From: an uncultured Litoreibacter sp.
Lineage (GTDB): Bacteria > Pseudomonadota > Alphaproteobacteria > Rhodobacterales > Rhodobacteraceae
Direction of reading: 5' to 3'
DNA length: 64,000 nucleotides
Assembly (NCBI GenBank): GCA_947494645.1
Contig: CANLVO010000001.1
Location: 1,798,001-1,862,000, forward strand
Below, piece by piece: positions 1-64,000 of this stretch. The notes below the pieces were generated by a model. It ran no database searches, had not been told where the DNA came from, and saw only the letters and a list, made by a program, of their open reading frames with translations. Numbering within the stretch: position 1 is the stretch's first letter; every line of letters starts with the position of its first letter. Made by a program: the position numbers and the translations under genes.

Positions 1-122
1 ACCTCTTCCAGCGCGCGCACAGATTTTTCGCGGCCGACAAAAAGCGGCACGATCATATGCGGAAACACGACAATGTCGCGCAGCGGCAGAACGGGGTAGG
101 ATTGGGTCGGGTGCTCGGTCAT
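1..122 (-). CDS. lon: Lon protease, N-terminal fragment (cut by window edge)
   Basis: Only the first 40 codons are present. They read as the start of the Lon substrate-recognition domain, with the family motif [20 protein letters not shown]. Lon is an ATP-dependent cytoplasmic serine protease that degrades misfolded and regulatory proteins. The ATG at 122 is preceded by an AGGA ribosome binding site. A heat-shock-type promoter lies about 120 bases upstream. The AAA+ and catalytic domains lie outside the window. Confidence 0.9.
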
Positions 123-430
123 TCCGTTTCCTTTTTGGCAAGATCGCCACGGCTCATCTTGGAACCTCTGACCCCGCTTTGCGGCAGTCTTTGGGCAATC
201 CCCTGGGTTTTTTCATCCAGCATAGGCTGGTTTTACAGGAAATGGGGCTTGCCGCCAGCGCTTTCAACCACCGTTGCCAAGCAGTTTGGCAAAGCTGCCG
301 TGGGGAAAGGGTCTTTGATCGCTCTTCGGCCACAATATCGGCAAAATGCCATGTTTCGTTCCGATGTATGCCCCAACAGCGCCCAGAATTGAGTCGATAA
401 GAAGCGCATGACCCTCATACGAGACCTTGA
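123..430. other. Divergent intergenic region between lon and the 431 gene
   Basis: 308 bases without a convincing gene. They hold the lon heat-shock promoter at 240-267 and the lon leader. I see no clear promoter for the rightward gene and no RNA gene. Open frames across this stretch run in several phases and have no ribosome binding site or family resemblance. Confidence 0.6.
240..267 (-). promoter_or_regulatory. Sigma-32 (heat-shock) type promoter of lon
   Basis: On the minus strand TTGAAA (267-262) is followed after 14 bases by CCCCATTT (247-240). This matches the RpoH consensus CTTGAAA-N(11-15)-CCCCAT-T closely. It points at lon, whose ATG is at 122, leaving a leader of about 110 bases. 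Heat-shock control of lon is well known in proteobacteria; its use here is inferred. Confidence 0.72.
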
Positions 431-1282
431 ATGATTAACATCATAGCACGCCAAATCCGACGCCTGGGAGTATTCTCCTTTGGCATGGCGTCCATGTTTC
501 TTGCCGTCGTGGCCCGCTCGGGGCTGGGCATGACGCAGATCGGTCATTTGATCTTCTTCTTTGGCGCTGTGCTGGCCTTCCTGGTCGTGGGCATCGGGCT
601 GATCAAAGCCCGCCCCGGCCAGCGGGGCATTCTTGAGATTGCAGGCTTCGCGGGCGTCATCTGCACCCTGTGCATGATCTATCTGCCCCATGCCGGCGGG
701 TTCACCCCGCTTGTGGCCATCGCGATTTTCTTCGCCACGCTGACCTCGTCGTGGTTTTTCCTGCATTCCGAGATGTCGCGCCGCATCGGCGCGCGCACCA
801 CATGGCGGACCCGGTTTTCGGGCGACGTGTATTATCCCGCCAAGCTGGTCTGGAAACATATCGTCCCTGGCGCTGCGATGCCGGAGGATCATTGCACCGG
901 GCAGGTCGCCAAATATGTCGAAGATCTCGATGATGAAGACACGATGCACGTCGCGCTGAAACCCGGCCGCACTGGTCAGGCGCGATACGACATCACCTTT
1001 CTGGAGCGCAACGCGCCAACCTTCTGCCGCTTCTATTTCGAAGGCAACGAGGCCGACGGCACGTTGGTCGATGGCATTTTCTCACTCTCGGTAGACGTGC
1101 AGGACCGCGGCGATTGTACCATCATCATCAACGAGGAGCGCTCAGGCCTGTCGCTGGGTTCTTTGATCGAGCGGTGGTTCGACGACGCGCTCAGCTTCCA
1201 GCATGACCGTCTGGTGGCGCTGCTTGATCAGCGTTATGGCCCGGGCGCGGGCATCAGCAAACCCCTGTCGCAACACGTCTAG
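431..1282 (+). CDS. Membrane protein with C-terminal SRPBCC-like domain
   Basis: A 283-residue protein. The first 120 residues form about four hydrophobic helices. The remainder is soluble and looks like a START/SRPBCC (polyketide cyclase-like) fold, judging from FSGDVYYPAKLVWKHIVPG and the closing amphipathic helix RWFDDALSFQHDRLVALLDQ. Ligand and function are unknown. The next gene begins 46 bases downstream and is also a small membrane protein, so the two may be co-transcribed. Domain assignment is by pattern only. Confidence 0.65.
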   Translation: MINIIARQIRRLGVFSFGMASMFLAVVARSGLGMTQIGHLIFFFGAVLAFLVVGIGLIKARPGQRGILEIAGFAGVICTLCMIYLPHAGGFTPLVAIAIFFATLTSSWFFLHSEMSRRIGARTTWRTRFSGDVYYPAKLVWKHIVPGAAMPEDHCTGQVAKYVEDLDDEDTMHVALKPGRTGQARYDITFLERNAPTFCRFYFEGNEADGTLVDGIFSLSVDVQDRGDCTIIINEERSGLSLGSLIERWFDDALSFQHDRLVALLDQRYGPGAGISKPLSQHV

Positions 1283-1328
1283 CAACCGACCATTGCCACT
1301 GCGTCTTTAGCCCGCCAGAGTGCGCGTC

Positions 1329-1835
1329 ATGACGCCGCTCACCCTCACCTATTCCCTGTCCGAAGCGCAGTTCATGCAAGCCGCCCGCGTACTGTGGTCC
1401 TACCGCGCGATAGGCGACCGGGGCAATTGGGTGGTGGTCATCCTGTGCCTTTGCGTGGGCCCGGTGCTTTTGCTCAATGAGGTGAGCACCGGCTGGCTGT
1501 TCATCGCCGTTGCTGTGTTCTTCGCAGTGCTCACATGGATACGCACAGTGCTTTGGCGCAGGGCCTACGGCCGGATGGTGAAATACACCGCGCCCATCAC
1601 CGCAACCTTCGCGCCGGATCATGTCACAACCAACTCAGCCGAAGGCGACAGCACCCTGCCGTGGAGCTTTTTCAAAAGCTATGCGGAGACCCCGGATTAC
1701 GTGTTCCTGTTCGGGCCCAAAAGAACGCTGTCGATCATTCCAAAATCCGCGCTACCGGTGCCCGAAGATATCGAAACGCTGCGCGATTTCATCACCGCCG
1801 CGCATCTGCCCCGCAAAAAAATGCGCTGGACCTAA
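1329..1835 (+). CDS. YcxB-like membrane protein
   Basis: A 168-residue protein with an N-terminal soluble strand region (LTLTYSLSEAQF), two adjacent transmembrane helices at about 35-75, and a C-terminal PH-like part containing LPWSFFKSYAETPDYVFLF and IIPKSAL. This order matches the YcxB family, whose function is unknown. A GTG three codons upstream (1320) is an alternative start; I chose the ATG at 1329. It runs towards tgt. Confidence 0.65.
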   Translation: MTPLTLTYSLSEAQFMQAARVLWSYRAIGDRGNWVVVILCLCVGPVLLLNEVSTGWLFIAVAVFFAVLTWIRTVLWRRAYGRMVKYTAPITATFAPDHVTTNSAEGDSTLPWSFFKSYAETPDYVFLFGPKRTLSIIPKSALPVPEDIETLRDFITAAHLPRKKMRWT

Positions 1836-1869
1836 AAGATACGGGAGGGCGGGCGGGGCGATCTGAGCC

Positions 1870-1896
1870 ACGCGAAGGAGCGGCGTTCCGTCCTCG
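1870..1896. terminator. Possible bidirectional terminator hairpin
   Basis: GCGAAGGA and TCCTCGC arms pair with one bulge in the short gap between two convergent genes (ends at 1835 and 1897). There is no strong T run, so this is a weak call. Confidence 0.3.
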
Positions 1897-3027
1897 CTAC
1901 AATGGCTCAATATCACCACCCGCACGGGTCGCATGAAACTGCGCCACAAAGGCGCTCAACCCACCTGCCGCAATCGCTGCGCGCAACCCGGCCATCAATT
2001 CCTGATAGTAATGCAGATTGTGCCAGGTCAGCAGCATCGAAGAGATCATCTCCTGCGCCTTGAACACGTGATGCAAATACGCCCGGCTGTAGTTCGAGCA
2101 GGCCGGGCAGCCGCAAGCCTCGTCCAAGGGCCGCGGGTCATCCGCGTGCCGCGCATTCTTGATGTTCACCACCCCGTGGCGCGTAAACACCTGCCCCGTG
2201 CGCCCCGAACGCGACGGCAACACGCAGTCAAACATGTCGATGCCGCGCTCCACCGCCCCCACAATATCGTCGGGCTTGCCCACGCCCATCAGGTAACGCG
2301 GCTTGTCCTCGGGCAGCTGTCCCGGCGCATAATCAAGGCAGCCAAACATTGCCTCCTGCCCCTCGCCCACGGCCAGACCGCCCACCGCGTAGCCCTCAAA
2401 GCCGATCTCGCGCAGCGCATCCGCGCTTTGCTCCCGCAGGTCCTGTTCCAAACCACCTTGCTGAATGCCAAACAGCGCATATCCCGGCCGGTCGCCGAAG
2501 GCCTCGCGCGAACGGCGCGCCCAGCGCATCGACAACTCCATGCTCTGCGCAATCCGCGTCCTATCCGCAGGCAATGCGGGGCATTCGTCAAAACACATCA
2601 CAATGTCAGAGCCCAGCAGCTTTTGTATCTCCATCGAGCGTTCCGGGCTCAGCATATGCTTTGAGCCGTCAATATGGCTTCGGAACGTCACGCCCTCCTC
2701 GGTCAGTTTGCGCAGCTCCGCGAGGCTCATCACCTGAAATCCGCCGCTATCAGTCAGGATCGGGCGGTCCCAGTTCATGAACCGATGCAAGCCCCCCAGC
2801 TTAGCGATCCGCTCGGCGGTGGGCCGCAGCATCAGGTGGTAGGTGTTGCCCAGCAAAATATCAGCGCCCGTGGCCCGCACGCTGTCAGGCATCATCGCCT
2901 TGACCGTCGCCGCGGTCCCCACAGGCATGAACGCAGGCGTGCGGATCTCTCCGCGCGGAGTATCAATCTGCCCCGTACGGGCCCGGCCATCCGTGCCATG
3001 CACGGTGAAGGAAAAACGCTTGCTCAT
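1897..3027 (-). CDS. tgt: Queuine tRNA-ribosyltransferase
   Basis: 376 residues, normal length for bacterial TGT. The enzyme exchanges guanine-34 of GUN-anticodon tRNAs for preQ1 on the way to queuosine. Visible motifs are the active-site [10 protein letters not shown], the substrate loop GIQQGG, the nucleophile region [15 protein letters not shown] and the C-terminal zinc site [16 protein letters not shown]. The other queuosine genes are not in the window. It diverges from the gene at 3080, with 52 bases between the starts. Confidence 0.97.
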
Positions 3028-3079
3028 GGCTGCCCTTTAGGGCCAAACCCCCTCCATATGCAACCAAGGGCGCAGGCGC

Positions 3080-4198
3080 ATGACCGCTGAGATGATCAAA
3101 CTGGGATGGGAAGAATGGCTGGCCCTGCCCGCCCTCGGCCTGCCCGCGATCAAAGCCAAGATCGACACTGGCGCCCGCACCTCCGCGCTGTCGGCCACGC
3201 ATATCGAGCCCTTTGGCAGCGACAAGACCCCGAAAGTCCGCTTCACCGTCCATCCGATCCCCGGCAATTACGATCTGGCCATCCCCTGCTCAGCGCCCCT
3301 GAAAGACCGCCGTTCGGTGACCTCATCCAATGGCGAGGCAGAGCTGCGCTACGTGATTGAAACAACGCTCAACGTCGGTGGCCAAAGCTGGCCCATCGAG
3401 GTGACCCTGACAGACCGCGACGGCATGGCCTATCACATGCTCCTGGGCCGAATGGCGCTGGTTGACCGCTGCGTGGTGGTCCCCGGTGAAAGCCACCAGC
3501 AGCCGGAACTCAGCTACGACCTCTACGCTCAGAAACCCGCCAAGCCGGGCCAGAGCCGCGCTTTGCGTCTGGCGCTTCTGACCGCGCGCCCCACCACCAG
3601 CTCTGCCCGCGAGATCCGCACTGAGGCAGAGGCCCGTGGACACACATTAGAGGCGTTCGATCCAGCCACACTGACCCCCCATGTCAGCCCCACTGCGCCA
3701 GCAACCTTGCAAAACGGCACCGCCTTGCCGCGCTTTGACGCGGTGATCGCGCGCATGCCCGCCAACCGTCACAACCTCGCCGTGCTGCGCCAATTCGAGG
3801 CGCTGGGCAGCTACACGCCCAACAGCGCAGAGGCCATGGCCGCCGCCGCGGACCCGCTGCGCACCCGACAGGTTCTGGCCCGCCACCACATCCCGATCGA
3901 GGAACCCGGCGCAGAAGAGACGCAGGACAGCGTCACCGCCACGCTTATCGGCAAACGCGTGCGCTGCCCGCAGCACAAACTGACCAAACCTGAACGCGCC
4001 ACACTGCTCCGCGCAGCGCGCGCCCTCGGGTTGGGCTTTGCGGCATTCAAATTGCGCCATGAGGACGGGCAGATGATCATCCAAGACGTCTCTGCCAAGC
4101 CTGACATACGGCCTTTGAAAAAGCGCAAATCCACTGCCGCTGTGCTTCTTGATCTCGTCGAAAAACGCGCCCGGCCCAAGCCCAAAAAGCGCCGCTGA
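3080..4198 (+). CDS. Retropepsin-like zinc protease fused to a reduced RimK-type ATP-grasp
   Basis: A 372-residue two-part protein. Residues 5-150 are an ATP-dependent zinc protease/RimB-like retropepsin domain, with the aspartate motif KIDTGARTSAL (Asp29) and the partner strand HMLLGR near 120. Residues about 160-270 match the RimK pre-ATP-grasp region (NSAEAMAAAADPLRTRQVLARHHIP). The central ATP-binding subdomain seems missing: the chain passes almost directly to a C-terminal RimK-like segment (TLLRAARALGLGFAAFKLRH, then IIQDVSAKPDIRPLKK). RimB processes poly-glutamate tails added by RimK to ribosomal protein S6; whether that role is kept here is unknown. Confidence 0.72.
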   Translation: MTAEMIKLGWEEWLALPALGLPAIKAKIDTGARTSALSATHIEPFGSDKTPKVRFTVHPIPGNYDLAIPCSAPLKDRRSVTSSNGEAELRYVIETTLNVGGQSWPIEVTLTDRDGMAYHMLLGRMALVDRCVVVPGESHQQPELSYDLYAQKPAKPGQSRALRLALLTARPTTSSAREIRTEAEARGHTLEAFDPATLTPHVSPTAPATLQNGTALPRFDAVIARMPANRHNLAVLRQFEALGSYTPNSAEAMAAAADPLRTRQVLARHHIPIEEPGAEETQDSVTATLIGKRVRCPQHKLTKPERATLLRAARALGLGFAAFKLRHEDGQMIIQDVSAKPDIRPLKKRKSTAAVLLDLVEKRARPKPKKRR

Positions 4199-4205
4199 GG
4201 CAGGA

Positions 4206-5417
4206 TTAAACCAAGACGCGGCGGGTGCGTGACCGCATCAGCAAAAACACCATGATCGCCACGTTCAGGCCGTTCCAGCCAATGCCGTTGATGAAGGCCA
4301 ACGTGTAAGACCCTGTGACGTCGTAAATCCAGCCCGACATCCAGCCGCCAATCGCCATGCCCAAAATGGTAGTCATGATGACGAAACCTACTTTGCTACC
4401 CGCCTCCTTGGCCGGCAGATACTCCCGCACGATCACGGCGTAGGCCGGCACGATCCCGCCTTGGCTGAGACCAAACAGCATCGAGACGAGGTAAAGCGAC
4501 ACCAACCCGTCGAAGGGCAAAAACAGAAACAGCGCCGTCATCTGCAAGGCTGAGCCGATCAGCAGCGTCAGCACGCCTCCCAGCTTGTCCGACATCAGCC
4601 CCGAGATCAGCCGCGACACGACACCGCCCATCAGCATCAGCGACAGCATCTCCGCCCCCACGGCGGGGCCATAACCTAGGTCGACGCAATAGGCCACGAT
4701 ATGCACCTGTGGCATCGACATCGCCACGCAACACCCAATCCCCGCCAGCCCCAACAACCAGACCAACGTGCGGGAGCTGAACGGAACCGACCGGCGGTTC
4801 AATGCGGCCGCCGCTTCTGCCGTAGCCTCGGCTTCAGCGGGGATACGTCGTTTCAGCAACAAGGCCAGCGGGATCATCGTCAGCAAGCTGACCACGCCAA
4901 TGATCACATAGGCCGTGCGCCAGCCCTGATCGGCAAGAATGCCCGCCAGCAGCAGCGGCCAGATCGCCCCGCTGAGGTAGTTGCCCGAAGCCGCAATCGC
5001 CACCGCAATCCCGCGTCGTTTGAAGAACCAATGCGAGATATCTGCAATGACGGGCCCAAAGCATACGGACGAGCCAAAGCCGATGAGGAACTGCACAAGT
5101 GATAACACAAGGATCGAGCCCGACACCGCCGCCAGCCCAAACCCCGCCGTCAGCAGGATCGTTGCCCCAATGAGCGAGGCGGTCACCCCAAACCGGTCCA
5201 CCGCGCGGCCGATGAACAGATTGCCCAGTGCAAAGCCGATCATCGTCAGCGTATAGGGCAGCGACGCATCCGCCCGGCTGCCGCCAAATTCGGCCTGCAC
5301 GGCGGGCATAATCACAATGATCGCCCACATCCCCACATTGCCCACCACTGCGATGGCCAGCGTGATCGCCAGCCGCGTCCAGGAATACCGGCTATCAAGG
5401 ATATTTGCGTCGCTCAT
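4206..5417 (-). CDS. MFS transporter
   Basis: A 403-residue protein with about 12 transmembrane helices and the signature FIGRAVDRFG between helices 2 and 3, followed by a central cytoplasmic stretch rich in Glu and Ala. It resembles the oxalate/formate (OFA) or monocarboxylate branch of the major facilitator superfamily, but the substrate cannot be told from sequence. The upstream ATG at 5483 would add 22 polar residues before the natural N-terminus MSDANILDSR, so I start at 5417. It converges with the gene at 3080. Confidence 0.82.
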   Translation of the reverse strand: MSDANILDSRYSWTRLAITLAIAVVGNVGMWAIIVIMPAVQAEFGGSRADASLPYTLTMIGFALGNLFIGRAVDRFGVTASLIGATILLTAGFGLAAVSGSILVLSLVQFLIGFGSSVCFGPVIADISHWFFKRRGIAVAIAASGNYLSGAIWPLLLAGILADQGWRTAYVIIGVVSLLTMIPLALLLKRRIPAEAEATAEAAAALNRRSVPFSSRTLVWLLGLAGIGCCVAMSMPQVHIVAYCVDLGYGPAVGAEMLSLMLMGGVVSRLISGLMSDKLGGVLTLLIGSALQMTALFLFLPFDGLVSLYLVSMLFGLSQGGIVPAYAVIVREYLPAKEAGSKVGFVIMTTILGMAIGGWMSGWIYDVTGSYTLAFINGIGWNGLNVAIMVFLLMRSRTRRVLV

Positions 5418-5510
5418 GGCGCTGACGCTAGGAGCGCGCGCACCGATTGTATAGCGCCCAAATCCAACCGTCAGAGGGGACATGTCACGCCAACAGCGTC
5501 ACGACGGGGT

Positions 5511-5543
5511 GTGTACGCAAAGTGTACAGGTTGTGTACGCCAA
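5511..5543. repeat. Three direct repeats of GTGTAC with an 11-bp period
   Basis: GTGTAC occurs at 5511, 5522 and 5533, exactly 11 bases apart, in units GTGTACGCAAA, GTGTACAGGTT and GTGTACGCCAA. The array sits in the divergent region between the MFS gene (start 5417) and sufT (start 5628). Spacing of one helical turn suggests a cooperative operator on one face of the DNA. The binding protein is not known. Confidence 0.6.
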
Positions 5544-5627
5544 TTTTCGTGACCGCGCGCCACTGGACGTTTCGATCCGCAATCCCTACATTATTGCTCA
5601 ACAATAGCCCTTTAGGACGCCGGACAT

Positions 5628-5987
5628 ATGAACGACCAGACCCCTCTCGAAGGCACCGCGCTGATCCAGCCGTCTTCGACGGAGCACCCGCTGCACGAAA
5701 ATATCGTGGAGGCGTGCCGCAGCGTCTATGATCCCGAAATTCCGGTCAACATCTTTGACCTCGGACTGATCTACACCATTGATATCAATGACGAAAACGA
5801 AGTGAACATCCTGATGTCCCTCACAGCGCCCGGCTGCCCCGTTGCAGGCGAAATGCCCGGCTGGGTCGCCGAAGCCGTAGAGCCTCTGGCGGGCGTCAAA
5901 CAGGTCAACGTAGAGCTCGTCTGGGAACCCCCTTGGGGGATGGAGATGATGTCCGACGAGGCCAAGTTAGAGTTAGGGTTCATGTGA
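5628..5987 (+). CDS. sufT: SUF-associated Fe-S assembly protein SufT (MIP18/DUF59 family)
   Basis: A 119-residue MIP18/DUF59-family protein. The core motif DPEIPVNIFDLGLIY is followed by the conserved cysteine in LTAPGCPVAGEMP and the closing VWEPPWGMEMMS. SufT-type proteins help mature Fe-S proteins, often beside the sufBCDS operon; that operon is not here. Its TGA overlaps the ATG of the next gene by one base, so the two are translationally coupled. Confidence 0.88.
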   Translation: MNDQTPLEGTALIQPSSTEHPLHENIVEACRSVYDPEIPVNIFDLGLIYTIDINDENEVNILMSLTAPGCPVAGEMPGWVAEAVEPLAGVKQVNVELVWEPPWGMEMMSDEAKLELGFM

Positions 5988-6352
5988 TGTTCATCCCCGG
6001 CGAAAACCCCGTCAAAATCACCCCCCGCGCCGCCGCGCAGATTGCCAAGCTGATGGCAAAAGAAGGCCATAAGGCTTTGAAAATAGGCGTGAAAAAAGGT
6101 GGCTGTGCGGGCATGGAATACACCATGGACTATGTCAACGAGCTGGGCCCGCATGACGAGGCCGTAGAGGTTGACGGCGCCCGTGTCGTCATCGCGCCCA
6201 TGGCGCAGATGTTCCTGTTCGGCACCGAAATTGACTATGAAACCAGCCTGTTAGAGAGCGGTTTCAAGTTCAACAATCCCAACGTCTCCGAGGCCTGCGG
6301 CTGCGGCGAAAGCATCAAGTTCGACGACGCGCTTTTCGCCAAACCCTCCTGA
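5987..6352 (+). CDS. sufA: A-type Fe-S carrier protein (HesB/IscA/SufA family)
   Basis: A 121-residue A-type Fe-S carrier. The three ligand cysteines are visible: GGCAGMEY near residue 38 and the C-terminal pair in EACGCGESI. Such proteins hold and transfer Fe-S clusters to apo-enzymes. The start is fixed by the TGATG junction with sufT, and the longer frame from 5933 is rejected. The symbol is assigned from context with sufT; iscA-type naming is possible. Confidence 0.88.
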   Translation: MFIPGENPVKITPRAAAQIAKLMAKEGHKALKIGVKKGGCAGMEYTMDYVNELGPHDEAVEVDGARVVIAPMAQMFLFGTEIDYETSLLESGFKFNNPNVSEACGCGESIKFDDALFAKPS

Positions 6353-6355
6353 CCC

Positions 6356-6682
6356 GTGAGCGTCTCTGACGAAGACATTGCCTTCGCCAAAGAGCTTTTC
6401 GACGGCGTCGGCCACATCACCACGCGAAAGATGATGGGCGGGCTATGTCTTTATTCCGATGGCACAATTTTCGCGCTGCTCTACTCGGATGGCACGCTCT
6501 ACATTAAGGCACAGGGTGATTTCATCGACGAGGTGAAAGCCCTAGGCTGCACCCAATGGACCTACCAGCGCGAGGGCAAGGACAAACCCACCGCCATGCC
6601 CGACTGGACCTTACCCGAGGCCTGTCTTGATGACCCCGACGAAGCGCGCGCCCTCGCCCGCCGCGCGTTGGAGCATCTCTAA
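6356..6682 (+). CDS. TfoX/Sxy N-terminal domain protein
   Basis: A 108-residue protein matching only the TfoX N-terminal domain, with the motif TRKMMGGLCLYSDGTIFALL. In gamma-proteobacteria TfoX/Sxy activates competence genes with CRP; single-domain versions in alphaproteobacteria have no settled role. It starts with GTG three bases after the preceding stop, consistent with a three-gene operon sufT-sufA-tfoX. Confidence 0.78.
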   Translation: MSVSDEDIAFAKELFDGVGHITTRKMMGGLCLYSDGTIFALLYSDGTLYIKAQGDFIDEVKALGCTQWTYQREGKDKPTAMPDWTLPEACLDDPDEARALARRALEHL

Positions 6683-6745
6683 AACGCGCTTGCCCTGACT
6701 GCGCAGCTTTGCAAGTTTGACCGCAGCAAAAAAGGGATCACAGCC

Positions 6746-7495
<750 letters not shown>

Positions 7496-7538
7496 TTTCC
7501 ATTTGGTTGCAAATACTCTGTGGGGATGCCCGCGTGGC

Positions 7539-7590
7539 GGGGAGTTGCCATTGATGCGCCATTGGTGCGAGCACAATGGCGGCGCTCCCC
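7539..7590. repeat. Long imperfect palindrome between convergent genes (REP-like or terminator)
   Basis: GGGGAG (7539-7544) pairs with CTCCCC (7585-7590) and GCCATTG (7547-7553) pairs with CAATGGC (7574-7580), with a small internal loop and a 20-base top loop. It lies between the ends of tpiA (7495) and the SLC13 gene (7624), where a two-way terminator is expected. It is preceded by GCAAATACTC; a related CAAAAATACTC lies after the P450 gene near 18558. Confidence 0.5.
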
Positions 7591-7623
7591 AAGAACGCAA
7601 AATGTCCGGTGCGCGGAACGCGC

Positions 7624-9507
7624 TCAATAAAACAGGTTCAAAGCCGTCAGCGATACGATCAGAAACAGAACAGTCATCAGGCTGCCGGCTTTCACAAAAT
7701 CCGCAACCCGGTAGCCCGCCGGCCCCATGATCAACGCGTTCACCTGATGGGTCGGGATCAGGAAGCTGTTCGAGGTGGCAATCGCGACAGTCAGGGCAAA
7801 CATCCCCGGATTGCCCCCCGCCGCAACAGCGATGGAGACCGCCAGCGGCACAAGCAGAACAGTGGCTCCGACATTCGACATCACCAGCGTGAACGCTGTT
7901 GCCAGCACGGCCAGCCCAGCCTGCAAAGCCCAAAGCGGCCAGCCATCCAGCAAGACTAATATCTGCTGCGCAATCCAGGCCGCCGTGCCCGTCTCCTGCA
8001 CGGCCTGGCCCAATGGGATCAGGCTGGCCAACAAGAACACGGTTTGCCAGCTGACTGCGCCGTAGGCCTCATCCACCGTCAACACCTTGGACAGGATCAT
8101 GCCGACCGCGCCCACCAACAGGCAAAGCGACAGCCGCACATCTGTAAACAGGATCAGGATTAGTGCCACGGCAAAAAACCCAAGCGCCCAGTTGACCTTC
8201 TGAGGCCTCAAATCCTCACGTGGAAAATCCGTGGTGATGATCACAAAATCACGGTCCGGCAACAGCCGCGCAAGCGCATCCCAAGGGGTGTGCACCGCCA
8301 GCGTATCGCCCGAGCGCAGCATCTGCTCCCCCAGACGGCAGGCCTCATGCTCTTCTGTTTCCACAAGGCTGAGAACCTCCTCGCCGCGGTGGATGGCAAG
8401 CAGCGAAAACCCGTAGGTCTGACGGATACGCAGCTCTTTGGGCTCCTTGCCGATTAGGCTGGAAGTGGGCGGAATGACGATCTCGGCCACACCGGCACTG
8501 GTCGGCGCAAAGTCTTCGACAAACCGCTCCGGCGTCGGCGCAACCGTCAACCCATAGGTGTCGGCAAATTCGTTCACGACCCGGCGCAGCCCCAGCACCG
8601 CCAAACGGCATGGCGTCTCGATCTGCGTGTCGACCATCGGGGCCACGACCTTCTTGCCGCGATAATCCGTGCCGATGATATAGAGGTGATGCGCGTCCAT
8701 GATGTCGCTCAGGGTCTGGCCCACCAGGATATTGCCCTCCGGCACGATCACCTCAAAAATATCCGCATTCAGCCCGTAGGTCTGACGCATATAGGCCTGC
8801 ATGGATTGGCCCGAGGTTGCATCATCCTTGTCGCTATGGGCGGGCAGCACCCAGCGCCCCAGAAGCACGAAATACAAAATACCCGTGACGATCAGCATCG
8901 CACCCACCGGCGTGACCGAGAACAGCCCGAACGGTTCAATTTGCTGATCGGCAGGCAACCCATTATTGGCCGTCAGGATCAGGTCATTGAGCAAGATCAG
9001 CGGCGAAGAGCCGACCATGGTCATGGTCCCCCCCAAAATAGCGCAGAAGCCCATTGGCATCAGCAGGCGCGACAAAGGCAACCCTGTGCGCGCCGAAATA
9101 CGGGAGACCACCGGCAGAAACAGCGCCGCCGCACCAACGTTCTGCATGAACGAAGAGATCACGGCGACAGTACCGGAGACAATCGGGATGATCCGCGCCT
9201 CGGTCGTGCCCCCCTTGCGCAGGATAAGCCCAGCCACCTTTGACATCAGCCCGGTCTTGTCGAGCCCCATGCCGATGATCATCACCGCAATGATCGAAAT
9301 CACCGCATTCGACGCAAACCCGTCAAACAGATGGTTCACATCCGCCAGATTGCCCAGCCCCGGCAGGTAGCTCAGCGCGCCCAACAGGACCATCACCAGA
9401 ATGGCGGCCAGATCGATGCGGATGATCTCGGACACGAACAGCCCAACGGTGAAGGCCAGCAGGCCCAGCACCACTCCCATCTCCAAGGTTAATGTAATCG
9501 GGTCCAA
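7624..9507 (-). CDS. SLC13-family permease with two TrkA-C (RCK_C) domains
   Basis: A 627-residue inner-membrane protein. Blocks of hydrophobic helices (about 1-205 and 400-627) flank a soluble middle of some 190 residues with two TrkA-C-like repeats (DIFEVIVPEGNILVGQTLSD and AEIVIPPTSSLIGKEPKELR). The helix motif GTMTMVGSSPLILLND and its second-half counterpart NVGATVLLVPLAVSIAVA fit the DASS/SLC13 fold, used for dicarboxylate or sulfate with sodium. The substrate is uncertain; the adjoining TRAP dicarboxylate system is suggestive only. Confidence 0.85.
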   Translation of the reverse strand: MDPITLTLEMGVVLGLLAFTVGLFVSEIIRIDLAAILVMVLLGALSYLPGLGNLADVNHLFDGFASNAVISIIAVMIIGMGLDKTGLMSKVAGLILRKGGTTEARIIPIVSGTVAVISSFMQNVGAAALFLPVVSRISARTGLPLSRLLMPMGFCAILGGTMTMVGSSPLILLNDLILTANNGLPADQQIEPFGLFSVTPVGAMLIVTGILYFVLLGRWVLPAHSDKDDATSGQSMQAYMRQTYGLNADIFEVIVPEGNILVGQTLSDIMDAHHLYIIGTDYRGKKVVAPMVDTQIETPCRLAVLGLRRVVNEFADTYGLTVAPTPERFVEDFAPTSAGVAEIVIPPTSSLIGKEPKELRIRQTYGFSLLAIHRGEEVLSLVETEEHEACRLGEQMLRSGDTLAVHTPWDALARLLPDRDFVIITTDFPREDLRPQKVNWALGFFAVALILILFTDVRLSLCLLVGAVGMILSKVLTVDEAYGAVSWQTVFLLASLIPLGQAVQETGTAAWIAQQILVLLDGWPLWALQAGLAVLATAFTLVMSNVGATVLLVPLAVSIAVAAGGNPGMFALTVAIATSNSFLIPTHQVNALIMGPAGYRVADFVKAGSLMTVLFLIVSLTALNLFY

Positions 9508-9517
9508 AACGCCTCCA

Positions 9518-9538
9518 ACCCCGCCAGATTAGCGGGGT
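9518..9538. terminator. Hairpin between dctM and the SLC13 gene
   Basis: ACCCCGC (9518-9524) and GCGGGGT (9532-9538) form a perfect 7-bp stem with a 7-base loop, 40 bases after the dctM stop and 11 bases before the SLC13 start on the same strand. The T tract that follows is short and interrupted, so it may end or weaken transcription, or be a leader structure. Confidence 0.42.
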
Positions 9539-9578
9539 CGGAAATATTATCTAGACCTGAAAATGAGTATCTTTGGTC

Positions 9579-10955
9579 TCACTTTATGATGATCTCCGGC
9601 CCCATAAAGTAATTGGGAAGAACCGTCGAAATCCAGGGCACGTAGGTGATGATGATCAGGAAGATAAACAGCACGCCAGTGAAGGGCAGCGCCGCTTTCA
9701 CGACCGACATCATCGGCATGTTGGCCACGCCCGACGTCACGAACAAGTTCAGCCCTACAGGTGGCGTGATCATCCCGATCTCCATGTTCACCACCATGAT
9801 GATGCCAAGGTGAATTGGGTCGATACCCAGCTCAATGGCGATTGGGAACACCAGCGGTGCCACGATCACCAGCAGGCCTGATGGCTCCATGAACTGCCCG
9901 CCAATAAGCAAGATCACGTTGACCATCACCAGGAACATCACCGGACCGAGACCCGCGTCCAGCATCGCGCCCGCGATTTTTTGCGGGATCTGCTCGTCGG
10001 TCAGCACGTGTTTCAGGATCAGCGCGTTGGCAATGATGAACAACAGCGTCACGGTCAGCTTGCCCGCATCAAAGAGCGTGCGCCTGGTGTCTTCGTGCCA
10101 TAGTGCGGTAACCGCCGTCCAAGGCCGCGCGAGGAACGACCGGTTCGGCTCCCCGGCTGGCGTCGAAAGAGGCCCCATGTCTTTGTAGACATAGGTGGCG
10201 ATCAAATAGGCATAGACAGCCGAAACCGCAGCGGCCTCTGTGGGCGTGAAAATGCCCCCATAGATGCCGCCAAGGATGATCACGATCAGGAACAGCCCCC
10301 ACGCGGCATTGAGGAAAGCCGACCCGATTTCGCCCCAGCCTTTCCATTCACCATGCGGCAGGCCCCGGATCACCGCGAAGGCCCAGATGGCCAGCATCAG
10401 CATGCCACCCGCCATCAGACCCGGGATCACACCGGCCAGAAACATCCGTCCGACGGAGACTTCGACGGTGGCCGCATAGACGACCATCACGATTGATGGC
10501 GGGATCAGGATGCCCAGGGTCCCTGCATTGGCGATGACACCTGCGGCAAAGTCCTTGGTATAGCCCACTTGCATCATCCCCGCGATGACGATGGAGCCGA
10601 TGGCCACCACCGTTGAGGGCGACGAGCCTGAGAGGGCTGCAAACATCATACAGGCAAAGACACCCGCAATCGCCAGTCCGCCGCGCAAATGCCCGACGCA
10701 AGCGATGGAAAAGCGGATGATCCGCTGTGCCACCCCGCCCGTGGTCATGAAAGACGAGGCCAGAATGAAGAACGGGATCGCCATCAGGGTGAAATGCCCC
10801 TCAAAGGCCTGAAACATGGTGCCCGCCACTGAGGCCAACGACGAGTCGGAGAACCACAACAGGAACAGCACCGACGACAGGCCAAGCGAGATCGCAATCG
10901 GCACGCCGATCATCAGAAACGCGATGACCATCCCAAAAAGAAGAATGACGTCCAT
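9579..10955 (-). CDS. dctM: TRAP transporter large permease subunit (DctM)
   Basis: A 458-residue multi-helix permease of the DctM family (motifs GVPIAISLGLSSVLF, SPSTVVAIGSIVIAGMM, GILIPPSIVMVVYA and TPPVGLNLFV). It forms the ion-coupled channel of a TRAP transporter with DctQ and DctP. It is longer than the usual ~427 residues because of a hydrophilic insert of about 45 residues near 245-290 (KDMGPLSTPAGEPNRSFLAR). It follows dctQ by 3 bases. Confidence 0.93.
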   Translation of the reverse strand: MDVILLFGMVIAFLMIGVPIAISLGLSSVLFLLWFSDSSLASVAGTMFQAFEGHFTLMAIPFFILASSFMTTGGVAQRIIRFSIACVGHLRGGLAIAGVFACMMFAALSGSSPSTVVAIGSIVIAGMMQVGYTKDFAAGVIANAGTLGILIPPSIVMVVYAATVEVSVGRMFLAGVIPGLMAGGMLMLAIWAFAVIRGLPHGEWKGWGEIGSAFLNAAWGLFLIVIILGGIYGGIFTPTEAAAVSAVYAYLIATYVYKDMGPLSTPAGEPNRSFLARPWTAVTALWHEDTRRTLFDAGKLTVTLLFIIANALILKHVLTDEQIPQKIAGAMLDAGLGPVMFLVMVNVILLIGGQFMEPSGLLVIVAPLVFPIAIELGIDPIHLGIIMVVNMEIGMITPPVGLNLFVTSGVANMPMMSVVKAALPFTGVLFIFLIIITYVPWISTVLPNYFMGPEIIIK

Positions 10956-10958
10956 GGC

Positions 10959-11609
10959 TTAGCTCTCCCCTTCGAGACGCACGTTTTCGACGTCGTCCTC
11001 GGCCTCGTGGCTGACGATCAACCGGTCGGACTGTCCGATCCAGATGGCCCAGCCGGCCTGTATGTAGCGATAAAGCAGCAGCGCCATCGACAGTGGCAGC
11101 ACGAAATACGGGATCAGCCGAGGGATCTTTTCGTATTCATCGCCATCGTTGAATGCCGTCTCAAGGAAGCCCGCCCATGCGGGCAGCGGGATGTCATTGA
11201 CCTCGTACCAGCCTTGCCCGCGATATTTCTCGACGAAGCCGGTGGGGAACCAGCGCCCCTCGGTCGGTGGCAGGTTGGCGAAGATGGACCAATAGTCCCA
11301 CGCGCCTTTTAGCAATAGGAAGGAGAACACGATGCAGCACGCGACCGAGATTAGGCCAAGGATGCGGCGCACAGGTTCCGAGAACAGGTTGATCAACACG
11401 TCCACGCCCAGATGCGCGTTCTTCTTGACCGCGTAGGACGCGCCTAGAAGCACCAGCCATGCAAAGCAATAGAGCGTAAACTCAAGCGCCCACAGAATGT
11501 TTGAATTGAACCCGTAGCGCGCGATGACGTTGGCAAATGATATGATGGTCATCAGCCCGATCAGCAGCGCTATCAGGTTCTCCTCGATCTTGTCGACAAA
11601 GCCCGACAT
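10959..11609 (-). CDS. dctQ: TRAP transporter small permease subunit (DctQ)
   Basis: A 216-residue four-helix DctQ subunit (ALEFTLYCFAWLVLLGASYA and KKNAHLGVDVL are typical). About 60 extra residues between helices 3 and 4 form a hydrophilic loop (from PPTEGRWFPTG to GDEYEKIPRL), so it is larger than the common 160-180 residues. The start at 11609 has a GGGGAGAGATC ribosome site; the frame extends five codons further but without one. It is separated from dctP by a strong hairpin. Confidence 0.9.
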   Translation of the reverse strand: MSGFVDKIEENLIALLIGLMTIISFANVIARYGFNSNILWALEFTLYCFAWLVLLGASYAVKKNAHLGVDVLINLFSEPVRRILGLISVACCIVFSFLLLKGAWDYWSIFANLPPTEGRWFPTGFVEKYRGQGWYEVNDIPLPAWAGFLETAFNDGDEYEKIPRLIPYFVLPLSMALLLYRYIQAGWAIWIGQSDRLIVSHEAEDDVENVRLEGES

Positions 11610-11639
11610 GATCTCTCCCCCCATTTTTGGATCAGGTAG

Positions 11640-11678
11640 AAAAAACGCGGCCCAAGGTCCGTTCCCGGGGCCGCGTTT
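11640..11678 (-). terminator. Intrinsic terminator/attenuator between dctP and dctQM
   Basis: Reading leftward from dctP, AAACGCGGCCC and GGGCCGCGTTT form a perfect 11-bp stem (arms 11668-11678 and 11643-11653) with a 14-base loop, followed by a run of six T. This is a textbook intrinsic terminator, located 18 bases after the dctP stop. Partial read-through would give more binding protein than permease. Confidence 0.85.
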
Positions 11679-11695
11679 ATCTTGATCAGCGCAGC

Positions 11696-12691
11696 TTAGC
11701 TGCCCGAGTTCAGCGCTTGTGCGGCGTCGATATTGGCCTGGCCCACGTCGCCCTCAAACTGAGCCCAAACAGGCTTCATCGCGTCGACCCATTCCTGGCG
11801 CTGCTCAGCGGTCAGCTGACGCACTTCGCCGCCAGCAGCGATGATCGCAGCTTTGGCTTCCTCGTTCACCTGGAATGCGGACGCGTTGCGCGACTCTGTT
11901 ACCTCATCAAGGATCGTGGTGAATTGCTCACGCACGTCGTCATCAAGGCTGTCCATGAAGTCAACGGAGGTCACGACCAGATAGTCGATGATGCCGTGGT
12001 TGGTCTCTGTGGTGCCGTCTTGCACTTCGAAGAACTTCTTGCCGAAGATGTTGGACCAGGTGTTTTCCTGACCATCCACAACGCCCTGCTGCAGCGCGCC
12101 GTAAACTTCCGAGAACGCCATTTTCTGTGGGTTCGCACCGATGGCTTCCATTTGTGCAACCAGCACGTCGGACGGCTGCACGCGGAACTTCAGGCCGTTT
12201 GCGTCAGACGGCGAAATCAGCGGTACGTTGGCCGAGAATTGCTTCATGCCATTGTGCCAGAACGCTAGCCCTTGCAGGCCACGCTTCTGCATGGAGTTCT
12301 TCATCGCAGTGCCGGTTTCGGAGTTCTGGAACGCGTCAACCGCTTCGATATCTTTGAACATGAAAGGCAGATCGAATATGCGGAACTGCTTGGTGAACTT
12401 TTCGAACTTCGACAGCGAAGGCGCCGCCAGCTGAACGTCGCCCTGCAACATGGCTTCAAGCACCTTGTTGTCATCGTAGAGCGTCGAGTTCGGGAAGACC
12501 TCGATGCAGACTTTGCCGTTCATCTCTTCATTGACGCGCGCAGCCAGCTCTGTGGCGGCGATGCCTTTAGGGTGCTTGTCGGTGTTGGTGACGTGAGCAA
12601 ACTTCATCACCACTTCGCCCTCATCGCAGGCGGCCATGGCAGCTGTGGCCGATACGGCCAGAGCGATTGCGGTTGTTGTCAGAAATTTCAT
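11696..12691 (-). CDS. dctP: TRAP transporter substrate-binding protein (DctP family)
   Basis: A 331-residue periplasmic binding protein with a clear signal peptide (cleavage near AAMAA-CDEG). It matches the DctP family that binds C4-dicarboxylates and similar organic acids; the conserved arginine that clamps the carboxylate sits in GLKFRVQPSDV, followed by FSEVYGALQQGVVDGQENTW. It is the first gene of the dctPQM cluster. The exact acid cannot be told. A GGGAGGAG ribosome site precedes the ATG. Confidence 0.93.
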   Translation of the reverse strand: MKFLTTTAIALAVSATAAMAACDEGEVVMKFAHVTNTDKHPKGIAATELAARVNEEMNGKVCIEVFPNSTLYDDNKVLEAMLQGDVQLAAPSLSKFEKFTKQFRIFDLPFMFKDIEAVDAFQNSETGTAMKNSMQKRGLQGLAFWHNGMKQFSANVPLISPSDANGLKFRVQPSDVLVAQMEAIGANPQKMAFSEVYGALQQGVVDGQENTWSNIFGKKFFEVQDGTTETNHGIIDYLVVTSVDFMDSLDDDVREQFTTILDEVTESRNASAFQVNEEAKAAIIAAGGEVRQLTAEQRQEWVDAMKPVWAQFEGDVGQANIDAAQALNSGS

Positions 12692-12815
12692 GATGCTCCT
12701 CCCAGAAACATATTGGTTTGAGGCGGGTCCCGCCTTGCATCGACGTTACCCAATGCGGCACGCACCCCTCAAGCGGAAGGAAAGCTGGCACCCATACTTT
12801 CTACAAAACCGTTTT

Positions 12816-12844
12816 TATTCAGGCGATTAGGGCCGACGCGTCAA
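12816..12844 (-). promoter_or_regulatory. Sigma-70-like promoter of dctP
   Basis: On the minus strand TTGACG (12844-12839) and TGAATA (12821-12816) are 17 bases apart, upstream of the dctP ATG at 12691. I found no TGGCAC-N5-TTGC (sigma-54) element between 12692 and 12904. Confidence 0.5.
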
Positions 12845-12872
12845 ACAGTTCTTGCGCTCCGACCCCTTCGAT

Positions 12873-12888
12873 GTGCGAAAAGTCGCAC
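12873..12888 (-). terminator. Hairpin after the acyltransferase gene
   Basis: GTGCGA and TCGCAC arms with a 4-base loop, 17 bases past the acyltransferase stop. No T run follows, so termination here would be weak or Rho-assisted. Confidence 0.35.
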
Positions 12889-12904
12889 ACCTTTGAGCAC
12901 GGTC

Positions 12905-14242
12905 TCAGGCCTCGTCCGTGCGCTGAAATGACTTGGTGGCGATGGCCACACCCAGCACCACAAGCCCGACGGCGACCCAGTTCACCCCGATTGCATTGGC
13001 CGCCCCGATGCCGCTGAGCGCCATCATCACCAACCCTGCGCAAGTCACCAGCGCCCCGAAGACCGACTGCGCTGGCCCCGGAGGTGCCATGCCTTTGGCC
13101 CGGCTGCCCGCCTCAAAGACAACGAAGATCAACACCAGCGGGATCAGCGCCAAAACGAACAGCCCCAACCAAAGAGGCCGCCACGCCCACCACGCGCCCG
13201 AGCCCGGCTCAAGCCCCAGCCCGATGCCGCCCAAAACTGCGGCGATACCAACCACTGCCACCATTGCTGTAATATGCCACAGATAAATCGACATGATCAT
13301 CTGATTGAGCAGGATCACCCACGCCCAAGGGGTCTTGTTTTGGAGCCAGCGCGAGATTGGCCCGGTCAGCAGGATTATCACCCCGATCTGCACGCAGCCC
13401 ACCGCCATCATCGCAGTAGTGGGAGGGCGGGTGTTCGACATCTCCGCCCCCGGCACGCTGACCATAGCCACCGGAAATCCGAACTGCACGATCAGCATAT
13501 AGGCCCAAAGAACGCCCAGTATGATCAACGCCAAGGCCCAGGTTTGCGGCCGCACTGCGCCGCGCCACCAATAGCCAAATTGATGGACGCCAAGCCAGAC
13601 GAAGGCGTAATTCACCCAGCGCAGCCAGCCCTGATCAAGGCCGAACGCAATGGCATCAACCGCAATCGCGCCCAGCGCCAGCGCGGCCACGGACCAGATG
13701 CCGATGGCGTCCCATGCCCGCATGGTGATTGGGACGACTACGGTGATCATGATGTAGACCGCCAGAAACCAGACCGGAACCAGTGCTGCCTGTGACGCCG
13801 CCCCGATTAGCTCGGTCGAGACGCCCATGCGTGAAGCAATAAGGGCGGCAACCGCCCACAGCAGGACCAGCGGCACGGTGGGTTTCAGCAGCCGCGCCAG
13901 CCGTCCAGAGGCCCAGGCCCGCGCTTTCGCAGGGTCCTTGCGGGCCGAATTCCACGACAGGCTGTTGGCAAACCCACCCACGAAGAAGAAGACCGGCATC
14001 ACCTGAAACAGCCACGTTGCGTAATGGGTCCAGCGTTGCTCTGCCAAGAGGATGGTGACCTCCACTTCACCACCGCGCATGACAGGGGCGACAAGCAGCC
14101 AATGGCCAAGAATGACGAAACCAATCGCCACGGCACGGTAGAAATCCACGGCGCGGTTGCGCTTTTCTGGTGTGTTTTCGGCGGCCCAATAGGCGCGGGC
14201 CAGCATGCCCTTCGGCATGGCTTGCGGTGTGGGGGTGCTCAT
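12905..14242 (-). CDS. Acyltransferase 3 family membrane protein
   Basis: A 445-residue inner-membrane protein with about ten helices and the acyltransferase-3 opening RNRAVDFYRAVAIGFVILGHW, including the histidine considered catalytic in this family. Such proteins O-acylate sugars of surface polysaccharides or lipids; no glycan genes lie nearby, so the substrate is unknown. It lies between dctD and dctP on the same strand and could be co-transcribed with dctBD. Confidence 0.82.
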   Translation of the reverse strand: MSTPTPQAMPKGMLARAYWAAENTPEKRNRAVDFYRAVAIGFVILGHWLLVAPVMRGGEVEVTILLAEQRWTHYATWLFQVMPVFFFVGGFANSLSWNSARKDPAKARAWASGRLARLLKPTVPLVLLWAVAALIASRMGVSTELIGAASQAALVPVWFLAVYIMITVVVPITMRAWDAIGIWSVAALALGAIAVDAIAFGLDQGWLRWVNYAFVWLGVHQFGYWWRGAVRPQTWALALIILGVLWAYMLIVQFGFPVAMVSVPGAEMSNTRPPTTAMMAVGCVQIGVIILLTGPISRWLQNKTPWAWVILLNQMIMSIYLWHITAMVAVVGIAAVLGGIGLGLEPGSGAWWAWRPLWLGLFVLALIPLVLIFVVFEAGSRAKGMAPPGPAQSVFGALVTCAGLVMMALSGIGAANAIGVNWVAVGLVVLGVAIATKSFQRTDEA

Positions 14243-14331
14243 CTACAACTGCTCCATTGCCTCTGTCGGGCCGCCGCGTTTGTCGCGATCACGGCAAGCC
14301 TAACAAAGAACACCCTCGCTGCCTAGAAGCT

Positions 14332-15555
14332 CTAGCGGTAGTCCTCGGGCCGGATATTGTGGCGCCCCAGCTTGTCGTAAAAGGTCTTGCGCGGCAGCTG
14401 GAGCGCCTTGGCGGTTTCCGTTGCATGGCCACCATGGGCACGAAGCACCTCGATGATGACAGAGCGCTCCACCTGTGCCATGCGCTCTGCAAGGCTGAGA
14501 TGTTCGACCTCGTCGCGCTCCGGCAGTCCCATCGCATGACGCATCGCTGCATTCATCAGCGCGCGCGCATTGCCGGGCCACGGGTTCGCCATAAGGCGGG
14601 CCATATGCTCTGCCGAGACTTTGGGCTGCGCCAGATCGGCCTGTTCACAGGCAATGGCCAGGTAGTGGCGAAACAGCACAGGAATGTCCTCGGGCCGCTC
14701 CCGCAGAGCCGGGATGCGGATACCAACCCCCGCCAATTGGTCCCGCAACGGGGAGGACCCTGCAGCCGATTTTCCACCTCGACGCGCGTCATGGGTGGCC
14801 GCCAGGATACGCGCTCCCTCCCCACGCTCGATATGGCTGAGCAGCATAACCTCCGCGGGCTCTGACAATTGCGCAATATTGTCGATGAACAGGCTACCCT
14901 CTTCGGAAGCCTGCAAAGCCTCTTCTAGAGCCTCCGGTGTCAGCCCCAACGCAGCGCGTTTCACGAAACCACGTTTGGCCCGGGCCGAGAGCAAATGAAT
15001 GACCTCCGCCACTTTCGAGGTGCCCGACCCCGGCTCGCCGGAAATCAGTACATTGCTGCCGGAGCGCGCGACTTTCCTGACCTGCGCACGCAACCGTTCT
15101 GACGGCTCGGACACGCCAAACAAAAGCCGGGACGCGGCGTCGCCCGCCTCTGACGTGATCGTGTGGTTTCTGGCCGCGAGAATACCGCGACGGAACTCCA
15201 ATGCGCGTTCGATCACCTCAAGAAATTGCTGGGGCGCGCAAGGTTTCTCTAGAAAATCAAACGCCCCGCCTGACATGCCTTTGACCGCCATCGGGATGTC
15301 GCCTTCCCCAGTCAGCAAGATCACGGGCAGCTCTGGATCAACGCCCTGGCTGTAGTCCAGCAGATGAAACCCGTCGCGCCCCGGCATACGGATATCGGTG
15401 ACAACCACGCCTTCAAAACGGCGGCTGATCACATCTTTTGCGACGATGAACGACCCTGCCAGAATGGGTTCCATATCCGCCAGTTCCAGCGTCTGGCCTA
15501 GCGCATCCCGCACGGCGGCATCATCATCAACCAAGAGGACACGCGGCTGGCTCAT
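14332..15555 (-). CDS. dctD: DctD-like response regulator with degenerate AAA+ domain
   Basis: 407 residues. The receiver domain (1-120) has the acidic pair DDD, the phospho-acceptor in VVVTDIRMPG, the Thr in LLTGEGD and the Lys in EKP. The middle resembles an NtrC-type AAA+ domain but is eroded: the P-loop reads GEPGSGTSK where GESGTGKE is usual, the Walker B region is SLFIDNIAQLS, and the sigma-54-contacting GAFTGA loop is absent. The C-terminal Fis-type helix-turn-helix is intact (GGHATETAKALQLPRKTFYD). It overlaps dctB by 4 bases (ATGA). It probably controls dctPQM without sigma-54. Confidence 0.88.
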   Translation of the reverse strand: MSQPRVLLVDDDAAVRDALGQTLELADMEPILAGSFIVAKDVISRRFEGVVVTDIRMPGRDGFHLLDYSQGVDPELPVILLTGEGDIPMAVKGMSGGAFDFLEKPCAPQQFLEVIERALEFRRGILAARNHTITSEAGDAASRLLFGVSEPSERLRAQVRKVARSGSNVLISGEPGSGTSKVAEVIHLLSARAKRGFVKRAALGLTPEALEEALQASEEGSLFIDNIAQLSEPAEVMLLSHIERGEGARILAATHDARRGGKSAAGSSPLRDQLAGVGIRIPALRERPEDIPVLFRHYLAIACEQADLAQPKVSAEHMARLMANPWPGNARALMNAAMRHAMGLPERDEVEHLSLAERMAQVERSVIIEVLRAHGGHATETAKALQLPRKTFYDKLGRHNIRPEDYR

Positions 15556-17297
15556 GCCGCCGCCTCCGCCGGTTGTTCGCGGGCCAGCTCGATGGTGAAC
15601 TCGGCGCCGCCCTCAGGGTGGTTGCGGCCCCGGATGTCGCCACCAAAGCTTTGCACCAGCCCATAGGAGATCGACAGTCCCAGCCCCATCCCTTCGGAGC
15701 GGCCAACTTCCTTGGTGGAATAAAACGGGTCGAAAATCTTCTCTGCATCCTCCAACCCCGGCCCGCTGTCACGCACCGCGACGCAGACCGTGTCGGTGAC
15801 CATCACACTCAGGATCAGACGTTTCTCACTTTGCCCTTCCATGGCATCCACCGCATTGCTGATCAGGTTGATCAAAACCTGCTGCAACCGCACTTCGCCT
15901 GCATGCACATAAATCGGGCCCTGCGGGATGTCGCGGGTCACCTGCACCCCCTCGTCGCGCAACCGCGTGGCGGACAGATCCAGCACAGCCTCAATTGCGG
16001 CCAGCACGTCCACCCGGCCCAACGGCTCCGTTTCCTGACGCGAGAACGCCCTGAGGTTCTTGATGATCCGGCCCATGCGTCGGGCCAGCTCGTTGATCCG
16101 GCCAAGGTTCTCACCGGCCACATCGGCCTTGCCACGGCGCAAGAACTCCTCGCCATTTTCGGCAAAGGAGCGGATGGCCATCAAGGGTTGGTTCAATTCG
16201 TGGCTGATCCCCGCAGACATCTGACCCAACGCCGACAGTTTCGAGGCCTGTAACAGCTCTTGCTGCGCCTGCTCCAACGCGGCCGTCCGCTTGGCGACAC
16301 GCGCTTCAAGCCGGGCGTTGGCCTCCTCTTCCAACGCAATGCGTTGTAAGAATCCGCGTCGCCGCTCCGCAAAAATCAGGATCACGGCCCCGAAGATCAG
16401 TCCCAACGCCCCAGCGACCAATGCCTGAAACAGCGCCAATTGCTCCGCCTCATGGCTGTTGGCAAGGATTTCGCCCTGCAGGTTCATCAGGGGCAGCGGC
16501 TGGGTGACATGCAGCGCCCGGTTGGGCAGATAGAGCAGCTCGTCCTGCGCCCATATCTCTGCCCCGGCCCATATGTCAGATTGGAACGGGAAGAACGGCT
16601 GCAACTGCGCAGTCGTCGGCGTCGTGGCAATTTGCTCCGGAGTGCGCAGCAGGTTGAACGGCTCACGGGTGCGGTAGAGAAGCTCCGCCCGGTTCGACAC
16701 GAAAACCACGCCAGAGGCATCGGTGAAGAACACCACCGTTGGCGAGGCCCGCCATTCGGTCTCGACCGTTTCAAGATCAAGCGAGACGGCCACTGCGCCG
16801 GCAAACTTGCGGTCCATCCCAAAGATCGGCGCGGCGAAGGTAAAAGAGCGCACGCCACTGCCCTCAATCTGCGCATGCAAAGACCCAAGTCCGCCCTGTC
16901 GCGCCCGCTCGAAAAACGCGGTCTGACCCAGATTGCGCGGCGCGGCATTCTCGAACGAATGCGACTGCGCCACCACCGCGCCGTGCTGGTTCAACAGCAC
17001 AATCTCCAACGACCCGGTCTTGTCCGCTGTGCCCAGCAAAACCTCCTGCGCCTTTTGCACATCTCCACTGCCCCCTGTGACCAGCGGCACCAGCGACGGG
17101 TGATCGGCCAAAAGCACTGCCAGCTCTCGGTAGCTTTGCAACTGGCTGACCAGCCGATCCGATGCCAGCGACAAATCTGCACGGGCGCGGGCGTCCAGCT
17201 GGCCCAAAGCCGCCCCAAGCGCGACCCACCACACGGCCACACCCAAAGCCGCAACAGCGGCGAGATAGGCGCAAATGGCAAATATTCGGGGGCGCAT
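15552..17297 (-). CDS. dctB: DctB-like sensor histidine kinase
   Basis: About 581 residues: a helix near the N-terminus, a periplasmic double-Cache/PAS-like sensor, a second helix near residue 305, a coiled coil, then the kinase core with the H-box GISHELNQPLMAIRSFAENG, N-box NLISNAVDAM and G-boxes DSGPGLEDAEKIFDPFYSTK and GMGLGLSIS. DctB senses C4-dicarboxylates and phosphorylates DctD. The frame extends upstream to 17462, but this would overlap the divergent P450 gene; the ATG at 17297 has a GGAG site 8 bases ahead. Starts at 17327 or 17366 are possible. Confidence 0.88.
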   Translation of the reverse strand: MRPRIFAICAYLAAVAALGVAVWWVALGAALGQLDARARADLSLASDRLVSQLQSYRELAVLLADHPSLVPLVTGGSGDVQKAQEVLLGTADKTGSLEIVLLNQHGAVVAQSHSFENAAPRNLGQTAFFERARQGGLGSLHAQIEGSGVRSFTFAAPIFGMDRKFAGAVAVSLDLETVETEWRASPTVVFFTDASGVVFVSNRAELLYRTREPFNLLRTPEQIATTPTTAQLQPFFPFQSDIWAGAEIWAQDELLYLPNRALHVTQPLPLMNLQGEILANSHEAEQLALFQALVAGALGLIFGAVILIFAERRRGFLQRIALEEEANARLEARVAKRTAALEQAQQELLQASKLSALGQMSAGISHELNQPLMAIRSFAENGEEFLRRGKADVAGENLGRINELARRMGRIIKNLRAFSRQETEPLGRVDVLAAIEAVLDLSATRLRDEGVQVTRDIPQGPIYVHAGEVRLQQVLINLISNAVDAMEGQSEKRLILSVMVTDTVCVAVRDSGPGLEDAEKIFDPFYSTKEVGRSEGMGLGLSISYGLVQSFGGDIRGRNHPEGGAEFTIELAREQPAEAAA

Positions 17298-17374
17298 CGG
17301 CAGGGCTCCAGGTTCGGCCCCCAACATATCCAGAGCCCCCTTGCCTTGGCCATCCCCATTTCTCATAACGACGC

Positions 17375-18535
17375 ATGATCCGCGCCAGCCAGCCCCCAAC
17401 CGACCCCGGTTTCGTACAAGACCCCTACCCGTTTTACGACCGTATCCGGCCGCTGGCCCCATTGGTCTGGTGGGACGAATACGACATGCCCGTCAGCGCC
17501 CGGCACGACGTGGTTGCAGCGCTGTTGCGCGACCGCCGCTTCGGGCGGGAAAACCCGCTCGGGCTCGATGTCCCTGATCATCTCGCGCCGTTTTACGCCG
17601 TGGAGGCGCACTCCATGCTAGAGCTGGAACCGCCGCGTCACACCCGCCTGCGCGGACTGGTATTGCGGGCCTTCACCTCCCGGCGCATTGCCGCCCTAGA
17701 GCCCGAGATCATCACCCTGTGCCACAGCCTGATAGACGCGTTTCCGGATGGCGAATTTGATCTCATCAGCACCTACGCCAACAAGCTTCCCGTGATCATC
17801 ATCGCACGGCTGCTGGGGGTCCCGGAAAACATGTCAGACCAGCTTTTGCAGTGGTCCAACGCCATGGTCGGCATGTATCAGGCGGGCCGCACCCCGCAGA
17901 TGGAGCGCGCAGCGGTCAAAGCCACGCGCGCCTTCTCCGCCTTCCTGCGTGGCTACATAGAGGACCGTCGCGACACGCCCCGAGATGACCTGATCACCCA
18001 TCTGATAGCGGCTGAAGAAGATGGCGAAACTCTCTCGTCCGACGAGTTGATCACCACCTGCATCCTTCTGCTCAACGCAGGCCACGAGGCCACGGTCCAC
18101 ACGCTTGGCAACGCGGCGCGCACCTGCCTGACCCACGGGATTGTCCCCAGCGCGGACCCGCGCTTTGTCGAAGAGGCGCTGCGCCACGACCCGCCGCTAC
18201 ACATGTTTACCCGCTTCGCCATGGACGACGTGACCCTGCATGGGCACAGTTTCAAAAAAGGCGATCAGGTCGGGCTGCTGCTGGCCGCCGCCAATCGCGA
18301 CCCGGATATCTACCCGGCGCCCGGCCAGTTTGATCCGATACGCAAAGCAAAGGCGCATACCAGTTTCGGAGGCGGCATCCATTTTTGCGTCGGTGCGCCG
18401 CTGGCACGGATGGAGATTGCAAACGCCCTGCCAATCCTCTTTGATCGCTTCCCTGACCTCGCGTTGGCTCAACCCGCACATTACGCCGACATCTACCATT
18501 TCCACGGGCTGGAAAGCTTGATGGTGACGCGCTAA
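17375..18535 (+). CDS. Cytochrome P450
   Basis: A soluble 386-residue bacterial P450. The I-helix reads LLNAGHEATVHTLGN with the oxygen-activating acidic residue and Thr, the K-helix ExxR is EEALR, and the heme loop is FGGGIHFCVGAPLARME with the Cys ligand. It oxidises an organic substrate using electrons from a ferredoxin; neither ferredoxin nor reductase is adjacent. It diverges from dctB. The substrate is unknown. Confidence 0.93.
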   Translation: MIRASQPPTDPGFVQDPYPFYDRIRPLAPLVWWDEYDMPVSARHDVVAALLRDRRFGRENPLGLDVPDHLAPFYAVEAHSMLELEPPRHTRLRGLVLRAFTSRRIAALEPEIITLCHSLIDAFPDGEFDLISTYANKLPVIIIARLLGVPENMSDQLLQWSNAMVGMYQAGRTPQMERAAVKATRAFSAFLRGYIEDRRDTPRDDLITHLIAAEEDGETLSSDELITTCILLLNAGHEATVHTLGNAARTCLTHGIVPSADPRFVEEALRHDPPLHMFTRFAMDDVTLHGHSFKKGDQVGLLLAAANRDPDIYPAPGQFDPIRKAKAHTSFGGGIHFCVGAPLARMEIANALPILFDRFPDLALAQPAHYADIYHFHGLESLMVTR

Positions 18536-18590
18536 CGCCCCTGCCATCACTGCTTCAAAAATACTCAAATACCCAATGCAGCCAACAGGC

Positions 18591-19661
18591 TCAGGCGGCG
18601 AACACGAAGCACCGGTCGCGCCGCATGGTCAGCCACAGCACCGTGCCGGGCTTGGGCAGAAACACCGCAGGCACGGTGGCCGACAGGATCGAGCCGTCGA
18701 AATCCATTTCGAACTCCACAAGGCTTTCGCGCCCCATAAAACGCGCGCGTTTGACTGTGCCCCGTGCGGGCGTGCCCTCAGACGGTGTCGGGTTCGGCCC
18801 ACGCCCCTGACGGTCGAAATCAATGCGCAGATGTTGCGGGCGGATGATGATCTCCACCGGTTGCCCATCGGCAAAGCCGGGGGTCAGAAACTGCCCAAAT
18901 GGCGTCTCTGTCAAAGCGCCGTTGCTGGTGCCGCGAATGACATTGATGTCGCTGAAAAACGCCGCTGCTGCTTTGTCCACGGGCGCGTTGTAGATGTTGT
19001 AGGGGTTGCCCTGCTGCACAATCCGGCCGCCCCGCATCAACGCGATCTCATCGCCCATCCGCATCGCCTCATCAGGCTCATGCGTGACCAGAAGCACCGC
19101 AGTGCCCTCTTCCTTCAGGACAGAAAGCGTTTCATCGCGGATGCCGTCGCGCAGGCGGTTGTCGAGGCCGGAGAACGGCTCATCCATCAACATCACCTTT
19201 GGCTGGGTTGCCAACGCACGCGCCAAGGCAACGCGCTGCTGTTCGCCCCCAGACAATTGGTGCGGATAGGTGTCGGCAAACGCCCCCATATCCACGCGCT
19301 GCAGCAGGTGTCGCACGCGGGCGGCTGTCTCGGATTTCGGACCCTTCATCCCGAAAGCCACGTTCTGCGCCACGCTCAGATGCGGAAACAGCGCAAAATC
19401 TTGGAACATCAGGCCAATGGGGCGGTCTTCCGGCAGGTCCCGGTGCGACGGCCCGCAGACCATCTGGCCATCGACCCAGATCTCGCCGCTGGTTTGCTGC
19501 TCAACACCCGCGATCATCCGCAACGTAGTGGATTTGCCGCAGCCCGAAGGCCCCAAGAGGCACGTCACCTGCCCCGGAGCCACGTTGAGCGACAGGTCAT
19601 CAACCACGCTCAAACCACCATAGGTCATGGTCAGGTTTTTCAGCTCTAGCCTTGGTGTCAC
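18591..19661 (-). CDS. ABC transporter ATP-binding protein (FbpC/PotA type), orphan
   Basis: A 356-residue ATPase with Walker A GPSGCGKST, signature LSGGEQQRVALARALA, Walker B VMLMDEP, the H-loop VTHEP, and a C-terminal TOBE-like domain of about 110 residues. The arrangement matches importers for ferric iron, polyamines or similar (CUT1/MOI type). No permease or binding protein lies next to it; the next gene on the strand is an SSS symporter 66 bases away. Its permease partner must be encoded elsewhere. Confidence 0.88.
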   Translation of the reverse strand: MTPRLELKNLTMTYGGLSVVDDLSLNVAPGQVTCLLGPSGCGKSTTLRMIAGVEQQTSGEIWVDGQMVCGPSHRDLPEDRPIGLMFQDFALFPHLSVAQNVAFGMKGPKSETAARVRHLLQRVDMGAFADTYPHQLSGGEQQRVALARALATQPKVMLMDEPFSGLDNRLRDGIRDETLSVLKEEGTAVLLVTHEPDEAMRMGDEIALMRGGRIVQQGNPYNIYNAPVDKAAAAFFSDINVIRGTSNGALTETPFGQFLTPGFADGQPVEIIIRPQHLRIDFDRQGRGPNPTPSEGTPARGTVKRARFMGRESLVEFEMDFDGSILSATVPAVFLPKPGTVLWLTMRRDRCFVFAA

Positions 19662-19727
19662 AACCGCACAGCCCTCTAATCCGATTAAAACAATCGGAAA
19701 TCCGCGCTTTGCCTAGCAGTCCAGCCC

Positions 19728-21098
19728 CTAGCGGGCAACCCTTCGTGAGCCTGTCAGCACTGCGGCAAAGCCAACGATCAGGACACAGATACAAATCGCC
19801 AGAAGCTGCTCGTATTTATGCCCTTCTGGCAGGACAGCCGCGACGCCCGACCACTGCCGCGCGAAATAAGCAAACGCCCCTGCAATGGCCGCGCTGAAGG
19901 CCGTCAGATAAGCCCAAGGTGCAATCCGGCGGTCCATTATGAAACTGGCGACCATGACAGGTGTCAGAAACATCGAGGCTGTCCCGCTCACCGCCACCGC
20001 ATCGAACAGCGTCGCATTGCCCCAAAGCGTCAACGCGCCGCCAAGCACCATAAAGACCACCATGGCGATCCGCCCGCCCGTCAGGCTGCGCGGGGCCCAT
20101 GATAGCTCTTCCACCACCAACCGCGCCGCCGAGCTGAGCGCGGAATCCAGCGTCGACAGCGCCGAAACCAGCAAGGACACCATCAACAGCACGAAGACCC
20201 AGGACGGGAACATCGCGGCCCACGTGCCCAACAGCTGACTTTCGTATTCCGCACCCATAATTGCCGCCTGAATACCGAAAAAGCCAAACGCGATGATGCA
20301 GAGCGTAGACAACCAGAAAGCATGGATGAATGCCCGATGCGTGGTGCATTTATCCGCGACAAAGCCACGATCCATCATCACCGGGTCATGCGCGGGGTAA
20401 GAAAAGACCTGCAACAGCGCCACCGCCAGCAGCACCCAGCCGGGGCGCACGCCGCTGGCCCCCTCTGATTGCAAGACCGCCTGCAGCGAAAAGTTCGGCA
20501 TGGCGATCAGGTATAAAAATGCGATGCCAAAGATCACAAGAAACACCAGCATCTGCACTACATCCGTGCGCAAGGCCGCTGACAAACCACCCCAGGCCGA
20601 ATAGGCCAGCCCAAGCACCGCCACGACCACAATCGCCGCCGTCCCGGCCCCCGCTACGTCAGGCATAACAGCGGAGAAGATCAGCCCCACGACCAGCAGG
20701 TTCGCAAAGACTTCAGACAACAGCCGCAGAGCGATCACTGTGTTGTAGCTGCGTGTGCCGGCCCCGCCAAACTGGGCGTGGAGCCAATCCTGCACCGAGG
20801 TCGCGCCACGCAGCCTAAGCTGCGAGACGATATAGCCACCGCTCAGAAACGACAGGTAATAGGCGGCATAAGCCAGCGTGCCGGGGAACCCGTAGTAATA
20901 GCCCAAAATGGCCGAGTTCATCAGCGAGCGGGCGAAGATCCAGGTGGTCACCTGGCTCAGCACCAGCACCATCAACCCCGGCGCTTGCCCCGCGACCTGC
21001 CCACCAAAGAACCCTTCCACGCCCGCACGGCGCGGTGCCACAAGGAAGGAGACGACAATGATCGCGGCGAAGACGCCGGTGATTGCGAGGCTGATCAT
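19728..21098 (-). CDS. Sodium:solute symporter (SSS) family protein
   Basis: A 456-residue membrane protein with about 12-13 helices. The pattern QVTTWIFARSLMNSAILGYYYGFPGTLAYAAYY and the later SLLVSALSTLDSALSSAARLV, with its serine-rich sodium-site helix, fit the SSS (SLC5) family. Substrates in this family range from proline and pantothenate to sugars and urea; none can be chosen here. The start ATG at 21098 opens directly into the first helix. Confidence 0.8.
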   Translation of the reverse strand: MISLAITGVFAAIIVVSFLVAPRRAGVEGFFGGQVAGQAPGLMVLVLSQVTTWIFARSLMNSAILGYYYGFPGTLAYAAYYLSFLSGGYIVSQLRLRGATSVQDWLHAQFGGAGTRSYNTVIALRLLSEVFANLLVVGLIFSAVMPDVAGAGTAAIVVVAVLGLAYSAWGGLSAALRTDVVQMLVFLVIFGIAFLYLIAMPNFSLQAVLQSEGASGVRPGWVLLAVALLQVFSYPAHDPVMMDRGFVADKCTTHRAFIHAFWLSTLCIIAFGFFGIQAAIMGAEYESQLLGTWAAMFPSWVFVLLMVSLLVSALSTLDSALSSAARLVVEELSWAPRSLTGGRIAMVVFMVLGGALTLWGNATLFDAVAVSGTASMFLTPVMVASFIMDRRIAPWAYLTAFSAAIAGAFAYFARQWSGVAAVLPEGHKYEQLLAICICVLIVGFAAVLTGSRRVAR

Positions 21099-21212
21099 GT
21101 GGGGTGGGTCCGTTGGCTAGTTCAATTGCCCCGCTGCCCTACCCCAACACGCTGCCATGCGCGACCCAGAAACGCCTGCTGACGCAGATGTGAGCAAGCC
21201 GCGCGATATGCC

Positions 21213-21992
21213 TCAGATCGTGGCGTTCGTGGCGCCGCCGTCCAACAGAACGTTCTGGCCCACGATGAAGCCCGCGTGCTGCGAACACAGGAACGCGCAG
21301 GTCGCGCCAAATTCCTGACGGGTGCCATAGCGCCGCGCGGGGATGGTGGCCTCTCGCTGCGCCTGCGCGTCCTCGATCGAGATATTCTGCGCCCGGCTCA
21401 CCCCGCCATCCAGCTGCGTGGCCCGGTCCGTGGCGTGAATGCCCGGCATCAGGTTGTTGATCGTCACACCCGACGGCGCCACCTGCCGCGCGGTGCCTGC
21501 AACATAGCCCGTCAGCCCGGTGCGCGCCGCGTTCGACAGTCCCAAAGCCGGGATCGGTGCCTTGACCGATTGCGAGGTGATATTGACCACCCGGCCCCAG
21601 CCGCGCTCCATCATGCCCGGCAGGCTGGCCTTCATCAGCGCAATCGGCGTCAGCATGTTAGCATCCAGCGCGGCAATAAAATCGTCGCGGTCCCAGTCTG
21701 ACCACATCCCCGGAGGTGGCCCGCCTGCATTTGTCACCAGAATGTCCAACGCACCTGCGGTGTCCAGGACCTCTTGCTGCCCCTCGGGGGTGGTGATGTC
21801 TGCGGCCACGCCGGTGATCTCTACGTCAAACCGGCTTTTCAGATCGGCCACGGCCGCGTCCAACGAGGCTTGCGTACGGCCGTTCATGACAAGGTTCACG
21901 CCTGCCTCGGCCAAGGCCTCTGCGCAGCCCAGACCCAACCCTTTGCTCGATGCGCAGACCAAAGCCCGCTTACCCGAAATTCCCAAATCCAT
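21213..21992 (-). CDS. SDR-like oxidoreductase lacking the YxxxK motif
   Basis: A 259-residue Rossmann protein of the short-chain dehydrogenase type. The cofactor loop is ASSKGLGLGCAEALAEAG and NAGG is present. The catalytic serine region VVNITSQS is kept, but the usual YxxxK reads as LGLSNAARTGL, lacking both Tyr and Lys. This fits the known BKR_like_SDR_like subgroup, which has an incomplete catalytic tetrad. The frame extends 37 codons upstream, but the ATG at 21992 has a GGAGGG ribosome site. The substrate is unknown. Confidence 0.85.
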   Translation of the reverse strand: MDLGISGKRALVCASSKGLGLGCAEALAEAGVNLVMNGRTQASLDAAVADLKSRFDVEITGVAADITTPEGQQEVLDTAGALDILVTNAGGPPPGMWSDWDRDDFIAALDANMLTPIALMKASLPGMMERGWGRVVNITSQSVKAPIPALGLSNAARTGLTGYVAGTARQVAPSGVTINNLMPGIHATDRATQLDGGVSRAQNISIEDAQAQREATIPARRYGTRQEFGATCAFLCSQHAGFIVGQNVLLDGGATNATI

Positions 21993-22345
21993 GTTCGAAC
22001 CCTCCGTTTGCTTCTGTTGATCCATGCGTAGCATTGGCCGCGCCCTGTGCGAAAGCCACCACTTGCGCGATTCGGCCAGTGAGCGCCCGCCTTGGGCAAT
22101 CACTCCCGGTTATTCCCTGATTTTGAACAATGGCTGCCCCAGCATCGCTTTGTTTCCAAGTTGAGCCAAACCCAACAGAATTGCCGCAAAGACGCCGCTT
22201 TAGGTTACTTTTTTTGCTCCCTTCCGCGGCCTATTGTGACCTGGTGCTGCACCGGTGCGCGCCAGCGACACGGCCTGGGGAAGGGTCTGCTCGTCCGCTG
22301 GCGCGTATCCGAGCGGCGCATGTGTTTACGCGTGAGCTGTTGAAA
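21993..22345. other. Intergenic region upstream of the Hint gene
   Basis: About 350 bases between the SDR gene (leftward) and the Hint gene (rightward). The Hint frame stays open back to 22130, but the added residues are arginine-rich and unlike a protein N-terminus. A T7 tract lies at about 22208-22214. I see no RNA gene or clear promoter. Confidence 0.5.
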
Positions 22346-23377
22346 ATGACCCATCTGCCCTCATCTGACCTTCGGTCCGAGCATGTGCTCGGCGTGTTCC
22401 GTGCTGAGGATTTTCGCGTCACGAGCGGCGTGCAGCATGGCGATGCTCTTGGTGCTGATGCCACCCCCTGCTTGGGTGACACCTACACGCTCAATGCCCG
22501 CGCGCAGCTAAGCGAGCTCGGCCTGCACCAGAAAAGCGCCGAAAGCCGCAAACCCATATTTGGTGTCGTGCCCGGCAGTCTGCTTGAACCCGCTGGCACC
22601 GTCGCGCTCCTGTCGTCACGCTTGACCTTCATGACGCAAATCGGCGTGACTATCGAAGCCTTCGTGATCGCCTGCACCGTTGTGACCCGAGACCGGCCCG
22701 CGCCCCGCTTCTATCTGTATGCCACCACCCCGATTGAGCCTACGACGCCCTACACCTTGATCAAGATCGAGGCCAATCCCCGCGATTTGCCGTTCACTCA
22801 GCTCTCTGGCATGTCCTTCGGGCGCGGCACGCGCGTCACCCTGGCCAGCGGCGTTCAGCGCCGCGTCGAGGACCTGAGCCCGGGTATCCGCGTCCTGACC
22901 CGCGACAATGGCCCACAACCCATTAAATGGGTTGGCAAACGCACAGTGCAGGCCGTGGGCGCTTTTGCCCCGGTGGTGATTGCACAAGACGCTTTGGGCA
23001 ATTCCGAAGACCTGACGCTGAGCCAGCAACATCGCATGATGATTTCCGACTGGCGGGCAGAGGTGATGATGGGCTCGCGCGACGTGCTGATCCGGGCCGC
23101 TGACTTGGTCAATGACGACACGATCTATGTCCGGTCCGGCGGCTTCGTGGAATATACCCAACTGGTTTTTGACGACCACCAGATTATCTATGCGGAGGGG
23201 ATACCGACCGAAAGTCTGCACATGACGGCGGAGCTGTTGGCGCAGATGCCGTCTGATATCGCCCAAGAGGTGCTGCGCGCCTTTCCTGATCTGCCGGGAT
23301 CAACCCAGAAACCCAGCCGTATCCCGCTAGAGACCGCCGATGCGGTCAATCTGCTGCGCCAGACGGGGCGGTTTTAG
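22346..23377 (+). CDS. Hint (hedgehog/intein)-domain protein with altered nucleophile
   Basis: A 343-residue protein. Residues about 155-300 form a Hint module: FGRGTRVTLASG, RRVEDLSPGIRVLTRDNGPQ, IKWVGKR and the block-B-like LSQQHRMMI. The position that normally holds the self-splicing Cys (as in CFAAGT or CFTPGT) reads MSFGRGT, so the Cys is replaced, possibly by Ser. The N-terminal 150 residues are unrecognised. Hint proteins of this kind are frequent in Rhodobacterales with unknown roles. The start at 22346 is uncertain. Confidence 0.8.
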   Translation: MTHLPSSDLRSEHVLGVFRAEDFRVTSGVQHGDALGADATPCLGDTYTLNARAQLSELGLHQKSAESRKPIFGVVPGSLLEPAGTVALLSSRLTFMTQIGVTIEAFVIACTVVTRDRPAPRFYLYATTPIEPTTPYTLIKIEANPRDLPFTQLSGMSFGRGTRVTLASGVQRRVEDLSPGIRVLTRDNGPQPIKWVGKRTVQAVGAFAPVVIAQDALGNSEDLTLSQQHRMMISDWRAEVMMGSRDVLIRAADLVNDDTIYVRSGGFVEYTQLVFDDHQIIYAEGIPTESLHMTAELLAQMPSDIAQEVLRAFPDLPGSTQKPSRIPLETADAVNLLRQTGRF

Positions 23378-23435
23378 ATACCACTTGCCCCCGCTGTGAT
23401 TGCACTGGCTGAGGTGTGTCTCTATATGCGGCCTC

Positions 23436-25043
23436 ATGCTAGATCGCGCCTCAAACCAACCCGTCCTGCCGCCCGAGATCGCGCGGCGCCGGACCTTCGC
23501 CATCATCTCTCACCCCGATGCGGGCAAGACCACGTTGACGGAGAAATTTCTGCTCTATGGTGGTGCCATCCAGATGGCCGGTCAGGTGCGCGCCAAGGGC
23601 GAGGCACGGCGCACGCGTTCGGACTTCATGCAGATGGAAAAAGATCGCGGCATCTCCGTCTCCGCCTCCGCGATGTCGTTTGACTACGAGACCTACCGTT
23701 TCAATCTCGTCGACACGCCCGGCCACTCCGATTTTTCCGAAGACACTTACCGCACACTGACCGCGGTCGATGCCGCCGTAATGGTGATTGATGGAGCCAA
23801 AGGTGTAGAGAGCCAAACCCAGAAATTATTTGAAGTTTGCCGGTTACGTGACCTTCCGATCTTGACGTTTTGCAACAAAATGGATCGCGAAAGCCGCGAT
23901 ACCTTCGAGATCATTGACGAAATTCAAGAAAACCTTGCAATTGACGTAACGCCCGCGTCCTGGCCCATCGGTGTGGGGCGCGACTTCATGGGCTGCTACG
24001 ATCTGCTGCGTGACAGGCTCGAACTGATGGACCGCGCTGATCGCAACAAAGTCGCAGAAAGCATTGAAATCTCAGGGTTAGATGATCCCAAGCTGGCAGA
24101 GCACGTGCCTGCCGCACTATTGGAGAAATTCCTCGAAGAAATCGAAATGGCGAAGGAGCTTTTGCCCGAGTTGGACCACCAAGCGCTGCTTGATGGGACC
24201 ATGACGCCTATCTGGTTCGGCTCCGCGATCAACAGCTTTGGCGTACAGGAACTGATGCAGGGCATCGCCGAATACGGACCACAGCCACAGCCGCAAAAGG
24301 CTGAGCCGCGCCAGATTTCGCCAGACGAAAACAAGGTCGCGGGTTTCGTCTTCAAGGTGCAGGCCAATATGGACCCAAAGCACCGCGACCGTGTGGCCTT
24401 CGTGCGCATGGCCTCTGGCCATTTCAAACGCGGCATGAAGCTGACCCATGTGCGGGAGAAAAAGCAGATGGCGATTTCCAATCCCGTCCTGTTTCTCGCA
24501 TCCGACCGCGAACTGGCCGAAGAGGCTTGGGCCGGCGACATCATGGGCATCCCCAACCACGGCCAGCTGCGCATTGGCGACACGCTGACCGAAGGCGAAG
24601 CGCTGCGCGTCGCGGGCATCCCCTCCTTCGCGCCAGAACTCTTGCAGACCTGCCGCGCAGGTGATCCGCTAAAGGCCAAGCACCTTGAGAAGGCGCTCAT
24701 GCAATTCGCCGAAGAAGGCGCGGCCAAGGTGTTCAAGCCCGCCTTCGGCTCCGGCTTCATCGTAGGCGTTGTCGGGGCGCTGCAATTCGAGGTTCTGGCC
24801 AGCCGGATCGAGTTGGAATACGGTCTGCCCGTGCGGTTCGAGGCCTCGCAATTCACCTCCGCCCGCTGGGCCACCGGCCCGAAAGAGGCGTTGGACGCGT
24901 TTATCGCCGCAAATCAACAACATATCAGCCATGATAACGATGGCGACGTGGTATTTCTGACCCGTCTGCAATGGGACATCGACCGCGTAGAACGCGACTA
25001 CCCCGAGGTGACCTTGTCGGCGACCAAAGAGATGATGGTGTAA
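23436..25043 (+). CDS. prfC: Peptide chain release factor 3
   Basis: 535 residues, a translational GTPase that recycles RF1 and RF2 from the ribosome. G motifs are visible: G1 ISHPDAGKTTLTEK, G2 EKDRGISVSAS, G3 DTPGHSDFSEDTYR and G4 FCNKMDRE. The C-terminal half has the RF3 pattern EFLASRIELEYGL-like (FEVLASRIELEYGLPVRFE). The natural N-terminus MLDRASNQPVLPPEIARRR sets the start at 23436 rather than 23400. Confidence 0.95.
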   Translation: MLDRASNQPVLPPEIARRRTFAIISHPDAGKTTLTEKFLLYGGAIQMAGQVRAKGEARRTRSDFMQMEKDRGISVSASAMSFDYETYRFNLVDTPGHSDFSEDTYRTLTAVDAAVMVIDGAKGVESQTQKLFEVCRLRDLPILTFCNKMDRESRDTFEIIDEIQENLAIDVTPASWPIGVGRDFMGCYDLLRDRLELMDRADRNKVAESIEISGLDDPKLAEHVPAALLEKFLEEIEMAKELLPELDHQALLDGTMTPIWFGSAINSFGVQELMQGIAEYGPQPQPQKAEPRQISPDENKVAGFVFKVQANMDPKHRDRVAFVRMASGHFKRGMKLTHVREKKQMAISNPVLFLASDRELAEEAWAGDIMGIPNHGQLRIGDTLTEGEALRVAGIPSFAPELLQTCRAGDPLKAKHLEKALMQFAEEGAAKVFKPAFGSGFIVGVVGALQFEVLASRIELEYGLPVRFEASQFTSARWATGPKEALDAFIAANQQHISHDNDGDVVFLTRLQWDIDRVERDYPEVTLSATKEMMV

Positions 25044-25152
25044 CCGTCGGTTAACTTTGGCCACGACCTGCGCCAGATGCGTGGTTGACAGTTCACCTCC
25101 GACCCACGGCCATGTGAAAACAGTTACATTCACCTTCCGGTAGCCTGCCCAC

Positions 25153-25893
25153 ATGGACAGTATCAGCTCTCGCCTCGGCCGCGGCATCGCCGCTTATCTG
25201 GAGCGCCCCTCGGGCGACTACATGCCCTTCTCCGTCACCGATCAGCGCATGCTTTGCGCCACCCTGCAGCCCGGCGACGTCTTGTTGGTCGAGGGCAATT
25301 CCCGCGCCTCCAAGGCGATCAAATACCTCACCAATTCCACATGGTCCCACGCCGCCCTGTTTGTCGGCGAACACGAGGACGGCTCCCTGATCGAGGCCGA
25401 TCTGCAAAAAGGCGTCACCCATGTGCCGCTGACCAAATACGACCATTTCAACACCCGCATCTGCCGCCCTGTCAGCCTTACACCTGAGGACATGGAAGGT
25501 GTGATCTCCCATATGAAACAAAGCCTTGGCCGGGTCTATGATCTGAAAAACATCGTTGATCTGGCACGCTACCTGCTGCCCCAACCTCCCGTCCCGCGCC
25601 GGTTCCGCCGCCGCATGCTGGCCTTGGGCTCAGGCGACCCGACCCGCGCCATCTGCTCCTCACTTATCGCCGAGGCCTTCCAGAAGGTCGCCTACCCGAT
25701 CCTGCCCACCGTCGAGGCCAACACCGATCCCAACCAGGCCGACGAGATCCTGCATATCCGTCACCATTCGCTCTTCACCCCGCGGGACTTCGACCTCTCA
25801 CCCTATTTTAAAGTGGTAAAGCCAACCATCGAGGCGGGCTTTGATCACCACAATCTCACTTGGAATCACTTATCGTTTCCAAACAGTGGCTAA
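25153..25893 (+). CDS. YiiX/YebB-like permuted papain-fold hydrolase
   Basis: A 246-residue protein with the permuted NlpC/P60 (papain-like) layout: an N-terminal segment PGDVLLVEG, the histidine motif WSHAALFVG, an acidic strand GSLIEADL, and a late cysteine in AICSSLIAEAF. Members of this group are thiol hydrolases or acyltransferases acting on lipids or peptides. No signal peptide is apparent. It stands alone between prfC and the helicase. A second papain-fold gene lies at 61667. Confidence 0.75.
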   Translation: MDSISSRLGRGIAAYLERPSGDYMPFSVTDQRMLCATLQPGDVLLVEGNSRASKAIKYLTNSTWSHAALFVGEHEDGSLIEADLQKGVTHVPLTKYDHFNTRICRPVSLTPEDMEGVISHMKQSLGRVYDLKNIVDLARYLLPQPPVPRRFRRRMLALGSGDPTRAICSSLIAEAFQKVAYPILPTVEANTDPNQADEILHIRHHSLFTPRDFDLSPYFKVVKPTIEAGFDHHNLTWNHLSFPNSG

Positions 25894-25986
25894 TCTGCCG
25901 GAAAAACCCGTCATTCGCCTTGGCTGATTGACCCTAAGCCCCAACTGCACTACATCCAGCCTACCTGTGGAAAACGTTCACAGGAC

Positions 25987-26016
25987 GACGCAGGGACGCG
26001 TTGGAACCTGCGTCCC
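25987..26016 (+). promoter_or_regulatory. Two mutually exclusive hairpins in the helicase leader
   Basis: Stem A pairs GACGCAGG (25987-25994) with CCTGCGTC (26007-26014). Stem B pairs GGGACGC (25993-25999) with GCGTCCC (26010-26016). They share bases and cannot form together. The structure sits 40 bases before the helicase ATG. A temperature- or protein-dependent switch is an inference only. Confidence 0.4.
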
Positions 26017-26055
26017 AAATCACTGCAGCATCGCGTTGCACCCATTTGGAAACAC

Positions 26056-27537
26056 ATGACAAAATTTACAGACCTGAAACTGCACGCAAAAGTGCTGAAA
26101 GCCATCGACGAGGTCGGCTACACGGAGCCCACCCCCATTCAAGCCGGTGCGATCCCGCCCGCCCTTGAAGGCCGCGACGTGCTCGGCATTGCACAGACCG
26201 GAACCGGCAAGACCGCCAGCTTCACCCTGCCAATGATCACGATGCTCAACCGGGGCCGCGCCCGCGCCCGGATGCCGCGCAGCCTTGTTCTCGCGCCGAC
26301 CCGCGAGCTTGCGGCACAGGTTGCGGAGAATTTCGACCTTTACGCAAAATACACCAAGCTGACAAAAGCCCTGTTGATCGGCGGCGTCTCTTTCAAAGAG
26401 CAAGATCAGCTGATCGACAAAGGCGTCGACGTTCTGATCGCCACTCCGGGTCGCCTGCTCGACCATTTCGAACGTGGCAAACTGATCCTGACGGACGTCA
26501 AGGTCATGGTGGTGGACGAGGCCGACCGGATGCTCGATATGGGCTTTATCCCTGATATCGAACGCATTTTCGGCCTGACACCGTTTACCCGCCAAACCCT
26601 GTTCTTCTCCGCCACCATGGCACCAGAGATTGAGCGGATCACGAACACATTCCTGTCGAATCCGTCCCGCATCGAAGTCGCCCGCCAGGCGACAACGTCC
26701 GAGACGATCACCCAGTTGGTCTATGAGATCCCTGCCGCTGGTCGTGACACAGGCAAAAAGAAACGCGACTTCCTGCGCCAACTCATTGATCAGGAAGGCG
26801 AAAAAGTCACCAACGGGATCATCTTCTGCAACCGCAAGGTCGATGTCGACACAGTCGCCAAGTCGTTGAAAAAGCACGGCCATGATGCCGAGCCGATCCA
26901 CGGCGATCTGGACCAATCTTACCGCACGCGCACGCTCGAAGGCTTCCGCGATGGAAAACTGCGCTTCCTCGTGGCCTCCGATGTGGCTGCTCGCGGTCTC
27001 GACATTCCGAATGTGAGCCACGTGTTCAATTTCGACGTGCCCAGCCATTCGGAGGATTATGTCCACCGGATCGGGCGGACCGGTCGCGCGGGCCGTTCTG
27101 GCACTGCGATGATGATCTCGACCCCGAAGGACGACAAATTGCTGGCGGGCATTGAAAGCCTGATCGAAAACACCATCCCGCGCGGCGAAACCGGTATGGT
27201 CAAACCCGCGGACGCAGCACCAGAAAAAGCCGAAGCGAAAGAAGACAAACCGACCAAGTCCCGGTCCCGCTCCCGCAGCGCGTCCAAGTCAAAAGAGACG
27301 AAGGACGCCGCTCCTGCCGAAGAGGCCCCCAAAGACGCACCGAAAGCGGACACATCAAACGATGCTCCGAAAGAAGAGCGTCGTGAAGCACGTGGCGACA
27401 AACCACGTGAAGAAAAACGCAGCCGCGGTGGCCGTGGTCGTGGCCGCAACGAAGACCGTGGCCCCAAGGTTGTGGGTCTCGGCGATCACCTGCCCGGTTT
27501 CATCGAGAAAAGCTTCGAAGAGCGGCGCGCAGACTAA
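26056..27537 (+). CDS. rhlE: DEAD-box RNA helicase (RhlE-like)
   Basis: A 493-residue ATP-dependent RNA helicase. Motifs in order are the Q motif EPTPIQAGAIPPAL, I AQTGTGKT, Ia PTRELAAQ, Ib TPGRLL, II DEADRMLDMGF, III SAT, IV IIFCNRKVDV, V SDVAARGLDI and VI HRIGRTGRAG. Residues from about 390 on are a charged, low-complexity tail (Lys/Ala/Pro, then RSRGGRGRGRNED), typical of RNA-binding extensions. Likely roles are ribosome assembly or RNA decay in the cold. The leader carries alternative hairpins. Confidence 0.92.
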   Translation: MTKFTDLKLHAKVLKAIDEVGYTEPTPIQAGAIPPALEGRDVLGIAQTGTGKTASFTLPMITMLNRGRARARMPRSLVLAPTRELAAQVAENFDLYAKYTKLTKALLIGGVSFKEQDQLIDKGVDVLIATPGRLLDHFERGKLILTDVKVMVVDEADRMLDMGFIPDIERIFGLTPFTRQTLFFSATMAPEIERITNTFLSNPSRIEVARQATTSETITQLVYEIPAAGRDTGKKKRDFLRQLIDQEGEKVTNGIIFCNRKVDVDTVAKSLKKHGHDAEPIHGDLDQSYRTRTLEGFRDGKLRFLVASDVAARGLDIPNVSHVFNFDVPSHSEDYVHRIGRTGRAGRSGTAMMISTPKDDKLLAGIESLIENTIPRGETGMVKPADAAPEKAEAKEDKPTKSRSRSRSASKSKETKDAAPAEEAPKDAPKADTSNDAPKEERREARGDKPREEKRSRGGRGRGRNEDRGPKVVGLGDHLPGFIEKSFEERRAD

Positions 27538-27576
27538 GCACTTCCCTCCACCGGTCTTCCCATTCATTCATGAGCA

Positions 27577-27624
27577 GCCCCAGACGATGCGGGGCGGCCA
27601 ATGTCATGCGTGGGCGCAGCCCAC
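27577..27624. terminator. Possible bidirectional terminator between convergent genes
   Basis: Two small stems, GCCCC/GGGGC (27577-27595) and GTGGGC/GCCCAC (27610-27624), lie in the 91-base gap between the helicase end (27537) and the NDH-2 end (27629). T runs are short. Confidence 0.4.
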
Positions 27625-27628
27625 TCCT

Positions 27629-28900
27629 TTAGGTCACGTCTGATTTAGGGCGTGGTCGCAGGATCAGGCGCACGCCGCGTTGCCAGGTGACGTAGGACCA
27701 TAGCCATTGCAGAATGACGAAAAGCCGGTTCTTGAACCCGATCAAGAAGTAAACATGCGCAAGGCCCCAAAGGATCCAGCCAATAAATCCGGTAACCTTA
27801 AGCCCGAAAATGTCGGCCACAGCGCGATTGCGCCCGATCGTGGCCATCGCGCCCACATCGTTGTACCGAAAGCCTTTCGGCATGGCTTTGCCTGCCAATT
27901 CCGCTGCCAACCGCTTTCCGACATAAGCCCCCATCTGCTTGGCCACGGGTGCGACACCGGTCAAGACTTCCCCATCGGGCGAAAATTTAGCAGTATCTCC
28001 AATGACATAGACGGCATCAAACCCGGTCGGTCTTAGCGTCTCGTCCACCTCGACATGCCCAGCGCGGCCCGCCTCTACACCCAGCCAGTCCGCCGCCGGT
28101 GACGCCTGCACGCCCGCCGCCCAGATGCAGTTCTCAGCCTTGATTACGCCGTGATCCGTCACGACCTCACCTGCCGCAATATCGGTGACACGGGTTCGCA
28201 CCTGCACCTCGACCCCAAGGCTTTCAAGATCGCGCAACGCGCGCGCTGACAGTTTTGGCGCAAAACCCGGCAAGACGCGCTCCCCGGCCTCGACCAGCAC
28301 CACGCGGGTCTGATCCGGATCCAAAGCCCGAAAGTCAGACGCAACAGAGCGGGCCAGCTCGCTGATCGCCCCTGCCAGCTCAACCCCGGTGGGCCCCGCC
28401 CCGATCACGACAAAGCTTTGATAAGCCTTGGCCTTCTCCGGATCGCTCTCGACCAGAAGCTCTGCTTGCTCAAAGGCAAAGAGCAGCTTTTCCCGCATCT
28501 GATATGCGTCCTGCAATGTTTTGAGCCCGGGCGCATGTGCGGCCCAATTATCATGGCCAAAATAGCTATGCTGTGCACCGGTGGCGATGATCAGTGCATC
28601 ATAGCGATGCCGCGTGCCGCTGTCGCAAATCACCTCTTTCGCAGCGGTCTCCACGCCGCGCACCTCATCCATCACCACCTGTACGTTCTTTTGCCCCCGC
28701 AGCACCGCGCGGATCGGCACGGCAATCTCAGCAGGGGTCAGCGCCGCTGTCGCGACCTGATAAAGCAATGGTTGAAACAGGTGGTGGTTTTGCTTGTCGA
28801 TCAGGGTAATGTCCACAGGCGCTTTTGCCAGCGCCTTGGCAGCACTCAAGCCCCCAAACCCCGCGCCGATGATGACGACATGCTTTCGCGGATCAGCCAT
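27629..28900 (-). CDS. ndh: NADH dehydrogenase, type II (NDH-2)
   Basis: A 423-residue FAD-dependent oxidoreductase. The FAD site is VVIIGAGFGGLSAAKAL, the NAD-site region reads FVVIGAGPTGVELAGAI, and there is a second FAD motif VYVIGDTAKF. The C-terminal hydrophobic stretch near 365-400 would anchor it to the inner membrane. NDH-2 passes electrons from NADH to quinone without pumping protons, complementing the nuo-encoded complex I. The ATG at 28900 has GGAGG upstream and is preferred to 28915. Confidence 0.88.
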   Translation of the reverse strand: MADPRKHVVIIGAGFGGLSAAKALAKAPVDITLIDKQNHHLFQPLLYQVATAALTPAEIAVPIRAVLRGQKNVQVVMDEVRGVETAAKEVICDSGTRHRYDALIIATGAQHSYFGHDNWAAHAPGLKTLQDAYQMREKLLFAFEQAELLVESDPEKAKAYQSFVVIGAGPTGVELAGAISELARSVASDFRALDPDQTRVVLVEAGERVLPGFAPKLSARALRDLESLGVEVQVRTRVTDIAAGEVVTDHGVIKAENCIWAAGVQASPAADWLGVEAGRAGHVEVDETLRPTGFDAVYVIGDTAKFSPDGEVLTGVAPVAKQMGAYVGKRLAAELAGKAMPKGFRYNDVGAMATIGRNRAVADIFGLKVTGFIGWILWGLAHVYFLIGFKNRLFVILQWLWSYVTWQRGVRLILRPRPKSDVT

Positions 28901-29026
28901 ATCAAGGCCCTCCATTCATGCAGATGTTACGGCCTTGTCTGACCATCTTGCACATAAGCACGCCCGGCGAGATGTCACCCTCTACAGGGCAAAATCGCAG
29001 GTTTATATTTGGTAAACAGAATTTGG

Positions 29027-29055
29027 AAAGCGCTTTGGTATCAAAACCTTACCAA
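29027..29055. promoter_or_regulatory. Overlapping palindromes upstream of ndh (operator candidate)
   Basis: AAAGCGCTTT (29027-29036) is a perfect palindrome of the LacI-family type, and TTGGTA (29035-29040) pairs with TACCAA (29050-29055). They lie about 130-155 bases upstream of the ndh start, in the gap after rnj. No regulator is nearby. Confidence 0.35.
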
Positions 29056-29059
29056 TATC

Positions 29060-29073
29060 CGGCGCATGCGCCG
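29060..29073 (-). terminator. Palindrome just after rnj
   Basis: CGGCGCATGCGCCG is a perfect 14-base palindrome four bases past the RNase J stop. As RNA it forms a short strong stem but is not followed by T residues, so it could end or protect the long nuo-birA-coaX-rnj message. Confidence 0.35.
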
Positions 29074-29076
29074 CCC

Positions 29077-30741
29077 CTAGGCCGCGAGCCGCGAAATCAG
29101 AACCACCACCTCGGGCTTTTTGCCAATCTCGCCCTGCGCCGTCTGCCGCACGATCCGCTTGATCTGGTCCTCTAACTTGGCGTCATCAGCCACCGTCTTG
29201 CTGTCGGCCCGGCCCAGAAACTGTCCGACTTCCTGCTCCAGAATATCCTGCAACGGCACCCGCGACTGGCCTGTCTCAGGCAGGCCCCTCAGCTCCGCCC
29301 AAGCGTCGGTCAGCGGCTCGTCTTCCTCGTCAATCAGAATGCCGATCACCACCTGCCCGTTCAGAGCCATCCGGATCCGATCACGCACCACCCCGTCCAG
29401 CGCGCCGACCTGCACCGAGCCGTCCAGATAAAGCCTGCCGGTTTCGACAAACTCCACGATCTCAGGCCGGTTGCCCGACAAGGACACCATTGTTCCATTG
29501 GGCGCGATCATCGAGGCAATCCCGCCCGCGTCCCCCAGCTTGGCATGCTCGCGCAGCATCCGGTGCTCCCCATGCATCGGGATCAGAATCTGCGGCCGCG
29601 TCAGCTCATGCATCTTTTTGAGGTCAGGCCTGTTCGCATGGCCCGACACGTGGATCGCCGCCATCTTGTCGTCGATCACGTCGACATCCATCTCGCTCAG
29701 CGCGTTGGTGATCCGCCCCACGGAGACCTCATTGCCGGGAATGGTCTTGGACGAGAAAATAAACGTATCCCCCGCCTTCATCTGTAGTCCCAGATACTTG
29801 CCCCGCGACAACTGCGCGGAGGCCGCACGCCGCTCGCCCTGCGAGCCTGTGGCCAACAGCATCAGATGGTCACGCGGCACGTCGCGGGCTTCTTCCGCAG
29901 AGATCGTGGCCGGGAAGTCCTTGATCAACCCGGTCTCGACGCCTGCGCCAATCATCTTCTTCATGGCGCGGCCTAGCAGCACGACCGAACGTCCCGCAGC
30001 CACGCCCGCATCGGCCAAGGTCTTTACCCGCGCAATGTTGGAGGCAAAGGTGGTCGCAACCACCATTCCGGAGGCCTCACGCACCACGCGCTCGATCTCG
30101 GGGCCGACTGTGGCCTCGGAACGTCCCGCGTCAGGGGAGAAAACATTCGTCGAGTCGCAGACCAGCGCTTTGACCGGGCCTAGGTTGCCCCATGCTTCCG
30201 TGTCAAATGGCTCGCCCAGTCCGGGGGTCTCATCAATCTTGAAATCCCCGCTATGGACCACCCGCCCTTCCGGCGTGTCGATGATCAGGGCAGAGCTTTC
30301 CGGGATCGAATGGGAGATCGGCATGAACCCCACCTTGAACGGGCCCGCCTCGATCATTTCAGGCATCGGGCCAACAGTGGTGATCTCAGAGCCGTCATAG
30401 CCGTGCTCTTCCATCTTCAGTCGTCCAATGTGAGCAGTGAATTTGCGCGCATAGATGGGCGCAGTCAGTCTTGGGTAGAGATGGCCCAAAGCGCCGATAT
30501 GGTCTTCATGCGCATGAGTGATGAAAATCGCGTCCAAACGGTCAACCCGCTCCGCCAGCCAATCGATATTGGGGAAGATCAGATCGACGCCAGGTGTGCC
30601 GTCCATATCGGGAAAGGTCACCCCCATATCGACAAGGATATACCGCTCTTTGCCAGGTGTGCCGTACCCGTAGACATACATATTCATGCCCACCTCGCCC
30701 GCCCCACCAAGGGGCAGGTAAATCAGCCGCTCTGCTGCCAT
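29077..30741 (-). CDS. rnj: Ribonuclease J
   Basis: 554 residues, a metallo-beta-lactamase/beta-CASP nuclease acting as 5' exonuclease and endonuclease in RNA decay. Metal-site motifs are visible: THAHEDHIGALGHL, HSGDFKID, DSTN and the beta-CASP HVSGHANR. The C-terminal domain after residue 450 is typical. Its ATG shares one base with the coaX stop, so it is translationally coupled. The order nuoN-birA-coaX-rnj is one I recall from other alphaproteobacteria. Confidence 0.95.
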   Translation of the reverse strand: MAAERLIYLPLGGAGEVGMNMYVYGYGTPGKERYILVDMGVTFPDMDGTPGVDLIFPNIDWLAERVDRLDAIFITHAHEDHIGALGHLYPRLTAPIYARKFTAHIGRLKMEEHGYDGSEITTVGPMPEMIEAGPFKVGFMPISHSIPESSALIIDTPEGRVVHSGDFKIDETPGLGEPFDTEAWGNLGPVKALVCDSTNVFSPDAGRSEATVGPEIERVVREASGMVVATTFASNIARVKTLADAGVAAGRSVVLLGRAMKKMIGAGVETGLIKDFPATISAEEARDVPRDHLMLLATGSQGERRAASAQLSRGKYLGLQMKAGDTFIFSSKTIPGNEVSVGRITNALSEMDVDVIDDKMAAIHVSGHANRPDLKKMHELTRPQILIPMHGEHRMLREHAKLGDAGGIASMIAPNGTMVSLSGNRPEIVEFVETGRLYLDGSVQVGALDGVVRDRIRMALNGQVVIGILIDEEDEPLTDAWAELRGLPETGQSRVPLQDILEQEVGQFLGRADSKTVADDAKLEDQIKRIVRQTAQGEIGKKPEVVVLISRLAA

Positions 30742-31514
30742 TATTTTTGCTTTCTGTTGTAGCTGTTGATGACCACCAAGCCGTGCATGGTCAGTTCATC
30801 ATTAAAGTCGTCAAATAGGCTCTCTGCCTGTTGGAACAAGGGCGCAAGCCCCCCGGTGGAAATCACCCGCATCTCCCGTTCGCGCTCTGCCTTGATCCGG
30901 GCGGTGATCTCCTTGATCAGGCCAACATAGCCCCAGAACACACCCGATTGCATACAGGCCACTGTGTTGGTGCCGATCACGGCTTGAGGCTTGGTGATAT
31001 CGACATGCGGCAAGGCAGCCGCCGCGTTATGCAGCGCTTCGAGCGACAGGTTCACCCCCGGCGCAATGACGCCGCCGATATAGGCGCCATCTTTTGCCAC
31101 CACGTCAAAGGTAGTCGCCGTACCAAAATCCACAACGATCAGATCACCGCCATAAAGATCAAAGCCCGCGACCGTATTGACCAAACGGTCAGGGCCAACG
31201 GCGGTGCCCTCGTCGACGCGCACATCAACCGGCAGGGCGCAGCCCTCTTTGCCCACCACAAGCGGGCGACAGTTGAAATACCTGTCAGAGAAGACCCGAA
31301 GGTTGAACACCACCCGCGGCACAGTTGAAGAGACGATCACCTCTGTGATCTCCACGTCCACCTTTTGGAATTGCATCAGCGAGGAGAGCCAGACGTAATA
31401 TTGATCTGCTGTACGCTGCCACTCGGTCGAGGTGCGGCCTGAGAAGATGAATCGCTCCCCGTCCCAAATGGAGAACACAGTGTTCGTGTTCCCACAGTCA
31501 ATTGCCAGCAGCAT
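30741..31514 (-). CDS. coaX: Type III pantothenate kinase
   Basis: 257 residues. It carries out the first step of coenzyme A synthesis, pantothenate to 4'-phosphopantothenate. The phosphate-binding motif LLAIDCGNTNTVFSIWDG opens the protein; GPDRLVNTVAGFDLYGGDLIVVDFGTATTFD and GGVIAPGVNLSLEAL are the other ASKHA motifs. It lies between birA and rnj in one transcription unit. Confidence 0.95.
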   Translation of the reverse strand: MLLAIDCGNTNTVFSIWDGERFIFSGRTSTEWQRTADQYYVWLSSLMQFQKVDVEITEVIVSSTVPRVVFNLRVFSDRYFNCRPLVVGKEGCALPVDVRVDEGTAVGPDRLVNTVAGFDLYGGDLIVVDFGTATTFDVVAKDGAYIGGVIAPGVNLSLEALHNAAAALPHVDITKPQAVIGTNTVACMQSGVFWGYVGLIKEITARIKAEREREMRVISTGGLAPLFQQAESLFDDFNDELTMHGLVVINSYNRKQK

Positions 31515-31568
31515 ATACGTCGCCCCTTGTCATGTTAGCTGCCGCAGTAAACCGGTTTCGGGCAAAGG

Positions 31569-32309
31569 TCAAAAATACACATCCGCCGCCGGGATTGCTT
31601 CGATGCCCTTTGGGGTGCGCAGGATCAGGTTTCCATCACTGTCCACGTCTTCAAAGGTGCCTACGACTTCTCTGTTTGGCATCCGTGCGGTCACAGTCTC
31701 GCCAAGACGCGCGGCCCGGGCCAGCCAGGCCTCCCGGATCGGCGCGAAGCCGTAAGTCACAAAGCGGGTCTCCCAGATGTCATAGTGATGTGCCAGCTCG
31801 GTCAGAAAGTCCTCTTGGCTGATCTCGACGCCCAATGCCGTCGGGACCACCGCGCCGTCTTCAATTTCTGAAGGCATGGGCGCGGCTTCAAGATTGACGC
31901 CGATACCGATGAAGAGCGTGTCCAACCTGCCTTGCGCCCCGCTACTTTCCAACAAGATGCCTGCCAGCTTGCCACCATGCTGAAGGACGTCGTTGGGCCA
32001 TTTTAGCGCGAACGCCTCTGGCCTGCCCGTCAGCGCTGAGAACGTGTCAAACAGCGCAAGAGCGGCGACGAAGGACCTGAGTGCGACGACATGGGGAGGC
32101 TCAGAGGGACGCAGCACCAATGTGCCCGCGAAATTACCCTTTGGATTGGCCCAGGCCCGACCTCTCCGCCCATGTGCGGCGGTTTGGTGTTTGGCCATGA
32201 TCCAAGTAGGGCCAGAGATGTCAGCCGCGCGACGCGCGGCCTCCGACATGGTGCTGTCGGTCTCCTCAAGAAGGATGAGCCCGTAGCCTTTCGGCCAGCT
32301 AGTTGACAA
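31569..32309 (-). CDS. birA: Biotin-[acetyl-CoA-carboxylase] ligase
   Basis: About 246 residues: a monofunctional biotin protein ligase without the DNA-binding repressor domain. Motifs are [30 protein letters not shown] and the catalytic Lys region ALKWPNDVL. It attaches biotin to carboxylase carrier domains such as MccA in this window. The family N-terminus ([15 protein letters not shown]) fits a TTG start at 32309, overlapping the nuoN stop by 11 bases; an ATG at 32348 would overlap nuoN by 50 bases. Confidence 0.88.
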
Positions 32310-33735
32310 GAGCTTGCGCTGCCGCGAGTGCCGGAGCCTCGATGCCAAACAAGTTGATCACACCCAACACCATGATAGCCGCAGAGCCCATCAATAACGC
32401 CCAGCCCACAGGTGGCATAGCGCCGTCAAGCGCATCACGCTCTTCGCCAAAATACATGTAGTAGATGATGCGCAGATAGTAGAAGGCACCGATAACAGAG
32501 GCGATGACGCCAGCAACCGCCAACCACGCAAGCCCCGCATCGACCGCTGCCTGAAGCACGTAGTACTTACCGAAGAAGCCGACCAGCGGCGGAATGCCTG
32601 CAAGCGAGAACATCAAGACCAGCATCGCCAAAGCGCGGCCCGGCTGGTGTCTCGAATAGTTCTGCAGCGCGTCAATATCGGTCACAGGCTGGCCGTCTTT
32701 CTCCATCGACAGGATGAAGGCGAAGGTGCCGACATTCATCACCACGTAGATCGCCATATAGACCAGCATCGCCTGCACGCCGGCGGCGGTGCCAGCGGCC
32801 AGACCCATCAGCGCAAAGCCCATATGGGCGATGGAAGAGTAGGCCATCAGCCGTTTGATGTCGCGCTGCCCAATGGCTGCAACCGCGCCAAGGAACATGG
32901 AGACGACCGACAGGAAAGCCACGATCTGTGACCAGTCGCTGACTGCGCCGCCGAAGGCGTCATGCACCACGCGGGCAAACAGGCCCATCGCGGCGACCTT
33001 TGGAGCCGTCGCAAAGAAGGCGGTGATTGGTGTTGGCGAGCCCTCATAAACATCGGGCGTCCACATGTGGAACGGCGCAGCAGAGACCTTGAAGGCCATG
33101 CCCGCAACCACGAAGACCAGACCAAAGAGCAGCCCGAGACCGATGCCACCCTCTGCCGCTGCCGTAATGCCGGTAAAGAGCGTGGTGCCCGCATAGCCGT
33201 AGACCAAAGACGCACCGTACAGCAGCATGCCCGAGCTGAGCGCGCCCAGAACGAAGTACTTCAGACCCGCTTCCGTCGATTTGACGGAGTCGCGGCGCAG
33301 AGCAGCGACCACGTATAGCGACAGCGATTGCAGCTCCAAACCCATGTAAAGCGCCATAAGGTCCCCGGCGGAGACCATCATCATCATGCCAACCACCGAC
33401 AAGGCGACCAGCAGAGGGTATTCGAACCGGAACAACCCGTGGCGCGTCATGAAGTCCTGACTGAGCACCAGAATGGCCGCAGCTGACAAGAGAATGGTAA
33501 CCTTGGCAAAGCGCGAGAATGCGTCATCGACGAAGGCGCCGCCGAAAGCTGTCGCCTCACCCGAGCCGCCGAAGCCAATCACCCCGGCCAGCAGGACAAA
33601 GACGCCCGCCGTCACCCAAAGCACGATAGGCGCAGCCTTGTCCTTGGTCGTATAGACCGCCGCCATCAACGCGGCCATCGCATAGACCGCGAGGATCACC
33701 TCGGGCAGGACAACATTCAGATCAGCTTGGATCAT
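32299..33735 (-). CDS. nuoN: NADH-quinone oxidoreductase subunit N
   Basis: 478 residues, about 14 helices, an antiporter-like membrane subunit of complex I that carries a proton channel. Motifs [20 protein letters not shown] and [20 protein letters not shown] include the conserved channel lysines. It is the last nuo gene, follows nuoM by 11 bases and overlaps birA. Confidence 0.97.
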
Positions 33736-33746
33736 GGGTCAGTCTC

Positions 33747-35291
33747 TCAGTTCTCGGCCACAGCCGTTGCAATGCCGCTATCCAGCACCGCCGTGTCATA
33801 ATTGGTAATCAGCGCTCCCACGCTTGGCCCGATGATGTCGGTGACCAGCGAGGGGTAAACCCCCAGCAAAAGCGTCATTGCGATCAGTGGCGCGAAAATC
33901 GCCCGCTCCCGCGTGGTCATGTCGGAGATGCTCTTCAGGCTTTCTTTGATCAGGTCACCCATCACCACGCGGCGGTACAGCCACAGCGCATAAGCCGCCG
34001 ACAAGATCACGCCGGTCGTGGCGATCACAGCCACCCAAGTGTTCACTTGGAAGACCCCCATCAGCACAAGGAATTCCCCGATAAAGCCCGACGTGCCCGG
34101 CAATCCGACATTGGCCATAGTGAACAGCATGAAGATCAGCGCATAAGCCGGCATCCGGTTCACCAGACCTCCATATGCATCAATCTCGCGCGTGTGCATC
34201 CGGTCATAGATCACACCAACACAGAGGAACAGCGCGCCCGAGATGAAACCGTGGCTGATCATCTGGAAGATCGCTCCGTCAATGCCCTGCTGGTTGACCG
34301 CGAATATGCCCATGGTGACGTAGCCCATATGGGCCACCGATGAGTAAGCGATCAGCTTTTTCATATCCGACTGCGCCAGAGCCACCAGCGAGGTGTAGAC
34401 AATGGCAATCGCCGAAATCCACAGCACGAACGTGCCCAGCACTTCCGATCCCACAGGGAACATCGGCAGGGAGAACCGCAGGAAGCCGTATCCGCCCATC
34501 TTCAAAAGGATCGCCGCCAGCACCACGGAGCCAGCCGTCGGCGCTTGCACGTGCGCATCCGGCAGCCACGTATGCACCGGCCACATCGGCATCTTCACCG
34601 CGAAGGAGGCGAAGAAGGCCAGCCACATCAATGTCTGCATACCGCCAACAATCTGAATACCCAGCAGCTCGAAATTCTCGGACGCGAAGTTATGCGTCAG
34701 CAGCGTCGGAATGTCCGTGGTGCCCGCATCCACATACATCGCGATCATCGCGATCAGCATCAACACCGAACCGAGCAAAGTGTAGAGGAAGAACTTGAAC
34801 GAGGCGTAGATACGGTTCGCCCCGCCCCAGATGCCGATGATCAGGAACATCGGGATCAGGCCCGCCTCGAAGAACAGGTAGAACAGGATCAGGTCCAGCG
34901 CGCAGAACACGCCGAGCATCAGCGTCTCCAAAAGCAGGAAGGCGATCATGTAATCCTTTACGCGGTGTTTGACGTCCCAGCAGGACGCGATCACCAGCGG
35001 CATCAGGAAGGTGGTCAGCAGCACGAACAGGATAGAAATGCCGTCGACACCCATCTTGTACTGGAAGCCCAAGATCCAGTCGCGCTCTTCCACGAACTGG
35101 AAGCCGGTGTTGGCAGGGTCGAACCCAGTATAGAGGAAAATCGACACCAAGAAGGTCGCGGTCGTGGCGATCAGTGCCAGCCATTTGGCGTTGCGCTGTG
35201 CGGCCTCGTCGTCGCCGCGCAGGAACAGGGCCAGAATGACCGCGCCCAATAGCGGGATAAACGTGATGATGGAGAGAAGTGAGTTCAACAT
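33747..35291 (-). CDS. nuoM: NADH-quinone oxidoreductase subunit M
   Basis: 514 residues with about 14 helices, the second antiporter-like subunit of the complex I membrane arm. [20 protein letters not shown] and [18 protein letters not shown] are the family motifs. Its start shares one base with the nuoL stop. Confidence 0.97.
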
Positions 35292-37384
35292 TATTCCGCT
35301 CCTCCACCGATAATGGCGAAGTATGAAATCAAGAGGACAACGCCGATGACCATGGCGAAAGCGTAGTGGAACATGAAGCCGGACTGCGCCTTGCCCGCCA
35401 ACCGGGTGAAGAACGGCACGACGCCCATGGCCACCCCGTTGATCGAGCCGTCAATGATATTACCGTCGCCGCGTTTCCACAGAAAGTTGCCTAGCCACAA
35501 GGCAGGTCGCACAAAGAGGAAGTCGTAAATCTCGTCGAAATACCACTTGTTCAGCAAGAAGTTATAGAGCGGTCGCTGGCTTGCGGCCAAGCGGCCCGGC
35601 AGACTTGGGTTCTTGATGTAGAAGAGCCACGCGGTGAAGAAGCCAAGCAGCATCACGACAAACGGCGACACCTTCACCCATTTGGGCACGTAATGCGCAT
35701 CATGCAGCACGTGGTTGTCCGGCGTGTGGTAAATCGCGCCCTCGCCCGGCACTTGCGGCGGGCGCTCTTTCTTGTCTTCTTTTTCGTCAGCGGCATAGGC
35801 CGGGGTCGCCAGCGGAGCTACAACCGCCTGCTTCTCCGCCTCGATATAGCCGAAGAATTTGCCGACGCTCTCGTCTGAACCGAAGAATGGCTTGTAGAAC
35901 ACCATGCCCGAGAAAATCGCGCCAATCGCCAGCACACCCAAAGGCACAAGCATCGTGTTGGGGCTTTCATGCGCATGGTCATGCGTATGCTTGTCGCCCC
36001 GCGGCTGTCCGTAGAAGGTCATGAACATCAGGCGCCACGAGTAGAAGGAGGTGAACAGCGCGGCGATCACCAACATCCAGAAGGCATAGCCCATTGGGGT
36101 GGCCGCATAGGCGCTTTCGATGATTGCGTCCTTGGACACGAAGCCCGCAAAACCAACAGGGAAGCCGATGTACAGGAGCGGAATGCCCACACCCGTGATG
36201 GCCAGCGTGCCAATCATCATCGCCCAGAATGTCTTGGGGATCTTGTGGCGCAAACCGCCATAGTTGCGCATGTCCTGCTCGTGATGCATCGCGTGGATCA
36301 CCGAGCCCGCGCCAAGAAACAACATCGCCTTGAAGAACGCGTGGGTCAGCAGGTGGAACATCGCGACCGAGTAGACGCCCACGCCAGCGGCCACAAACAT
36401 GTAGCCCAGCTGCGAGCAGGTCGAATACGCGATGACGCGTTTGATGTCGTTTTGCACAAGGCCCACGGTTGCCGCGAAGAACGCGGTGGTGGCACCGAGC
36501 ACAACAATGAAGGTCTGCGCGGCAGGCGCAAATTCGATTAGCGGCGACATGCGGCAGACAAGGAAGACGCCCGCGGTCACCATGGTCGCCGCGTGGATCA
36601 GCGCCGACACAGGCGTCGGGCCTTCCATCGCGTCCGGCAGCCATGTGTGCAAGATCAGCTGCGCGGACTTGCCCATCGCGCCAATGAACAGCAGCACCGC
36701 CAACAGGTTCGCCGCGTCCCATTCGTAGCCGATAAAGCCGATGGTCTGGCCCGCGACCTCTGTTGGGATGGCCTCGAAAATCTGGGTGAAGTTGATGCTG
36801 TCGGTCATCAGGAACAACCCGAAGATGCCCAGCGCGAAGCCGAAATCACCCACCCGGTTAACCACAAACGCCTTGATCGCGGCGGCATTGGCGGAAGGCT
36901 TTTTGTAATAGAACCCGATCAGCAGATAGGATGCCACGCCCACGCCTTCCCAACCAAAGAACATCTGAACAAGGTTGTCGGCGGTGACCAGCATCAGCAT
37001 GGCGAAGGTAAAGAAGCTTAGATATGCGAAGAAGCGTGGCTTGTAGCTGACGCCTTCCGCAAAATGGTCGTCATGCGCCATGTAGCCGAAGGAATACAGG
37101 TGGACCAAAGCGGAGACCGTGGTGATCACGATCAGCATGATCGCCGTCAACCGGTCCAGCCGGATGGCCCATGATGTGTCCAGCGAGCCGGACTGAATCC
37201 AGCGCAAAATCTCGATGCTCTGCGTGGTTCCGTCGAAAGTCAGGAAAACGATCCAGCTCAGGATCGCGGCCAAAAACAAGCCCGCCGTAGCGACGACACA
37301 CGCCGCCTGCTCGCCAATGAACTTCCACCCGAAGCCGCAGATCAAGGCGCCGATGAGCGGGGCAAAGAGGATGATGGTTTCCAT
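35291..37384 (-). CDS. nuoL: NADH-quinone oxidoreductase subunit L
   Basis: 697 residues, the distal antiporter-like subunit, with the long C-terminal lateral helix and an acidic/lysine-rich loop near 520-550 ([13 protein letters not shown]). Motifs [20 protein letters not shown] and [20 protein letters not shown] are conserved. It follows nuoK by 6 bases. Confidence 0.97.
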
Positions 37385-37390
37385 TGTGAC

Positions 37391-37723
<333 letters not shown>

Positions 37724-37882
37724 TTACAGGCCCCCGGCTGGTGTTGCAGCGCCTGAGCCCGTGAACGGCCCCGCAAGCCCGTGCACACGGTCAGCGGGCG
37801 AGACGCCCAGAACCACTATTGGGGCCACAAACAAGGCCAGTAGTCCGAAGACCACAGCGCGACGAAACGCAGGAGACGTCAT
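37724..37882 (-). CDS. Small single-helix protein between nuoJ and nuoK
   Basis: A 52-residue frame opening MTSPAFRRAVVFGLLALF and ending in a Gly/Pro/Ala-rich tail (GAATPAGGL). Residues 8-26 form one hydrophobic helix with arginines on its N-terminal side. Its ATG overlaps the upstream stop codon as ATGA, so it is translationally coupled, and it ends 27 bases before the nuoK start. Gene or accessory subunit, function unknown. It is one of the extra reading frames of the nuo run. Confidence 0.72.
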   Translation of the reverse strand: MTSPAFRRAVVFGLLALFVAPIVVLGVSPADRVHGLAGPFTGSGAATPAGGL

Positions 37883-38352
37883 TGGGTCACCTCATAGGCG
37901 GTCTTGTCGTCTCGTAGCTCAGGGTAAGCAGCAGCACAGGCGCAGAACTCTTCGCCATACTGAGTGATCAGCAGATCCACCCCGTCGCGGCGTACATCCC
38001 GCGCCACGCGTTCAATGGTGAAAAAGGCTGGCGCTGTCTGCGCCAAGTGAACGATCTTTTCCAACACGCGGTCAGTGCGGTCTATGATGTGACGAGAGCC
38101 GATACGTTCTTCCCAAGTGCGCAAGCTCAATGCGATGCCGGTGTTGCAATCTGCCAACCAGACATCCTTGAAGACGCCTTCGTGCGACCACCAATCGACC
38201 CATGCGACTTTGCTCCTTCCCAGATCGACGTGATCGCTCGCACCGCCATGGCTGGCATGGGTCACCCGATCGCACGCCTCAATAGCCGCCGTGGCGGTAG
38301 AGGCCATGAACATGGCAGCCAAAAAGGCTGTTATGAGCGCATTGCGCCGCAC
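37879..38352 (-). CDS. Exported cysteine-containing protein of unknown function in nuo operon
   Basis: A 157-residue protein with a Sec signal peptide (RRNALITAFLAAMFMASTATA). The mature part has Cys in EACDRV, LADCNTG and the CAC of EEFCACAAAYPEL, so disulfides or metal binding are possible. It starts one base after nuoJ ends and overlaps the 52-codon gene by ATGA. I do not recognise a family. Confidence 0.75.
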   Translation of the reverse strand: MRRNALITAFLAAMFMASTATAAIEACDRVTHASHGGASDHVDLGRSKVAWVDWWSHEGVFKDVWLADCNTGIALSLRTWEERIGSRHIIDRTDRVLEKIVHLAQTAPAFFTIERVARDVRRDGVDLLITQYGEEFCACAAAYPELRDDKTAYEVTQ

Positions 38353-38967
38353 CTAGAGACCCTGCCCCGGTTTGACGTTCTTCAGCTCCATCTGCTCGGC
38401 CGGATCGCGGTAAATCTGGCTGAGAATGTTCTGGCGTTTGACGTCCTCGCGGTGACGCAATGTCAGAACGATCGCGCCAATCATGGCAACCAGCAGGATC
38501 AGGCCAGCGGCTTGGAACAGGTAGATATATTTGGTGTAAATCAGCTGGCCCAAGGCGGCAGTATTCTGTGTGTCCTCAAGGGCAGGAGCGACGGCATCGC
38601 GCAGATCAGCCGCATTATCCGCCCCCTGCCAGACACCGAACACCAGCGCCAGTTCCATCAACAAGATAACGCCAATCAAGCCCGCGAGCGGGACAAACTT
38701 GGCCAACTCGCCACGCAGCTCCGCGAAGTCCACGTCCAGCATCATCACAACGAAAAGGAAAAGCACCGCGACCGCGCCCACATAGACGATGATCATCAGC
38801 ATGGCGACAAATTCCGCGCCCAGAAGCACGAACAGGCCCGCCGAGGAAAGAAATGCCAGGATCAGCCACAGCACCGAGTGCACGGGGTTTCGAGACACCA
38901 CCACGAACAACCCGGCGGTGACCACCGTGATTGCGAACAGGTAGAATGCAAAATCTGCAAATCCCAT
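38353..38967 (-). CDS. nuoJ: NADH-quinone oxidoreductase subunit J
   Basis: 204 residues with five helices. The motif [20 protein letters not shown] and the pi-bulge helix [17 protein letters not shown] are typical of NuoJ. The C-terminal tail (about 35 residues) is polar. It overlaps the upstream carboxymuconolactone-decarboxylase-like gene by one base. Confidence 0.96.
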
Positions 38968-39368
38968 CAGCTTTCCTTCTTTCCGTCCAGAACCTCAGTC
39001 GCCAGCTCCATCGCTTTCGACATTGCAGGTACGCCGCCAAACATCGCGGCCTGCGCGATGGTCTCGGCAATTTCTTGTTTCGTCGCACCGGCTTCCACAA
39101 GATGGCGCACGGTCAATCTGATCTGCGCCTCGCCTTGGGCGCCTTGAATGGTCAACCCGGTCAGCGTCAGCAACAGACGGGTCTTCGCATCCAAACCCTC
39201 GGGGTTCAGCCCCTTGCCCATGAACTGCTCCATCATGTCTGCAGGCATGGTGGGCATCATATTTTCAAAGCCTTTTGGCGTGAACGCCTCCAGAGCGGGG
39301 TTCATGGTCTTCGCCATGTCCTGCCCCATTTTCATCATGGCTTCAAAAGGGTTGGTTGGATCGCTCAT
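38967..39368 (-). CDS. Carboxymuconolactone decarboxylase-like protein without cysteine
   Basis: 133 residues. The C-terminal half is a carboxymuconolactone decarboxylase/AhpD-fold unit ([16 protein letters not shown], then [18 protein letters not shown] and [13 protein letters not shown]). The protein has no cysteine, so it cannot be an AhpD-type peroxidase. The N-terminal 50 residues are very methionine-rich ([30 protein letters not shown]). It overlaps nuoI (ATGA) and nuoJ (one base), tightly embedding it in the complex I operon. Role unknown. Confidence 0.82.
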
Positions 39369-39856
39369 CTGTAAGGTGCATCCATTTCCAAATTGCGGGC
39401 AATTTCGGACTCCCAGCGGTCGCCATTGGCCAGCAGCTTGTCCTTGTCGTAGAACAGCTCTTCGCGGGTCTCAGTGGCGAACTCGAAATTCGGGCCTTCT
39501 ACGATGGCATCTACCGGGCAGGCTTCCTGACAGAAGCCGCAATAGATGCATTTCGTCATATCAATGTCGTAGCGTGTGGTGCGGCGCGAGCCGTCTTCGC
39601 GGGGTTCTGCGTCAATCGTAATCGCCTGCGCCGGGCAAACTGCTTCGCAGAGCTTGCAGGCAATACAGCGTTCTTCCCCGTTGGGGTAGCGGCGTAGCGC
39701 GTGTTCGCCGCGGAACCGCGGGCTCAAAGGGCCCTTCTCATGCGGGTAGTTCAACGTCGCCTTTGGCGCGAAGAAATATTTAAAGCCCAGTCCAAACCCT
39801 TTGAAGATGTCAAAGAGCAGGAAGTATTTGGCCTTGCGTGCGAGTGAGGTTGCCAT
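39365..39856 (-). CDS. nuoI: NADH-quinone oxidoreductase subunit I
   Basis: 163 residues, the peripheral-arm ferredoxin-like subunit. Two 4Fe-4S motifs are visible, [12 protein letters not shown] and [12 protein letters not shown], which relay electrons towards the quinone site. It follows nuoH by 3 bases. Confidence 0.97.
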
Positions 39857-39859
39857 GGG

Positions 39860-40897
39860 TTAGCCTCCAACAGCCCAGCGGGCCCAGAAGCCGCCGAGCA
39901 CCTGATATTGAGCAAGGAACGCCACGATTACGACCCATGCGAGCGACAGCGGCAGGAACACTTTCCAGCCCAGACGCATTAACTGGTCGTAGCGGTAACG
40001 TGGCACGATAGCCTTCACCATCGCGAAGAGGAAGAAGAACACGGCCATCTTGCCGACCATCCAAAGCGCACCGTCAGCCACGCCCGGAATTGGGGAGAGC
40101 CAGCCGCCAAAGAACAGCAGCGTGATAAGCGCGCACATCAGGAAGATGGCGATGTATTCGCCAGCCATAAACAGCAGGAACGGCGTCGAGGAATATTCCA
40201 CCTGATAGCCCGCAACCAGCTCTGATTCCGCCTCTGGCAGATCAAATGGCGGCCGGTTGGTTTCGGCCAGCGCCGAGATGAAGAACAGGAAGACCATCGG
40301 CAGATGCGGCAGCCAGTACCAGTTGAACAGACCCAGATTGCCGTCTTGCGCCCGAACGATATCGCCAAAGTTCAGCGACCCCGTAGAGATGATCACGCCG
40401 ATAATGATCAGCCCGATAGACACTTCGTAGGAGATCATTTGCGCGGCAGACCGCAGCGAGCCGAGGAACGGATATTTAGAGTTGGAGGCCCAGCCTCCCA
40501 TGATCACGCCGTAGACCTCTAGCGAGCCGATGGCGAAGACATACAGCACGGCGACGTTCAGATCAGCCAAGACCCAAGTATCGTTGAAAGGGATCACAGC
40601 CCACGAAATAAGAGCCAGAACAAAGGCGAGCATCGGTGCGAGCATGAAAACCGTCTTGTCCGCACCAGCCGGAATTACGATCTCCTTTACTACGTATTTC
40701 AGCGCATCGGCGACCGTTTGCAGCAGGCCCCATGCGCCCACCACGTTCGGCCCGCGACGCATTTGCACAGCCGCCCAGATTTTGCGGTCACCGTAGACGA
40801 GAAACAGCAGGGAAATCATCACGAAGGCAATAACCGCAAGGCATTGCGCCACGATGATCAAAGCGATCCCAGGCCCGGTTGTCAGAAATTCAGCCAT
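39860..40897 (-). CDS. nuoH: NADH-quinone oxidoreductase subunit H
   Basis: 345 residues with eight or more helices, the membrane subunit that forms the quinone chamber. Family motifs are [21 protein letters not shown], split over helices 1-2, and [20 protein letters not shown]. Start ATG at 40897. Confidence 0.97.
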
Positions 40898-40919
40898 GCG
40901 TCCCTCATATTGTCGGCCC

Positions 40920-41333
40920 TCATACGGTCGGAATGCCGTTTTCGGCGCATTCTTCGACCGCTACTTCCGCGTCGATGGTTTGTAATCCGTCAGGCAAAGC
41001 AGCCGAGATGGTGTAAACCGCATCCGCCGCCCAAATGCCACCCCGTTCCTGAACATTTGTACGCAGATGCCGCGCAAATCCGTACCCCCGGATCAGCGCG
41101 TATTGCGCGGCGGCGCATCGGCCATATTGTTCAATATCCTCATTGCCCCGTACGCCCGACATTCGAACCAGAAAGCTGACGATTTCACTGTCCAGCTTGC
41201 GGGTCTCGATACCCAGATATTCAGGCTTGAAGACGCTGCTCGACACGGTTTCTGAGCCCGGCTCAACTTCCGCGCAAGCAGCTAGCGCCGCCGTTGTGAC
41301 CACAAGGGCCAATATAGGGCGCAGAGCCGCCAT
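40920..41333 (-). CDS. Putative lipoprotein in nuo operon
   Basis: 137 residues with a lipoprotein signal ([13 protein letters not shown]; Cys near residue 20) and two further Cys ([11 protein letters not shown] and VEECAENG). The mature part looks like a small alpha/beta exported domain. It begins one base before nuoG ends on the same strand. I do not recognise the family. It is one of three lipoprotein genes in the nuo run. Confidence 0.75.
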
Positions 41334-43352
41334 TTACTCTGCCGCAATCCGTGTGGAGGCGCGGGCTTTGGCATTCGCGGACAACTCCGCCATAAGCTCT
41401 GATGCGCGCGCAATCGGGTTGGACAGGTAAAAATCTGTGACCGCGTTGCGGAACGCCGCTTTGCCAAGCTTCTTGGGTTTGAGCGGTGCCACGGTGTTGT
41501 CAGGCACCGCGTCGATCATCGCGAGGTGCGGAGCCGCTTCGATCATTTGCGTCCGCAACTGCGCCATGGAGTCGAAAGGTAGCGTCTGTCCCAACTCAGC
41601 CGACAAGGCCCGCAAAATCGCCCAGTTCTCTTTCGCCTCGCCCGGCGGGAAAGAAGCGCGCAGCGCCAATTGGGGGCGGCCCTCTGTATTAACGAACAGC
41701 CCCTGCTCTTCCGTGTAGGCGGCGCTGGGCAGAATGATATCGGCGCGATGTGCACCCCGGTCGCCATGGCTCCCCTGATAAATCACAAACGGGCCCGCAG
41801 CCACATCCACCTCATCAGCGCCCATGTTGTAGATCACCTCAGCGCCGTCAATTGCGGCTTTCATGCCGCCATCGGTCACGGCGCCTACATCCATTGCGCC
41901 AACCCGGCCAGCAGCGCTGTGCAGAACCAGCAGCTTGCCGCCCGATTTCTCACAGATCGCCTGAACGGTGGCCAGAACAGCCTCGCCATCAGCTTCCTGC
42001 AACGCGCCCTGTCCAACAATGGCAATGCAACGCTTGTCTTTTAAATCGGACATATCGAGACCGGCGACATGCTCCAGCGCCGCGCGGTCGGTGCCCATAT
42101 GCTCATAGTCGTAAGTCAAATCGACCTTGGCGCCGACCACCGTGACATCCGCCCCTTGCGTCCATGCCTTGCGGATGCGGGCATTTAGCACCGGCATCTC
42201 AATCGCCGGGTTGGTGCCAATCAGCAGAATTTTCTCTGCGGTATCAATCTCTTCGACCGTCGCCGTGCCAACATAGGCCCCTCGGTTACCCGCTGGCAGC
42301 TTGGCATTGTCAGTGCGGCACTCGACATGTCCGCCCATGCCTTCGACCATAGTCTTCAGCGCATAGGCCGCCTCAGTCGAGGCAAGATCGCCAACCAGGC
42401 CCGCGACTTTCTTGCCGTTCATCGCGGAAGCAGCCGCTGAAAGCGCTTCGGGCCATGAGGCCTTCCGAAGCTTGCCATTCTCCCGAAGGTAGGGCGTGTC
42501 CAAACGTTGGCGGCGCAGGCCGTCCCAAACGAAACGCGTCTTGTCGGAAATCCATTCCTCGTTCACGCCATCATGGTTGCGCGGCAGGAAGCGCATGACT
42601 TCGCGGCCTTTGGTATCCACACGGATGTTGGAGCCAAGCGCGTCCATCACGTCGATGGATTCGGTCTTGGTGAGCTCCCACGGACGCGCGGTAAAGGCAT
42701 AGGGTTTCGAGACCAACGCGCCCACGGGGCACAAGTCAATGATGTTGCCCTGCAGATTGCTGTCCAGTGTCTCGCCCAGATAGGACGTAATCTCCGCATC
42801 TTCGCCGCGACCGGTTTGGCCCATTTGGGTGATGCCAGCGACTTCAGACGTAAACCGCACGCAGCGGGTGCAGGAAATGCAGCGGGTCATGTGGGTTTCG
42901 ACCAACGGACCAAGGTCCAGATCTTCCGTCGCGCGTTTCGGTTCGCGGAAGCGCGAGAAGTCCACGCCGTAAGCCATTGCTTGGTCTTGCAAGTCGCATT
43001 CGCCGCCCTGATCGCAGATCGGGCAATCCAGCGGATGGTTGATCAGCAGAAACTCCATCACACCCTCGCGGGCCTTTTTGACCATGGGCGAGTTCGTCTT
43101 GACCACCGGCGGCTGCCCTTCCGGCCCCGGGCGAAGGTCTTTTACCTGCATCGCGCAGGACGCGGCAGGTTTTGGCGGGCCGCCAACAACCTCAACGAGA
43201 CACATGCGGCAATTGCCGGCGATGGTCAGTCGCTCGTGGTAGCAAAAGCGCGGCACTTCGATGCCAGCCTCTTCGCAGGCTTGGATCAGGGTCAACGCCG
43301 GGTCGACCTCGATCTCTTTGCCGTCGATGATGATTTTCTTGAGGTCAGCCAT
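41334..43352 (-). CDS. nuoG: NADH-quinone oxidoreductase subunit G
   Basis: 672 residues, the large Fe-S subunit. The N-terminal 2Fe-2S motif is [19 protein letters not shown], followed by the HxxxCxxCxxxxxC site [18 protein letters not shown] and [10 protein letters not shown], then a molybdopterin-oxidoreductase-like domain with no expected catalytic role. The start [11 protein letters not shown] at 43352 is chosen; its ATGGCTGA junction overlaps a 41-codon frame upstream. The frame extends to 43376. Confidence 0.96.
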
Positions 43353-43470
43353 ATGCTTGCGCCCTTGTCTTCTCAAAAACGGGTTCGCCCATCAGGGCCG
43401 CACCGTGAATTTCCAAACCGCCAAGGATACGCTGCGCGCTCTTAGCAAAAATGTTGTCGTGGCGGGTCAC
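43345..43470 (-). CDS. Hidden 41-codon gene between the 114-residue lipoprotein and nuoG
   Basis: A frame starting with GTG at 43470, whose first bases overlap the upstream stop as GTGA, and ending in a TGA that overlaps the nuoG start as ATGGCTGA. It therefore fills the whole 114-base gap with coding sequence. The product would be a 41-residue soluble peptide (M/V)[17 protein letters not shown]..., ending EKTRAQAYG, with codon use like the neighbours. It shows no Cys or membrane helix. Translation is inferred from the double overlap. Function unknown. Confidence 0.6.
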
Positions 43471-43811
43471 AGCGCAGTGCACTCCCCGCGGAAAACCAAC
43501 CTGTCACCATCTTGCGCGAAGGCCCAATCCCGAGTGGCCGGGTCAATCTGCCATTCCGCGTCAGAGCCGCCAAAGGTCAGCAGGCAGTATTTCGTGGCCT
43601 CAAACCGCACGCTTTCACGCACCTCAGCGACGCCGCTTCCTTTGTGAACCACAGAGACAGAGAACGCGCGGTCTTCGCCTTTGGAAAGCTTAGCCTTGAA
43701 CGGCAGCACATTTTCGGTTTCTGCACGTTTTGCAGCATTGCGCTGACCGCCAAACAAACCGCAAGACGCCACACTGCTCATCAGCAGAATTATGAGAGCC
43801 GCGCGGACCAT
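43467..43811 (-). CDS. Putative lipoprotein in nuo operon
   Basis: 114 residues with a lipobox (LLMSSVASC-GLFGGQ). The mature domain of about 95 residues includes KYCLLTFGG and ends RGECTAL, so two further Cys may form a disulfide. Its ATG at 43811 overlaps the upstream lipoprotein stop (TGATG), which fixes the start; the frame itself runs up to 43868. Family unknown. Confidence 0.75.
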   Translation of the reverse strand: MVRAALIILLMSSVASCGLFGGQRNAAKRAETENVLPFKAKLSKGEDRAFSVSVVHKGSGVAEVRESVRFEATKYCLLTFGGSDAEWQIDPATRDWAFAQDGDRLVFRGECTAL

Positions 43812-44164
43812 CAGGTTCTCAGCCCTGAGCCGTCGACGACCTGATCGCTGGCCTGCACTGAGATGCAAAAGATATTCACTGTCAGCAGCCCTGCTGCACG
43901 CGTACGCGTATCCGGGATCGGGGTCTCGTCATCCATACACGCGATCGATGCGGCCCTGAGCGCTGCCCTGCCCTCATCTTCCAAGGGGATTGCACCGCCA
44001 TCTTTGTAACGCATGACGACGCGGGTCGTATCGGCGGCGCGAGCAGCCTCCACGATTTCAATCTTCGGGCCTTCAGGGACGTCAGGCGTGGTACTAACGG
44101 TACCGGGCTCACACGCAGCCAGTGCACCAGCGCCCAGCAATGCAAATCCAAATCTTACGTTCAT
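43811..44164 (-). CDS. Putative lipoprotein in nuo operon
   Basis: 117 residues with a lipoprotein signal (FALLGAGALAAC). The mature part includes VEAARAADTTRVVMRYKDGG and two Cys (ASIACMDDETPIPD and NIFCISVQASDQ). It follows nuoF by 33 bases and is coupled to the next lipoprotein by TGATG. I do not recognise a family. Confidence 0.75.
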   Translation of the reverse strand: MNVRFGFALLGAGALAACEPGTVSTTPDVPEGPKIEIVEAARAADTTRVVMRYKDGGAIPLEDEGRAALRAASIACMDDETPIPDTRTRAAGLLTVNIFCISVQASDQVVDGSGLRT

Positions 44165-44197
44165 CAGATATCCCCAATCTTCTTCGTCTTCGCGCGC

Positions 44198-45490
44198 TTA
44201 TTCTGCCGCGACCTGCACGCCGCCACGTTTATGTTTGATACGGTCTTCGATCTCGTCTCGGAAGTTGCGGATCAAACCCTGGATAGGCCAGGCTGCTGCG
44301 TCGCCCAGCGCACAAATTGTGTGGCCCTCGACCTGCTTGGTCACATCAAGCAACATGTCTATCTCTGCAGGGTCGGCGTCACCTTTGACCAGACGGTCCA
44401 TGACCCGCATCATCCAGCCTGTCCCTTCACGGCAGGGCGTACACTGCCCGCAGCTTTCATGCTTGTAGAAGGCCGACAGGCGCCAGATCGCTTTGATAAT
44501 GTCGGTAGACTGATCCATCACGATTACCGCCGCCGTGCCTAGACCTGATTGAAGGTCATTGCGCAGATAGTCGAAATCCATGATCGCGTCTTTCATGTTC
44601 TCGCCGCGCACGCAGGGCACGGAAGACCCGCCGGGGATCACCGCTTTGAGGTTGTCCCAGCCACCACGAATTCCGCCGCAATGCTTGTCGATCAGTTCTT
44701 CGAACGAAATGCTCATGGCCTCTTCGACCACACATGGGTTGTTCACATGTCCCGAAATCGCAAAGAGCTTGGTGCCTGTGTTGTTCGGACGGCCAAAACC
44801 CGCGAACCAGTCACCGCCGCGGCGCAGGATCGTTGGCACCACGGCTATGGATTCCACGTTGTTCACTGTGGTCGGACAGCCATAAAGACCGGCGCCCGCC
44901 GGGAACGGCGGCTTCATCCGCGGCATGCCCTTCTTGCCCTCGAGGCTTTCCAGCAATGCTGTCTCCTCGCCACAAATATAGGCCCCTGCCCCATGGTGCA
45001 GGTAGATATCGAAATCCCATCCAGACTTGGCGGCGTTTGGCCCGACAAGCCCCGCGTCATAGCACTCGTCAATGGCGGCTTGCAGCGCCTCTTTCTCGCG
45101 GATGTATTCGCCACGGATATAGATGTAGCAGGCGTTCGCATTCATCGCGAAAGACGCAATCAGGCAGCCTTCAATAAGTGTATGCGGATCATGGCGCATG
45201 ATCTCGCGGTCTTTGCAGGTGCCCGGTTCGGACTCGTCGGCGTTGACAACTAGATAGGACGGTCTTCCGTCGCTCTCCTTAGGCATGAAGGACCACTTCA
45301 ACCCGGTCGGAAAGCCCGCGCCGCCGCGTCCGCGCAGGCCAGAGGCCTTCATCTCTTCGATGATCTTGTCGCGCCCGCGCTTGATGATCTTTGCCGTGCC
45401 ATCCCAATGGCCGCGCGCCTTGGCCCCCTTCAAGGTGCGGTCATGCATCCCGTACAGGTTGGTAAAGATACGATCTTTGTCTGCGAGCAT
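44198..45490 (-). CDS. nuoF: NADH-quinone oxidoreductase subunit F
   Basis: 430 residues, the NADH- and FMN-binding subunit. Motifs are [20 protein letters not shown], the NAD site [20 protein letters not shown] and the 4Fe-4S ligands in [12 protein letters not shown] with a later Cys in [13 protein letters not shown]. It accepts hydride from NADH and feeds the Fe-S chain. Confidence 0.97.
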
Positions 45491-45502
45491 CGCTTGCGTC
45501 CC

Positions 45503-45727
45503 TTAACTGTCATCCCGGCGCGTACGCCAGGCCAAAAAAGCGCTGACCAGCGCCCATCCAAACACGGCCAGAGCCGCGAGGTCGAACAAGCCCAGGGTGC
45601 GTGTCGACCACCCAAGGCTTGCCCCGATCAATTGAACCCCGACATAGGCCACTGCGGTTCCGGCAATGATTACGGCCAACCGCCGCCCTTGCCGGGACCG
45701 AGCACCGTTGTCGCCGGAGCCCGTCAT
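45503..45727 (-). CDS. Small two-helix membrane protein in nuo operon
   Basis: 74 residues: a basic N-terminus (ARSRQGRRLAV), two hydrophobic helices at about 16-36 and 45-66, and a basic end (WRTRRDDS). It resembles short proteins annotated as DUF5337 in Rhodobacterales nuo clusters (from memory, not verified). It lies 12 bases before nuoF. A complex I accessory or assembly role is possible. Confidence 0.7.
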   Translation of the reverse strand: MTGSGDNGARSRQGRRLAVIIAGTAVAYVGVQLIGASLGWSTRTLGLFDLAALAVFGWALVSAFLAWRTRRDDS

Positions 45728-45750
45728 ATCTTGCGTTCAAGACGCACGGC

Positions 45751-46560
45751 TTAGTAAACGCCGCCCTTCTTGACCTTTTTCGAGAACTCAGTGCTCCCGC
45801 CTTTTGCAAGCGTCTTACACTGCTTGATCCATTCGTCGCGTTCGATCCGGCCTTTGAACTTCAAGCGAGAGTCGACCCACTCCACTTCTTTTTTGCGCCA
45901 GGCCGCAACCTGGTCGAAGTGGTAGAAGCCCATCTCGTTCAGCGTCTTTTCCAGACCTGGGCCAACCCCTTTGATCTGCTTGAGGTCATCGGCTCCACCG
46001 GCCCGCGCCTTCTTCAAAAGCGGTGGCTTGCCATCCTTGGCAACCGGGGGCTGCTTCGGCTTTGCAGCCGCCTTTGGCTTAGCCGCCTCTTTCGGAGCAG
46101 CTTTGGCTTTCGGCGCAGACTTGGCCTTTGGAGCCGCCTTCGCCTTGGGTGCTGCTTTCGCCTTTGGCGCAGCTTTGGCTTTTGCAGCAGGCTTGGGAGC
46201 CGGCTCAGACGTCGTCGCGCCAGAGCTTACCAACGGGGCCGCCATGGTCGCAGCACCAGCCGCAGCCACTGTGGCGGTTGCCGCTTTGGCTGCAGTTCCA
46301 GTCGATGTCGCAGCGGTGTTAGAAGATGCAGCAGCACTTGGCGTGTTCGCAGTGGTGCTCGCCTGAGCCGTGCTGCCTGAGCAGAAGGCCCAGCTGAGAA
46401 ACAGCCCGCCCAAAACAAAAGCAAGCCCACCCAACATGACGGATGGCAAGAAGTCCCATTCGCCTTGCACCATCAGCAGAGCGGCGATCAACACACCCGC
46501 TAATGCTGCTATCAGCCAGCATGTGAAGGCACATGTCATTCCTGAGGAATTCTGGTTCAT
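45751..46560 (-). CDS. Membrane protein with NuoE-like C-terminal helix-hairpin-helix module
   Basis: 269 residues in three parts. The N-terminus has two hydrophobic helices (about 10-30 and 38-60). The middle is low-complexity Ala/Lys/Pro (repeats of [13 protein letters not shown]). The last ~80 residues ([20 protein letters not shown] onwards) contain a helix-hairpin-helix-like core and end KKVKKGGVY. That C-terminal module is nearly the same as the tail of NuoE encoded next to it. It could tether something to complex I or to RNA/ribosomes; function unknown. Confidence 0.75.
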   Translation of the reverse strand: MNQNSSGMTCAFTCWLIAALAGVLIAALLMVQGEWDFLPSVMLGGLAFVLGGLFLSWAFCSGSTAQASTTANTPSAAASSNTAATSTGTAAKAATATVAAAGAATMAAPLVSSGATTSEPAPKPAAKAKAAPKAKAAPKAKAAPKAKSAPKAKAAPKEAAKPKAAAKPKQPPVAKDGKPPLLKKARAGGADDLKQIKGVGPGLEKTLNEMGFYHFDQVAAWRKKEVEWVDSRLKFKGRIERDEWIKQCKTLAKGGSTEFSKKVKKGGVY

Positions 46561-46592
46561 TTGTTATCTCCCTGTCCGCTATCAACTAGCAT

Positions 46593-47783
46593 TTAGTATA
46601 CACCACCCTTTTTCACCCGGCCCGAGAACTCCGTCTCGCCACCTTTGGCTAGGGTTTTTGCTTGTGTTACCCAATTATCGCGGCTGACGCGGCCCTTGAA
46701 ACCCTCAAGGTTCTCGTCCACCCACGAAACTTCTGCTTTGCGCCATCCTGCCACTTGGTCGAAGTGGTACACGCCAAGCGTGTTCAACAGCTTCTCCAGC
46801 TTTGGCCCGACGCCCTTGATCATCTTCAGGTCATCCGCTCCGCCAGCACGTGCTTTGTTCAGCATCTCTGGCTTGCCGTCTTTAGCCACGGGTTTGCGCG
46901 CTGGCGCCGGTTTGGGCTTCGCCGCAGTTTTGGTTGCCGCCTTCGGAGCCGCTTTAGCTTTAGCCGCAGGCTTCGATGGTTTTGGCTTCGCCTTTGACAC
47001 AGCCGGTTTTGCGCCAACTTTCGTCGTGGCTTTGGCCGGGGTTGCAGGCTTTCCCTTACCGCCGGATGTCGGAGCACCGTGCCCCCAAGGGGCAATCAAA
47101 GGCACTTCGGTGCCATCGATGCGTTTGATTGTGTCGCCGATATCTGTCGCAAGTTGCACTGACGCATTATATTGCGTGTTGCCGCTGTCATACTCTGTCA
47201 GCGAGGTCAGCCCTTTCAGAGGCTCCGCCGCATAGCGCCCGTTCTGTGAGCCCGGCACGGGCACCTTGCCCGCCGCCATTTCGTCGATCAGCTCGCCCAT
47301 ACGAACGGCCGTAAGATCTTCGTAATAGTCCTTGCCGATCTGGGCCATGGGAGCGTTGGCGCAAGCACCAAGGCATTCGACCTCTTCCCAACTGAACTTG
47401 CCGTCGGCAGAGATCTGGTGCGGCTTCGGCGCGATCTTTTCTTTACAGACCGCGACGAGGTCTTCCGCCCCGCAAATCATGCAAGACGTCGTACCGCAAA
47501 TCTGGATATGGGCAACGGAACCAACGGGTTGCAGTTGAAACATGAAGTAAAACGATGCCACTTCGAGCGCACGGATGTAGTCCATCCCCAGCATGTCTGC
47601 CACGCCTTCGATCGCCGGGCGGGTCAACCAACCCTCTTGCTCCTGCGCACGCCACAAGAGCGGAATAATCGCCGAGGCCTGACGCCCCTCAGGGTATTTC
47701 GTGATCTGCGCTTCAGCCCACGCCTTGTTGGCCTTCGAAAAGGCGAAACTGGCGGGTTGGTCTTTGTGGAGGCGGCGTAGCAT
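46593..47783 (-). CDS. nuoE: NADH-quinone oxidoreductase subunit E with long C-terminal extension
   Basis: 396 residues against about 170-240 for ordinary NuoE. Residues 1-165 are the thioredoxin-like 2Fe-2S domain ([17 protein letters not shown] and [20 protein letters not shown]). Then come a linker, a Lys/Ala/Pro-rich segment (about 240-305) and a helix-hairpin-helix-like module ([20 protein letters not shown]) ending RVKKGGVY. I recall the same module at the end of ribosomal protein L21 in alphaproteobacteria; not checked. It pairs with NuoF in the NADH module. Confidence 0.93.
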
Positions 47784-48059
47784 TTAGTTTTCGAACTCCT
47801 CGATAGGAATGCAGGCATAGTCAGCGGAGTAGCTACCCATATCCCCATTGGTCTTGTAGGCCTCGAAGGCCGCGTCATCGATGTCCAACTTGCAGATGAA
47901 GGTACCCAGCTCTTCGCCTTCAAAGATCACGACATTCTCCCGCACGAACACATAGCCCAGCGTATCTGTGATCAGATCAGACAGGTTTGGCTGCTGGTGG
48001 CCGTCCGCAAGAACAGGCATCGCCAAGCAGGCGGCCGTGGTGATCAAAAACGATCTCAC
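47784..48059 (-). CDS. Small exported protein between nuoD and nuoE
   Basis: 91 residues with a signal peptide ([18 protein letters not shown]) and a short acidic mature domain with two Cys ([10 protein letters not shown] and [10 protein letters not shown]). It overlaps nuoD by 4 bases (ATGA) and ends one base before nuoE begins, so it is tightly coupled. Family not recognised. Confidence 0.75.
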
Positions 48060-49276
48060 CGGTCAATTTCCCCAAACACGACATCCATCGTGCCGATGAT
48101 GGCCGCGACGTCGGCCAGTTGGTGGCCTTTGCACATGTAATCCATCGCCTGCAGATGCAGGAAGCCCGGAGCCTTCAACTTGGCGCGGTATGGTTTGTTG
48201 GTGCCGTCCGCCACAAGGTAGACGCCGAACTCGCCTTTGGGGGCCTCAACCGCGGCATAGACCTCGCCTTCGGGAACGTGGAAGCCCTCGGTATAGAGTT
48301 TGAAATGGTGGATCAGCGCTTCCATCGACTTCTTCATGTCGCCACGTGCAGGCGGGGTCATTTTGCCACGCGCCATGACGTCACCCTTGCCCTCCGGCGC
48401 GCGCAGCTTGGTGATCGCCTGACGCATGATAGAAAGCGACTGCCGCATCTCTTCCATCCGGACCAGATAGCGGTCGTAGCAATCGCCGTTCTTGCCCACG
48501 GGGATCTCAAACTCGAACTCGTTGTAGCATTCATAGGGCTGCGCCCGGCGCAGGTCCCATGCCAGACCAGACCCGCGCACCATCACGCCGGAGAAGCCGT
48601 AATCCAGAATGTCCTGCTCCGACACGATGCCAATATCCGCGTTGCGCTGCTTGAAGATGCGGTTGTCGGTCAGCAATCCGTCAATATCGGCGAGCACCGA
48701 CGGGAAGGTTTCCGTCCAGGCCTCAATATCATTGATCAGGTCTTCGGGCAGGTCCTGATGCACGCCACCGGGCCGGAAATAAGCCGCGTGCAAGCGCGCA
48801 CCGCAGGCCCGCTCATAGAACACCATCAGCTTTTCGCGCTCTTCAAAGCCCCAAAGCGGCGGTGTCAGCGCACCCACATCCATCGCCTGCGTGGTCACGT
48901 TCAGCAGATGGTTCAGGATGCGGCCAATCTCAGAATACAGCACCCGAATGAGCGAGGCGCGACGCGGCACTTCGGTCCCGGTCAGCTTTTCAATCGCCAG
49001 ACACCAGGCATGTTCCTGGTTCATCGGGGAGACGTAATCCAGCCGGTCGAAATACGGCAGGTTTTGCAGATAGGTCCGGCTTTCCATCAGCTTTTCGGTG
49101 CCACGATGCAGCAGACCAATATGCGGATCGCAGCGCTCGACAATCTCGCCGTCCAGCTCAAGCACCAGACGCAAAACGCCGTGCGCCGCCGGGTGCTGAG
49201 GGCCAAAGTTGATGTTGAAGTTGCGGATCTTCTGCTCGCCCGTCAGAGCGTCATTAAACTTGGAGCCGTCCATCAC
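48056..49276 (-). CDS. nuoD: NADH-quinone oxidoreductase subunit D
   Basis: 406 residues, the 49-kDa subunit that lines the quinone site. Family motifs are [40 protein letters not shown] and the C-terminal ELGLIIGTMD-like [16 protein letters not shown]. Overlaps nuoC by 4 bases. Confidence 0.97.
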
Positions 49277-49881
49277 TTAGCCTCCTCAGTCTTTTCATCC
49301 CCGGGCAGCACATATTGCGCACCTTCCCATGGCGACATGAAATCGAACTGGCGGTATTCCTGCACCAGCGTCACCGGCTCATAGACCACGCGCTTCTGCT
49401 CTTCGTCATAGCGCAGCTCGACATAGCCCGTCGTGGGGAAATCTTTGCGCAAAGGATACCCGCGGAAGCCGTAATCCGTCAGGATTCGTCGCAGGTCAGG
49501 GTGACCGGAGAACAAGATGCCGAACATGTCGAAAATCTCGCGCTCAAACCAGTTGGCTGCAGGGTAGACGTCGACCAGCGAGGCCACGGTTTCTTCTTCG
49601 CGGATCGGCAGTTTCAGCCGGACGCGGTGGTTCTGATACATGCTCAGAAAATGGTAGACGACGTCGAACCGCATGTCGCGGGTCGGATGATCCACCGCCG
49701 TCATGTCCACCAGTGTCGAGAACCGGCAGGTTGCATCCGTCTTCAAAAACTCCGCGAAAGAAACCAGCGAGGAAGGCGAAATGGTGATCGTCAGCTCATC
49801 AAACGCGATGTCCCATTCCAACACGCAATCAGGGCGTTTGGTTTCGATATAGGTGGCCAGCTCTTTCAGGGCGTCGCTCAT
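49273..49881 (-). CDS. nuoC: NADH-quinone oxidoreductase subunit C
   Basis: 202 residues, the 30-kDa subunit, separate from NuoD (not fused). The signature [23 protein letters not shown], with the following [10 protein letters not shown], is diagnostic. It docks the Fe-S arm onto the membrane arm. Confidence 0.97.
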
Positions 49882-49894
49882 GTGTCGTCAGTCC

Positions 49895-50428
49895 TTAGCG
49901 GGTGATGGTGCCGGTCCGGCGAATTTTGCGTTGCAACTGCAGGATGCCGTAAAGCAATGCCTCCGCCGTCGGAGGGCAGCCGGGCACGTAAAGATCCACC
50001 GGCACGATGCGGTCGCAGCCCCGCACCACAGAATAGCTGTAATGGTAGTAGCCGCCGCCATTGGCACACGACCCCATGGAGATCACGTAGCGCGGTTCCG
50101 GCATCTGGTCGTAGACCTTGCGCAGCGCTGGGGCCATTTTGTTAGTCAATGTTCCAGCCACAATCATTAGGTCCGACTGGCGTGGGGAGGCACGTGGCGC
50201 GGTCCCGAACCGCTCCATATCATAACGCGGCATCGCGGTGTGCATCATCTCAACCGCGCAGCAAGCCAGCCCGAAGGTCATCCAGTGTAACGACCCGGTG
50301 CGCGCCCAGTTGATGATGTCCTCGGTCGAGGTGACCAGAAAGCCTTTGTCTTGCAACTCCGCATTCAAGGCTTGTGTGGCGACATCCTTGTCCCAGCTGG
50401 CAGTATTGGCGTTCGTTGCTACTCCCAT
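49895..50428 (-). CDS. nuoB: NADH-quinone oxidoreductase subunit B
   Basis: 177 residues, ligating the terminal 4Fe-4S cluster N2. Ligand motifs are [23 protein letters not shown] and [14 protein letters not shown]. The start at 50428 has a GGAGCTCTCGA ribosome site and overlaps nuoA by 10 bases; the frame extends seven codons further. Confidence 0.96.
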
Positions 50429-50784
50429 TCGAGAGCTCCTTTTTTCCACTCATAGGCGAAGCCGATGGTCAGTACCGCGAGGAAGATCATCATCGACCAG
50501 AAGCCCAACAGCCCCACATCCTTGAACGCCACCGCCCAAGGGAAGAGGAAAGCAACTTCCAGATCGAAGATAATGAACAGGATCGAAACGAGGTAAAAGC
50601 GCACGTCGAATTTCATCCGCGCATCATCAAACGCGTTGAAGCCGCACTCATAAGCAGAGACCTTTTCAGGGTCCGGGTTGCGCACCGCCAAAACCACAGC
50701 AGCAAGGATCAGGACAAGCCCAAGAGCAATCGCGATTCCAAGGAAAATGAGGATGGGAAGGTATTCGCGTAGCAGCTCGTCCAC
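50419..50784 (-). CDS. nuoA: NADH-quinone oxidoreductase subunit A
   Basis: 121 residues with three helices and the conserved loop [22 protein letters not shown] including the quinone-site Cys. It is the first gene of the nuo run and starts with GTG, preceded by CAGGAG. A promoter lies 60-90 bases upstream. Confidence 0.96.
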
Positions 50785-50844
50785 GTGTGTCTCCTGTCGT
50801 ACCGCCGCAACTCGACATGCGGCCCCCTTTTTTGGGTTGGCTGA

Positions 50845-50873
50845 TCTTTACGCCCGGTCTGTCTGAGGGTCAA
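50845..50873 (-). promoter_or_regulatory. Promoter of the nuo operon
   Basis: On the minus strand TTGACC (50873-50868) and TAAAGA (50850-50845) are 17 bases apart, about 60 bases upstream of the nuoA start. It is a good sigma-70-type match and would drive the long message that continues to birA, coaX and rnj. Confidence 0.6.
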
Positions 50874-51014
50874 TGCGAAGGCACCCGCAAAAATGGGGCA
50901 TATCGTCCAAAACCACAGACAAATTGCCCCCACCCGCCCGCTCTGCCGCAATTTCATCATTCTCTGGTCAAATTGGGGGGCTAGCAAAGTCCCAACACAC
51001 TGTGCTGAGGCGAC

Positions 51015-52028
51015 ATGGCTGGAATTATTCAACTGCTGAAATACAGGCTCAGCCGCGATCCAGCGCGGTTCGATGATTTGAACGCGTTTTTTGATCTGGC
51101 GCGAGACCGTTGGCGCGACGATTTGGCCGCTGGGCAGGCCGAAACCCAACGCCTTGAAAGCGGAGGTGCAGAAAACACTGCGCTTTGGACCCGCGTCTTC
51201 TTTGCCGAACTGGCGACGCCGCTAGCTGCAGAGCTGGAAGCAATCCCCGATATCAATTCAGACGAAGCGCAACACGTACTCACCCAAATCTGCGCGCGCT
51301 GGTGCGCGACCATCCCGTCACAGGCCGCCATAGCGCGTCTGACAACGCTGGCGCGTATCGCGCAAGACGGCCCCCACAAACAGGCCCTCGCGCAAGCTGC
51401 GATGCACCGTGAGGCGATCCTGAACCAGGGCCTCGGCTGGACCCGACGCACGCCGGAGAAGAAAGCCGAACAACGCCTAAAGCAAGACTGGGAGAAAAGC
51501 CCGCCGCTCAGAAGCTTCATCGACGAGCATGGCATCGATTTCGTTGGCCTCGGCGCGTGGGTCGCCACACTCGACCGTGATACGCTGCATGTTTTCGTCA
51601 GCAGTTACAGCTTTGAGAATGGTAATTTGACGCCACTACACGCCGCGATGTCGAACCCAGCCTGCGACAAGGCCACCGCACTGTCGCTTATGGCCCGCTG
51701 TAATCCGGTCTCTTTCCCGCAGGATCCGCAGAGGGCGCGCAAAGCCTCTGCCAAGGAGGACAGGCAGGTAGCGGCCCTGATCGACGCCGTCCACACCCGC
51801 CTGATTTCGGGCGTGTTCAGCCCCTCTTCGCTAGCGCCTGCCCCCGAACTGAAAAAGCTCCGCGACTGGCAATTGAAGCGCCTCAAAGCAGAACAATCCC
51901 TGCGCTGGGTATTGAGCGTGGACATGTTCGAGGATCTCGGCAACGCCCGCCCTGACCCGGCCTATGACGTCGCAAATGGTGGCCTCGAATTCCGCACACC
52001 GTTTCGCACAGGCATCGTCGCTGCCTAG
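51015..52028 (+). CDS. DUF4274-like protein
   Basis: A soluble 337-residue protein without signal peptide. The segment DTLHVFVSSYSFENGNLTPLHAAMSNPACDKATAL, read as two parts, together with SLMARCNP resembles the DUF4274 domain (about residues 190-235). The rest is helical and unassigned. It stands alone, divergent from nuo. Function unknown. Confidence 0.65.
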   Translation: MAGIIQLLKYRLSRDPARFDDLNAFFDLARDRWRDDLAAGQAETQRLESGGAENTALWTRVFFAELATPLAAELEAIPDINSDEAQHVLTQICARWCATIPSQAAIARLTTLARIAQDGPHKQALAQAAMHREAILNQGLGWTRRTPEKKAEQRLKQDWEKSPPLRSFIDEHGIDFVGLGAWVATLDRDTLHVFVSSYSFENGNLTPLHAAMSNPACDKATALSLMARCNPVSFPQDPQRARKASAKEDRQVAALIDAVHTRLISGVFSPSSLAPAPELKKLRDWQLKRLKAEQSLRWVLSVDMFEDLGNARPDPAYDVANGGLEFRTPFRTGIVAA

Positions 52029-52035
52029 ACGCGCA

Positions 52036-53154
52036 TCACGACAATCGGTCCAACAATGCTCGTGACGGGTTGCCCGTGGCTTCAAGCCCGACGCTTCTTT
52101 GATAGGCGGAGATTGCCCCCTTTGTCTTTGGTCCGAGAACTCCGTCTGCCCCACCCGTATCGAAGCCTTTCGCAGTCAGACGGGTCTGCAACAGCTTACG
52201 CTGATCGATGGTCAGACCGTATTTGTCCGGTCCAAACGGCGTGCGCAGCGGCCCGCCTCCGGCCAAACGGTCTGCCAAATGCCCAACGCCCAGCGCGTAA
52301 TTGTCCGAGTTATTGTAGCGTTTGATGGCTCGAAAGTTCTGGCCGACACTGAACCGCGGACCGCCCGGATCAGGCTGCAAGCCGCCATCTGCGCTTTCAC
52401 GCCCCCAACTTTGACCGCGCTGCCAACCGGACCGCGCCAGATAGGCCGCTGTAGATGCGAGCGCATCAGACGGATCATCCGCCCAGATGTCGCGCCGTCC
52501 GTCCCCGGTGAAATCGACCGCGAATTGCTGGTAGGACGTGGGGATAAACTGAGTATGCCCCATGGCCCCGGCCCACGACCCCACCAACCGGTCAGGCGTT
52601 GTGTCACCACTTTGCAAAATCCGAAACGCCGCCAGTACCTGCTTTTCAAAGAACGCCCCACGCCGCCCCTCAAAGGCCAGCGTCGATGTGGCCGAGATCA
52701 CAGGGATGGTCCCGCGCCGCGTGCCGAAATTGCTTTCTACGCCCCAAATGGCGGCGACCACGTTGGCCGGCACACCGTAACGTGCCTCAATCGCGTCCAG
52801 CTTGCTGCGTTGCCGCGCAAAGGCTTGTTTTCCGAGCGCGATCTTGTCGTCATTGGCGACAATCGCGAGGTAGTCCTCAAAGCTGCGCTTGAATTCTGTC
52901 TGGTTTCGGTCCCGTTCGATCACGCCCGGCAAAAATCCCGCATTGCGAAATCCCCGCTCCAGAATGTCGCCACTGATCCCGGCTGATGCGGCCCGACCCT
53001 TGAAGGAGGCAACCCAGTTGCTCCAACCTCTATTGGCTACCGCCCGCATGGTAGGATCCGCGCGTACCAAAGGTCGCGTCGCTGCGCCGCCGCTGCAGGC
53101 CTGCAAGATTCCGGCCGTTCCGGTGATAACAAAATGCCGCCTTGAGATGCTCAT
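52036..53154 (-). CDS. Lytic murein transglycosylase (MltB family)
   Basis: 372 residues. The N-terminus SRRHFVITGTAGILQAC has a twin-arginine pattern and a Cys suited to a lipobox, so Tat export and lipidation are possible. The SLT_2/MltB catalytic domain (about 30-310) has the active-site Glu in AIWGVESNFGTRRG and the motif GAMGHTQFIPTSYQ. A C-terminal peptidoglycan-binding domain follows (VLGPKTKGAISAYQ). It cleaves peptidoglycan glycan strands to 1,6-anhydro ends. Confidence 0.92.
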   Translation of the reverse strand: MSISRRHFVITGTAGILQACSGGAATRPLVRADPTMRAVANRGWSNWVASFKGRAASAGISGDILERGFRNAGFLPGVIERDRNQTEFKRSFEDYLAIVANDDKIALGKQAFARQRSKLDAIEARYGVPANVVAAIWGVESNFGTRRGTIPVISATSTLAFEGRRGAFFEKQVLAAFRILQSGDTTPDRLVGSWAGAMGHTQFIPTSYQQFAVDFTGDGRRDIWADDPSDALASTAAYLARSGWQRGQSWGRESADGGLQPDPGGPRFSVGQNFRAIKRYNNSDNYALGVGHLADRLAGGGPLRTPFGPDKYGLTIDQRKLLQTRLTAKGFDTGGADGVLGPKTKGAISAYQRSVGLEATGNPSRALLDRLS

Positions 53155-53208
53155 CGGGTTTGCCCCTTTTTGTCTGCCTCGCTGAAGCGTTGCGCAACTC
53201 AGACAGAC

Positions 53209-53985
53209 CTACGCCATCCATGCCGCTTTGCGTTTGCTCAAAAACGCGTCAACGCCTTCTTCAGCTTCTTCGCTTTGCCAGCGGGTGACAAGCGCTTGGA
53301 TGCTGACATCTACGTCACCGGGCGATGGAGCGCCGCCAAGCCGCAAGGCCAGCGCCTTCGCTTCCGCCACGGCGCCGGGCGCACAGACAAGATAGGGCAG
53401 GACTTCGGCCTCGACCAACGCGTCCAGATCATCGCCAATTTTTGCAATCAAACCAAGTGCTTGCGCCTCGATCCCATCAAACGCACGAGACGACATGAAC
53501 ACCCGTCTTGCAGCGCCTTCCCCCATGCGGGCGAGCACATATGGTCCGATAGTGGCGGGGATCAGCCCAAGCCGCGTTTCGGTCAGCCCAAATTTCGTTC
53601 CCGGCGCACAAACCGCCACATCACAAATCGAAGCGAGTCCAACACCGCCGCCAAACGCATGTCCTTCAATCCTGCCAATCACCGGCTTGGGAAGAGTGTT
53701 CAGCGCCCCCAGCATCGCGGCCAGCTTGCCTGCCTCAGCCGCGCGCGTTTCGTCATCAGCCTCAATCTGCGCTTTCATCCAGTTCAGGTCCCCGCCCGCG
53801 CAAAACGTGCCCCCCGCGCCGGTCAACACCACCACCCGCACGCTGTCGTCAGCAGCAAGCGATACCGCCGCCTGATGCAGCTCAGTAATCATTTCGCCAG
53901 ACATTGCATTGCGCTTTTCAGGCCGGTTGAGGGTCAGCACCGCCACACCTCGGGCGTCCACCTCCAACGTCAACGTTTCATACAT
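53209..53985 (-). CDS. liuC: Methylglutaconyl-CoA hydratase (enoyl-CoA hydratase family)
   Basis: 258 residues of the crotonase fold: oxyanion-hole motif GAGGTFCAGGDLNWMKAQ and IEGHAFGGGVGLASICDVAV, then the Glu-bearing FGLTETRLGLIPATIGPYV. In the liu operon it would hydrate 3-methylglutaconyl-CoA to HMG-CoA. It overlaps the HMG-CoA lyase gene by 8 bases, supporting this over a general hydratase. Confidence 0.88.
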   Translation of the reverse strand: MYETLTLEVDARGVAVLTLNRPEKRNAMSGEMITELHQAAVSLAADDSVRVVVLTGAGGTFCAGGDLNWMKAQIEADDETRAAEAGKLAAMLGALNTLPKPVIGRIEGHAFGGGVGLASICDVAVCAPGTKFGLTETRLGLIPATIGPYVLARMGEGAARRVFMSSRAFDGIEAQALGLIAKIGDDLDALVEAEVLPYLVCAPGAVAEAKALALRLGGAPSPGDVDVSIQALVTRWQSEEAEEGVDAFLSKRKAAWMA

Positions 53986-54832
53986 GTCGCATCTCCTGTG
54001 CCATTTTCGCAGCTCTTGCGATCACGTCCAAATCAAGCCCGGTGACGTAACCTTGCTGCGCAAGATGAGACGCCACAGCCTCCGTCGCGACATTCCCGGA
54101 AGCTCCCGGTGCGTAAGGGCAACCGCCAAGGCCTCCGACCGCCGCATCAAACACCCGCAAGCCACGTGCGAGCGAGACGTCGATATTCTCCAAAGCCCGC
54201 CCGCCGGTGTCATGAAAATGACCCGCCAGCTTATCTGCCGGAAGCTCTTCGAGAACCGCGCCGAGCATCGCATCTATCCGTTCCGGCATGCCGCGCCCTA
54301 TCGTGTCGCCCAGCGAGACCTCATAGCACCCCATGTCCCGCAATGCTGCCACCACTTGCGCCACAGCCTGTGGTTCAGTCGGGCCATCGAACGGACAATC
54401 TGTCACGCAAGAGACATAACCTCTCATAGCGACCCCGTCATTCCGCGCGGCGTCCGCAACGACCTGAAACCGTGCCAGACTGTCCTCTATGGACGCGTTC
54501 AGATTGGCTTGGGAAAACCCCTCTGAGGCCGATGCAAATATCGCAATCTCATCCGCGTTTGCCGCGCGTGCGCCTTCATAGCCCTTCAGATTCGGGGTCA
54601 ACGCTGCGTATGAGACCCCCATCGCACGATCGATCTGCCGCAGCACCTCAGCGCTATCAGCCATTTGCGGGACCCATTTTGGCGGAACGAAGCTGGCCAC
54701 CTCGATCCGCCTGAACCCGGCGGCAGACAGCATGTCGATCAACGCAACTTTCTCCGTCACAGGGATCAGCCGCGCCTCGTTTTGCAACCCGTCGCGCGGC
54801 CCGACCTCAAATATTTCCACCGGACCCGGCAT
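53978..54832 (-). CDS. mvaB: Hydroxymethylglutaryl-CoA lyase
   Basis: 284 residues of the HMGL-like TIM-barrel family. It cleaves HMG-CoA to acetyl-CoA and acetoacetate, the last step of leucine breakdown. Motifs are EVGPRDGLQNE at the N-terminus, the metal-binding HFHDT and the signature GGCPYAPGASGNVATE with the catalytic Cys. It overlaps the GST gene by one base. LiuE is the equivalent name. Confidence 0.95.
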   Translation of the reverse strand: MPGPVEIFEVGPRDGLQNEARLIPVTEKVALIDMLSAAGFRRIEVASFVPPKWVPQMADSAEVLRQIDRAMGVSYAALTPNLKGYEGARAANADEIAIFASASEGFSQANLNASIEDSLARFQVVADAARNDGVAMRGYVSCVTDCPFDGPTEPQAVAQVVAALRDMGCYEVSLGDTIGRGMPERIDAMLGAVLEELPADKLAGHFHDTGGRALENIDVSLARGLRVFDAAVGGLGGCPYAPGASGNVATEAVASHLAQQGYVTGLDLDVIARAAKMAQEMRHV

Positions 54833-55497
54833 TACGACGCCTGCGGCGGAGCGTAAAATTCCTGCCCATAAATACCCTCACCTTCAGGTGGCAACGACGC
54901 CTGAAACGCGGGACGCGCTGATAATCTTTCATACCACGCCGTCAATAAGGGGTAGGCTTCTCGCTTCACATAATGACCGCCCGCATAAGCCGCATACCCA
55001 CAGGCAATATCCACGGCAGAGAAGCCGCCATCCAGCAAGTAGTCCCGTCCCTTCAACCGGTCATCCAGCACTCCGAAACACTTGCCCAAACGGGCTGCTT
55101 CCAGCTTCATGATGATCTCAGAGCGCATTGAGGCCTCATACAAAGCCACATGTTGTTGCGTCAGAGACGCGACATGCTGCGCGACCGTTTCTGCAAAATG
55201 CAACCAGACGAGCCAGTCCCTGCGCTCTGCATCACCCGGCGCGCGGCCAAGTCCCTTCTCTGGAAAGGTCTCGCACAAGTATTCGGCGATGGCCCCAGTC
55301 TCGAACATGCAGTCGTCGCCGATCTCCAATGCCGGCACACGTCCCGCGGGGTTGAGCGCCAAATATTTGGGGTCCCGCAGGTTTTTGCCAAACGGATGGA
55401 CGACGGTCTTAAACTCCAGCCCTAACTCGTGAAGCAGCCAAAGCGTCCGCATCGAGCGTGCCTGATGCACATGGTGCAGTCGAATGGCGACGCTCAT
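54832..55497 (-). CDS. Glutathione S-transferase family protein
   Basis: 221 residues with an N-terminal thioredoxin-like part (SMRTLWLLHELGLEF, GRVPALEIGDD, ETGAIAEYLCE) and an all-helical C-terminal domain with FSAVDIACGYAAY. The glutathione-binding pattern is kept. It overlaps mccA by ATGA, so it is translated with the carboxylase. A GST is not an obvious part of leucine catabolism; it may protect against or process a reactive acyl-CoA by-product (inference). Confidence 0.9.
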   Translation of the reverse strand: MSVAIRLHHVHQARSMRTLWLLHELGLEFKTVVHPFGKNLRDPKYLALNPAGRVPALEIGDDCMFETGAIAEYLCETFPEKGLGRAPGDAERRDWLVWLHFAETVAQHVASLTQQHVALYEASMRSEIIMKLEAARLGKCFGVLDDRLKGRDYLLDGGFSAVDIACGYAAYAGGHYVKREAYPLLTAWYERLSARPAFQASLPPEGEGIYGQEFYAPPQAS

Positions 55498-57422
55498 TCC
55501 AACGGCTCCAGCTCAATCATCGGCGCCCCTGCCGCGATCTGGGCATCTTGGCTGACATAAACCTCTGCCACCTTGCCAGCGCGCGCGGCGCGCAGCACAT
55601 GCTCCATTTTCATAGCCTCCAAAACGGCCAGCTTATCGCCCTCACCCACATCGTCACCCGCGGAGACAAACACCGTCTTCACCAAACCCGGCATAGGTGC
55701 CAAGGTGACGTCACCGCCCGTGGACGCGGCCCTGGCGCGGTCCAGCGGATCAACGATCTCGAACGAGTAGGTGTTGCCCCAAAAGATCGAAACACTGCCC
55801 CCATGACGGATCGGCGTTGCATCAATCTTTTGACCGTCTACGGACCAGTCAGACCCGCTCTTTGATATCTGGTGATGAACTTCATCGACCTCCACTTCGA
55901 AGGTGTCTCCGTGTTTCGTATCGACCGTTGCCTCGACGGTCTCTTCACCCCAGCTCAACGCAACCCTTTGTCTCAGCTCGCCCCAAAGCACAAACCCTTT
56001 CAAAGGGTTACCCGACAAACCTAAAGCCTGCACAGCTGCCAGTGCCCTGCAGCGCGTACAGGGTCTGAACGGTTGAGTCAGAGCCTGCAGGTCGCGCTCG
56101 ATGAGCCCTGTATCAACGTCGCCAGCTGCGAAACCCTCATGTCGCGCAAGAGCCTTTAGAAATGCGACATTCGTCTTCGTTCCTGCGATCTGGGTCCGGG
56201 ATAAGGCGTGATCCAGCATCCTCAGCGCCGCCTCTCGCGTGGCCGCATGAACAGTGAGCTTGGCGATCATCGGGTCATAATAGGGCGTGATCTCATCGCC
56301 CTGCCGAACGCCCGTATCGATCCGGGCGTTCTTCGGAAACTGCAAATGCTCCAACATACCGGTCGCAGGGAGGAACCCCGCCGGAACGTCTTCAGCATAG
56401 AGACGCGCTTCAAAGCTGTGTCCGTCAATTGTCAGCTCGTTTTGCGAGGCTGGCAGCGCCTCACCGGAGGCGACGCGCAATTGCCATTCGACCAGATCGA
56501 CGCCGGTGATGGCCTCCGTCACTGGGTGTTCAACCTGCAAGCGCGTGTTCATTTCCATGAACCAGAACCGATCCGGGTGCAGACCCTCTGATCCGTCCAC
56601 GATGAACTCCACCGTGCCTGCCCCGCTGTAACCCACGGCCTTCGCGGCCCGAACAGCGGCTTGACCCATAGCGTCGCGCATTTCGGCTGTCATGCCCGGT
56701 GCGGGAGCCTCCTCGATGACCTTCTGATGGCGTCGCTGAAGCGAGCAGTCGCGCTCGAACAAATGCACTGCGTCGCTGCCATCGCCAAAGACTTGCACTT
56801 CAATATGGCGCGGCTTGGTGACATATTTCTCAATCAAAACAACGTCGTTGCCGAAGGCCTTCAGCGCTTCAGACTGTGCCGCTGCCAGCGCATCTGCAAA
56901 ATCTGAAGGCACGTCGACGCGCCGCATGCCTTTGCCACCACCGCCGGCGACAGCTTTGATCAGCACGGGGTAGCCGATGTCGTCTGCGATCTTGTCCAAA
57001 CCTTCCTGGCTGGCCCCGTGATAGCCCGGAACCACCGGAACGCCTGCGTCTTCCATAAGCGCTTTGGCCGCATCCTTCAGGCCCATGGCGCGAATGGCTT
57101 TCGCAGAAGGTCCAATAAAAACAAGGCCTTCAGCTTCCAGAGCATCCACGAAATCTGGGTTCTCGGATAAAAACCCATAACCCGGATGGATCGCCTGCGC
57201 GCCTGTTCTCAAGGCGGCTTCAATCACCGCGTCGATGCGCAGGTAGCTCTCGGATGGGGTGTTGCCGCCCAGTGAAACCGCCTCGTCTGCCAGTGCGACA
57301 TGGCGGGCATTGGCGTCCGCGTCGGAATGCATGGCAACCGTCCGCACGCCCAGTTTGCGGCAAGTGTCGATCACACGGCAGGCGATTTCTCCGCGGTTGG
57401 CGATGAGAATTTTGTCAAACAT
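55494..57422 (-). CDS. mccA: Methylcrotonyl-CoA carboxylase, biotin-carrying subunit
   Basis: 642 residues: biotin carboxylase domain (FDKILIANRGEIACRVI, then AGGGGKGMR and MEMNTRLQVEHPVTE), a middle BT domain, and a C-terminal biotinyl domain with the biotinylated Lys in EAMKMEHVLRAA. With MccB it carboxylates 3-methylcrotonyl-CoA. Biotin is added by BirA, encoded at 31.6 kb. Also called LiuD. A GTG one codon upstream is the alternative start. Confidence 0.95.
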   Translation of the reverse strand: MFDKILIANRGEIACRVIDTCRKLGVRTVAMHSDADANARHVALADEAVSLGGNTPSESYLRIDAVIEAALRTGAQAIHPGYGFLSENPDFVDALEAEGLVFIGPSAKAIRAMGLKDAAKALMEDAGVPVVPGYHGASQEGLDKIADDIGYPVLIKAVAGGGGKGMRRVDVPSDFADALAAAQSEALKAFGNDVVLIEKYVTKPRHIEVQVFGDGSDAVHLFERDCSLQRRHQKVIEEAPAPGMTAEMRDAMGQAAVRAAKAVGYSGAGTVEFIVDGSEGLHPDRFWFMEMNTRLQVEHPVTEAITGVDLVEWQLRVASGEALPASQNELTIDGHSFEARLYAEDVPAGFLPATGMLEHLQFPKNARIDTGVRQGDEITPYYDPMIAKLTVHAATREAALRMLDHALSRTQIAGTKTNVAFLKALARHEGFAAGDVDTGLIERDLQALTQPFRPCTRCRALAAVQALGLSGNPLKGFVLWGELRQRVALSWGEETVEATVDTKHGDTFEVEVDEVHHQISKSGSDWSVDGQKIDATPIRHGGSVSIFWGNTYSFEIVDPLDRARAASTGGDVTLAPMPGLVKTVFVSAGDDVGEGDKLAVLEAMKMEHVLRAARAGKVAEVYVSQDAQIAAGAPMIELEPLE

Positions 57423-57458
57423 CACAAAGCCTTACGCCTTTCTCAGCGCTGCGCCTGC

Positions 57459-57492
57459 GCGGCCGGAGGGGCTCGATGCCCCGGCAGGCCGC
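57459..57492. repeat. Intercistronic palindrome between mccB and mccA
   Basis: GCGGCC (57459-57464) pairs with GGCCGC (57487-57492) and GGGGC (57468-57472) with GCCCC (57478-57482), with a 5-base loop and a small internal loop. It lies in the only sizeable gap of the liu operon. No T run follows on the minus strand. A REP-like or RNA-processing element is possible. Confidence 0.6.
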
Positions 57493-57515
57493 CCCCCGTA
57501 CTGAACATACACAGA

Positions 57516-59141
57516 TCACATGCGGAACACGCCGAAGCGTGTCTCTTCAATGGGGGCGCATAGGGAGGCCTGGAGGGACACGGCCAACACGTCGCGGGCT
57601 TTGCGGGGGTCGATGATGCCGTCATCCCAAAGCCGGGCGGAGGCATAGAGGGGGTGAGATTGCACCTCGAATTGATCGATAACCGGTTGTTTAAATTCAC
57701 TTTCTTCGGCCTCGGACCAGCTTCCACCCTTACGTTCAATCACGTCGCGCCGGACTGTGGCGAGCACGCCTGCGGCTTGCGGGCCGCCCATCACCGAGAT
57801 GCGGGAATTGGGCCAGGACCACATGAAGCGCGGCTGGTAAGCCCTTCCAGCCATTCCATAATTTCCCGCTCCGAAACTTCCGCCAACGACCATGGTGATC
57901 TTTGGCACAGATGTTGAGGCGACGGCGGTGACCATTTTAGCGCCGTGGCGGGCGATGCCTTCGTTTTCATATTTCTGACCGACCATAAATCCGGTGATAT
58001 TTTGCAGAAATATCAATGGGATACGGCGTTGGGAGCAGAGCTCGATGAAATGAGCGCCTTTCTGAGCGGCCTCGGAGAACAGCACGCCGTTATTGGCGAT
58101 GATACCGACATCGATCCCGAAAATCTGTGCAAAACCAGTGACTAAGGTCTCTCCGAACCGGGCTTTGAACTCGTCAAAGCGCGATCCGTCAACGATGCGG
58201 GCGATGACTTCGCGGATATCGTAAGGGGTTGCTAACGATGCGGGCACCACGCCGAGCAATTCTGCCGGATCGTAGGCGGGCGGATCGAATTTGTACAAAT
58301 TGGGGTCATTTTCAGACCCCCAAAACCCATTTTGTACAAAAGTTTTCACGCTCTTCATCGCGTCGCGGGCCAGCGCCAAGGCGTGGGCGTCATCTTCGGC
58401 CAGATAATCCGCAACACCGGACAGTCTTGTGTGGACATCTCCGCCGCCCAGATCCTCGGCCGAGACGACCTCGCCGGTCGCGGCCTTCACCAGCGGTGGG
58501 CCTGCCAGAAAAATCGTGCCCTGTTCTTTGACGATGATCGAGACGTCGGACATAGCTGGCACGTAAGCCCCGCCCGCGGTGCACGAGCCCATGACGACGG
58601 CGATCTGGGCGATGCCTTTCGCCGACATGCGGGCCTGATTGTAGAAGATGCGGCCAAAATGGTCGCGGTCGGGGAAGACCTCGTCTTGGTTGGGCAGGTT
58701 GGCCCCGCCGCTATCGACCAGATAGATGCAGGGCAGATGATTTTCTTCGGCAATCTCCTGCGCCCTTAGATGTTTCTTAACGGTCATGGGGTAATAGGTC
58801 CCCCCCTTCACCGTCGCATCATTGCACACGACCATGACCATCTTGCCGCAGACATAGCCGACCCCCGCGATCACGCCCGCGCAGGGCGCGGCACCCTCGT
58901 AGAGACCATGCGCAGCCGTCGCGCCAACCTCGAGAAAGGGCGAGCCGGGATCGAGAAGATTGGCCACCCGGTCCCGTGGCAGCATCTTGCCGCGCGAGAT
59001 ATGGCGCTCGCGCGATTTCTCTCCGCCCCCCAAGGCGGCAGCTTCTGCTGCGGCCCGGACCTCGGACAAAGCTTCGAGGTTGGCCGCTTCATTGCTGCGG
59101 AACTCCTCAGAGCTGGGGGAAAGGGCGGAGGTCAGTTTCAT
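57516..59141 (-). CDS. mccB: Methylcrotonyl-CoA carboxylase, carboxyltransferase subunit
   Basis: 541 residues of the acyl-CoA carboxylase beta family ([55 protein letters not shown] and [20 protein letters not shown]). It transfers the carboxyl group from biotin to 3-methylcrotonyl-CoA. Residues about 267-285 ([18 protein letters not shown]) are encoded by a nested palindrome and replace the normal linker. Also called LiuB. Confidence 0.93.
58289..58341. repeat. Palindromic insert inside mccB, read through in frame
   Basis: A 53-base block with ATTTGTACAAAT (58289-58300) at one end and TTTTGTACAAAA (58330-58341) at the other, both perfect palindromes. Between them GGGGTC (58302-58307) pairs with GACCCC (58315-58320) around a 7-base loop. 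It is AT-rich against its neighbours and encodes [18 protein letters not shown] in MccB. It looks like a small mobile palindromic element inserted in a linker. Confidence 0.6.
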
Positions 59142-59642
59142 CTAGTTTTCTTTTAGCGTGCAGTAGTCAGCGGTGGAGCGGCCCTCCAGGCAGGCCGCAA
59201 ATTCAGCCGAAAGCCCGGCCAACTCAGAGACCTCGCAGCCCAGCCGCGCGCTTTCTGCACCTGCGGGTTTGGACGTGGCCACCTCGTTGCATTTCTGAAC
59301 GACATAAGTGGTCCAAAGCCCCATCAGGTCGACCACCTCGGCTTTGCTTTGCGGGGCCACGGCCTCGATCACCACGTTTTGCAATGTCTCAACTGTGCCG
59401 GCCCATTCGGCACGTTCCTCGCCCAGACAGGCCGCATGGGTTTCCGACCCCGGGGTCTCGTCAATGCAGGGCTGGAACATCAGGTTCACGCATTGCGACC
59501 ATGTGGTCGTGTTTTCAAGGTTTTCCAGACAGGCGAGCACAAGGAGCTTGTCCTCGGAAATTTCGATATCTTGGTCCTGCGCGGCGGCAGGCGTGGCGGC
59601 GAACGCCAGCGCGAGCGCGGCCATCAGGGGGGCATATTTCAT
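59142..59642 (-). CDS. Exported cysteine-rich protein in liu operon
   Basis: 166 residues with a Sec signal peptide (PLMAALALAFAATPAAAQ). The mature part has eight or more Cys spread through LACLENLENTTTWSQCVNL, PCIDET, AACLGEE, VQKCNE, LGCEVS, AACLEG and DYCTLKEN, suggesting disulfides. It ends one base before mccB begins. The ATG at 59642 has an AAGGA site; the frame extends five codons further. Loosely like LprI/DUF1311 proteins, but I do not assign it. Confidence 0.72.
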   Translation of the reverse strand: MKYAPLMAALALAFAATPAAAQDQDIEISEDKLLVLACLENLENTTTWSQCVNLMFQPCIDETPGSETHAACLGEERAEWAGTVETLQNVVIEAVAPQSKAEVVDLMGLWTTYVVQKCNEVATSKPAGAESARLGCEVSELAGLSAEFAACLEGRSTADYCTLKEN

Positions 59643-59660
59643 GGTCGTGTCCTTCATATC

Positions 59661-60014
59661 TCAGGCCGCCTCGCGTCCTGCGACGGGGTCCCGCGTGGCC
59701 CAGTCACCGGGCCCGTGTTTGACGATCAGCTGGCCCAGAGGACCCACGTGAAACTCATAGTGTCGGGCGGCATCAAAGCGGTCGGGGCCACAAATGACAA
59801 CCATGCGCGTTGTGCCATTTTCGCCCGGACGGGCACGGCAATCGGTCAGTTTCGCGCCGCTGCCTGCAAGCTCCAGATATTGGGACGCATAGGTTTCGAT
59901 AATTTCGGTTTCCGTGATCTTCAGGCTCGCCCGCTGATACATCGCCGCCGCCAACAGGGCGAGCAAGGTCAGCAGCGCAATCACGGTGTAATGCAGGGGG
60001 CGGAGGCGGGTCAC
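59661..60014 (-). CDS. Single-pass membrane-anchored protein in liu operon
   Basis: 117 residues: one N-terminal helix (HYTVIALLTLLALLAAAMY) then a periplasmic domain of about 90 residues with Cys in LTDCRARPGE and VVICGPDRFD. It overlaps ivd by ATGA and is followed after 18 bases by the exported protein above. Family not recognised. Confidence 0.7.
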   Translation of the reverse strand: MTRLRPLHYTVIALLTLLALLAAAMYQRASLKITETEIIETYASQYLELAGSGAKLTDCRARPGENGTTRMVVICGPDRFDAARHYEFHVGPLGQLIVKHGPGDWATRDPVAGREAA

Positions 60015-61174
60015 CCCATCGCCCCCACCAATTCGCGGCCGACAAGCATGCGGCGAATCTCGGAGGTGCCTGCGCCGATTTCCATCAGCTTGGCGTCGCG
60101 GAAGAGGCGTGCGACGGGGGCGTCGTTGAGGAACCCCGCCCCGCCCATGGCTTGCACGGCTTGGTGGGCTTGGACCATGGCTTGTTCGGATGAATAGAGG
60201 CAGCAGGCAGCGGCATCTTGTCGGGTGACGGTGCCTGCGTCGCAGGCCTTGGCGACCTCGTAGACGTAAGCCCGCGCGGTGTTCATCGCGGTGTACATGT
60301 CGGCGATTTTGCCCTGCATCAGTTGGAAGCTGCCGATGGGTTGGCCGAACTGGCGGCGCTCCGCCATGTAGGGCATGATCGCGTCCATGCAGGCGGCCAT
60401 GATGCCGGTGCCGATGCCCGCGAGAACGACGCGCTCATAGTCGAGACCGGACATCAGCACCTTTGTGCCGCGCCCCTCCTCGCCGAGGATGTTTTCAAAC
60501 GGGACCTCGACCTCGTCGAAGATCAGCTCGGCGGTGTTGGAGCCGCGCATGCCCAGCTTGTCGAAATGCGGTGAGGTGGAGAAACCCTTCATGTCCTTTT
60601 CGATCAGGAAGGCGGTGATCCCCTTGGAGCCCGCCTCGGGGTCGGTCTTGGCGTAGACCACCAGCGTGGAGGCGTCCGGGCCGTTGGTGATCCAGTATTT
60701 ATTGCCGGTCAGGCGGTAGTGGTCGTTGCGCTTCTCTGCCCGCAGTTTCATCGACACGACGTCCGAGCCAGCCCCTGCCTCGCTCATCGCAAGCGCCCCA
60801 ACATGGGTGCCCGCGACGAGCTTGGGGAGGTACTGCTGTTTCTGCTCTTCCGTGCCGTTCAGTTTGATCTGGTTGACGCAAAGATTGGAATGCGCGCCGT
60901 AGCTGAGGGAGACCGAGGCGGAGGCGCGCGCGATTTCCTCAACCGCGATGACATGGGCCAGATAGGACATGCCCGCGCCGCCATATTGCTCGTCGACTGT
61001 GATGCCCAGAAGGCCCAGCTCGCCCATCTCCGTCCACAGCTCGGGCGGGAAGGTGTTCGTCTTGTCGATCTCGGCCGCCATTGGGGCCACGCGGTCCTGC
61101 GCCCAGCGGTGCACCATGTCACGCAGCGCATTGACGTCCTCGCCAAGGTCGAAACTCATTGAGGCCGTGAACAT
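60011..61174 (-). CDS. ivd: Isovaleryl-CoA dehydrogenase
   Basis: 387 residues of the acyl-CoA dehydrogenase family. It oxidises isovaleryl-CoA to 3-methylcrotonyl-CoA, using FAD and passing electrons to ETF. Motifs are AMSEAGAGSDVVSMKLRAEK, KYWITNGPDA and, near the end, DAAACCLYSSEQAMVQAHQAVQAMGGAGFLNDAP, read as adjoining parts. The ATG at 61174 has GGAG 8 bases ahead. The further upstream ATG at 61219 lies inside a promoter -10 box and is rejected. Also called LiuA. Confidence 0.94.
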   Translation of the reverse strand: MFTASMSFDLGEDVNALRDMVHRWAQDRVAPMAAEIDKTNTFPPELWTEMGELGLLGITVDEQYGGAGMSYLAHVIAVEEIARASASVSLSYGAHSNLCVNQIKLNGTEEQKQQYLPKLVAGTHVGALAMSEAGAGSDVVSMKLRAEKRNDHYRLTGNKYWITNGPDASTLVVYAKTDPEAGSKGITAFLIEKDMKGFSTSPHFDKLGMRGSNTAELIFDEVEVPFENILGEEGRGTKVLMSGLDYERVVLAGIGTGIMAACMDAIMPYMAERRQFGQPIGSFQLMQGKIADMYTAMNTARAYVYEVAKACDAGTVTRQDAAACCLYSSEQAMVQAHQAVQAMGGAGFLNDAPVARLFRDAKLMEIGAGTSEIRRMLVGRELVGAMG

Positions 61175-61204
61175 CTGCGCGTCTCCGATCGTTGGCACAT
61201 TAAT

Positions 61205-61218
61205 TGAACGTTTGTTCA
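61205..61218. promoter_or_regulatory. Palindromic operator over the liu promoter
   Basis: TGAAC-GTTT-GTTCA is a 5-bp inverted repeat with a 4-base centre. It touches the -10 box and the expected start of the liu message, so a bound repressor would block transcription. It resembles sites of TetR-type acyl-CoA-sensing regulators; the protein is not in the window. Confidence 0.5.
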
Positions 61219-61247
61219 TATTATGGGAGGAATGTTCTGGCGGTCAA
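61218..61247 (-). promoter_or_regulatory. Promoter of the liu operon
   Basis: On the minus strand TTGACC (61247-61242) is followed after 18 bases by TAATAT (61223-61218). The expected transcript start is near 61211, upstream of the chosen ivd ATG at 61174. Confidence 0.65.
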
Positions 61248-61666
61248 TGAAAAACTGAACTGCGCAGGCAGGGGACGGACGATTTTGCAGCTGCAGAGAA
61301 TCGTTTTCTGCAACTGCGAGAAGCGCAAAAAAGGCAAATTCCGGTAAATGGCAGCCTGTCTGACGCAACGACACGTTAACCTTTGTGGGCCGCGCCAATA
61401 TATCGCAGCGCTGCCCCTGCCTGAGGGCATAAGAACCTTACTGTACAGCTGCCGCCAGAATTCTATCATGAAAACAAGTGTTCCCCGCACGTCAACTGCC
61501 GGGGAATTCGGAAGCACGCCTACCAATTATGTCAAAAATACGGTCAAAACGTGGCTGCGCGCGCGTTAACCAAACCCTTGTAACCTTAACAGTTTCTTAG
61601 TTTTTTATTGTACTTGCGCCATTTTTGCCCCATTTTCGCCCTATTAAGACCTGGGAAACGAATGAA
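61248..61666. other. Divergent intergenic region between liu and the 61667 gene
   Basis: About 420 bases with no convincing gene. They hold the direct repeat at 61287-61322. The right part (61566-61650) is AT-rich with repeated TTAAC and T runs, as expected for a promoter of the rightward gene. No RNA gene recognised. Confidence 0.5.
61287..61322. promoter_or_regulatory. Imperfect direct repeat upstream of the liu promoter
   Basis: GCAGCTGCAGAGAA (61287-61300) and GCAACTGCGAGAA (61310-61322), each preceded by a T tract, lie 23 bases apart (about two helical turns), 40-75 bases upstream of the liu -35 box. They could be activator sites. The protein is unknown. Confidence 0.4.
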
Positions 61667-62407
61667 ATGATTTACCTTGCCTTCTATCGGGGCGAGGGTC
61701 GGTTTTTTAGCGATACACTCGTCCAGCGCATCACGCGGTCCGAGTTTTCGCATTGTGAATTATTTGTGAGTGCTCTGCCGCCCTTACCTGGAGAAACACA
61801 TCGTTGTGTGAGCGCTGTCGGAAAAACCGGCGGCGTCTGTGTGCGCGACATAACCTTCCGCCCCGGCGCGTATGAATTCGTGCCTGTGCCGTGGGCGCCA
61901 AGCGACACGTTTGAACGCGCCGAACGCCATTTGGGCAAAGGCTACGACTATTGGGGGCTGCTGATGACGCAGCTGGTCAATATGCGCCGCCACACCGCCG
62001 ACCGCTGGTTCTGCTCCAAACTGTGCGCCAAAGCGATGGGGCTGGCCGACCCGCATACCTACGCGCCGGGCGACCTGAAACGCGTCGTGGAGGAGCATAA
62101 CCGCACCTATATGGCGGCCCAAGAGCTGGCGGAGACACGCCAAGCTGCGCATCGTCCGCGGGCCACGCATGGGGCTCCGTTCTTCCCGGGCTCTGGTATT
62201 TTCGCAGGTGGGCTACGCTCCGCCAGACAGAGCGCTGCCAGTGCCTTTTCGCATCTCACAGGCAGCATTGATGATGGCGGCGTCCGCGCGACAGCGCCTC
62301 AACGGCTTGCCAAACGTACACAAGGGTTAACCACCACCCGCACACGGCCTGCAGCATCGCAGGCCAACAATAACGTCGTCCGCTTCCCAGGCAGGATCGC
62401 GCGTTAA
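61667..62407 (+). CDS. Papain-fold (NlpC/P60-like) protein with basic C-terminal tail
   Basis: 246 residues. The N-terminal 130 residues look like a permuted papain/NlpC-P60 fold: the His motif SEFSHCELFVS near 30, then LGKGYDYWGLLM and the Cys motif DRWFCSKLCAKAMGL near 115. The last 100 residues are low-complexity, Ser/Ala/Arg-rich and probably disordered. No signal peptide. The ATG at 61667 begins the domain; a frame start at 61625 adds an unlikely lead. Function unknown. Confidence 0.7.
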   Translation: MIYLAFYRGEGRFFSDTLVQRITRSEFSHCELFVSALPPLPGETHRCVSAVGKTGGVCVRDITFRPGAYEFVPVPWAPSDTFERAERHLGKGYDYWGLLMTQLVNMRRHTADRWFCSKLCAKAMGLADPHTYAPGDLKRVVEEHNRTYMAAQELAETRQAAHRPRATHGAPFFPGSGIFAGGLRSARQSAASAFSHLTGSIDDGGVRATAPQRLAKRTQGLTTTRTRPAASQANNNVVRFPGRIAR

Positions 62408-62423
62408 CGCGGGTGTATTGTGA

Positions 62424-62454
62424 TGGCAGAGCAGGAATTACCCCTGCTCTGCCA
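62424..62454. terminator. Bidirectional terminator overlapping the aminotransferase stop
   Basis: TGGCAGAGCAGG (62424-62435) pairs perfectly with CCTGCTCTGCCA (62443-62454), 12 bp, loop 7. The right arm encodes the last residues (VAEQG) of the leftward aminotransferase and the loop holds its stop codon. It ends both convergent genes. Confidence 0.72.
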
Positions 62455-63652
62455 CCATAGTTCCAGAAAGAGACACGGCCTCGTCAGCGATGATACGCGC
62501 GATGGTTGCGCAATCGTCGAGCGTGAATGTCAGCGGCAGGCGCATGTCTATGAGCCCCGCCAGCACTCGGTCGGTGTGCGGCAGGCTTTGCACAGGCGCA
62601 TAGCGCCAGCTGTCATAGCGGGAGGTAAAGGCCTTGGGCTCCGCGGCCCCGAACCATTTCAGCTCTACCCCGCGGGCGGCGCAAGCTTTGACAAACCCCT
62701 CGATCTGCGCGGGCGTGTTGCCGGGCAAAAGGAACTGGATGGAGGAGCCCACGAAGACCCCCTCTGGCGCGCGTTCGATAATCCTGAGGCCAGGGCAATT
62801 GCGCAGACCTTCTTCGATCCGAGCGTAGCGCGCGTTCCATTTCTCCACTTGGGCGCCCAAGGCCTTGAGCTGTGGTCGCAGGATCGCGGCACGGAGGTTG
62901 TCCATCCGGCCCGAGATGTTTGGCGTGTCGTATTTCACCCGCTCAAACGCCTCCGCAGGTGGTGCTGCAGCGTGGCGTTCGTAAAGCATATAGCTGCCCG
63001 ACAAGATCACCGCGCGGGCCATGACATCTTCATCGTCCGAGACCAGAAACCCGCCCTCGCCCGAATTGACGTGCTTGTAGGTCTGGCATGAGTAGCAGCC
63101 GACGACACCGTGCCGCCCCGACGGCGTGCCGCGCCAACTGGCCCCCATCGTGTGGGCGCAATCCTCGATCACTTTGACGCCTGCCGCATCCGTGATCGCC
63201 ATCAGTGCGTCCATGTCCACGAGATGCCCGCGCATATGGCTTAGAAGCAGATATTTGGCCCCGGAGCCGTCGATCTTGGCGCTCAGATCATCCAGATCAA
63301 TCGTCAGGCTGTCGGTGACCTCCACAAAGACTGGCTCAGCGCCGAGCGAAGCGATGGCACCCGGAACCGGGGCCAGCGTAAACCCGTTGGAGAGCACCTT
63401 GTCGCCTGCTTTGACGCCGATGGCGCGCATCGCGCAGCCCATCGCATACCCGCCAGACGCCACCGCCAGCGCATATTTCGCGCCTGTGAGTTGAGCGAAT
63501 TCCTGTTCCAGCAATGCCGTCTCGCCCAGCTCACCCTCTGCCACGTTATAGCGGTGCAGACGGCCATGTTGCAGGACGGCCATGGCGGCGGCGATGCCGT
63601 CCTCGGGGATCGGATCTTGTTGGGTGAAAGAGCCGGTAAAACGGGTTTCCAT
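62438..63652 (-). CDS. DegT/DnrJ/EryC1/StrS-type aminotransferase
   Basis: 404 residues of the PLP-dependent sugar aminotransferase family. Visible are the PLP-phosphate region VASGGYAMGCAMRAIG, the aspartate segment VIEDCAHTMGASW and the Schiff-base Lys in CYSCQTYKHVNSGEGGF. Such enzymes usually aminate keto-sugars for polysaccharides or cofactors; no glycan genes adjoin it. The ATG at 63652 has GGAGG five bases ahead and the longer frame (63706) is rejected. Confidence 0.88.
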   Translation of the reverse strand: METRFTGSFTQQDPIPEDGIAAAMAVLQHGRLHRYNVAEGELGETALLEQEFAQLTGAKYALAVASGGYAMGCAMRAIGVKAGDKVLSNGFTLAPVPGAIASLGAEPVFVEVTDSLTIDLDDLSAKIDGSGAKYLLLSHMRGHLVDMDALMAITDAAGVKVIEDCAHTMGASWRGTPSGRHGVVGCYSCQTYKHVNSGEGGFLVSDDEDVMARAVILSGSYMLYERHAAAPPAEAFERVKYDTPNISGRMDNLRAAILRPQLKALGAQVEKWNARYARIEEGLRNCPGLRIIERAPEGVFVGSSIQFLLPGNTPAQIEGFVKACAARGVELKWFGAAEPKAFTSRYDSWRYAPVQSLPHTDRVLAGLIDMRLPLTFTLDDCATIARIIADEAVSLSGTMVAEQG

Positions 63653-63775
63653 GTGCGCCTCCGTTGGTGTTGGGCACAGAGTGGAAGCGGCGCTGGCCTG
63701 CGTCAATGCGCTGCGACGTCACGGCGGCGCAGTTTCACCCCTTACGCGCAGGAATTTCGGAAAATGCGGAGCCGG

Positions 63776-64000
63776 TCAGCCAATGAGCTTGGCCACCACA
63801 GCGTCAAGCGCGTCAAAATGGTCGATGGTCTCGTCCGGAAACAGCTCCTGGACCGAGTTGCCCGCCGGAGAGAAGGTCACCAGCACCGAGGGCACACCCG
63901 CCGCCGTGGAGGTCTTCCGGTCCGTTGCCGTGTCACCCACCAACAGGGATTTCGAAACGTCGCCACCGGCTTGTTCCACCGCCAAAATATAGGGCGCTGG
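63776..64000 (-). CDS. gph: HAD-family phosphatase, phosphoglycolate phosphatase-like (C-terminal part)
   Basis: Only the C-terminal 74 residues are in the window; the 5' end is cut. The third HAD motif reads SLLVGDTATDRKTSTAAGVPSV, where the Asp residues bind Mg. This is typical of phosphoglycolate phosphatase, which removes 2-phosphoglycolate. Other HAD phosphatases with the same motif cannot be excluded. Confidence 0.75.
   Translation of the reverse strand, partial: PAPYILAVEQAGGDVSKSLLVGDTATDRKTSTAAGVPSVLVTFSPAGNSVQELFPDETIDHFDALDAVVAKLIG

Follow-up and report, generated by a model that had tools for sequence, protein, structure and literature searches.

Introduction

Short palindromic repeats of bacteria are usually regarded as mobile relics, each decaying independently of the others. 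HIP1 of cyanobacteria is a single octamer, a palindrome iterated in coding and non-coding DNA at a far higher frequency than the repeat described here, and the protein-coding palindromes of Wolbachia are counted here, with the Rickettsia palindromic elements (RPE), among the closest known systems. RPE are 105-146 bp long and are found between genes as well as in frame in conserved genes; their movement by a transposase is hypothesised, not shown (PMC2229807). The CIR elements of Caulobacter and Brucella are repeats of ~110 bp with GANTC and have not been found in genes (PMC2229807).

We have analysed a stretch of 64,000 nucleotides (the window) from the genome of an uncultured Litoreibacter sp. 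(G000), in which the gene mccB contains a palindromic element of 53 bp. The initial annotation had likened this element to RPE. Like RPE, the Litoreibacter repeats are multi-copy inverted repeats both between genes and in frame within them, apparently tolerated by the proteins (PMC2229807). Unlike RPE, the unit is 53 bp long rather than 105-146 bp, its sites are shared between species with a change in sequence of the whole set, and in tilS it overwrites codons instead of adding length. The likeness stands for copy number and for the in-frame copies, but not for the rest: 32 of the 35 copies are intergenic, at least 30 of the 35 sites are shared with a sister species, and the insertion is clean neither in tilS nor in mccB. 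The Litoreibacter repeat works partly like an RPE but is not one. In sequence, the comparison with RPE consists of a search of 84,980 species for an exact 25-mer, which matches two records, both of uncultured Litoreibacter; the closest records to the genome of the window may be missing from this search.

Other described families also share some features with the repeat. Like REP sequences of the GTAG and CGTC types, the copies are short palindromes that lie mostly between tandem or convergent genes and are occasionally intragenic. Unlike REP sequences, they have no GTAG or CGTC tag and no RAYT-type transposase in the genus, and they consist of two palindromes at a fixed spacing of 41 bp, present in about 35 copies. 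With CIR they have in common an intergenic location in Alphaproteobacteria, two inverted-repeat arms and a DNA motif like that of a cell-cycle regulator, but the motif here resembles a CtrA box and not GANTC, and some copies are in genes (PMC2229807). No GANTC was noticed in the consensus of the repeat. Like MITEs, the copies are short, non-autonomous and have terminal inverted repeats; unlike MITEs, they have no partner transposon, no target duplication seen and stationary sites. With HIP1 they share the short palindrome in both coding and non-coding DNA, but not the unit, which here is 53 bp. The repeat lacks the tested defining features of RPE (length) and of REP (tag and RAYT), and is best filed as a variant of short palindromic repeats. 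It has no earlier description in the open-access literature searched; the few papers that contain TTTGTACAAA presumably do so through Gateway att primers.

The family is of interest in that the same sites persist across species (~85% flanking nucleotide identity) while the units change together, and in that a block swap sometimes leaves even the frame of an enzyme gene intact. This makes it possible to test directly whether dispersed short repeats evolve in concert and whether new copies are seeded by overwriting. The lineage is alphaproteobacterial but does not belong to the Rickettsiales, and its conserved genes take some of their codons from a palindromic repeat.

The Element in mccB

The gene mccB (57516-59141, minus strand) encodes the 541-aa beta subunit of methylcrotonyl-CoA carboxylase (PF01039); the structure 3u9r, named methylcrotonyl-CoA carboxylase beta-subunit, is among its closest solved relatives. 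In the list of open reading frames it is followed downstream by a biotin carboxylase-type gene (55494-57425, minus strand), which we named mccA by inspection from context and sequence. The element, read directly from the window sequence, occupies 58289-58341 on the minus strand and is oriented as mccB transcription. In the mccB sense, the left arm is the palindrome TTTTGTACAAAA (58330-58341) and the right arm the palindrome ATTTGTACAAAT (58289-58300), 41 bp away from centre to centre. Between them, the centre (58301-58329, minus strand) holds GGGGTC at 58302-58307 and GACCCC at 58315-58320, as well as 18 bp, GGGTCTGAAAATGACCCC, that are identical in the centre of the tilS copy, where they are read in a different frame. 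The structure first reported for this locus, two 12-base palindromes flanking GGGGTC/GACCCC, is confirmed, and so is the in-frame coding of 18 residues, the 541-aa frame being open across the element.

In an alignment of 13 MccB sequences the mean column identity is 91%, and the element falls between the invariant residues A261 and P288, in 26 columns that have no invariant residue. Among 19 aligned species, five (G000, its sister species G028, G025, G027 and G005) have a recognisable element at the same codon position of a 541-aa protein. The copy of G027 is under the profile cut-off and is still an inverted repeat. A sixth species, G021, has a partial remnant; G006, with a long linker and no recognisable element, is ambiguous, and the other 12 have shorter, unrelated linkers. 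MccB is 531-534 residues long in the six element-free species with a checked start, which means that an element of 18 residues has added ~7-10 to the protein. The initial annotation had taken a Pro-rich linker for the usual state of this segment; in the relatives it is a variable linker, not uniformly Pro-rich. Nor is the peptide NDPNLYKF, suggested as a marker of the element in other proteins, common to the copies, the other two in-gene copies using other frames. In G028 the mccB element has different arms, TTTTGGGACATTTTGGG...CCCAAAATGTCCCAAAA, which form a near-perfect inverted repeat in frame, so that the mccB reading frame is kept through a complete change of arms.

Judged by these sequences, the mccB copy is old. 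It is predicted from the open frame to be translated and is probably neutral for the enzyme. An AlphaFold2 model of MccB was poor (mean pLDDT 45.8) and was not used. In a codon tree of mccB without the element, midpoint-rooted and with several weak nodes, the smallest clade that holds the six mccB-bearing carriers has eight members, including G007 and G021.

A Dispersed Repeat Family

The mccB element is one of 35 distinct copies in the genome, which the initial annotation, although correct about the locus, had understated. A BLAST search with 171 bases matched 31 places in the genome, the query itself counted, and a profile applied to the fetched stretches gave the 35 copies. The exact arm TTTTGTACAAAA occurs 46 times against 0 for a reversed control, and pairs of the form TTGTACAA-N20-45-TTGTACAA occur 29 times, again against 0 for a control. 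All 46 exact 12-mer arms of the genome are inside the 35 elements. The repeat is neither single nor part of a segment conserved in distant MccB: it is multi-copy, the MccB segment is variable, and the copies are partly within genes in open frame, as the initial annotation had anticipated.

From 27 aligned copies, the consensus is TTTTGTACAAAATGGGTTTTGG-N14-ACCCC(A/G)TTTTGTACAAAA, and its ends, TTTTGTACAAAATGGG...CCCCATTTTGTACAAAA, are without GTAG or CGTC at the stem end. The terminal inverted repeats have arms of 14-21 bp in the listed family copies. Of 74 arm pairs from five species, 65 have palindrome centres 41 bp apart; of the remaining nine pairs, three are at 31 bp, three at 40 or 42 and three at 9 or 12. 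The centres of paralogs are 43-63% identical on average, yet the arm spacing is strict. With genes called by a simple codon-usage method, 22 of the 32 intergenic copies lie between tandem, seven between convergent and three between divergent genes; mccB, tilS and leuS hold the other three, in frame. The stretch beside one copy contains an FMN riboswitch (L095, 1539-1671).

Copies Within tilS and leuS

The gene called tilS here encodes a PP-loop protein (PF01171) that we take to be TilS; the leuS copy is in LeuS (PF13603, PF00133, PF08264). The mccB, tilS and leuS copies are each in a different frame, and that of leuS is in the opposite orientation to its gene. The leuS gene of G028 also carries an element. 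In an alignment with 6q89, its closest solved relative, LeuS shows one gap residue inside the element and another three immediately after it.

The tilS site can be compared in 18 relatives: nine are equal in length, eight are longer by one codon, one is longer by four and none is shorter, the reference being G000 and G028, both carriers of the element (G022 falls short of the site). Against the nine native sequences of equal length, the arms of the G000 copy are 22% and 36% identical, its centre 49% and the neighbouring columns 53%; the centre keeps the native EGLK codons. The low identity of the arms on native codons, together with the lack of a gain in length, therefore argues that the arms were written over native codons, and on the strength of this alignment the element overwrites tilS without lengthening it. 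An insertion in the plain sense, as the initial annotation had envisaged for mccB, is thus not seen as a clean event in either gene, mccB gaining fewer residues than the element encodes.

We considered the birth of the family from tilS. The centres of the copies match native tilS at 0.53 for the best and 0.39 for the median. The mccB centre is no worse a match to native tilS than the tilS centre itself (0.49 each), and the carriers G005, G006, G025 and G027 have a native tilS; for these reasons the idea was not adopted. The tilS genes of G000 (L089/L250) and G025 (L168/L268) are ~45% identical and the syntenic neighbouring DNA ~76%; one lineage may have acquired its tilS by exchange.

Conserved Sites and Replaced Sequences

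For at least 30 of the 35 G000 copies, G028 has an element at the orthologous place, orthology being judged by matches of the flanking DNA within 2 kb on either side; the other five sites were not comparable. None of the compared G028 places is empty, although the G028 stretches were fetched mostly around G028 copies and so show occupancy, not a rate of emptiness, and empty sites could be under-seen. Against G025, ten sites are occupied and three compared places are without the element, one of them not a clean comparison. Against G027, seven are occupied and one (mccB) is under the profile; against G006, three are occupied and three not called, one of which (L215) holds an unlisted variant of the element. 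At the site before an SDR gene, four of the 13 loci read have the element (G000, G025, G027 and G028) and nine, including those of the carriers G005 and G006, do not; five further loci were not parsed. Element-free loci, which the initial annotation had proposed to look for, therefore exist, but few of them are clean empty sites. At the SDR-gene site, the L179 site and mccB, all three with flanks too diverged for a clear comparison, no target duplication is visible.

Some of these loci have repeats of other kinds. At the SDR-gene site of G006 (L220), intergenic GTAC words recur about every 11 bp in repeats of CTGTGTAC, and that of G007 (L227) has NATACGG/TGTACGG repeats, also with an 11-bp period. 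Another inverted-repeat word, CATAGTTCGG...CCGAACTATG, is found in G025 (L164, 9786-9843, and L179), its 10-mer being counted 20 times in the fetched stretches.

At a shared site the sequence can differ between species. At ten of the 30 shared sites the G028 partner has arms of the GGGACA type, in one case beside an TTGTACAA-type copy. With up to one mismatch, such arms occur in G028, G006 and G022 and once in G005, and are absent in the other 17 genomes. Hybrid elements with one arm of each type also occur, for example L138 and L200. The centre TTTTG[CT]CCC is present in 27 of 40 copies in G028 and 6 of 11 in G006, against 1 of 35 in G000, 3 of 33 in G025 and 0 of 9 in G027. Among 31 orthologous pairs of G000 and G028, it is found only in G028 in 18, only in G000 in none, in both in one and in neither in 12 (p 8e-6). 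Of these last 12 pairs, two are in genes (tilS and leuS) and four have a predicted start codon no more than 20 bp away. The homogenisation is only partial, because in the centre orthologs are more alike (identity 0.68) than paralogs (0.56). Strict concerted evolution, weakened by the same comparison, is kept in this partial form.

We favour, with somewhat better than even confidence, a fixed family of dispersed repeats that is stationary, vertically inherited and kept alike by recombination between its copies. The shared sites, together with the lack of a transposase, partner or target duplication in what was searched, are the reasons for favouring an old spread, now fixed, with recombination. 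The family would have arisen in one clade of the Litoreibacter-like genus, spread to ~35-40 sites, mostly between genes, and then become stationary. Exchange of sequence among copies, by gene conversion or template switching, would keep them alike within a species and could exchange either one arm or the entire unit. The copy in mccB would be an ancient member that landed where the protein is hypervariable, between its two conserved halves, in a segment likely to tolerate in-frame sequence. Several points stand against this explanation. The constant arms and 41-bp spacing, with diverging centres, look like the outcome of selection on a binding site, which is not expected of a neutral repeat, and gene conversion needs homology, which the arm types F1 and F2 share only partly. 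The incomplete homogenisation and the scarcity of clean empty sites also count against it.

Motifs Beside the Element and Possible Paired Binding Sites

A TTAAC-N6-TTAAC-AAAT-like motif is found upstream of 26 of the 35 G000 copies, at exactly -31 in 20 of them; the same motif score is reached by 152 of 5000 random 60-mers. As a sequence resemblance, the motif matches the CtrA box, given as TTAA-N7-TTAAC (PMC3692519). It need not be a promoter, because it is also present between convergent genes. The motif accompanies 15 of 26 copies in G028, with a looser register, and 11 of 33 in G025, with the register mostly lost. High-scoring matches number 9 beside elements and 1 away from them in G000; the corresponding figures are 5 and 0 for G028, 2 and 0 for G027, 2 and 5 for G025, and 0 and 2 for G006. 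Of the two G006 matches, one precedes the unlisted variant.

The surroundings of the element also differ between species. Several G025 copies (for example L161, L168 and L169) have a third half site, CTCCGTACAAA, ~12 bp after the right arm. In G028, a species-specific module, GTTAACGAAATAT or close to it, stands directly before the element at L137, L132, L135, L140 and L142, where it replaces the upstream motif of the G000 type.

The main rival to recombination gives the elements a function at the DNA level. A dimeric protein would bind the two palindromes, which would share a face of the helix and often lie beside a CtrA-like box, and selection would hold the set in place; the mccB, tilS and leuS copies would then be sites that chanced to fall in genes. 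We consider this possible, though rather less than probable. It may explain why the arms and their spacing hold. In its favour, the 41-bp distance is regular, and the three pairs at 31 bp are shorter by 10 bp, about one helical turn. Between G000 and G028, the right arm is conserved above the coding flank (0.95 against 0.85, with the left arm at 0.87), element sites are conserved across species, and in G000 the CtrA-like motif keeps both its position and its preference for elements. A genome of another genus, G347, has a repeat of its own with the same ends, similar spacing and another centre (see below). The arms, however, can be swapped for the GGGACA type at the same sites, and two short binding sites have no need of the shared centre TGGGTTTTGG...ACCCC. 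The CtrA-like motif, moreover, is weak and out of register in G025, and the family is absent by profile in 14 of the 21 genus genomes.

A composite of overwriting and binding appears doubtful when all its parts are taken jointly. It supposes a transposase-free repeat that overwrites resident DNA at short homology and whose dispersed set is rewritten as a whole and co-evolves with a trans-acting reader protein. In tilS, and perhaps leuS, the overwriting would proceed without lengthening of the gene, and a candidate protein of the clade would read paired TTTTG-N2-3-CAAAA beside CtrA-like boxes, helical phase being kept.

RNA Hairpins, Transposition and Chance

If the element acted instead as an RNA hairpin, that is, a terminator, attenuator or stabiliser of mRNA, its arms should covary. 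The fold of the mccB copy does beat dinucleotide shuffles (z -3.1, with 1 of 200 shuffles equally good), several copies are directly 3' of stop codons and seven lie between convergent genes. The copies follow the orientation of flanking tandem genes in G000 (19 of 22, p 0.0009) and in G028 (14 of 18, p 0.03, with one more of unknown orientation), but such a bias is lacking in G025 (14 of 23, i.e., 14 to 9, p 0.40), and the leuS copy runs against its gene. Across 95 copies, the arms form 685 Watson-Crick cells, whereas shuffling the arms within each species gives 690 on average, and 4175 of 5000 shuffles are as good or better. RNAalifold found 0 compensatory pairs in 27 G000 copies, and in the five stretches scanned there was no Rfam match at the element. 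With no covariation from arm to arm beyond the species consensus, an RNA stem under selection is rejected as the main explanation, and we regard a hairpin function as quite improbable.

Still less credible is a miniature transposon that a transposase encoded elsewhere continues to move. The inverted-repeat ends, the many copies, the patchy presence in the genus and the copies inside conserved genes are all of the kind expected of one. The sites, however, are common to several species, tilS shows no gain in length, and the comparisons examined revealed no target duplication. With all exact arms accounted for by the 35 elements, no partner IS has these exact ends. The Y1/RAYT transposase family (PF01797, the family searched) was found in 0 of 21 genus genomes, whereas 5 of the 14 known genomes searched as a control have it; a RAYT mobiliser was accordingly set aside. 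The idea of a mobile repeat, put forward in the initial annotation, is not supported: at least 30 of 35 sites are common to G000 and its sister species, and nothing points to present movement.

That the MccB linker simply varies and is palindromic by chance deserves almost no credence. The segment is hypervariable in all species compared, but this reading is refuted by 35 genomic copies, by 31 BLAST matches, and by 29 paired palindromes where the reversed-pattern controls give 0.

Distribution

By a profile of 27 copies (E<=0.01), the family is present in seven of 21 genomes of the genus and absent in the other 14. Among 394 sampled genomes of the bacterial family, nearly all of other genera, only the window's own genome matches at 1e-6, in a search with stricter filters than that of the genus and 14 candidates scored per genome. 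A family spread through the Rhodobacterales, as first imagined, is not borne out: the profile matches its own genus only among these 394 genomes, and the 25-mer matches are confined to Litoreibacter. A phage or plasmid vehicle was also considered and dropped, the exact 20-mer having 0 matches in IMG/VR and plasmids being without a match. A relaxed pattern searched in phage sequences hit a single contig (L249), AT-rich and phage-like, which we took for a chance match.

The pattern of paired ends, applied to the same 394 genomes, identified one further genome, G347, which belongs to another genus and has seven forward matches. Its repeat (L242, L245 and L248) looks independent: the same TTTGTACAAA ends are 39 bp apart, and the centre, CGACATTTTTCGCGTACAAGACGTAC, is unrelated to the Litoreibacter centre, with GTAC words at offsets of 21, 9 and 9 bp.
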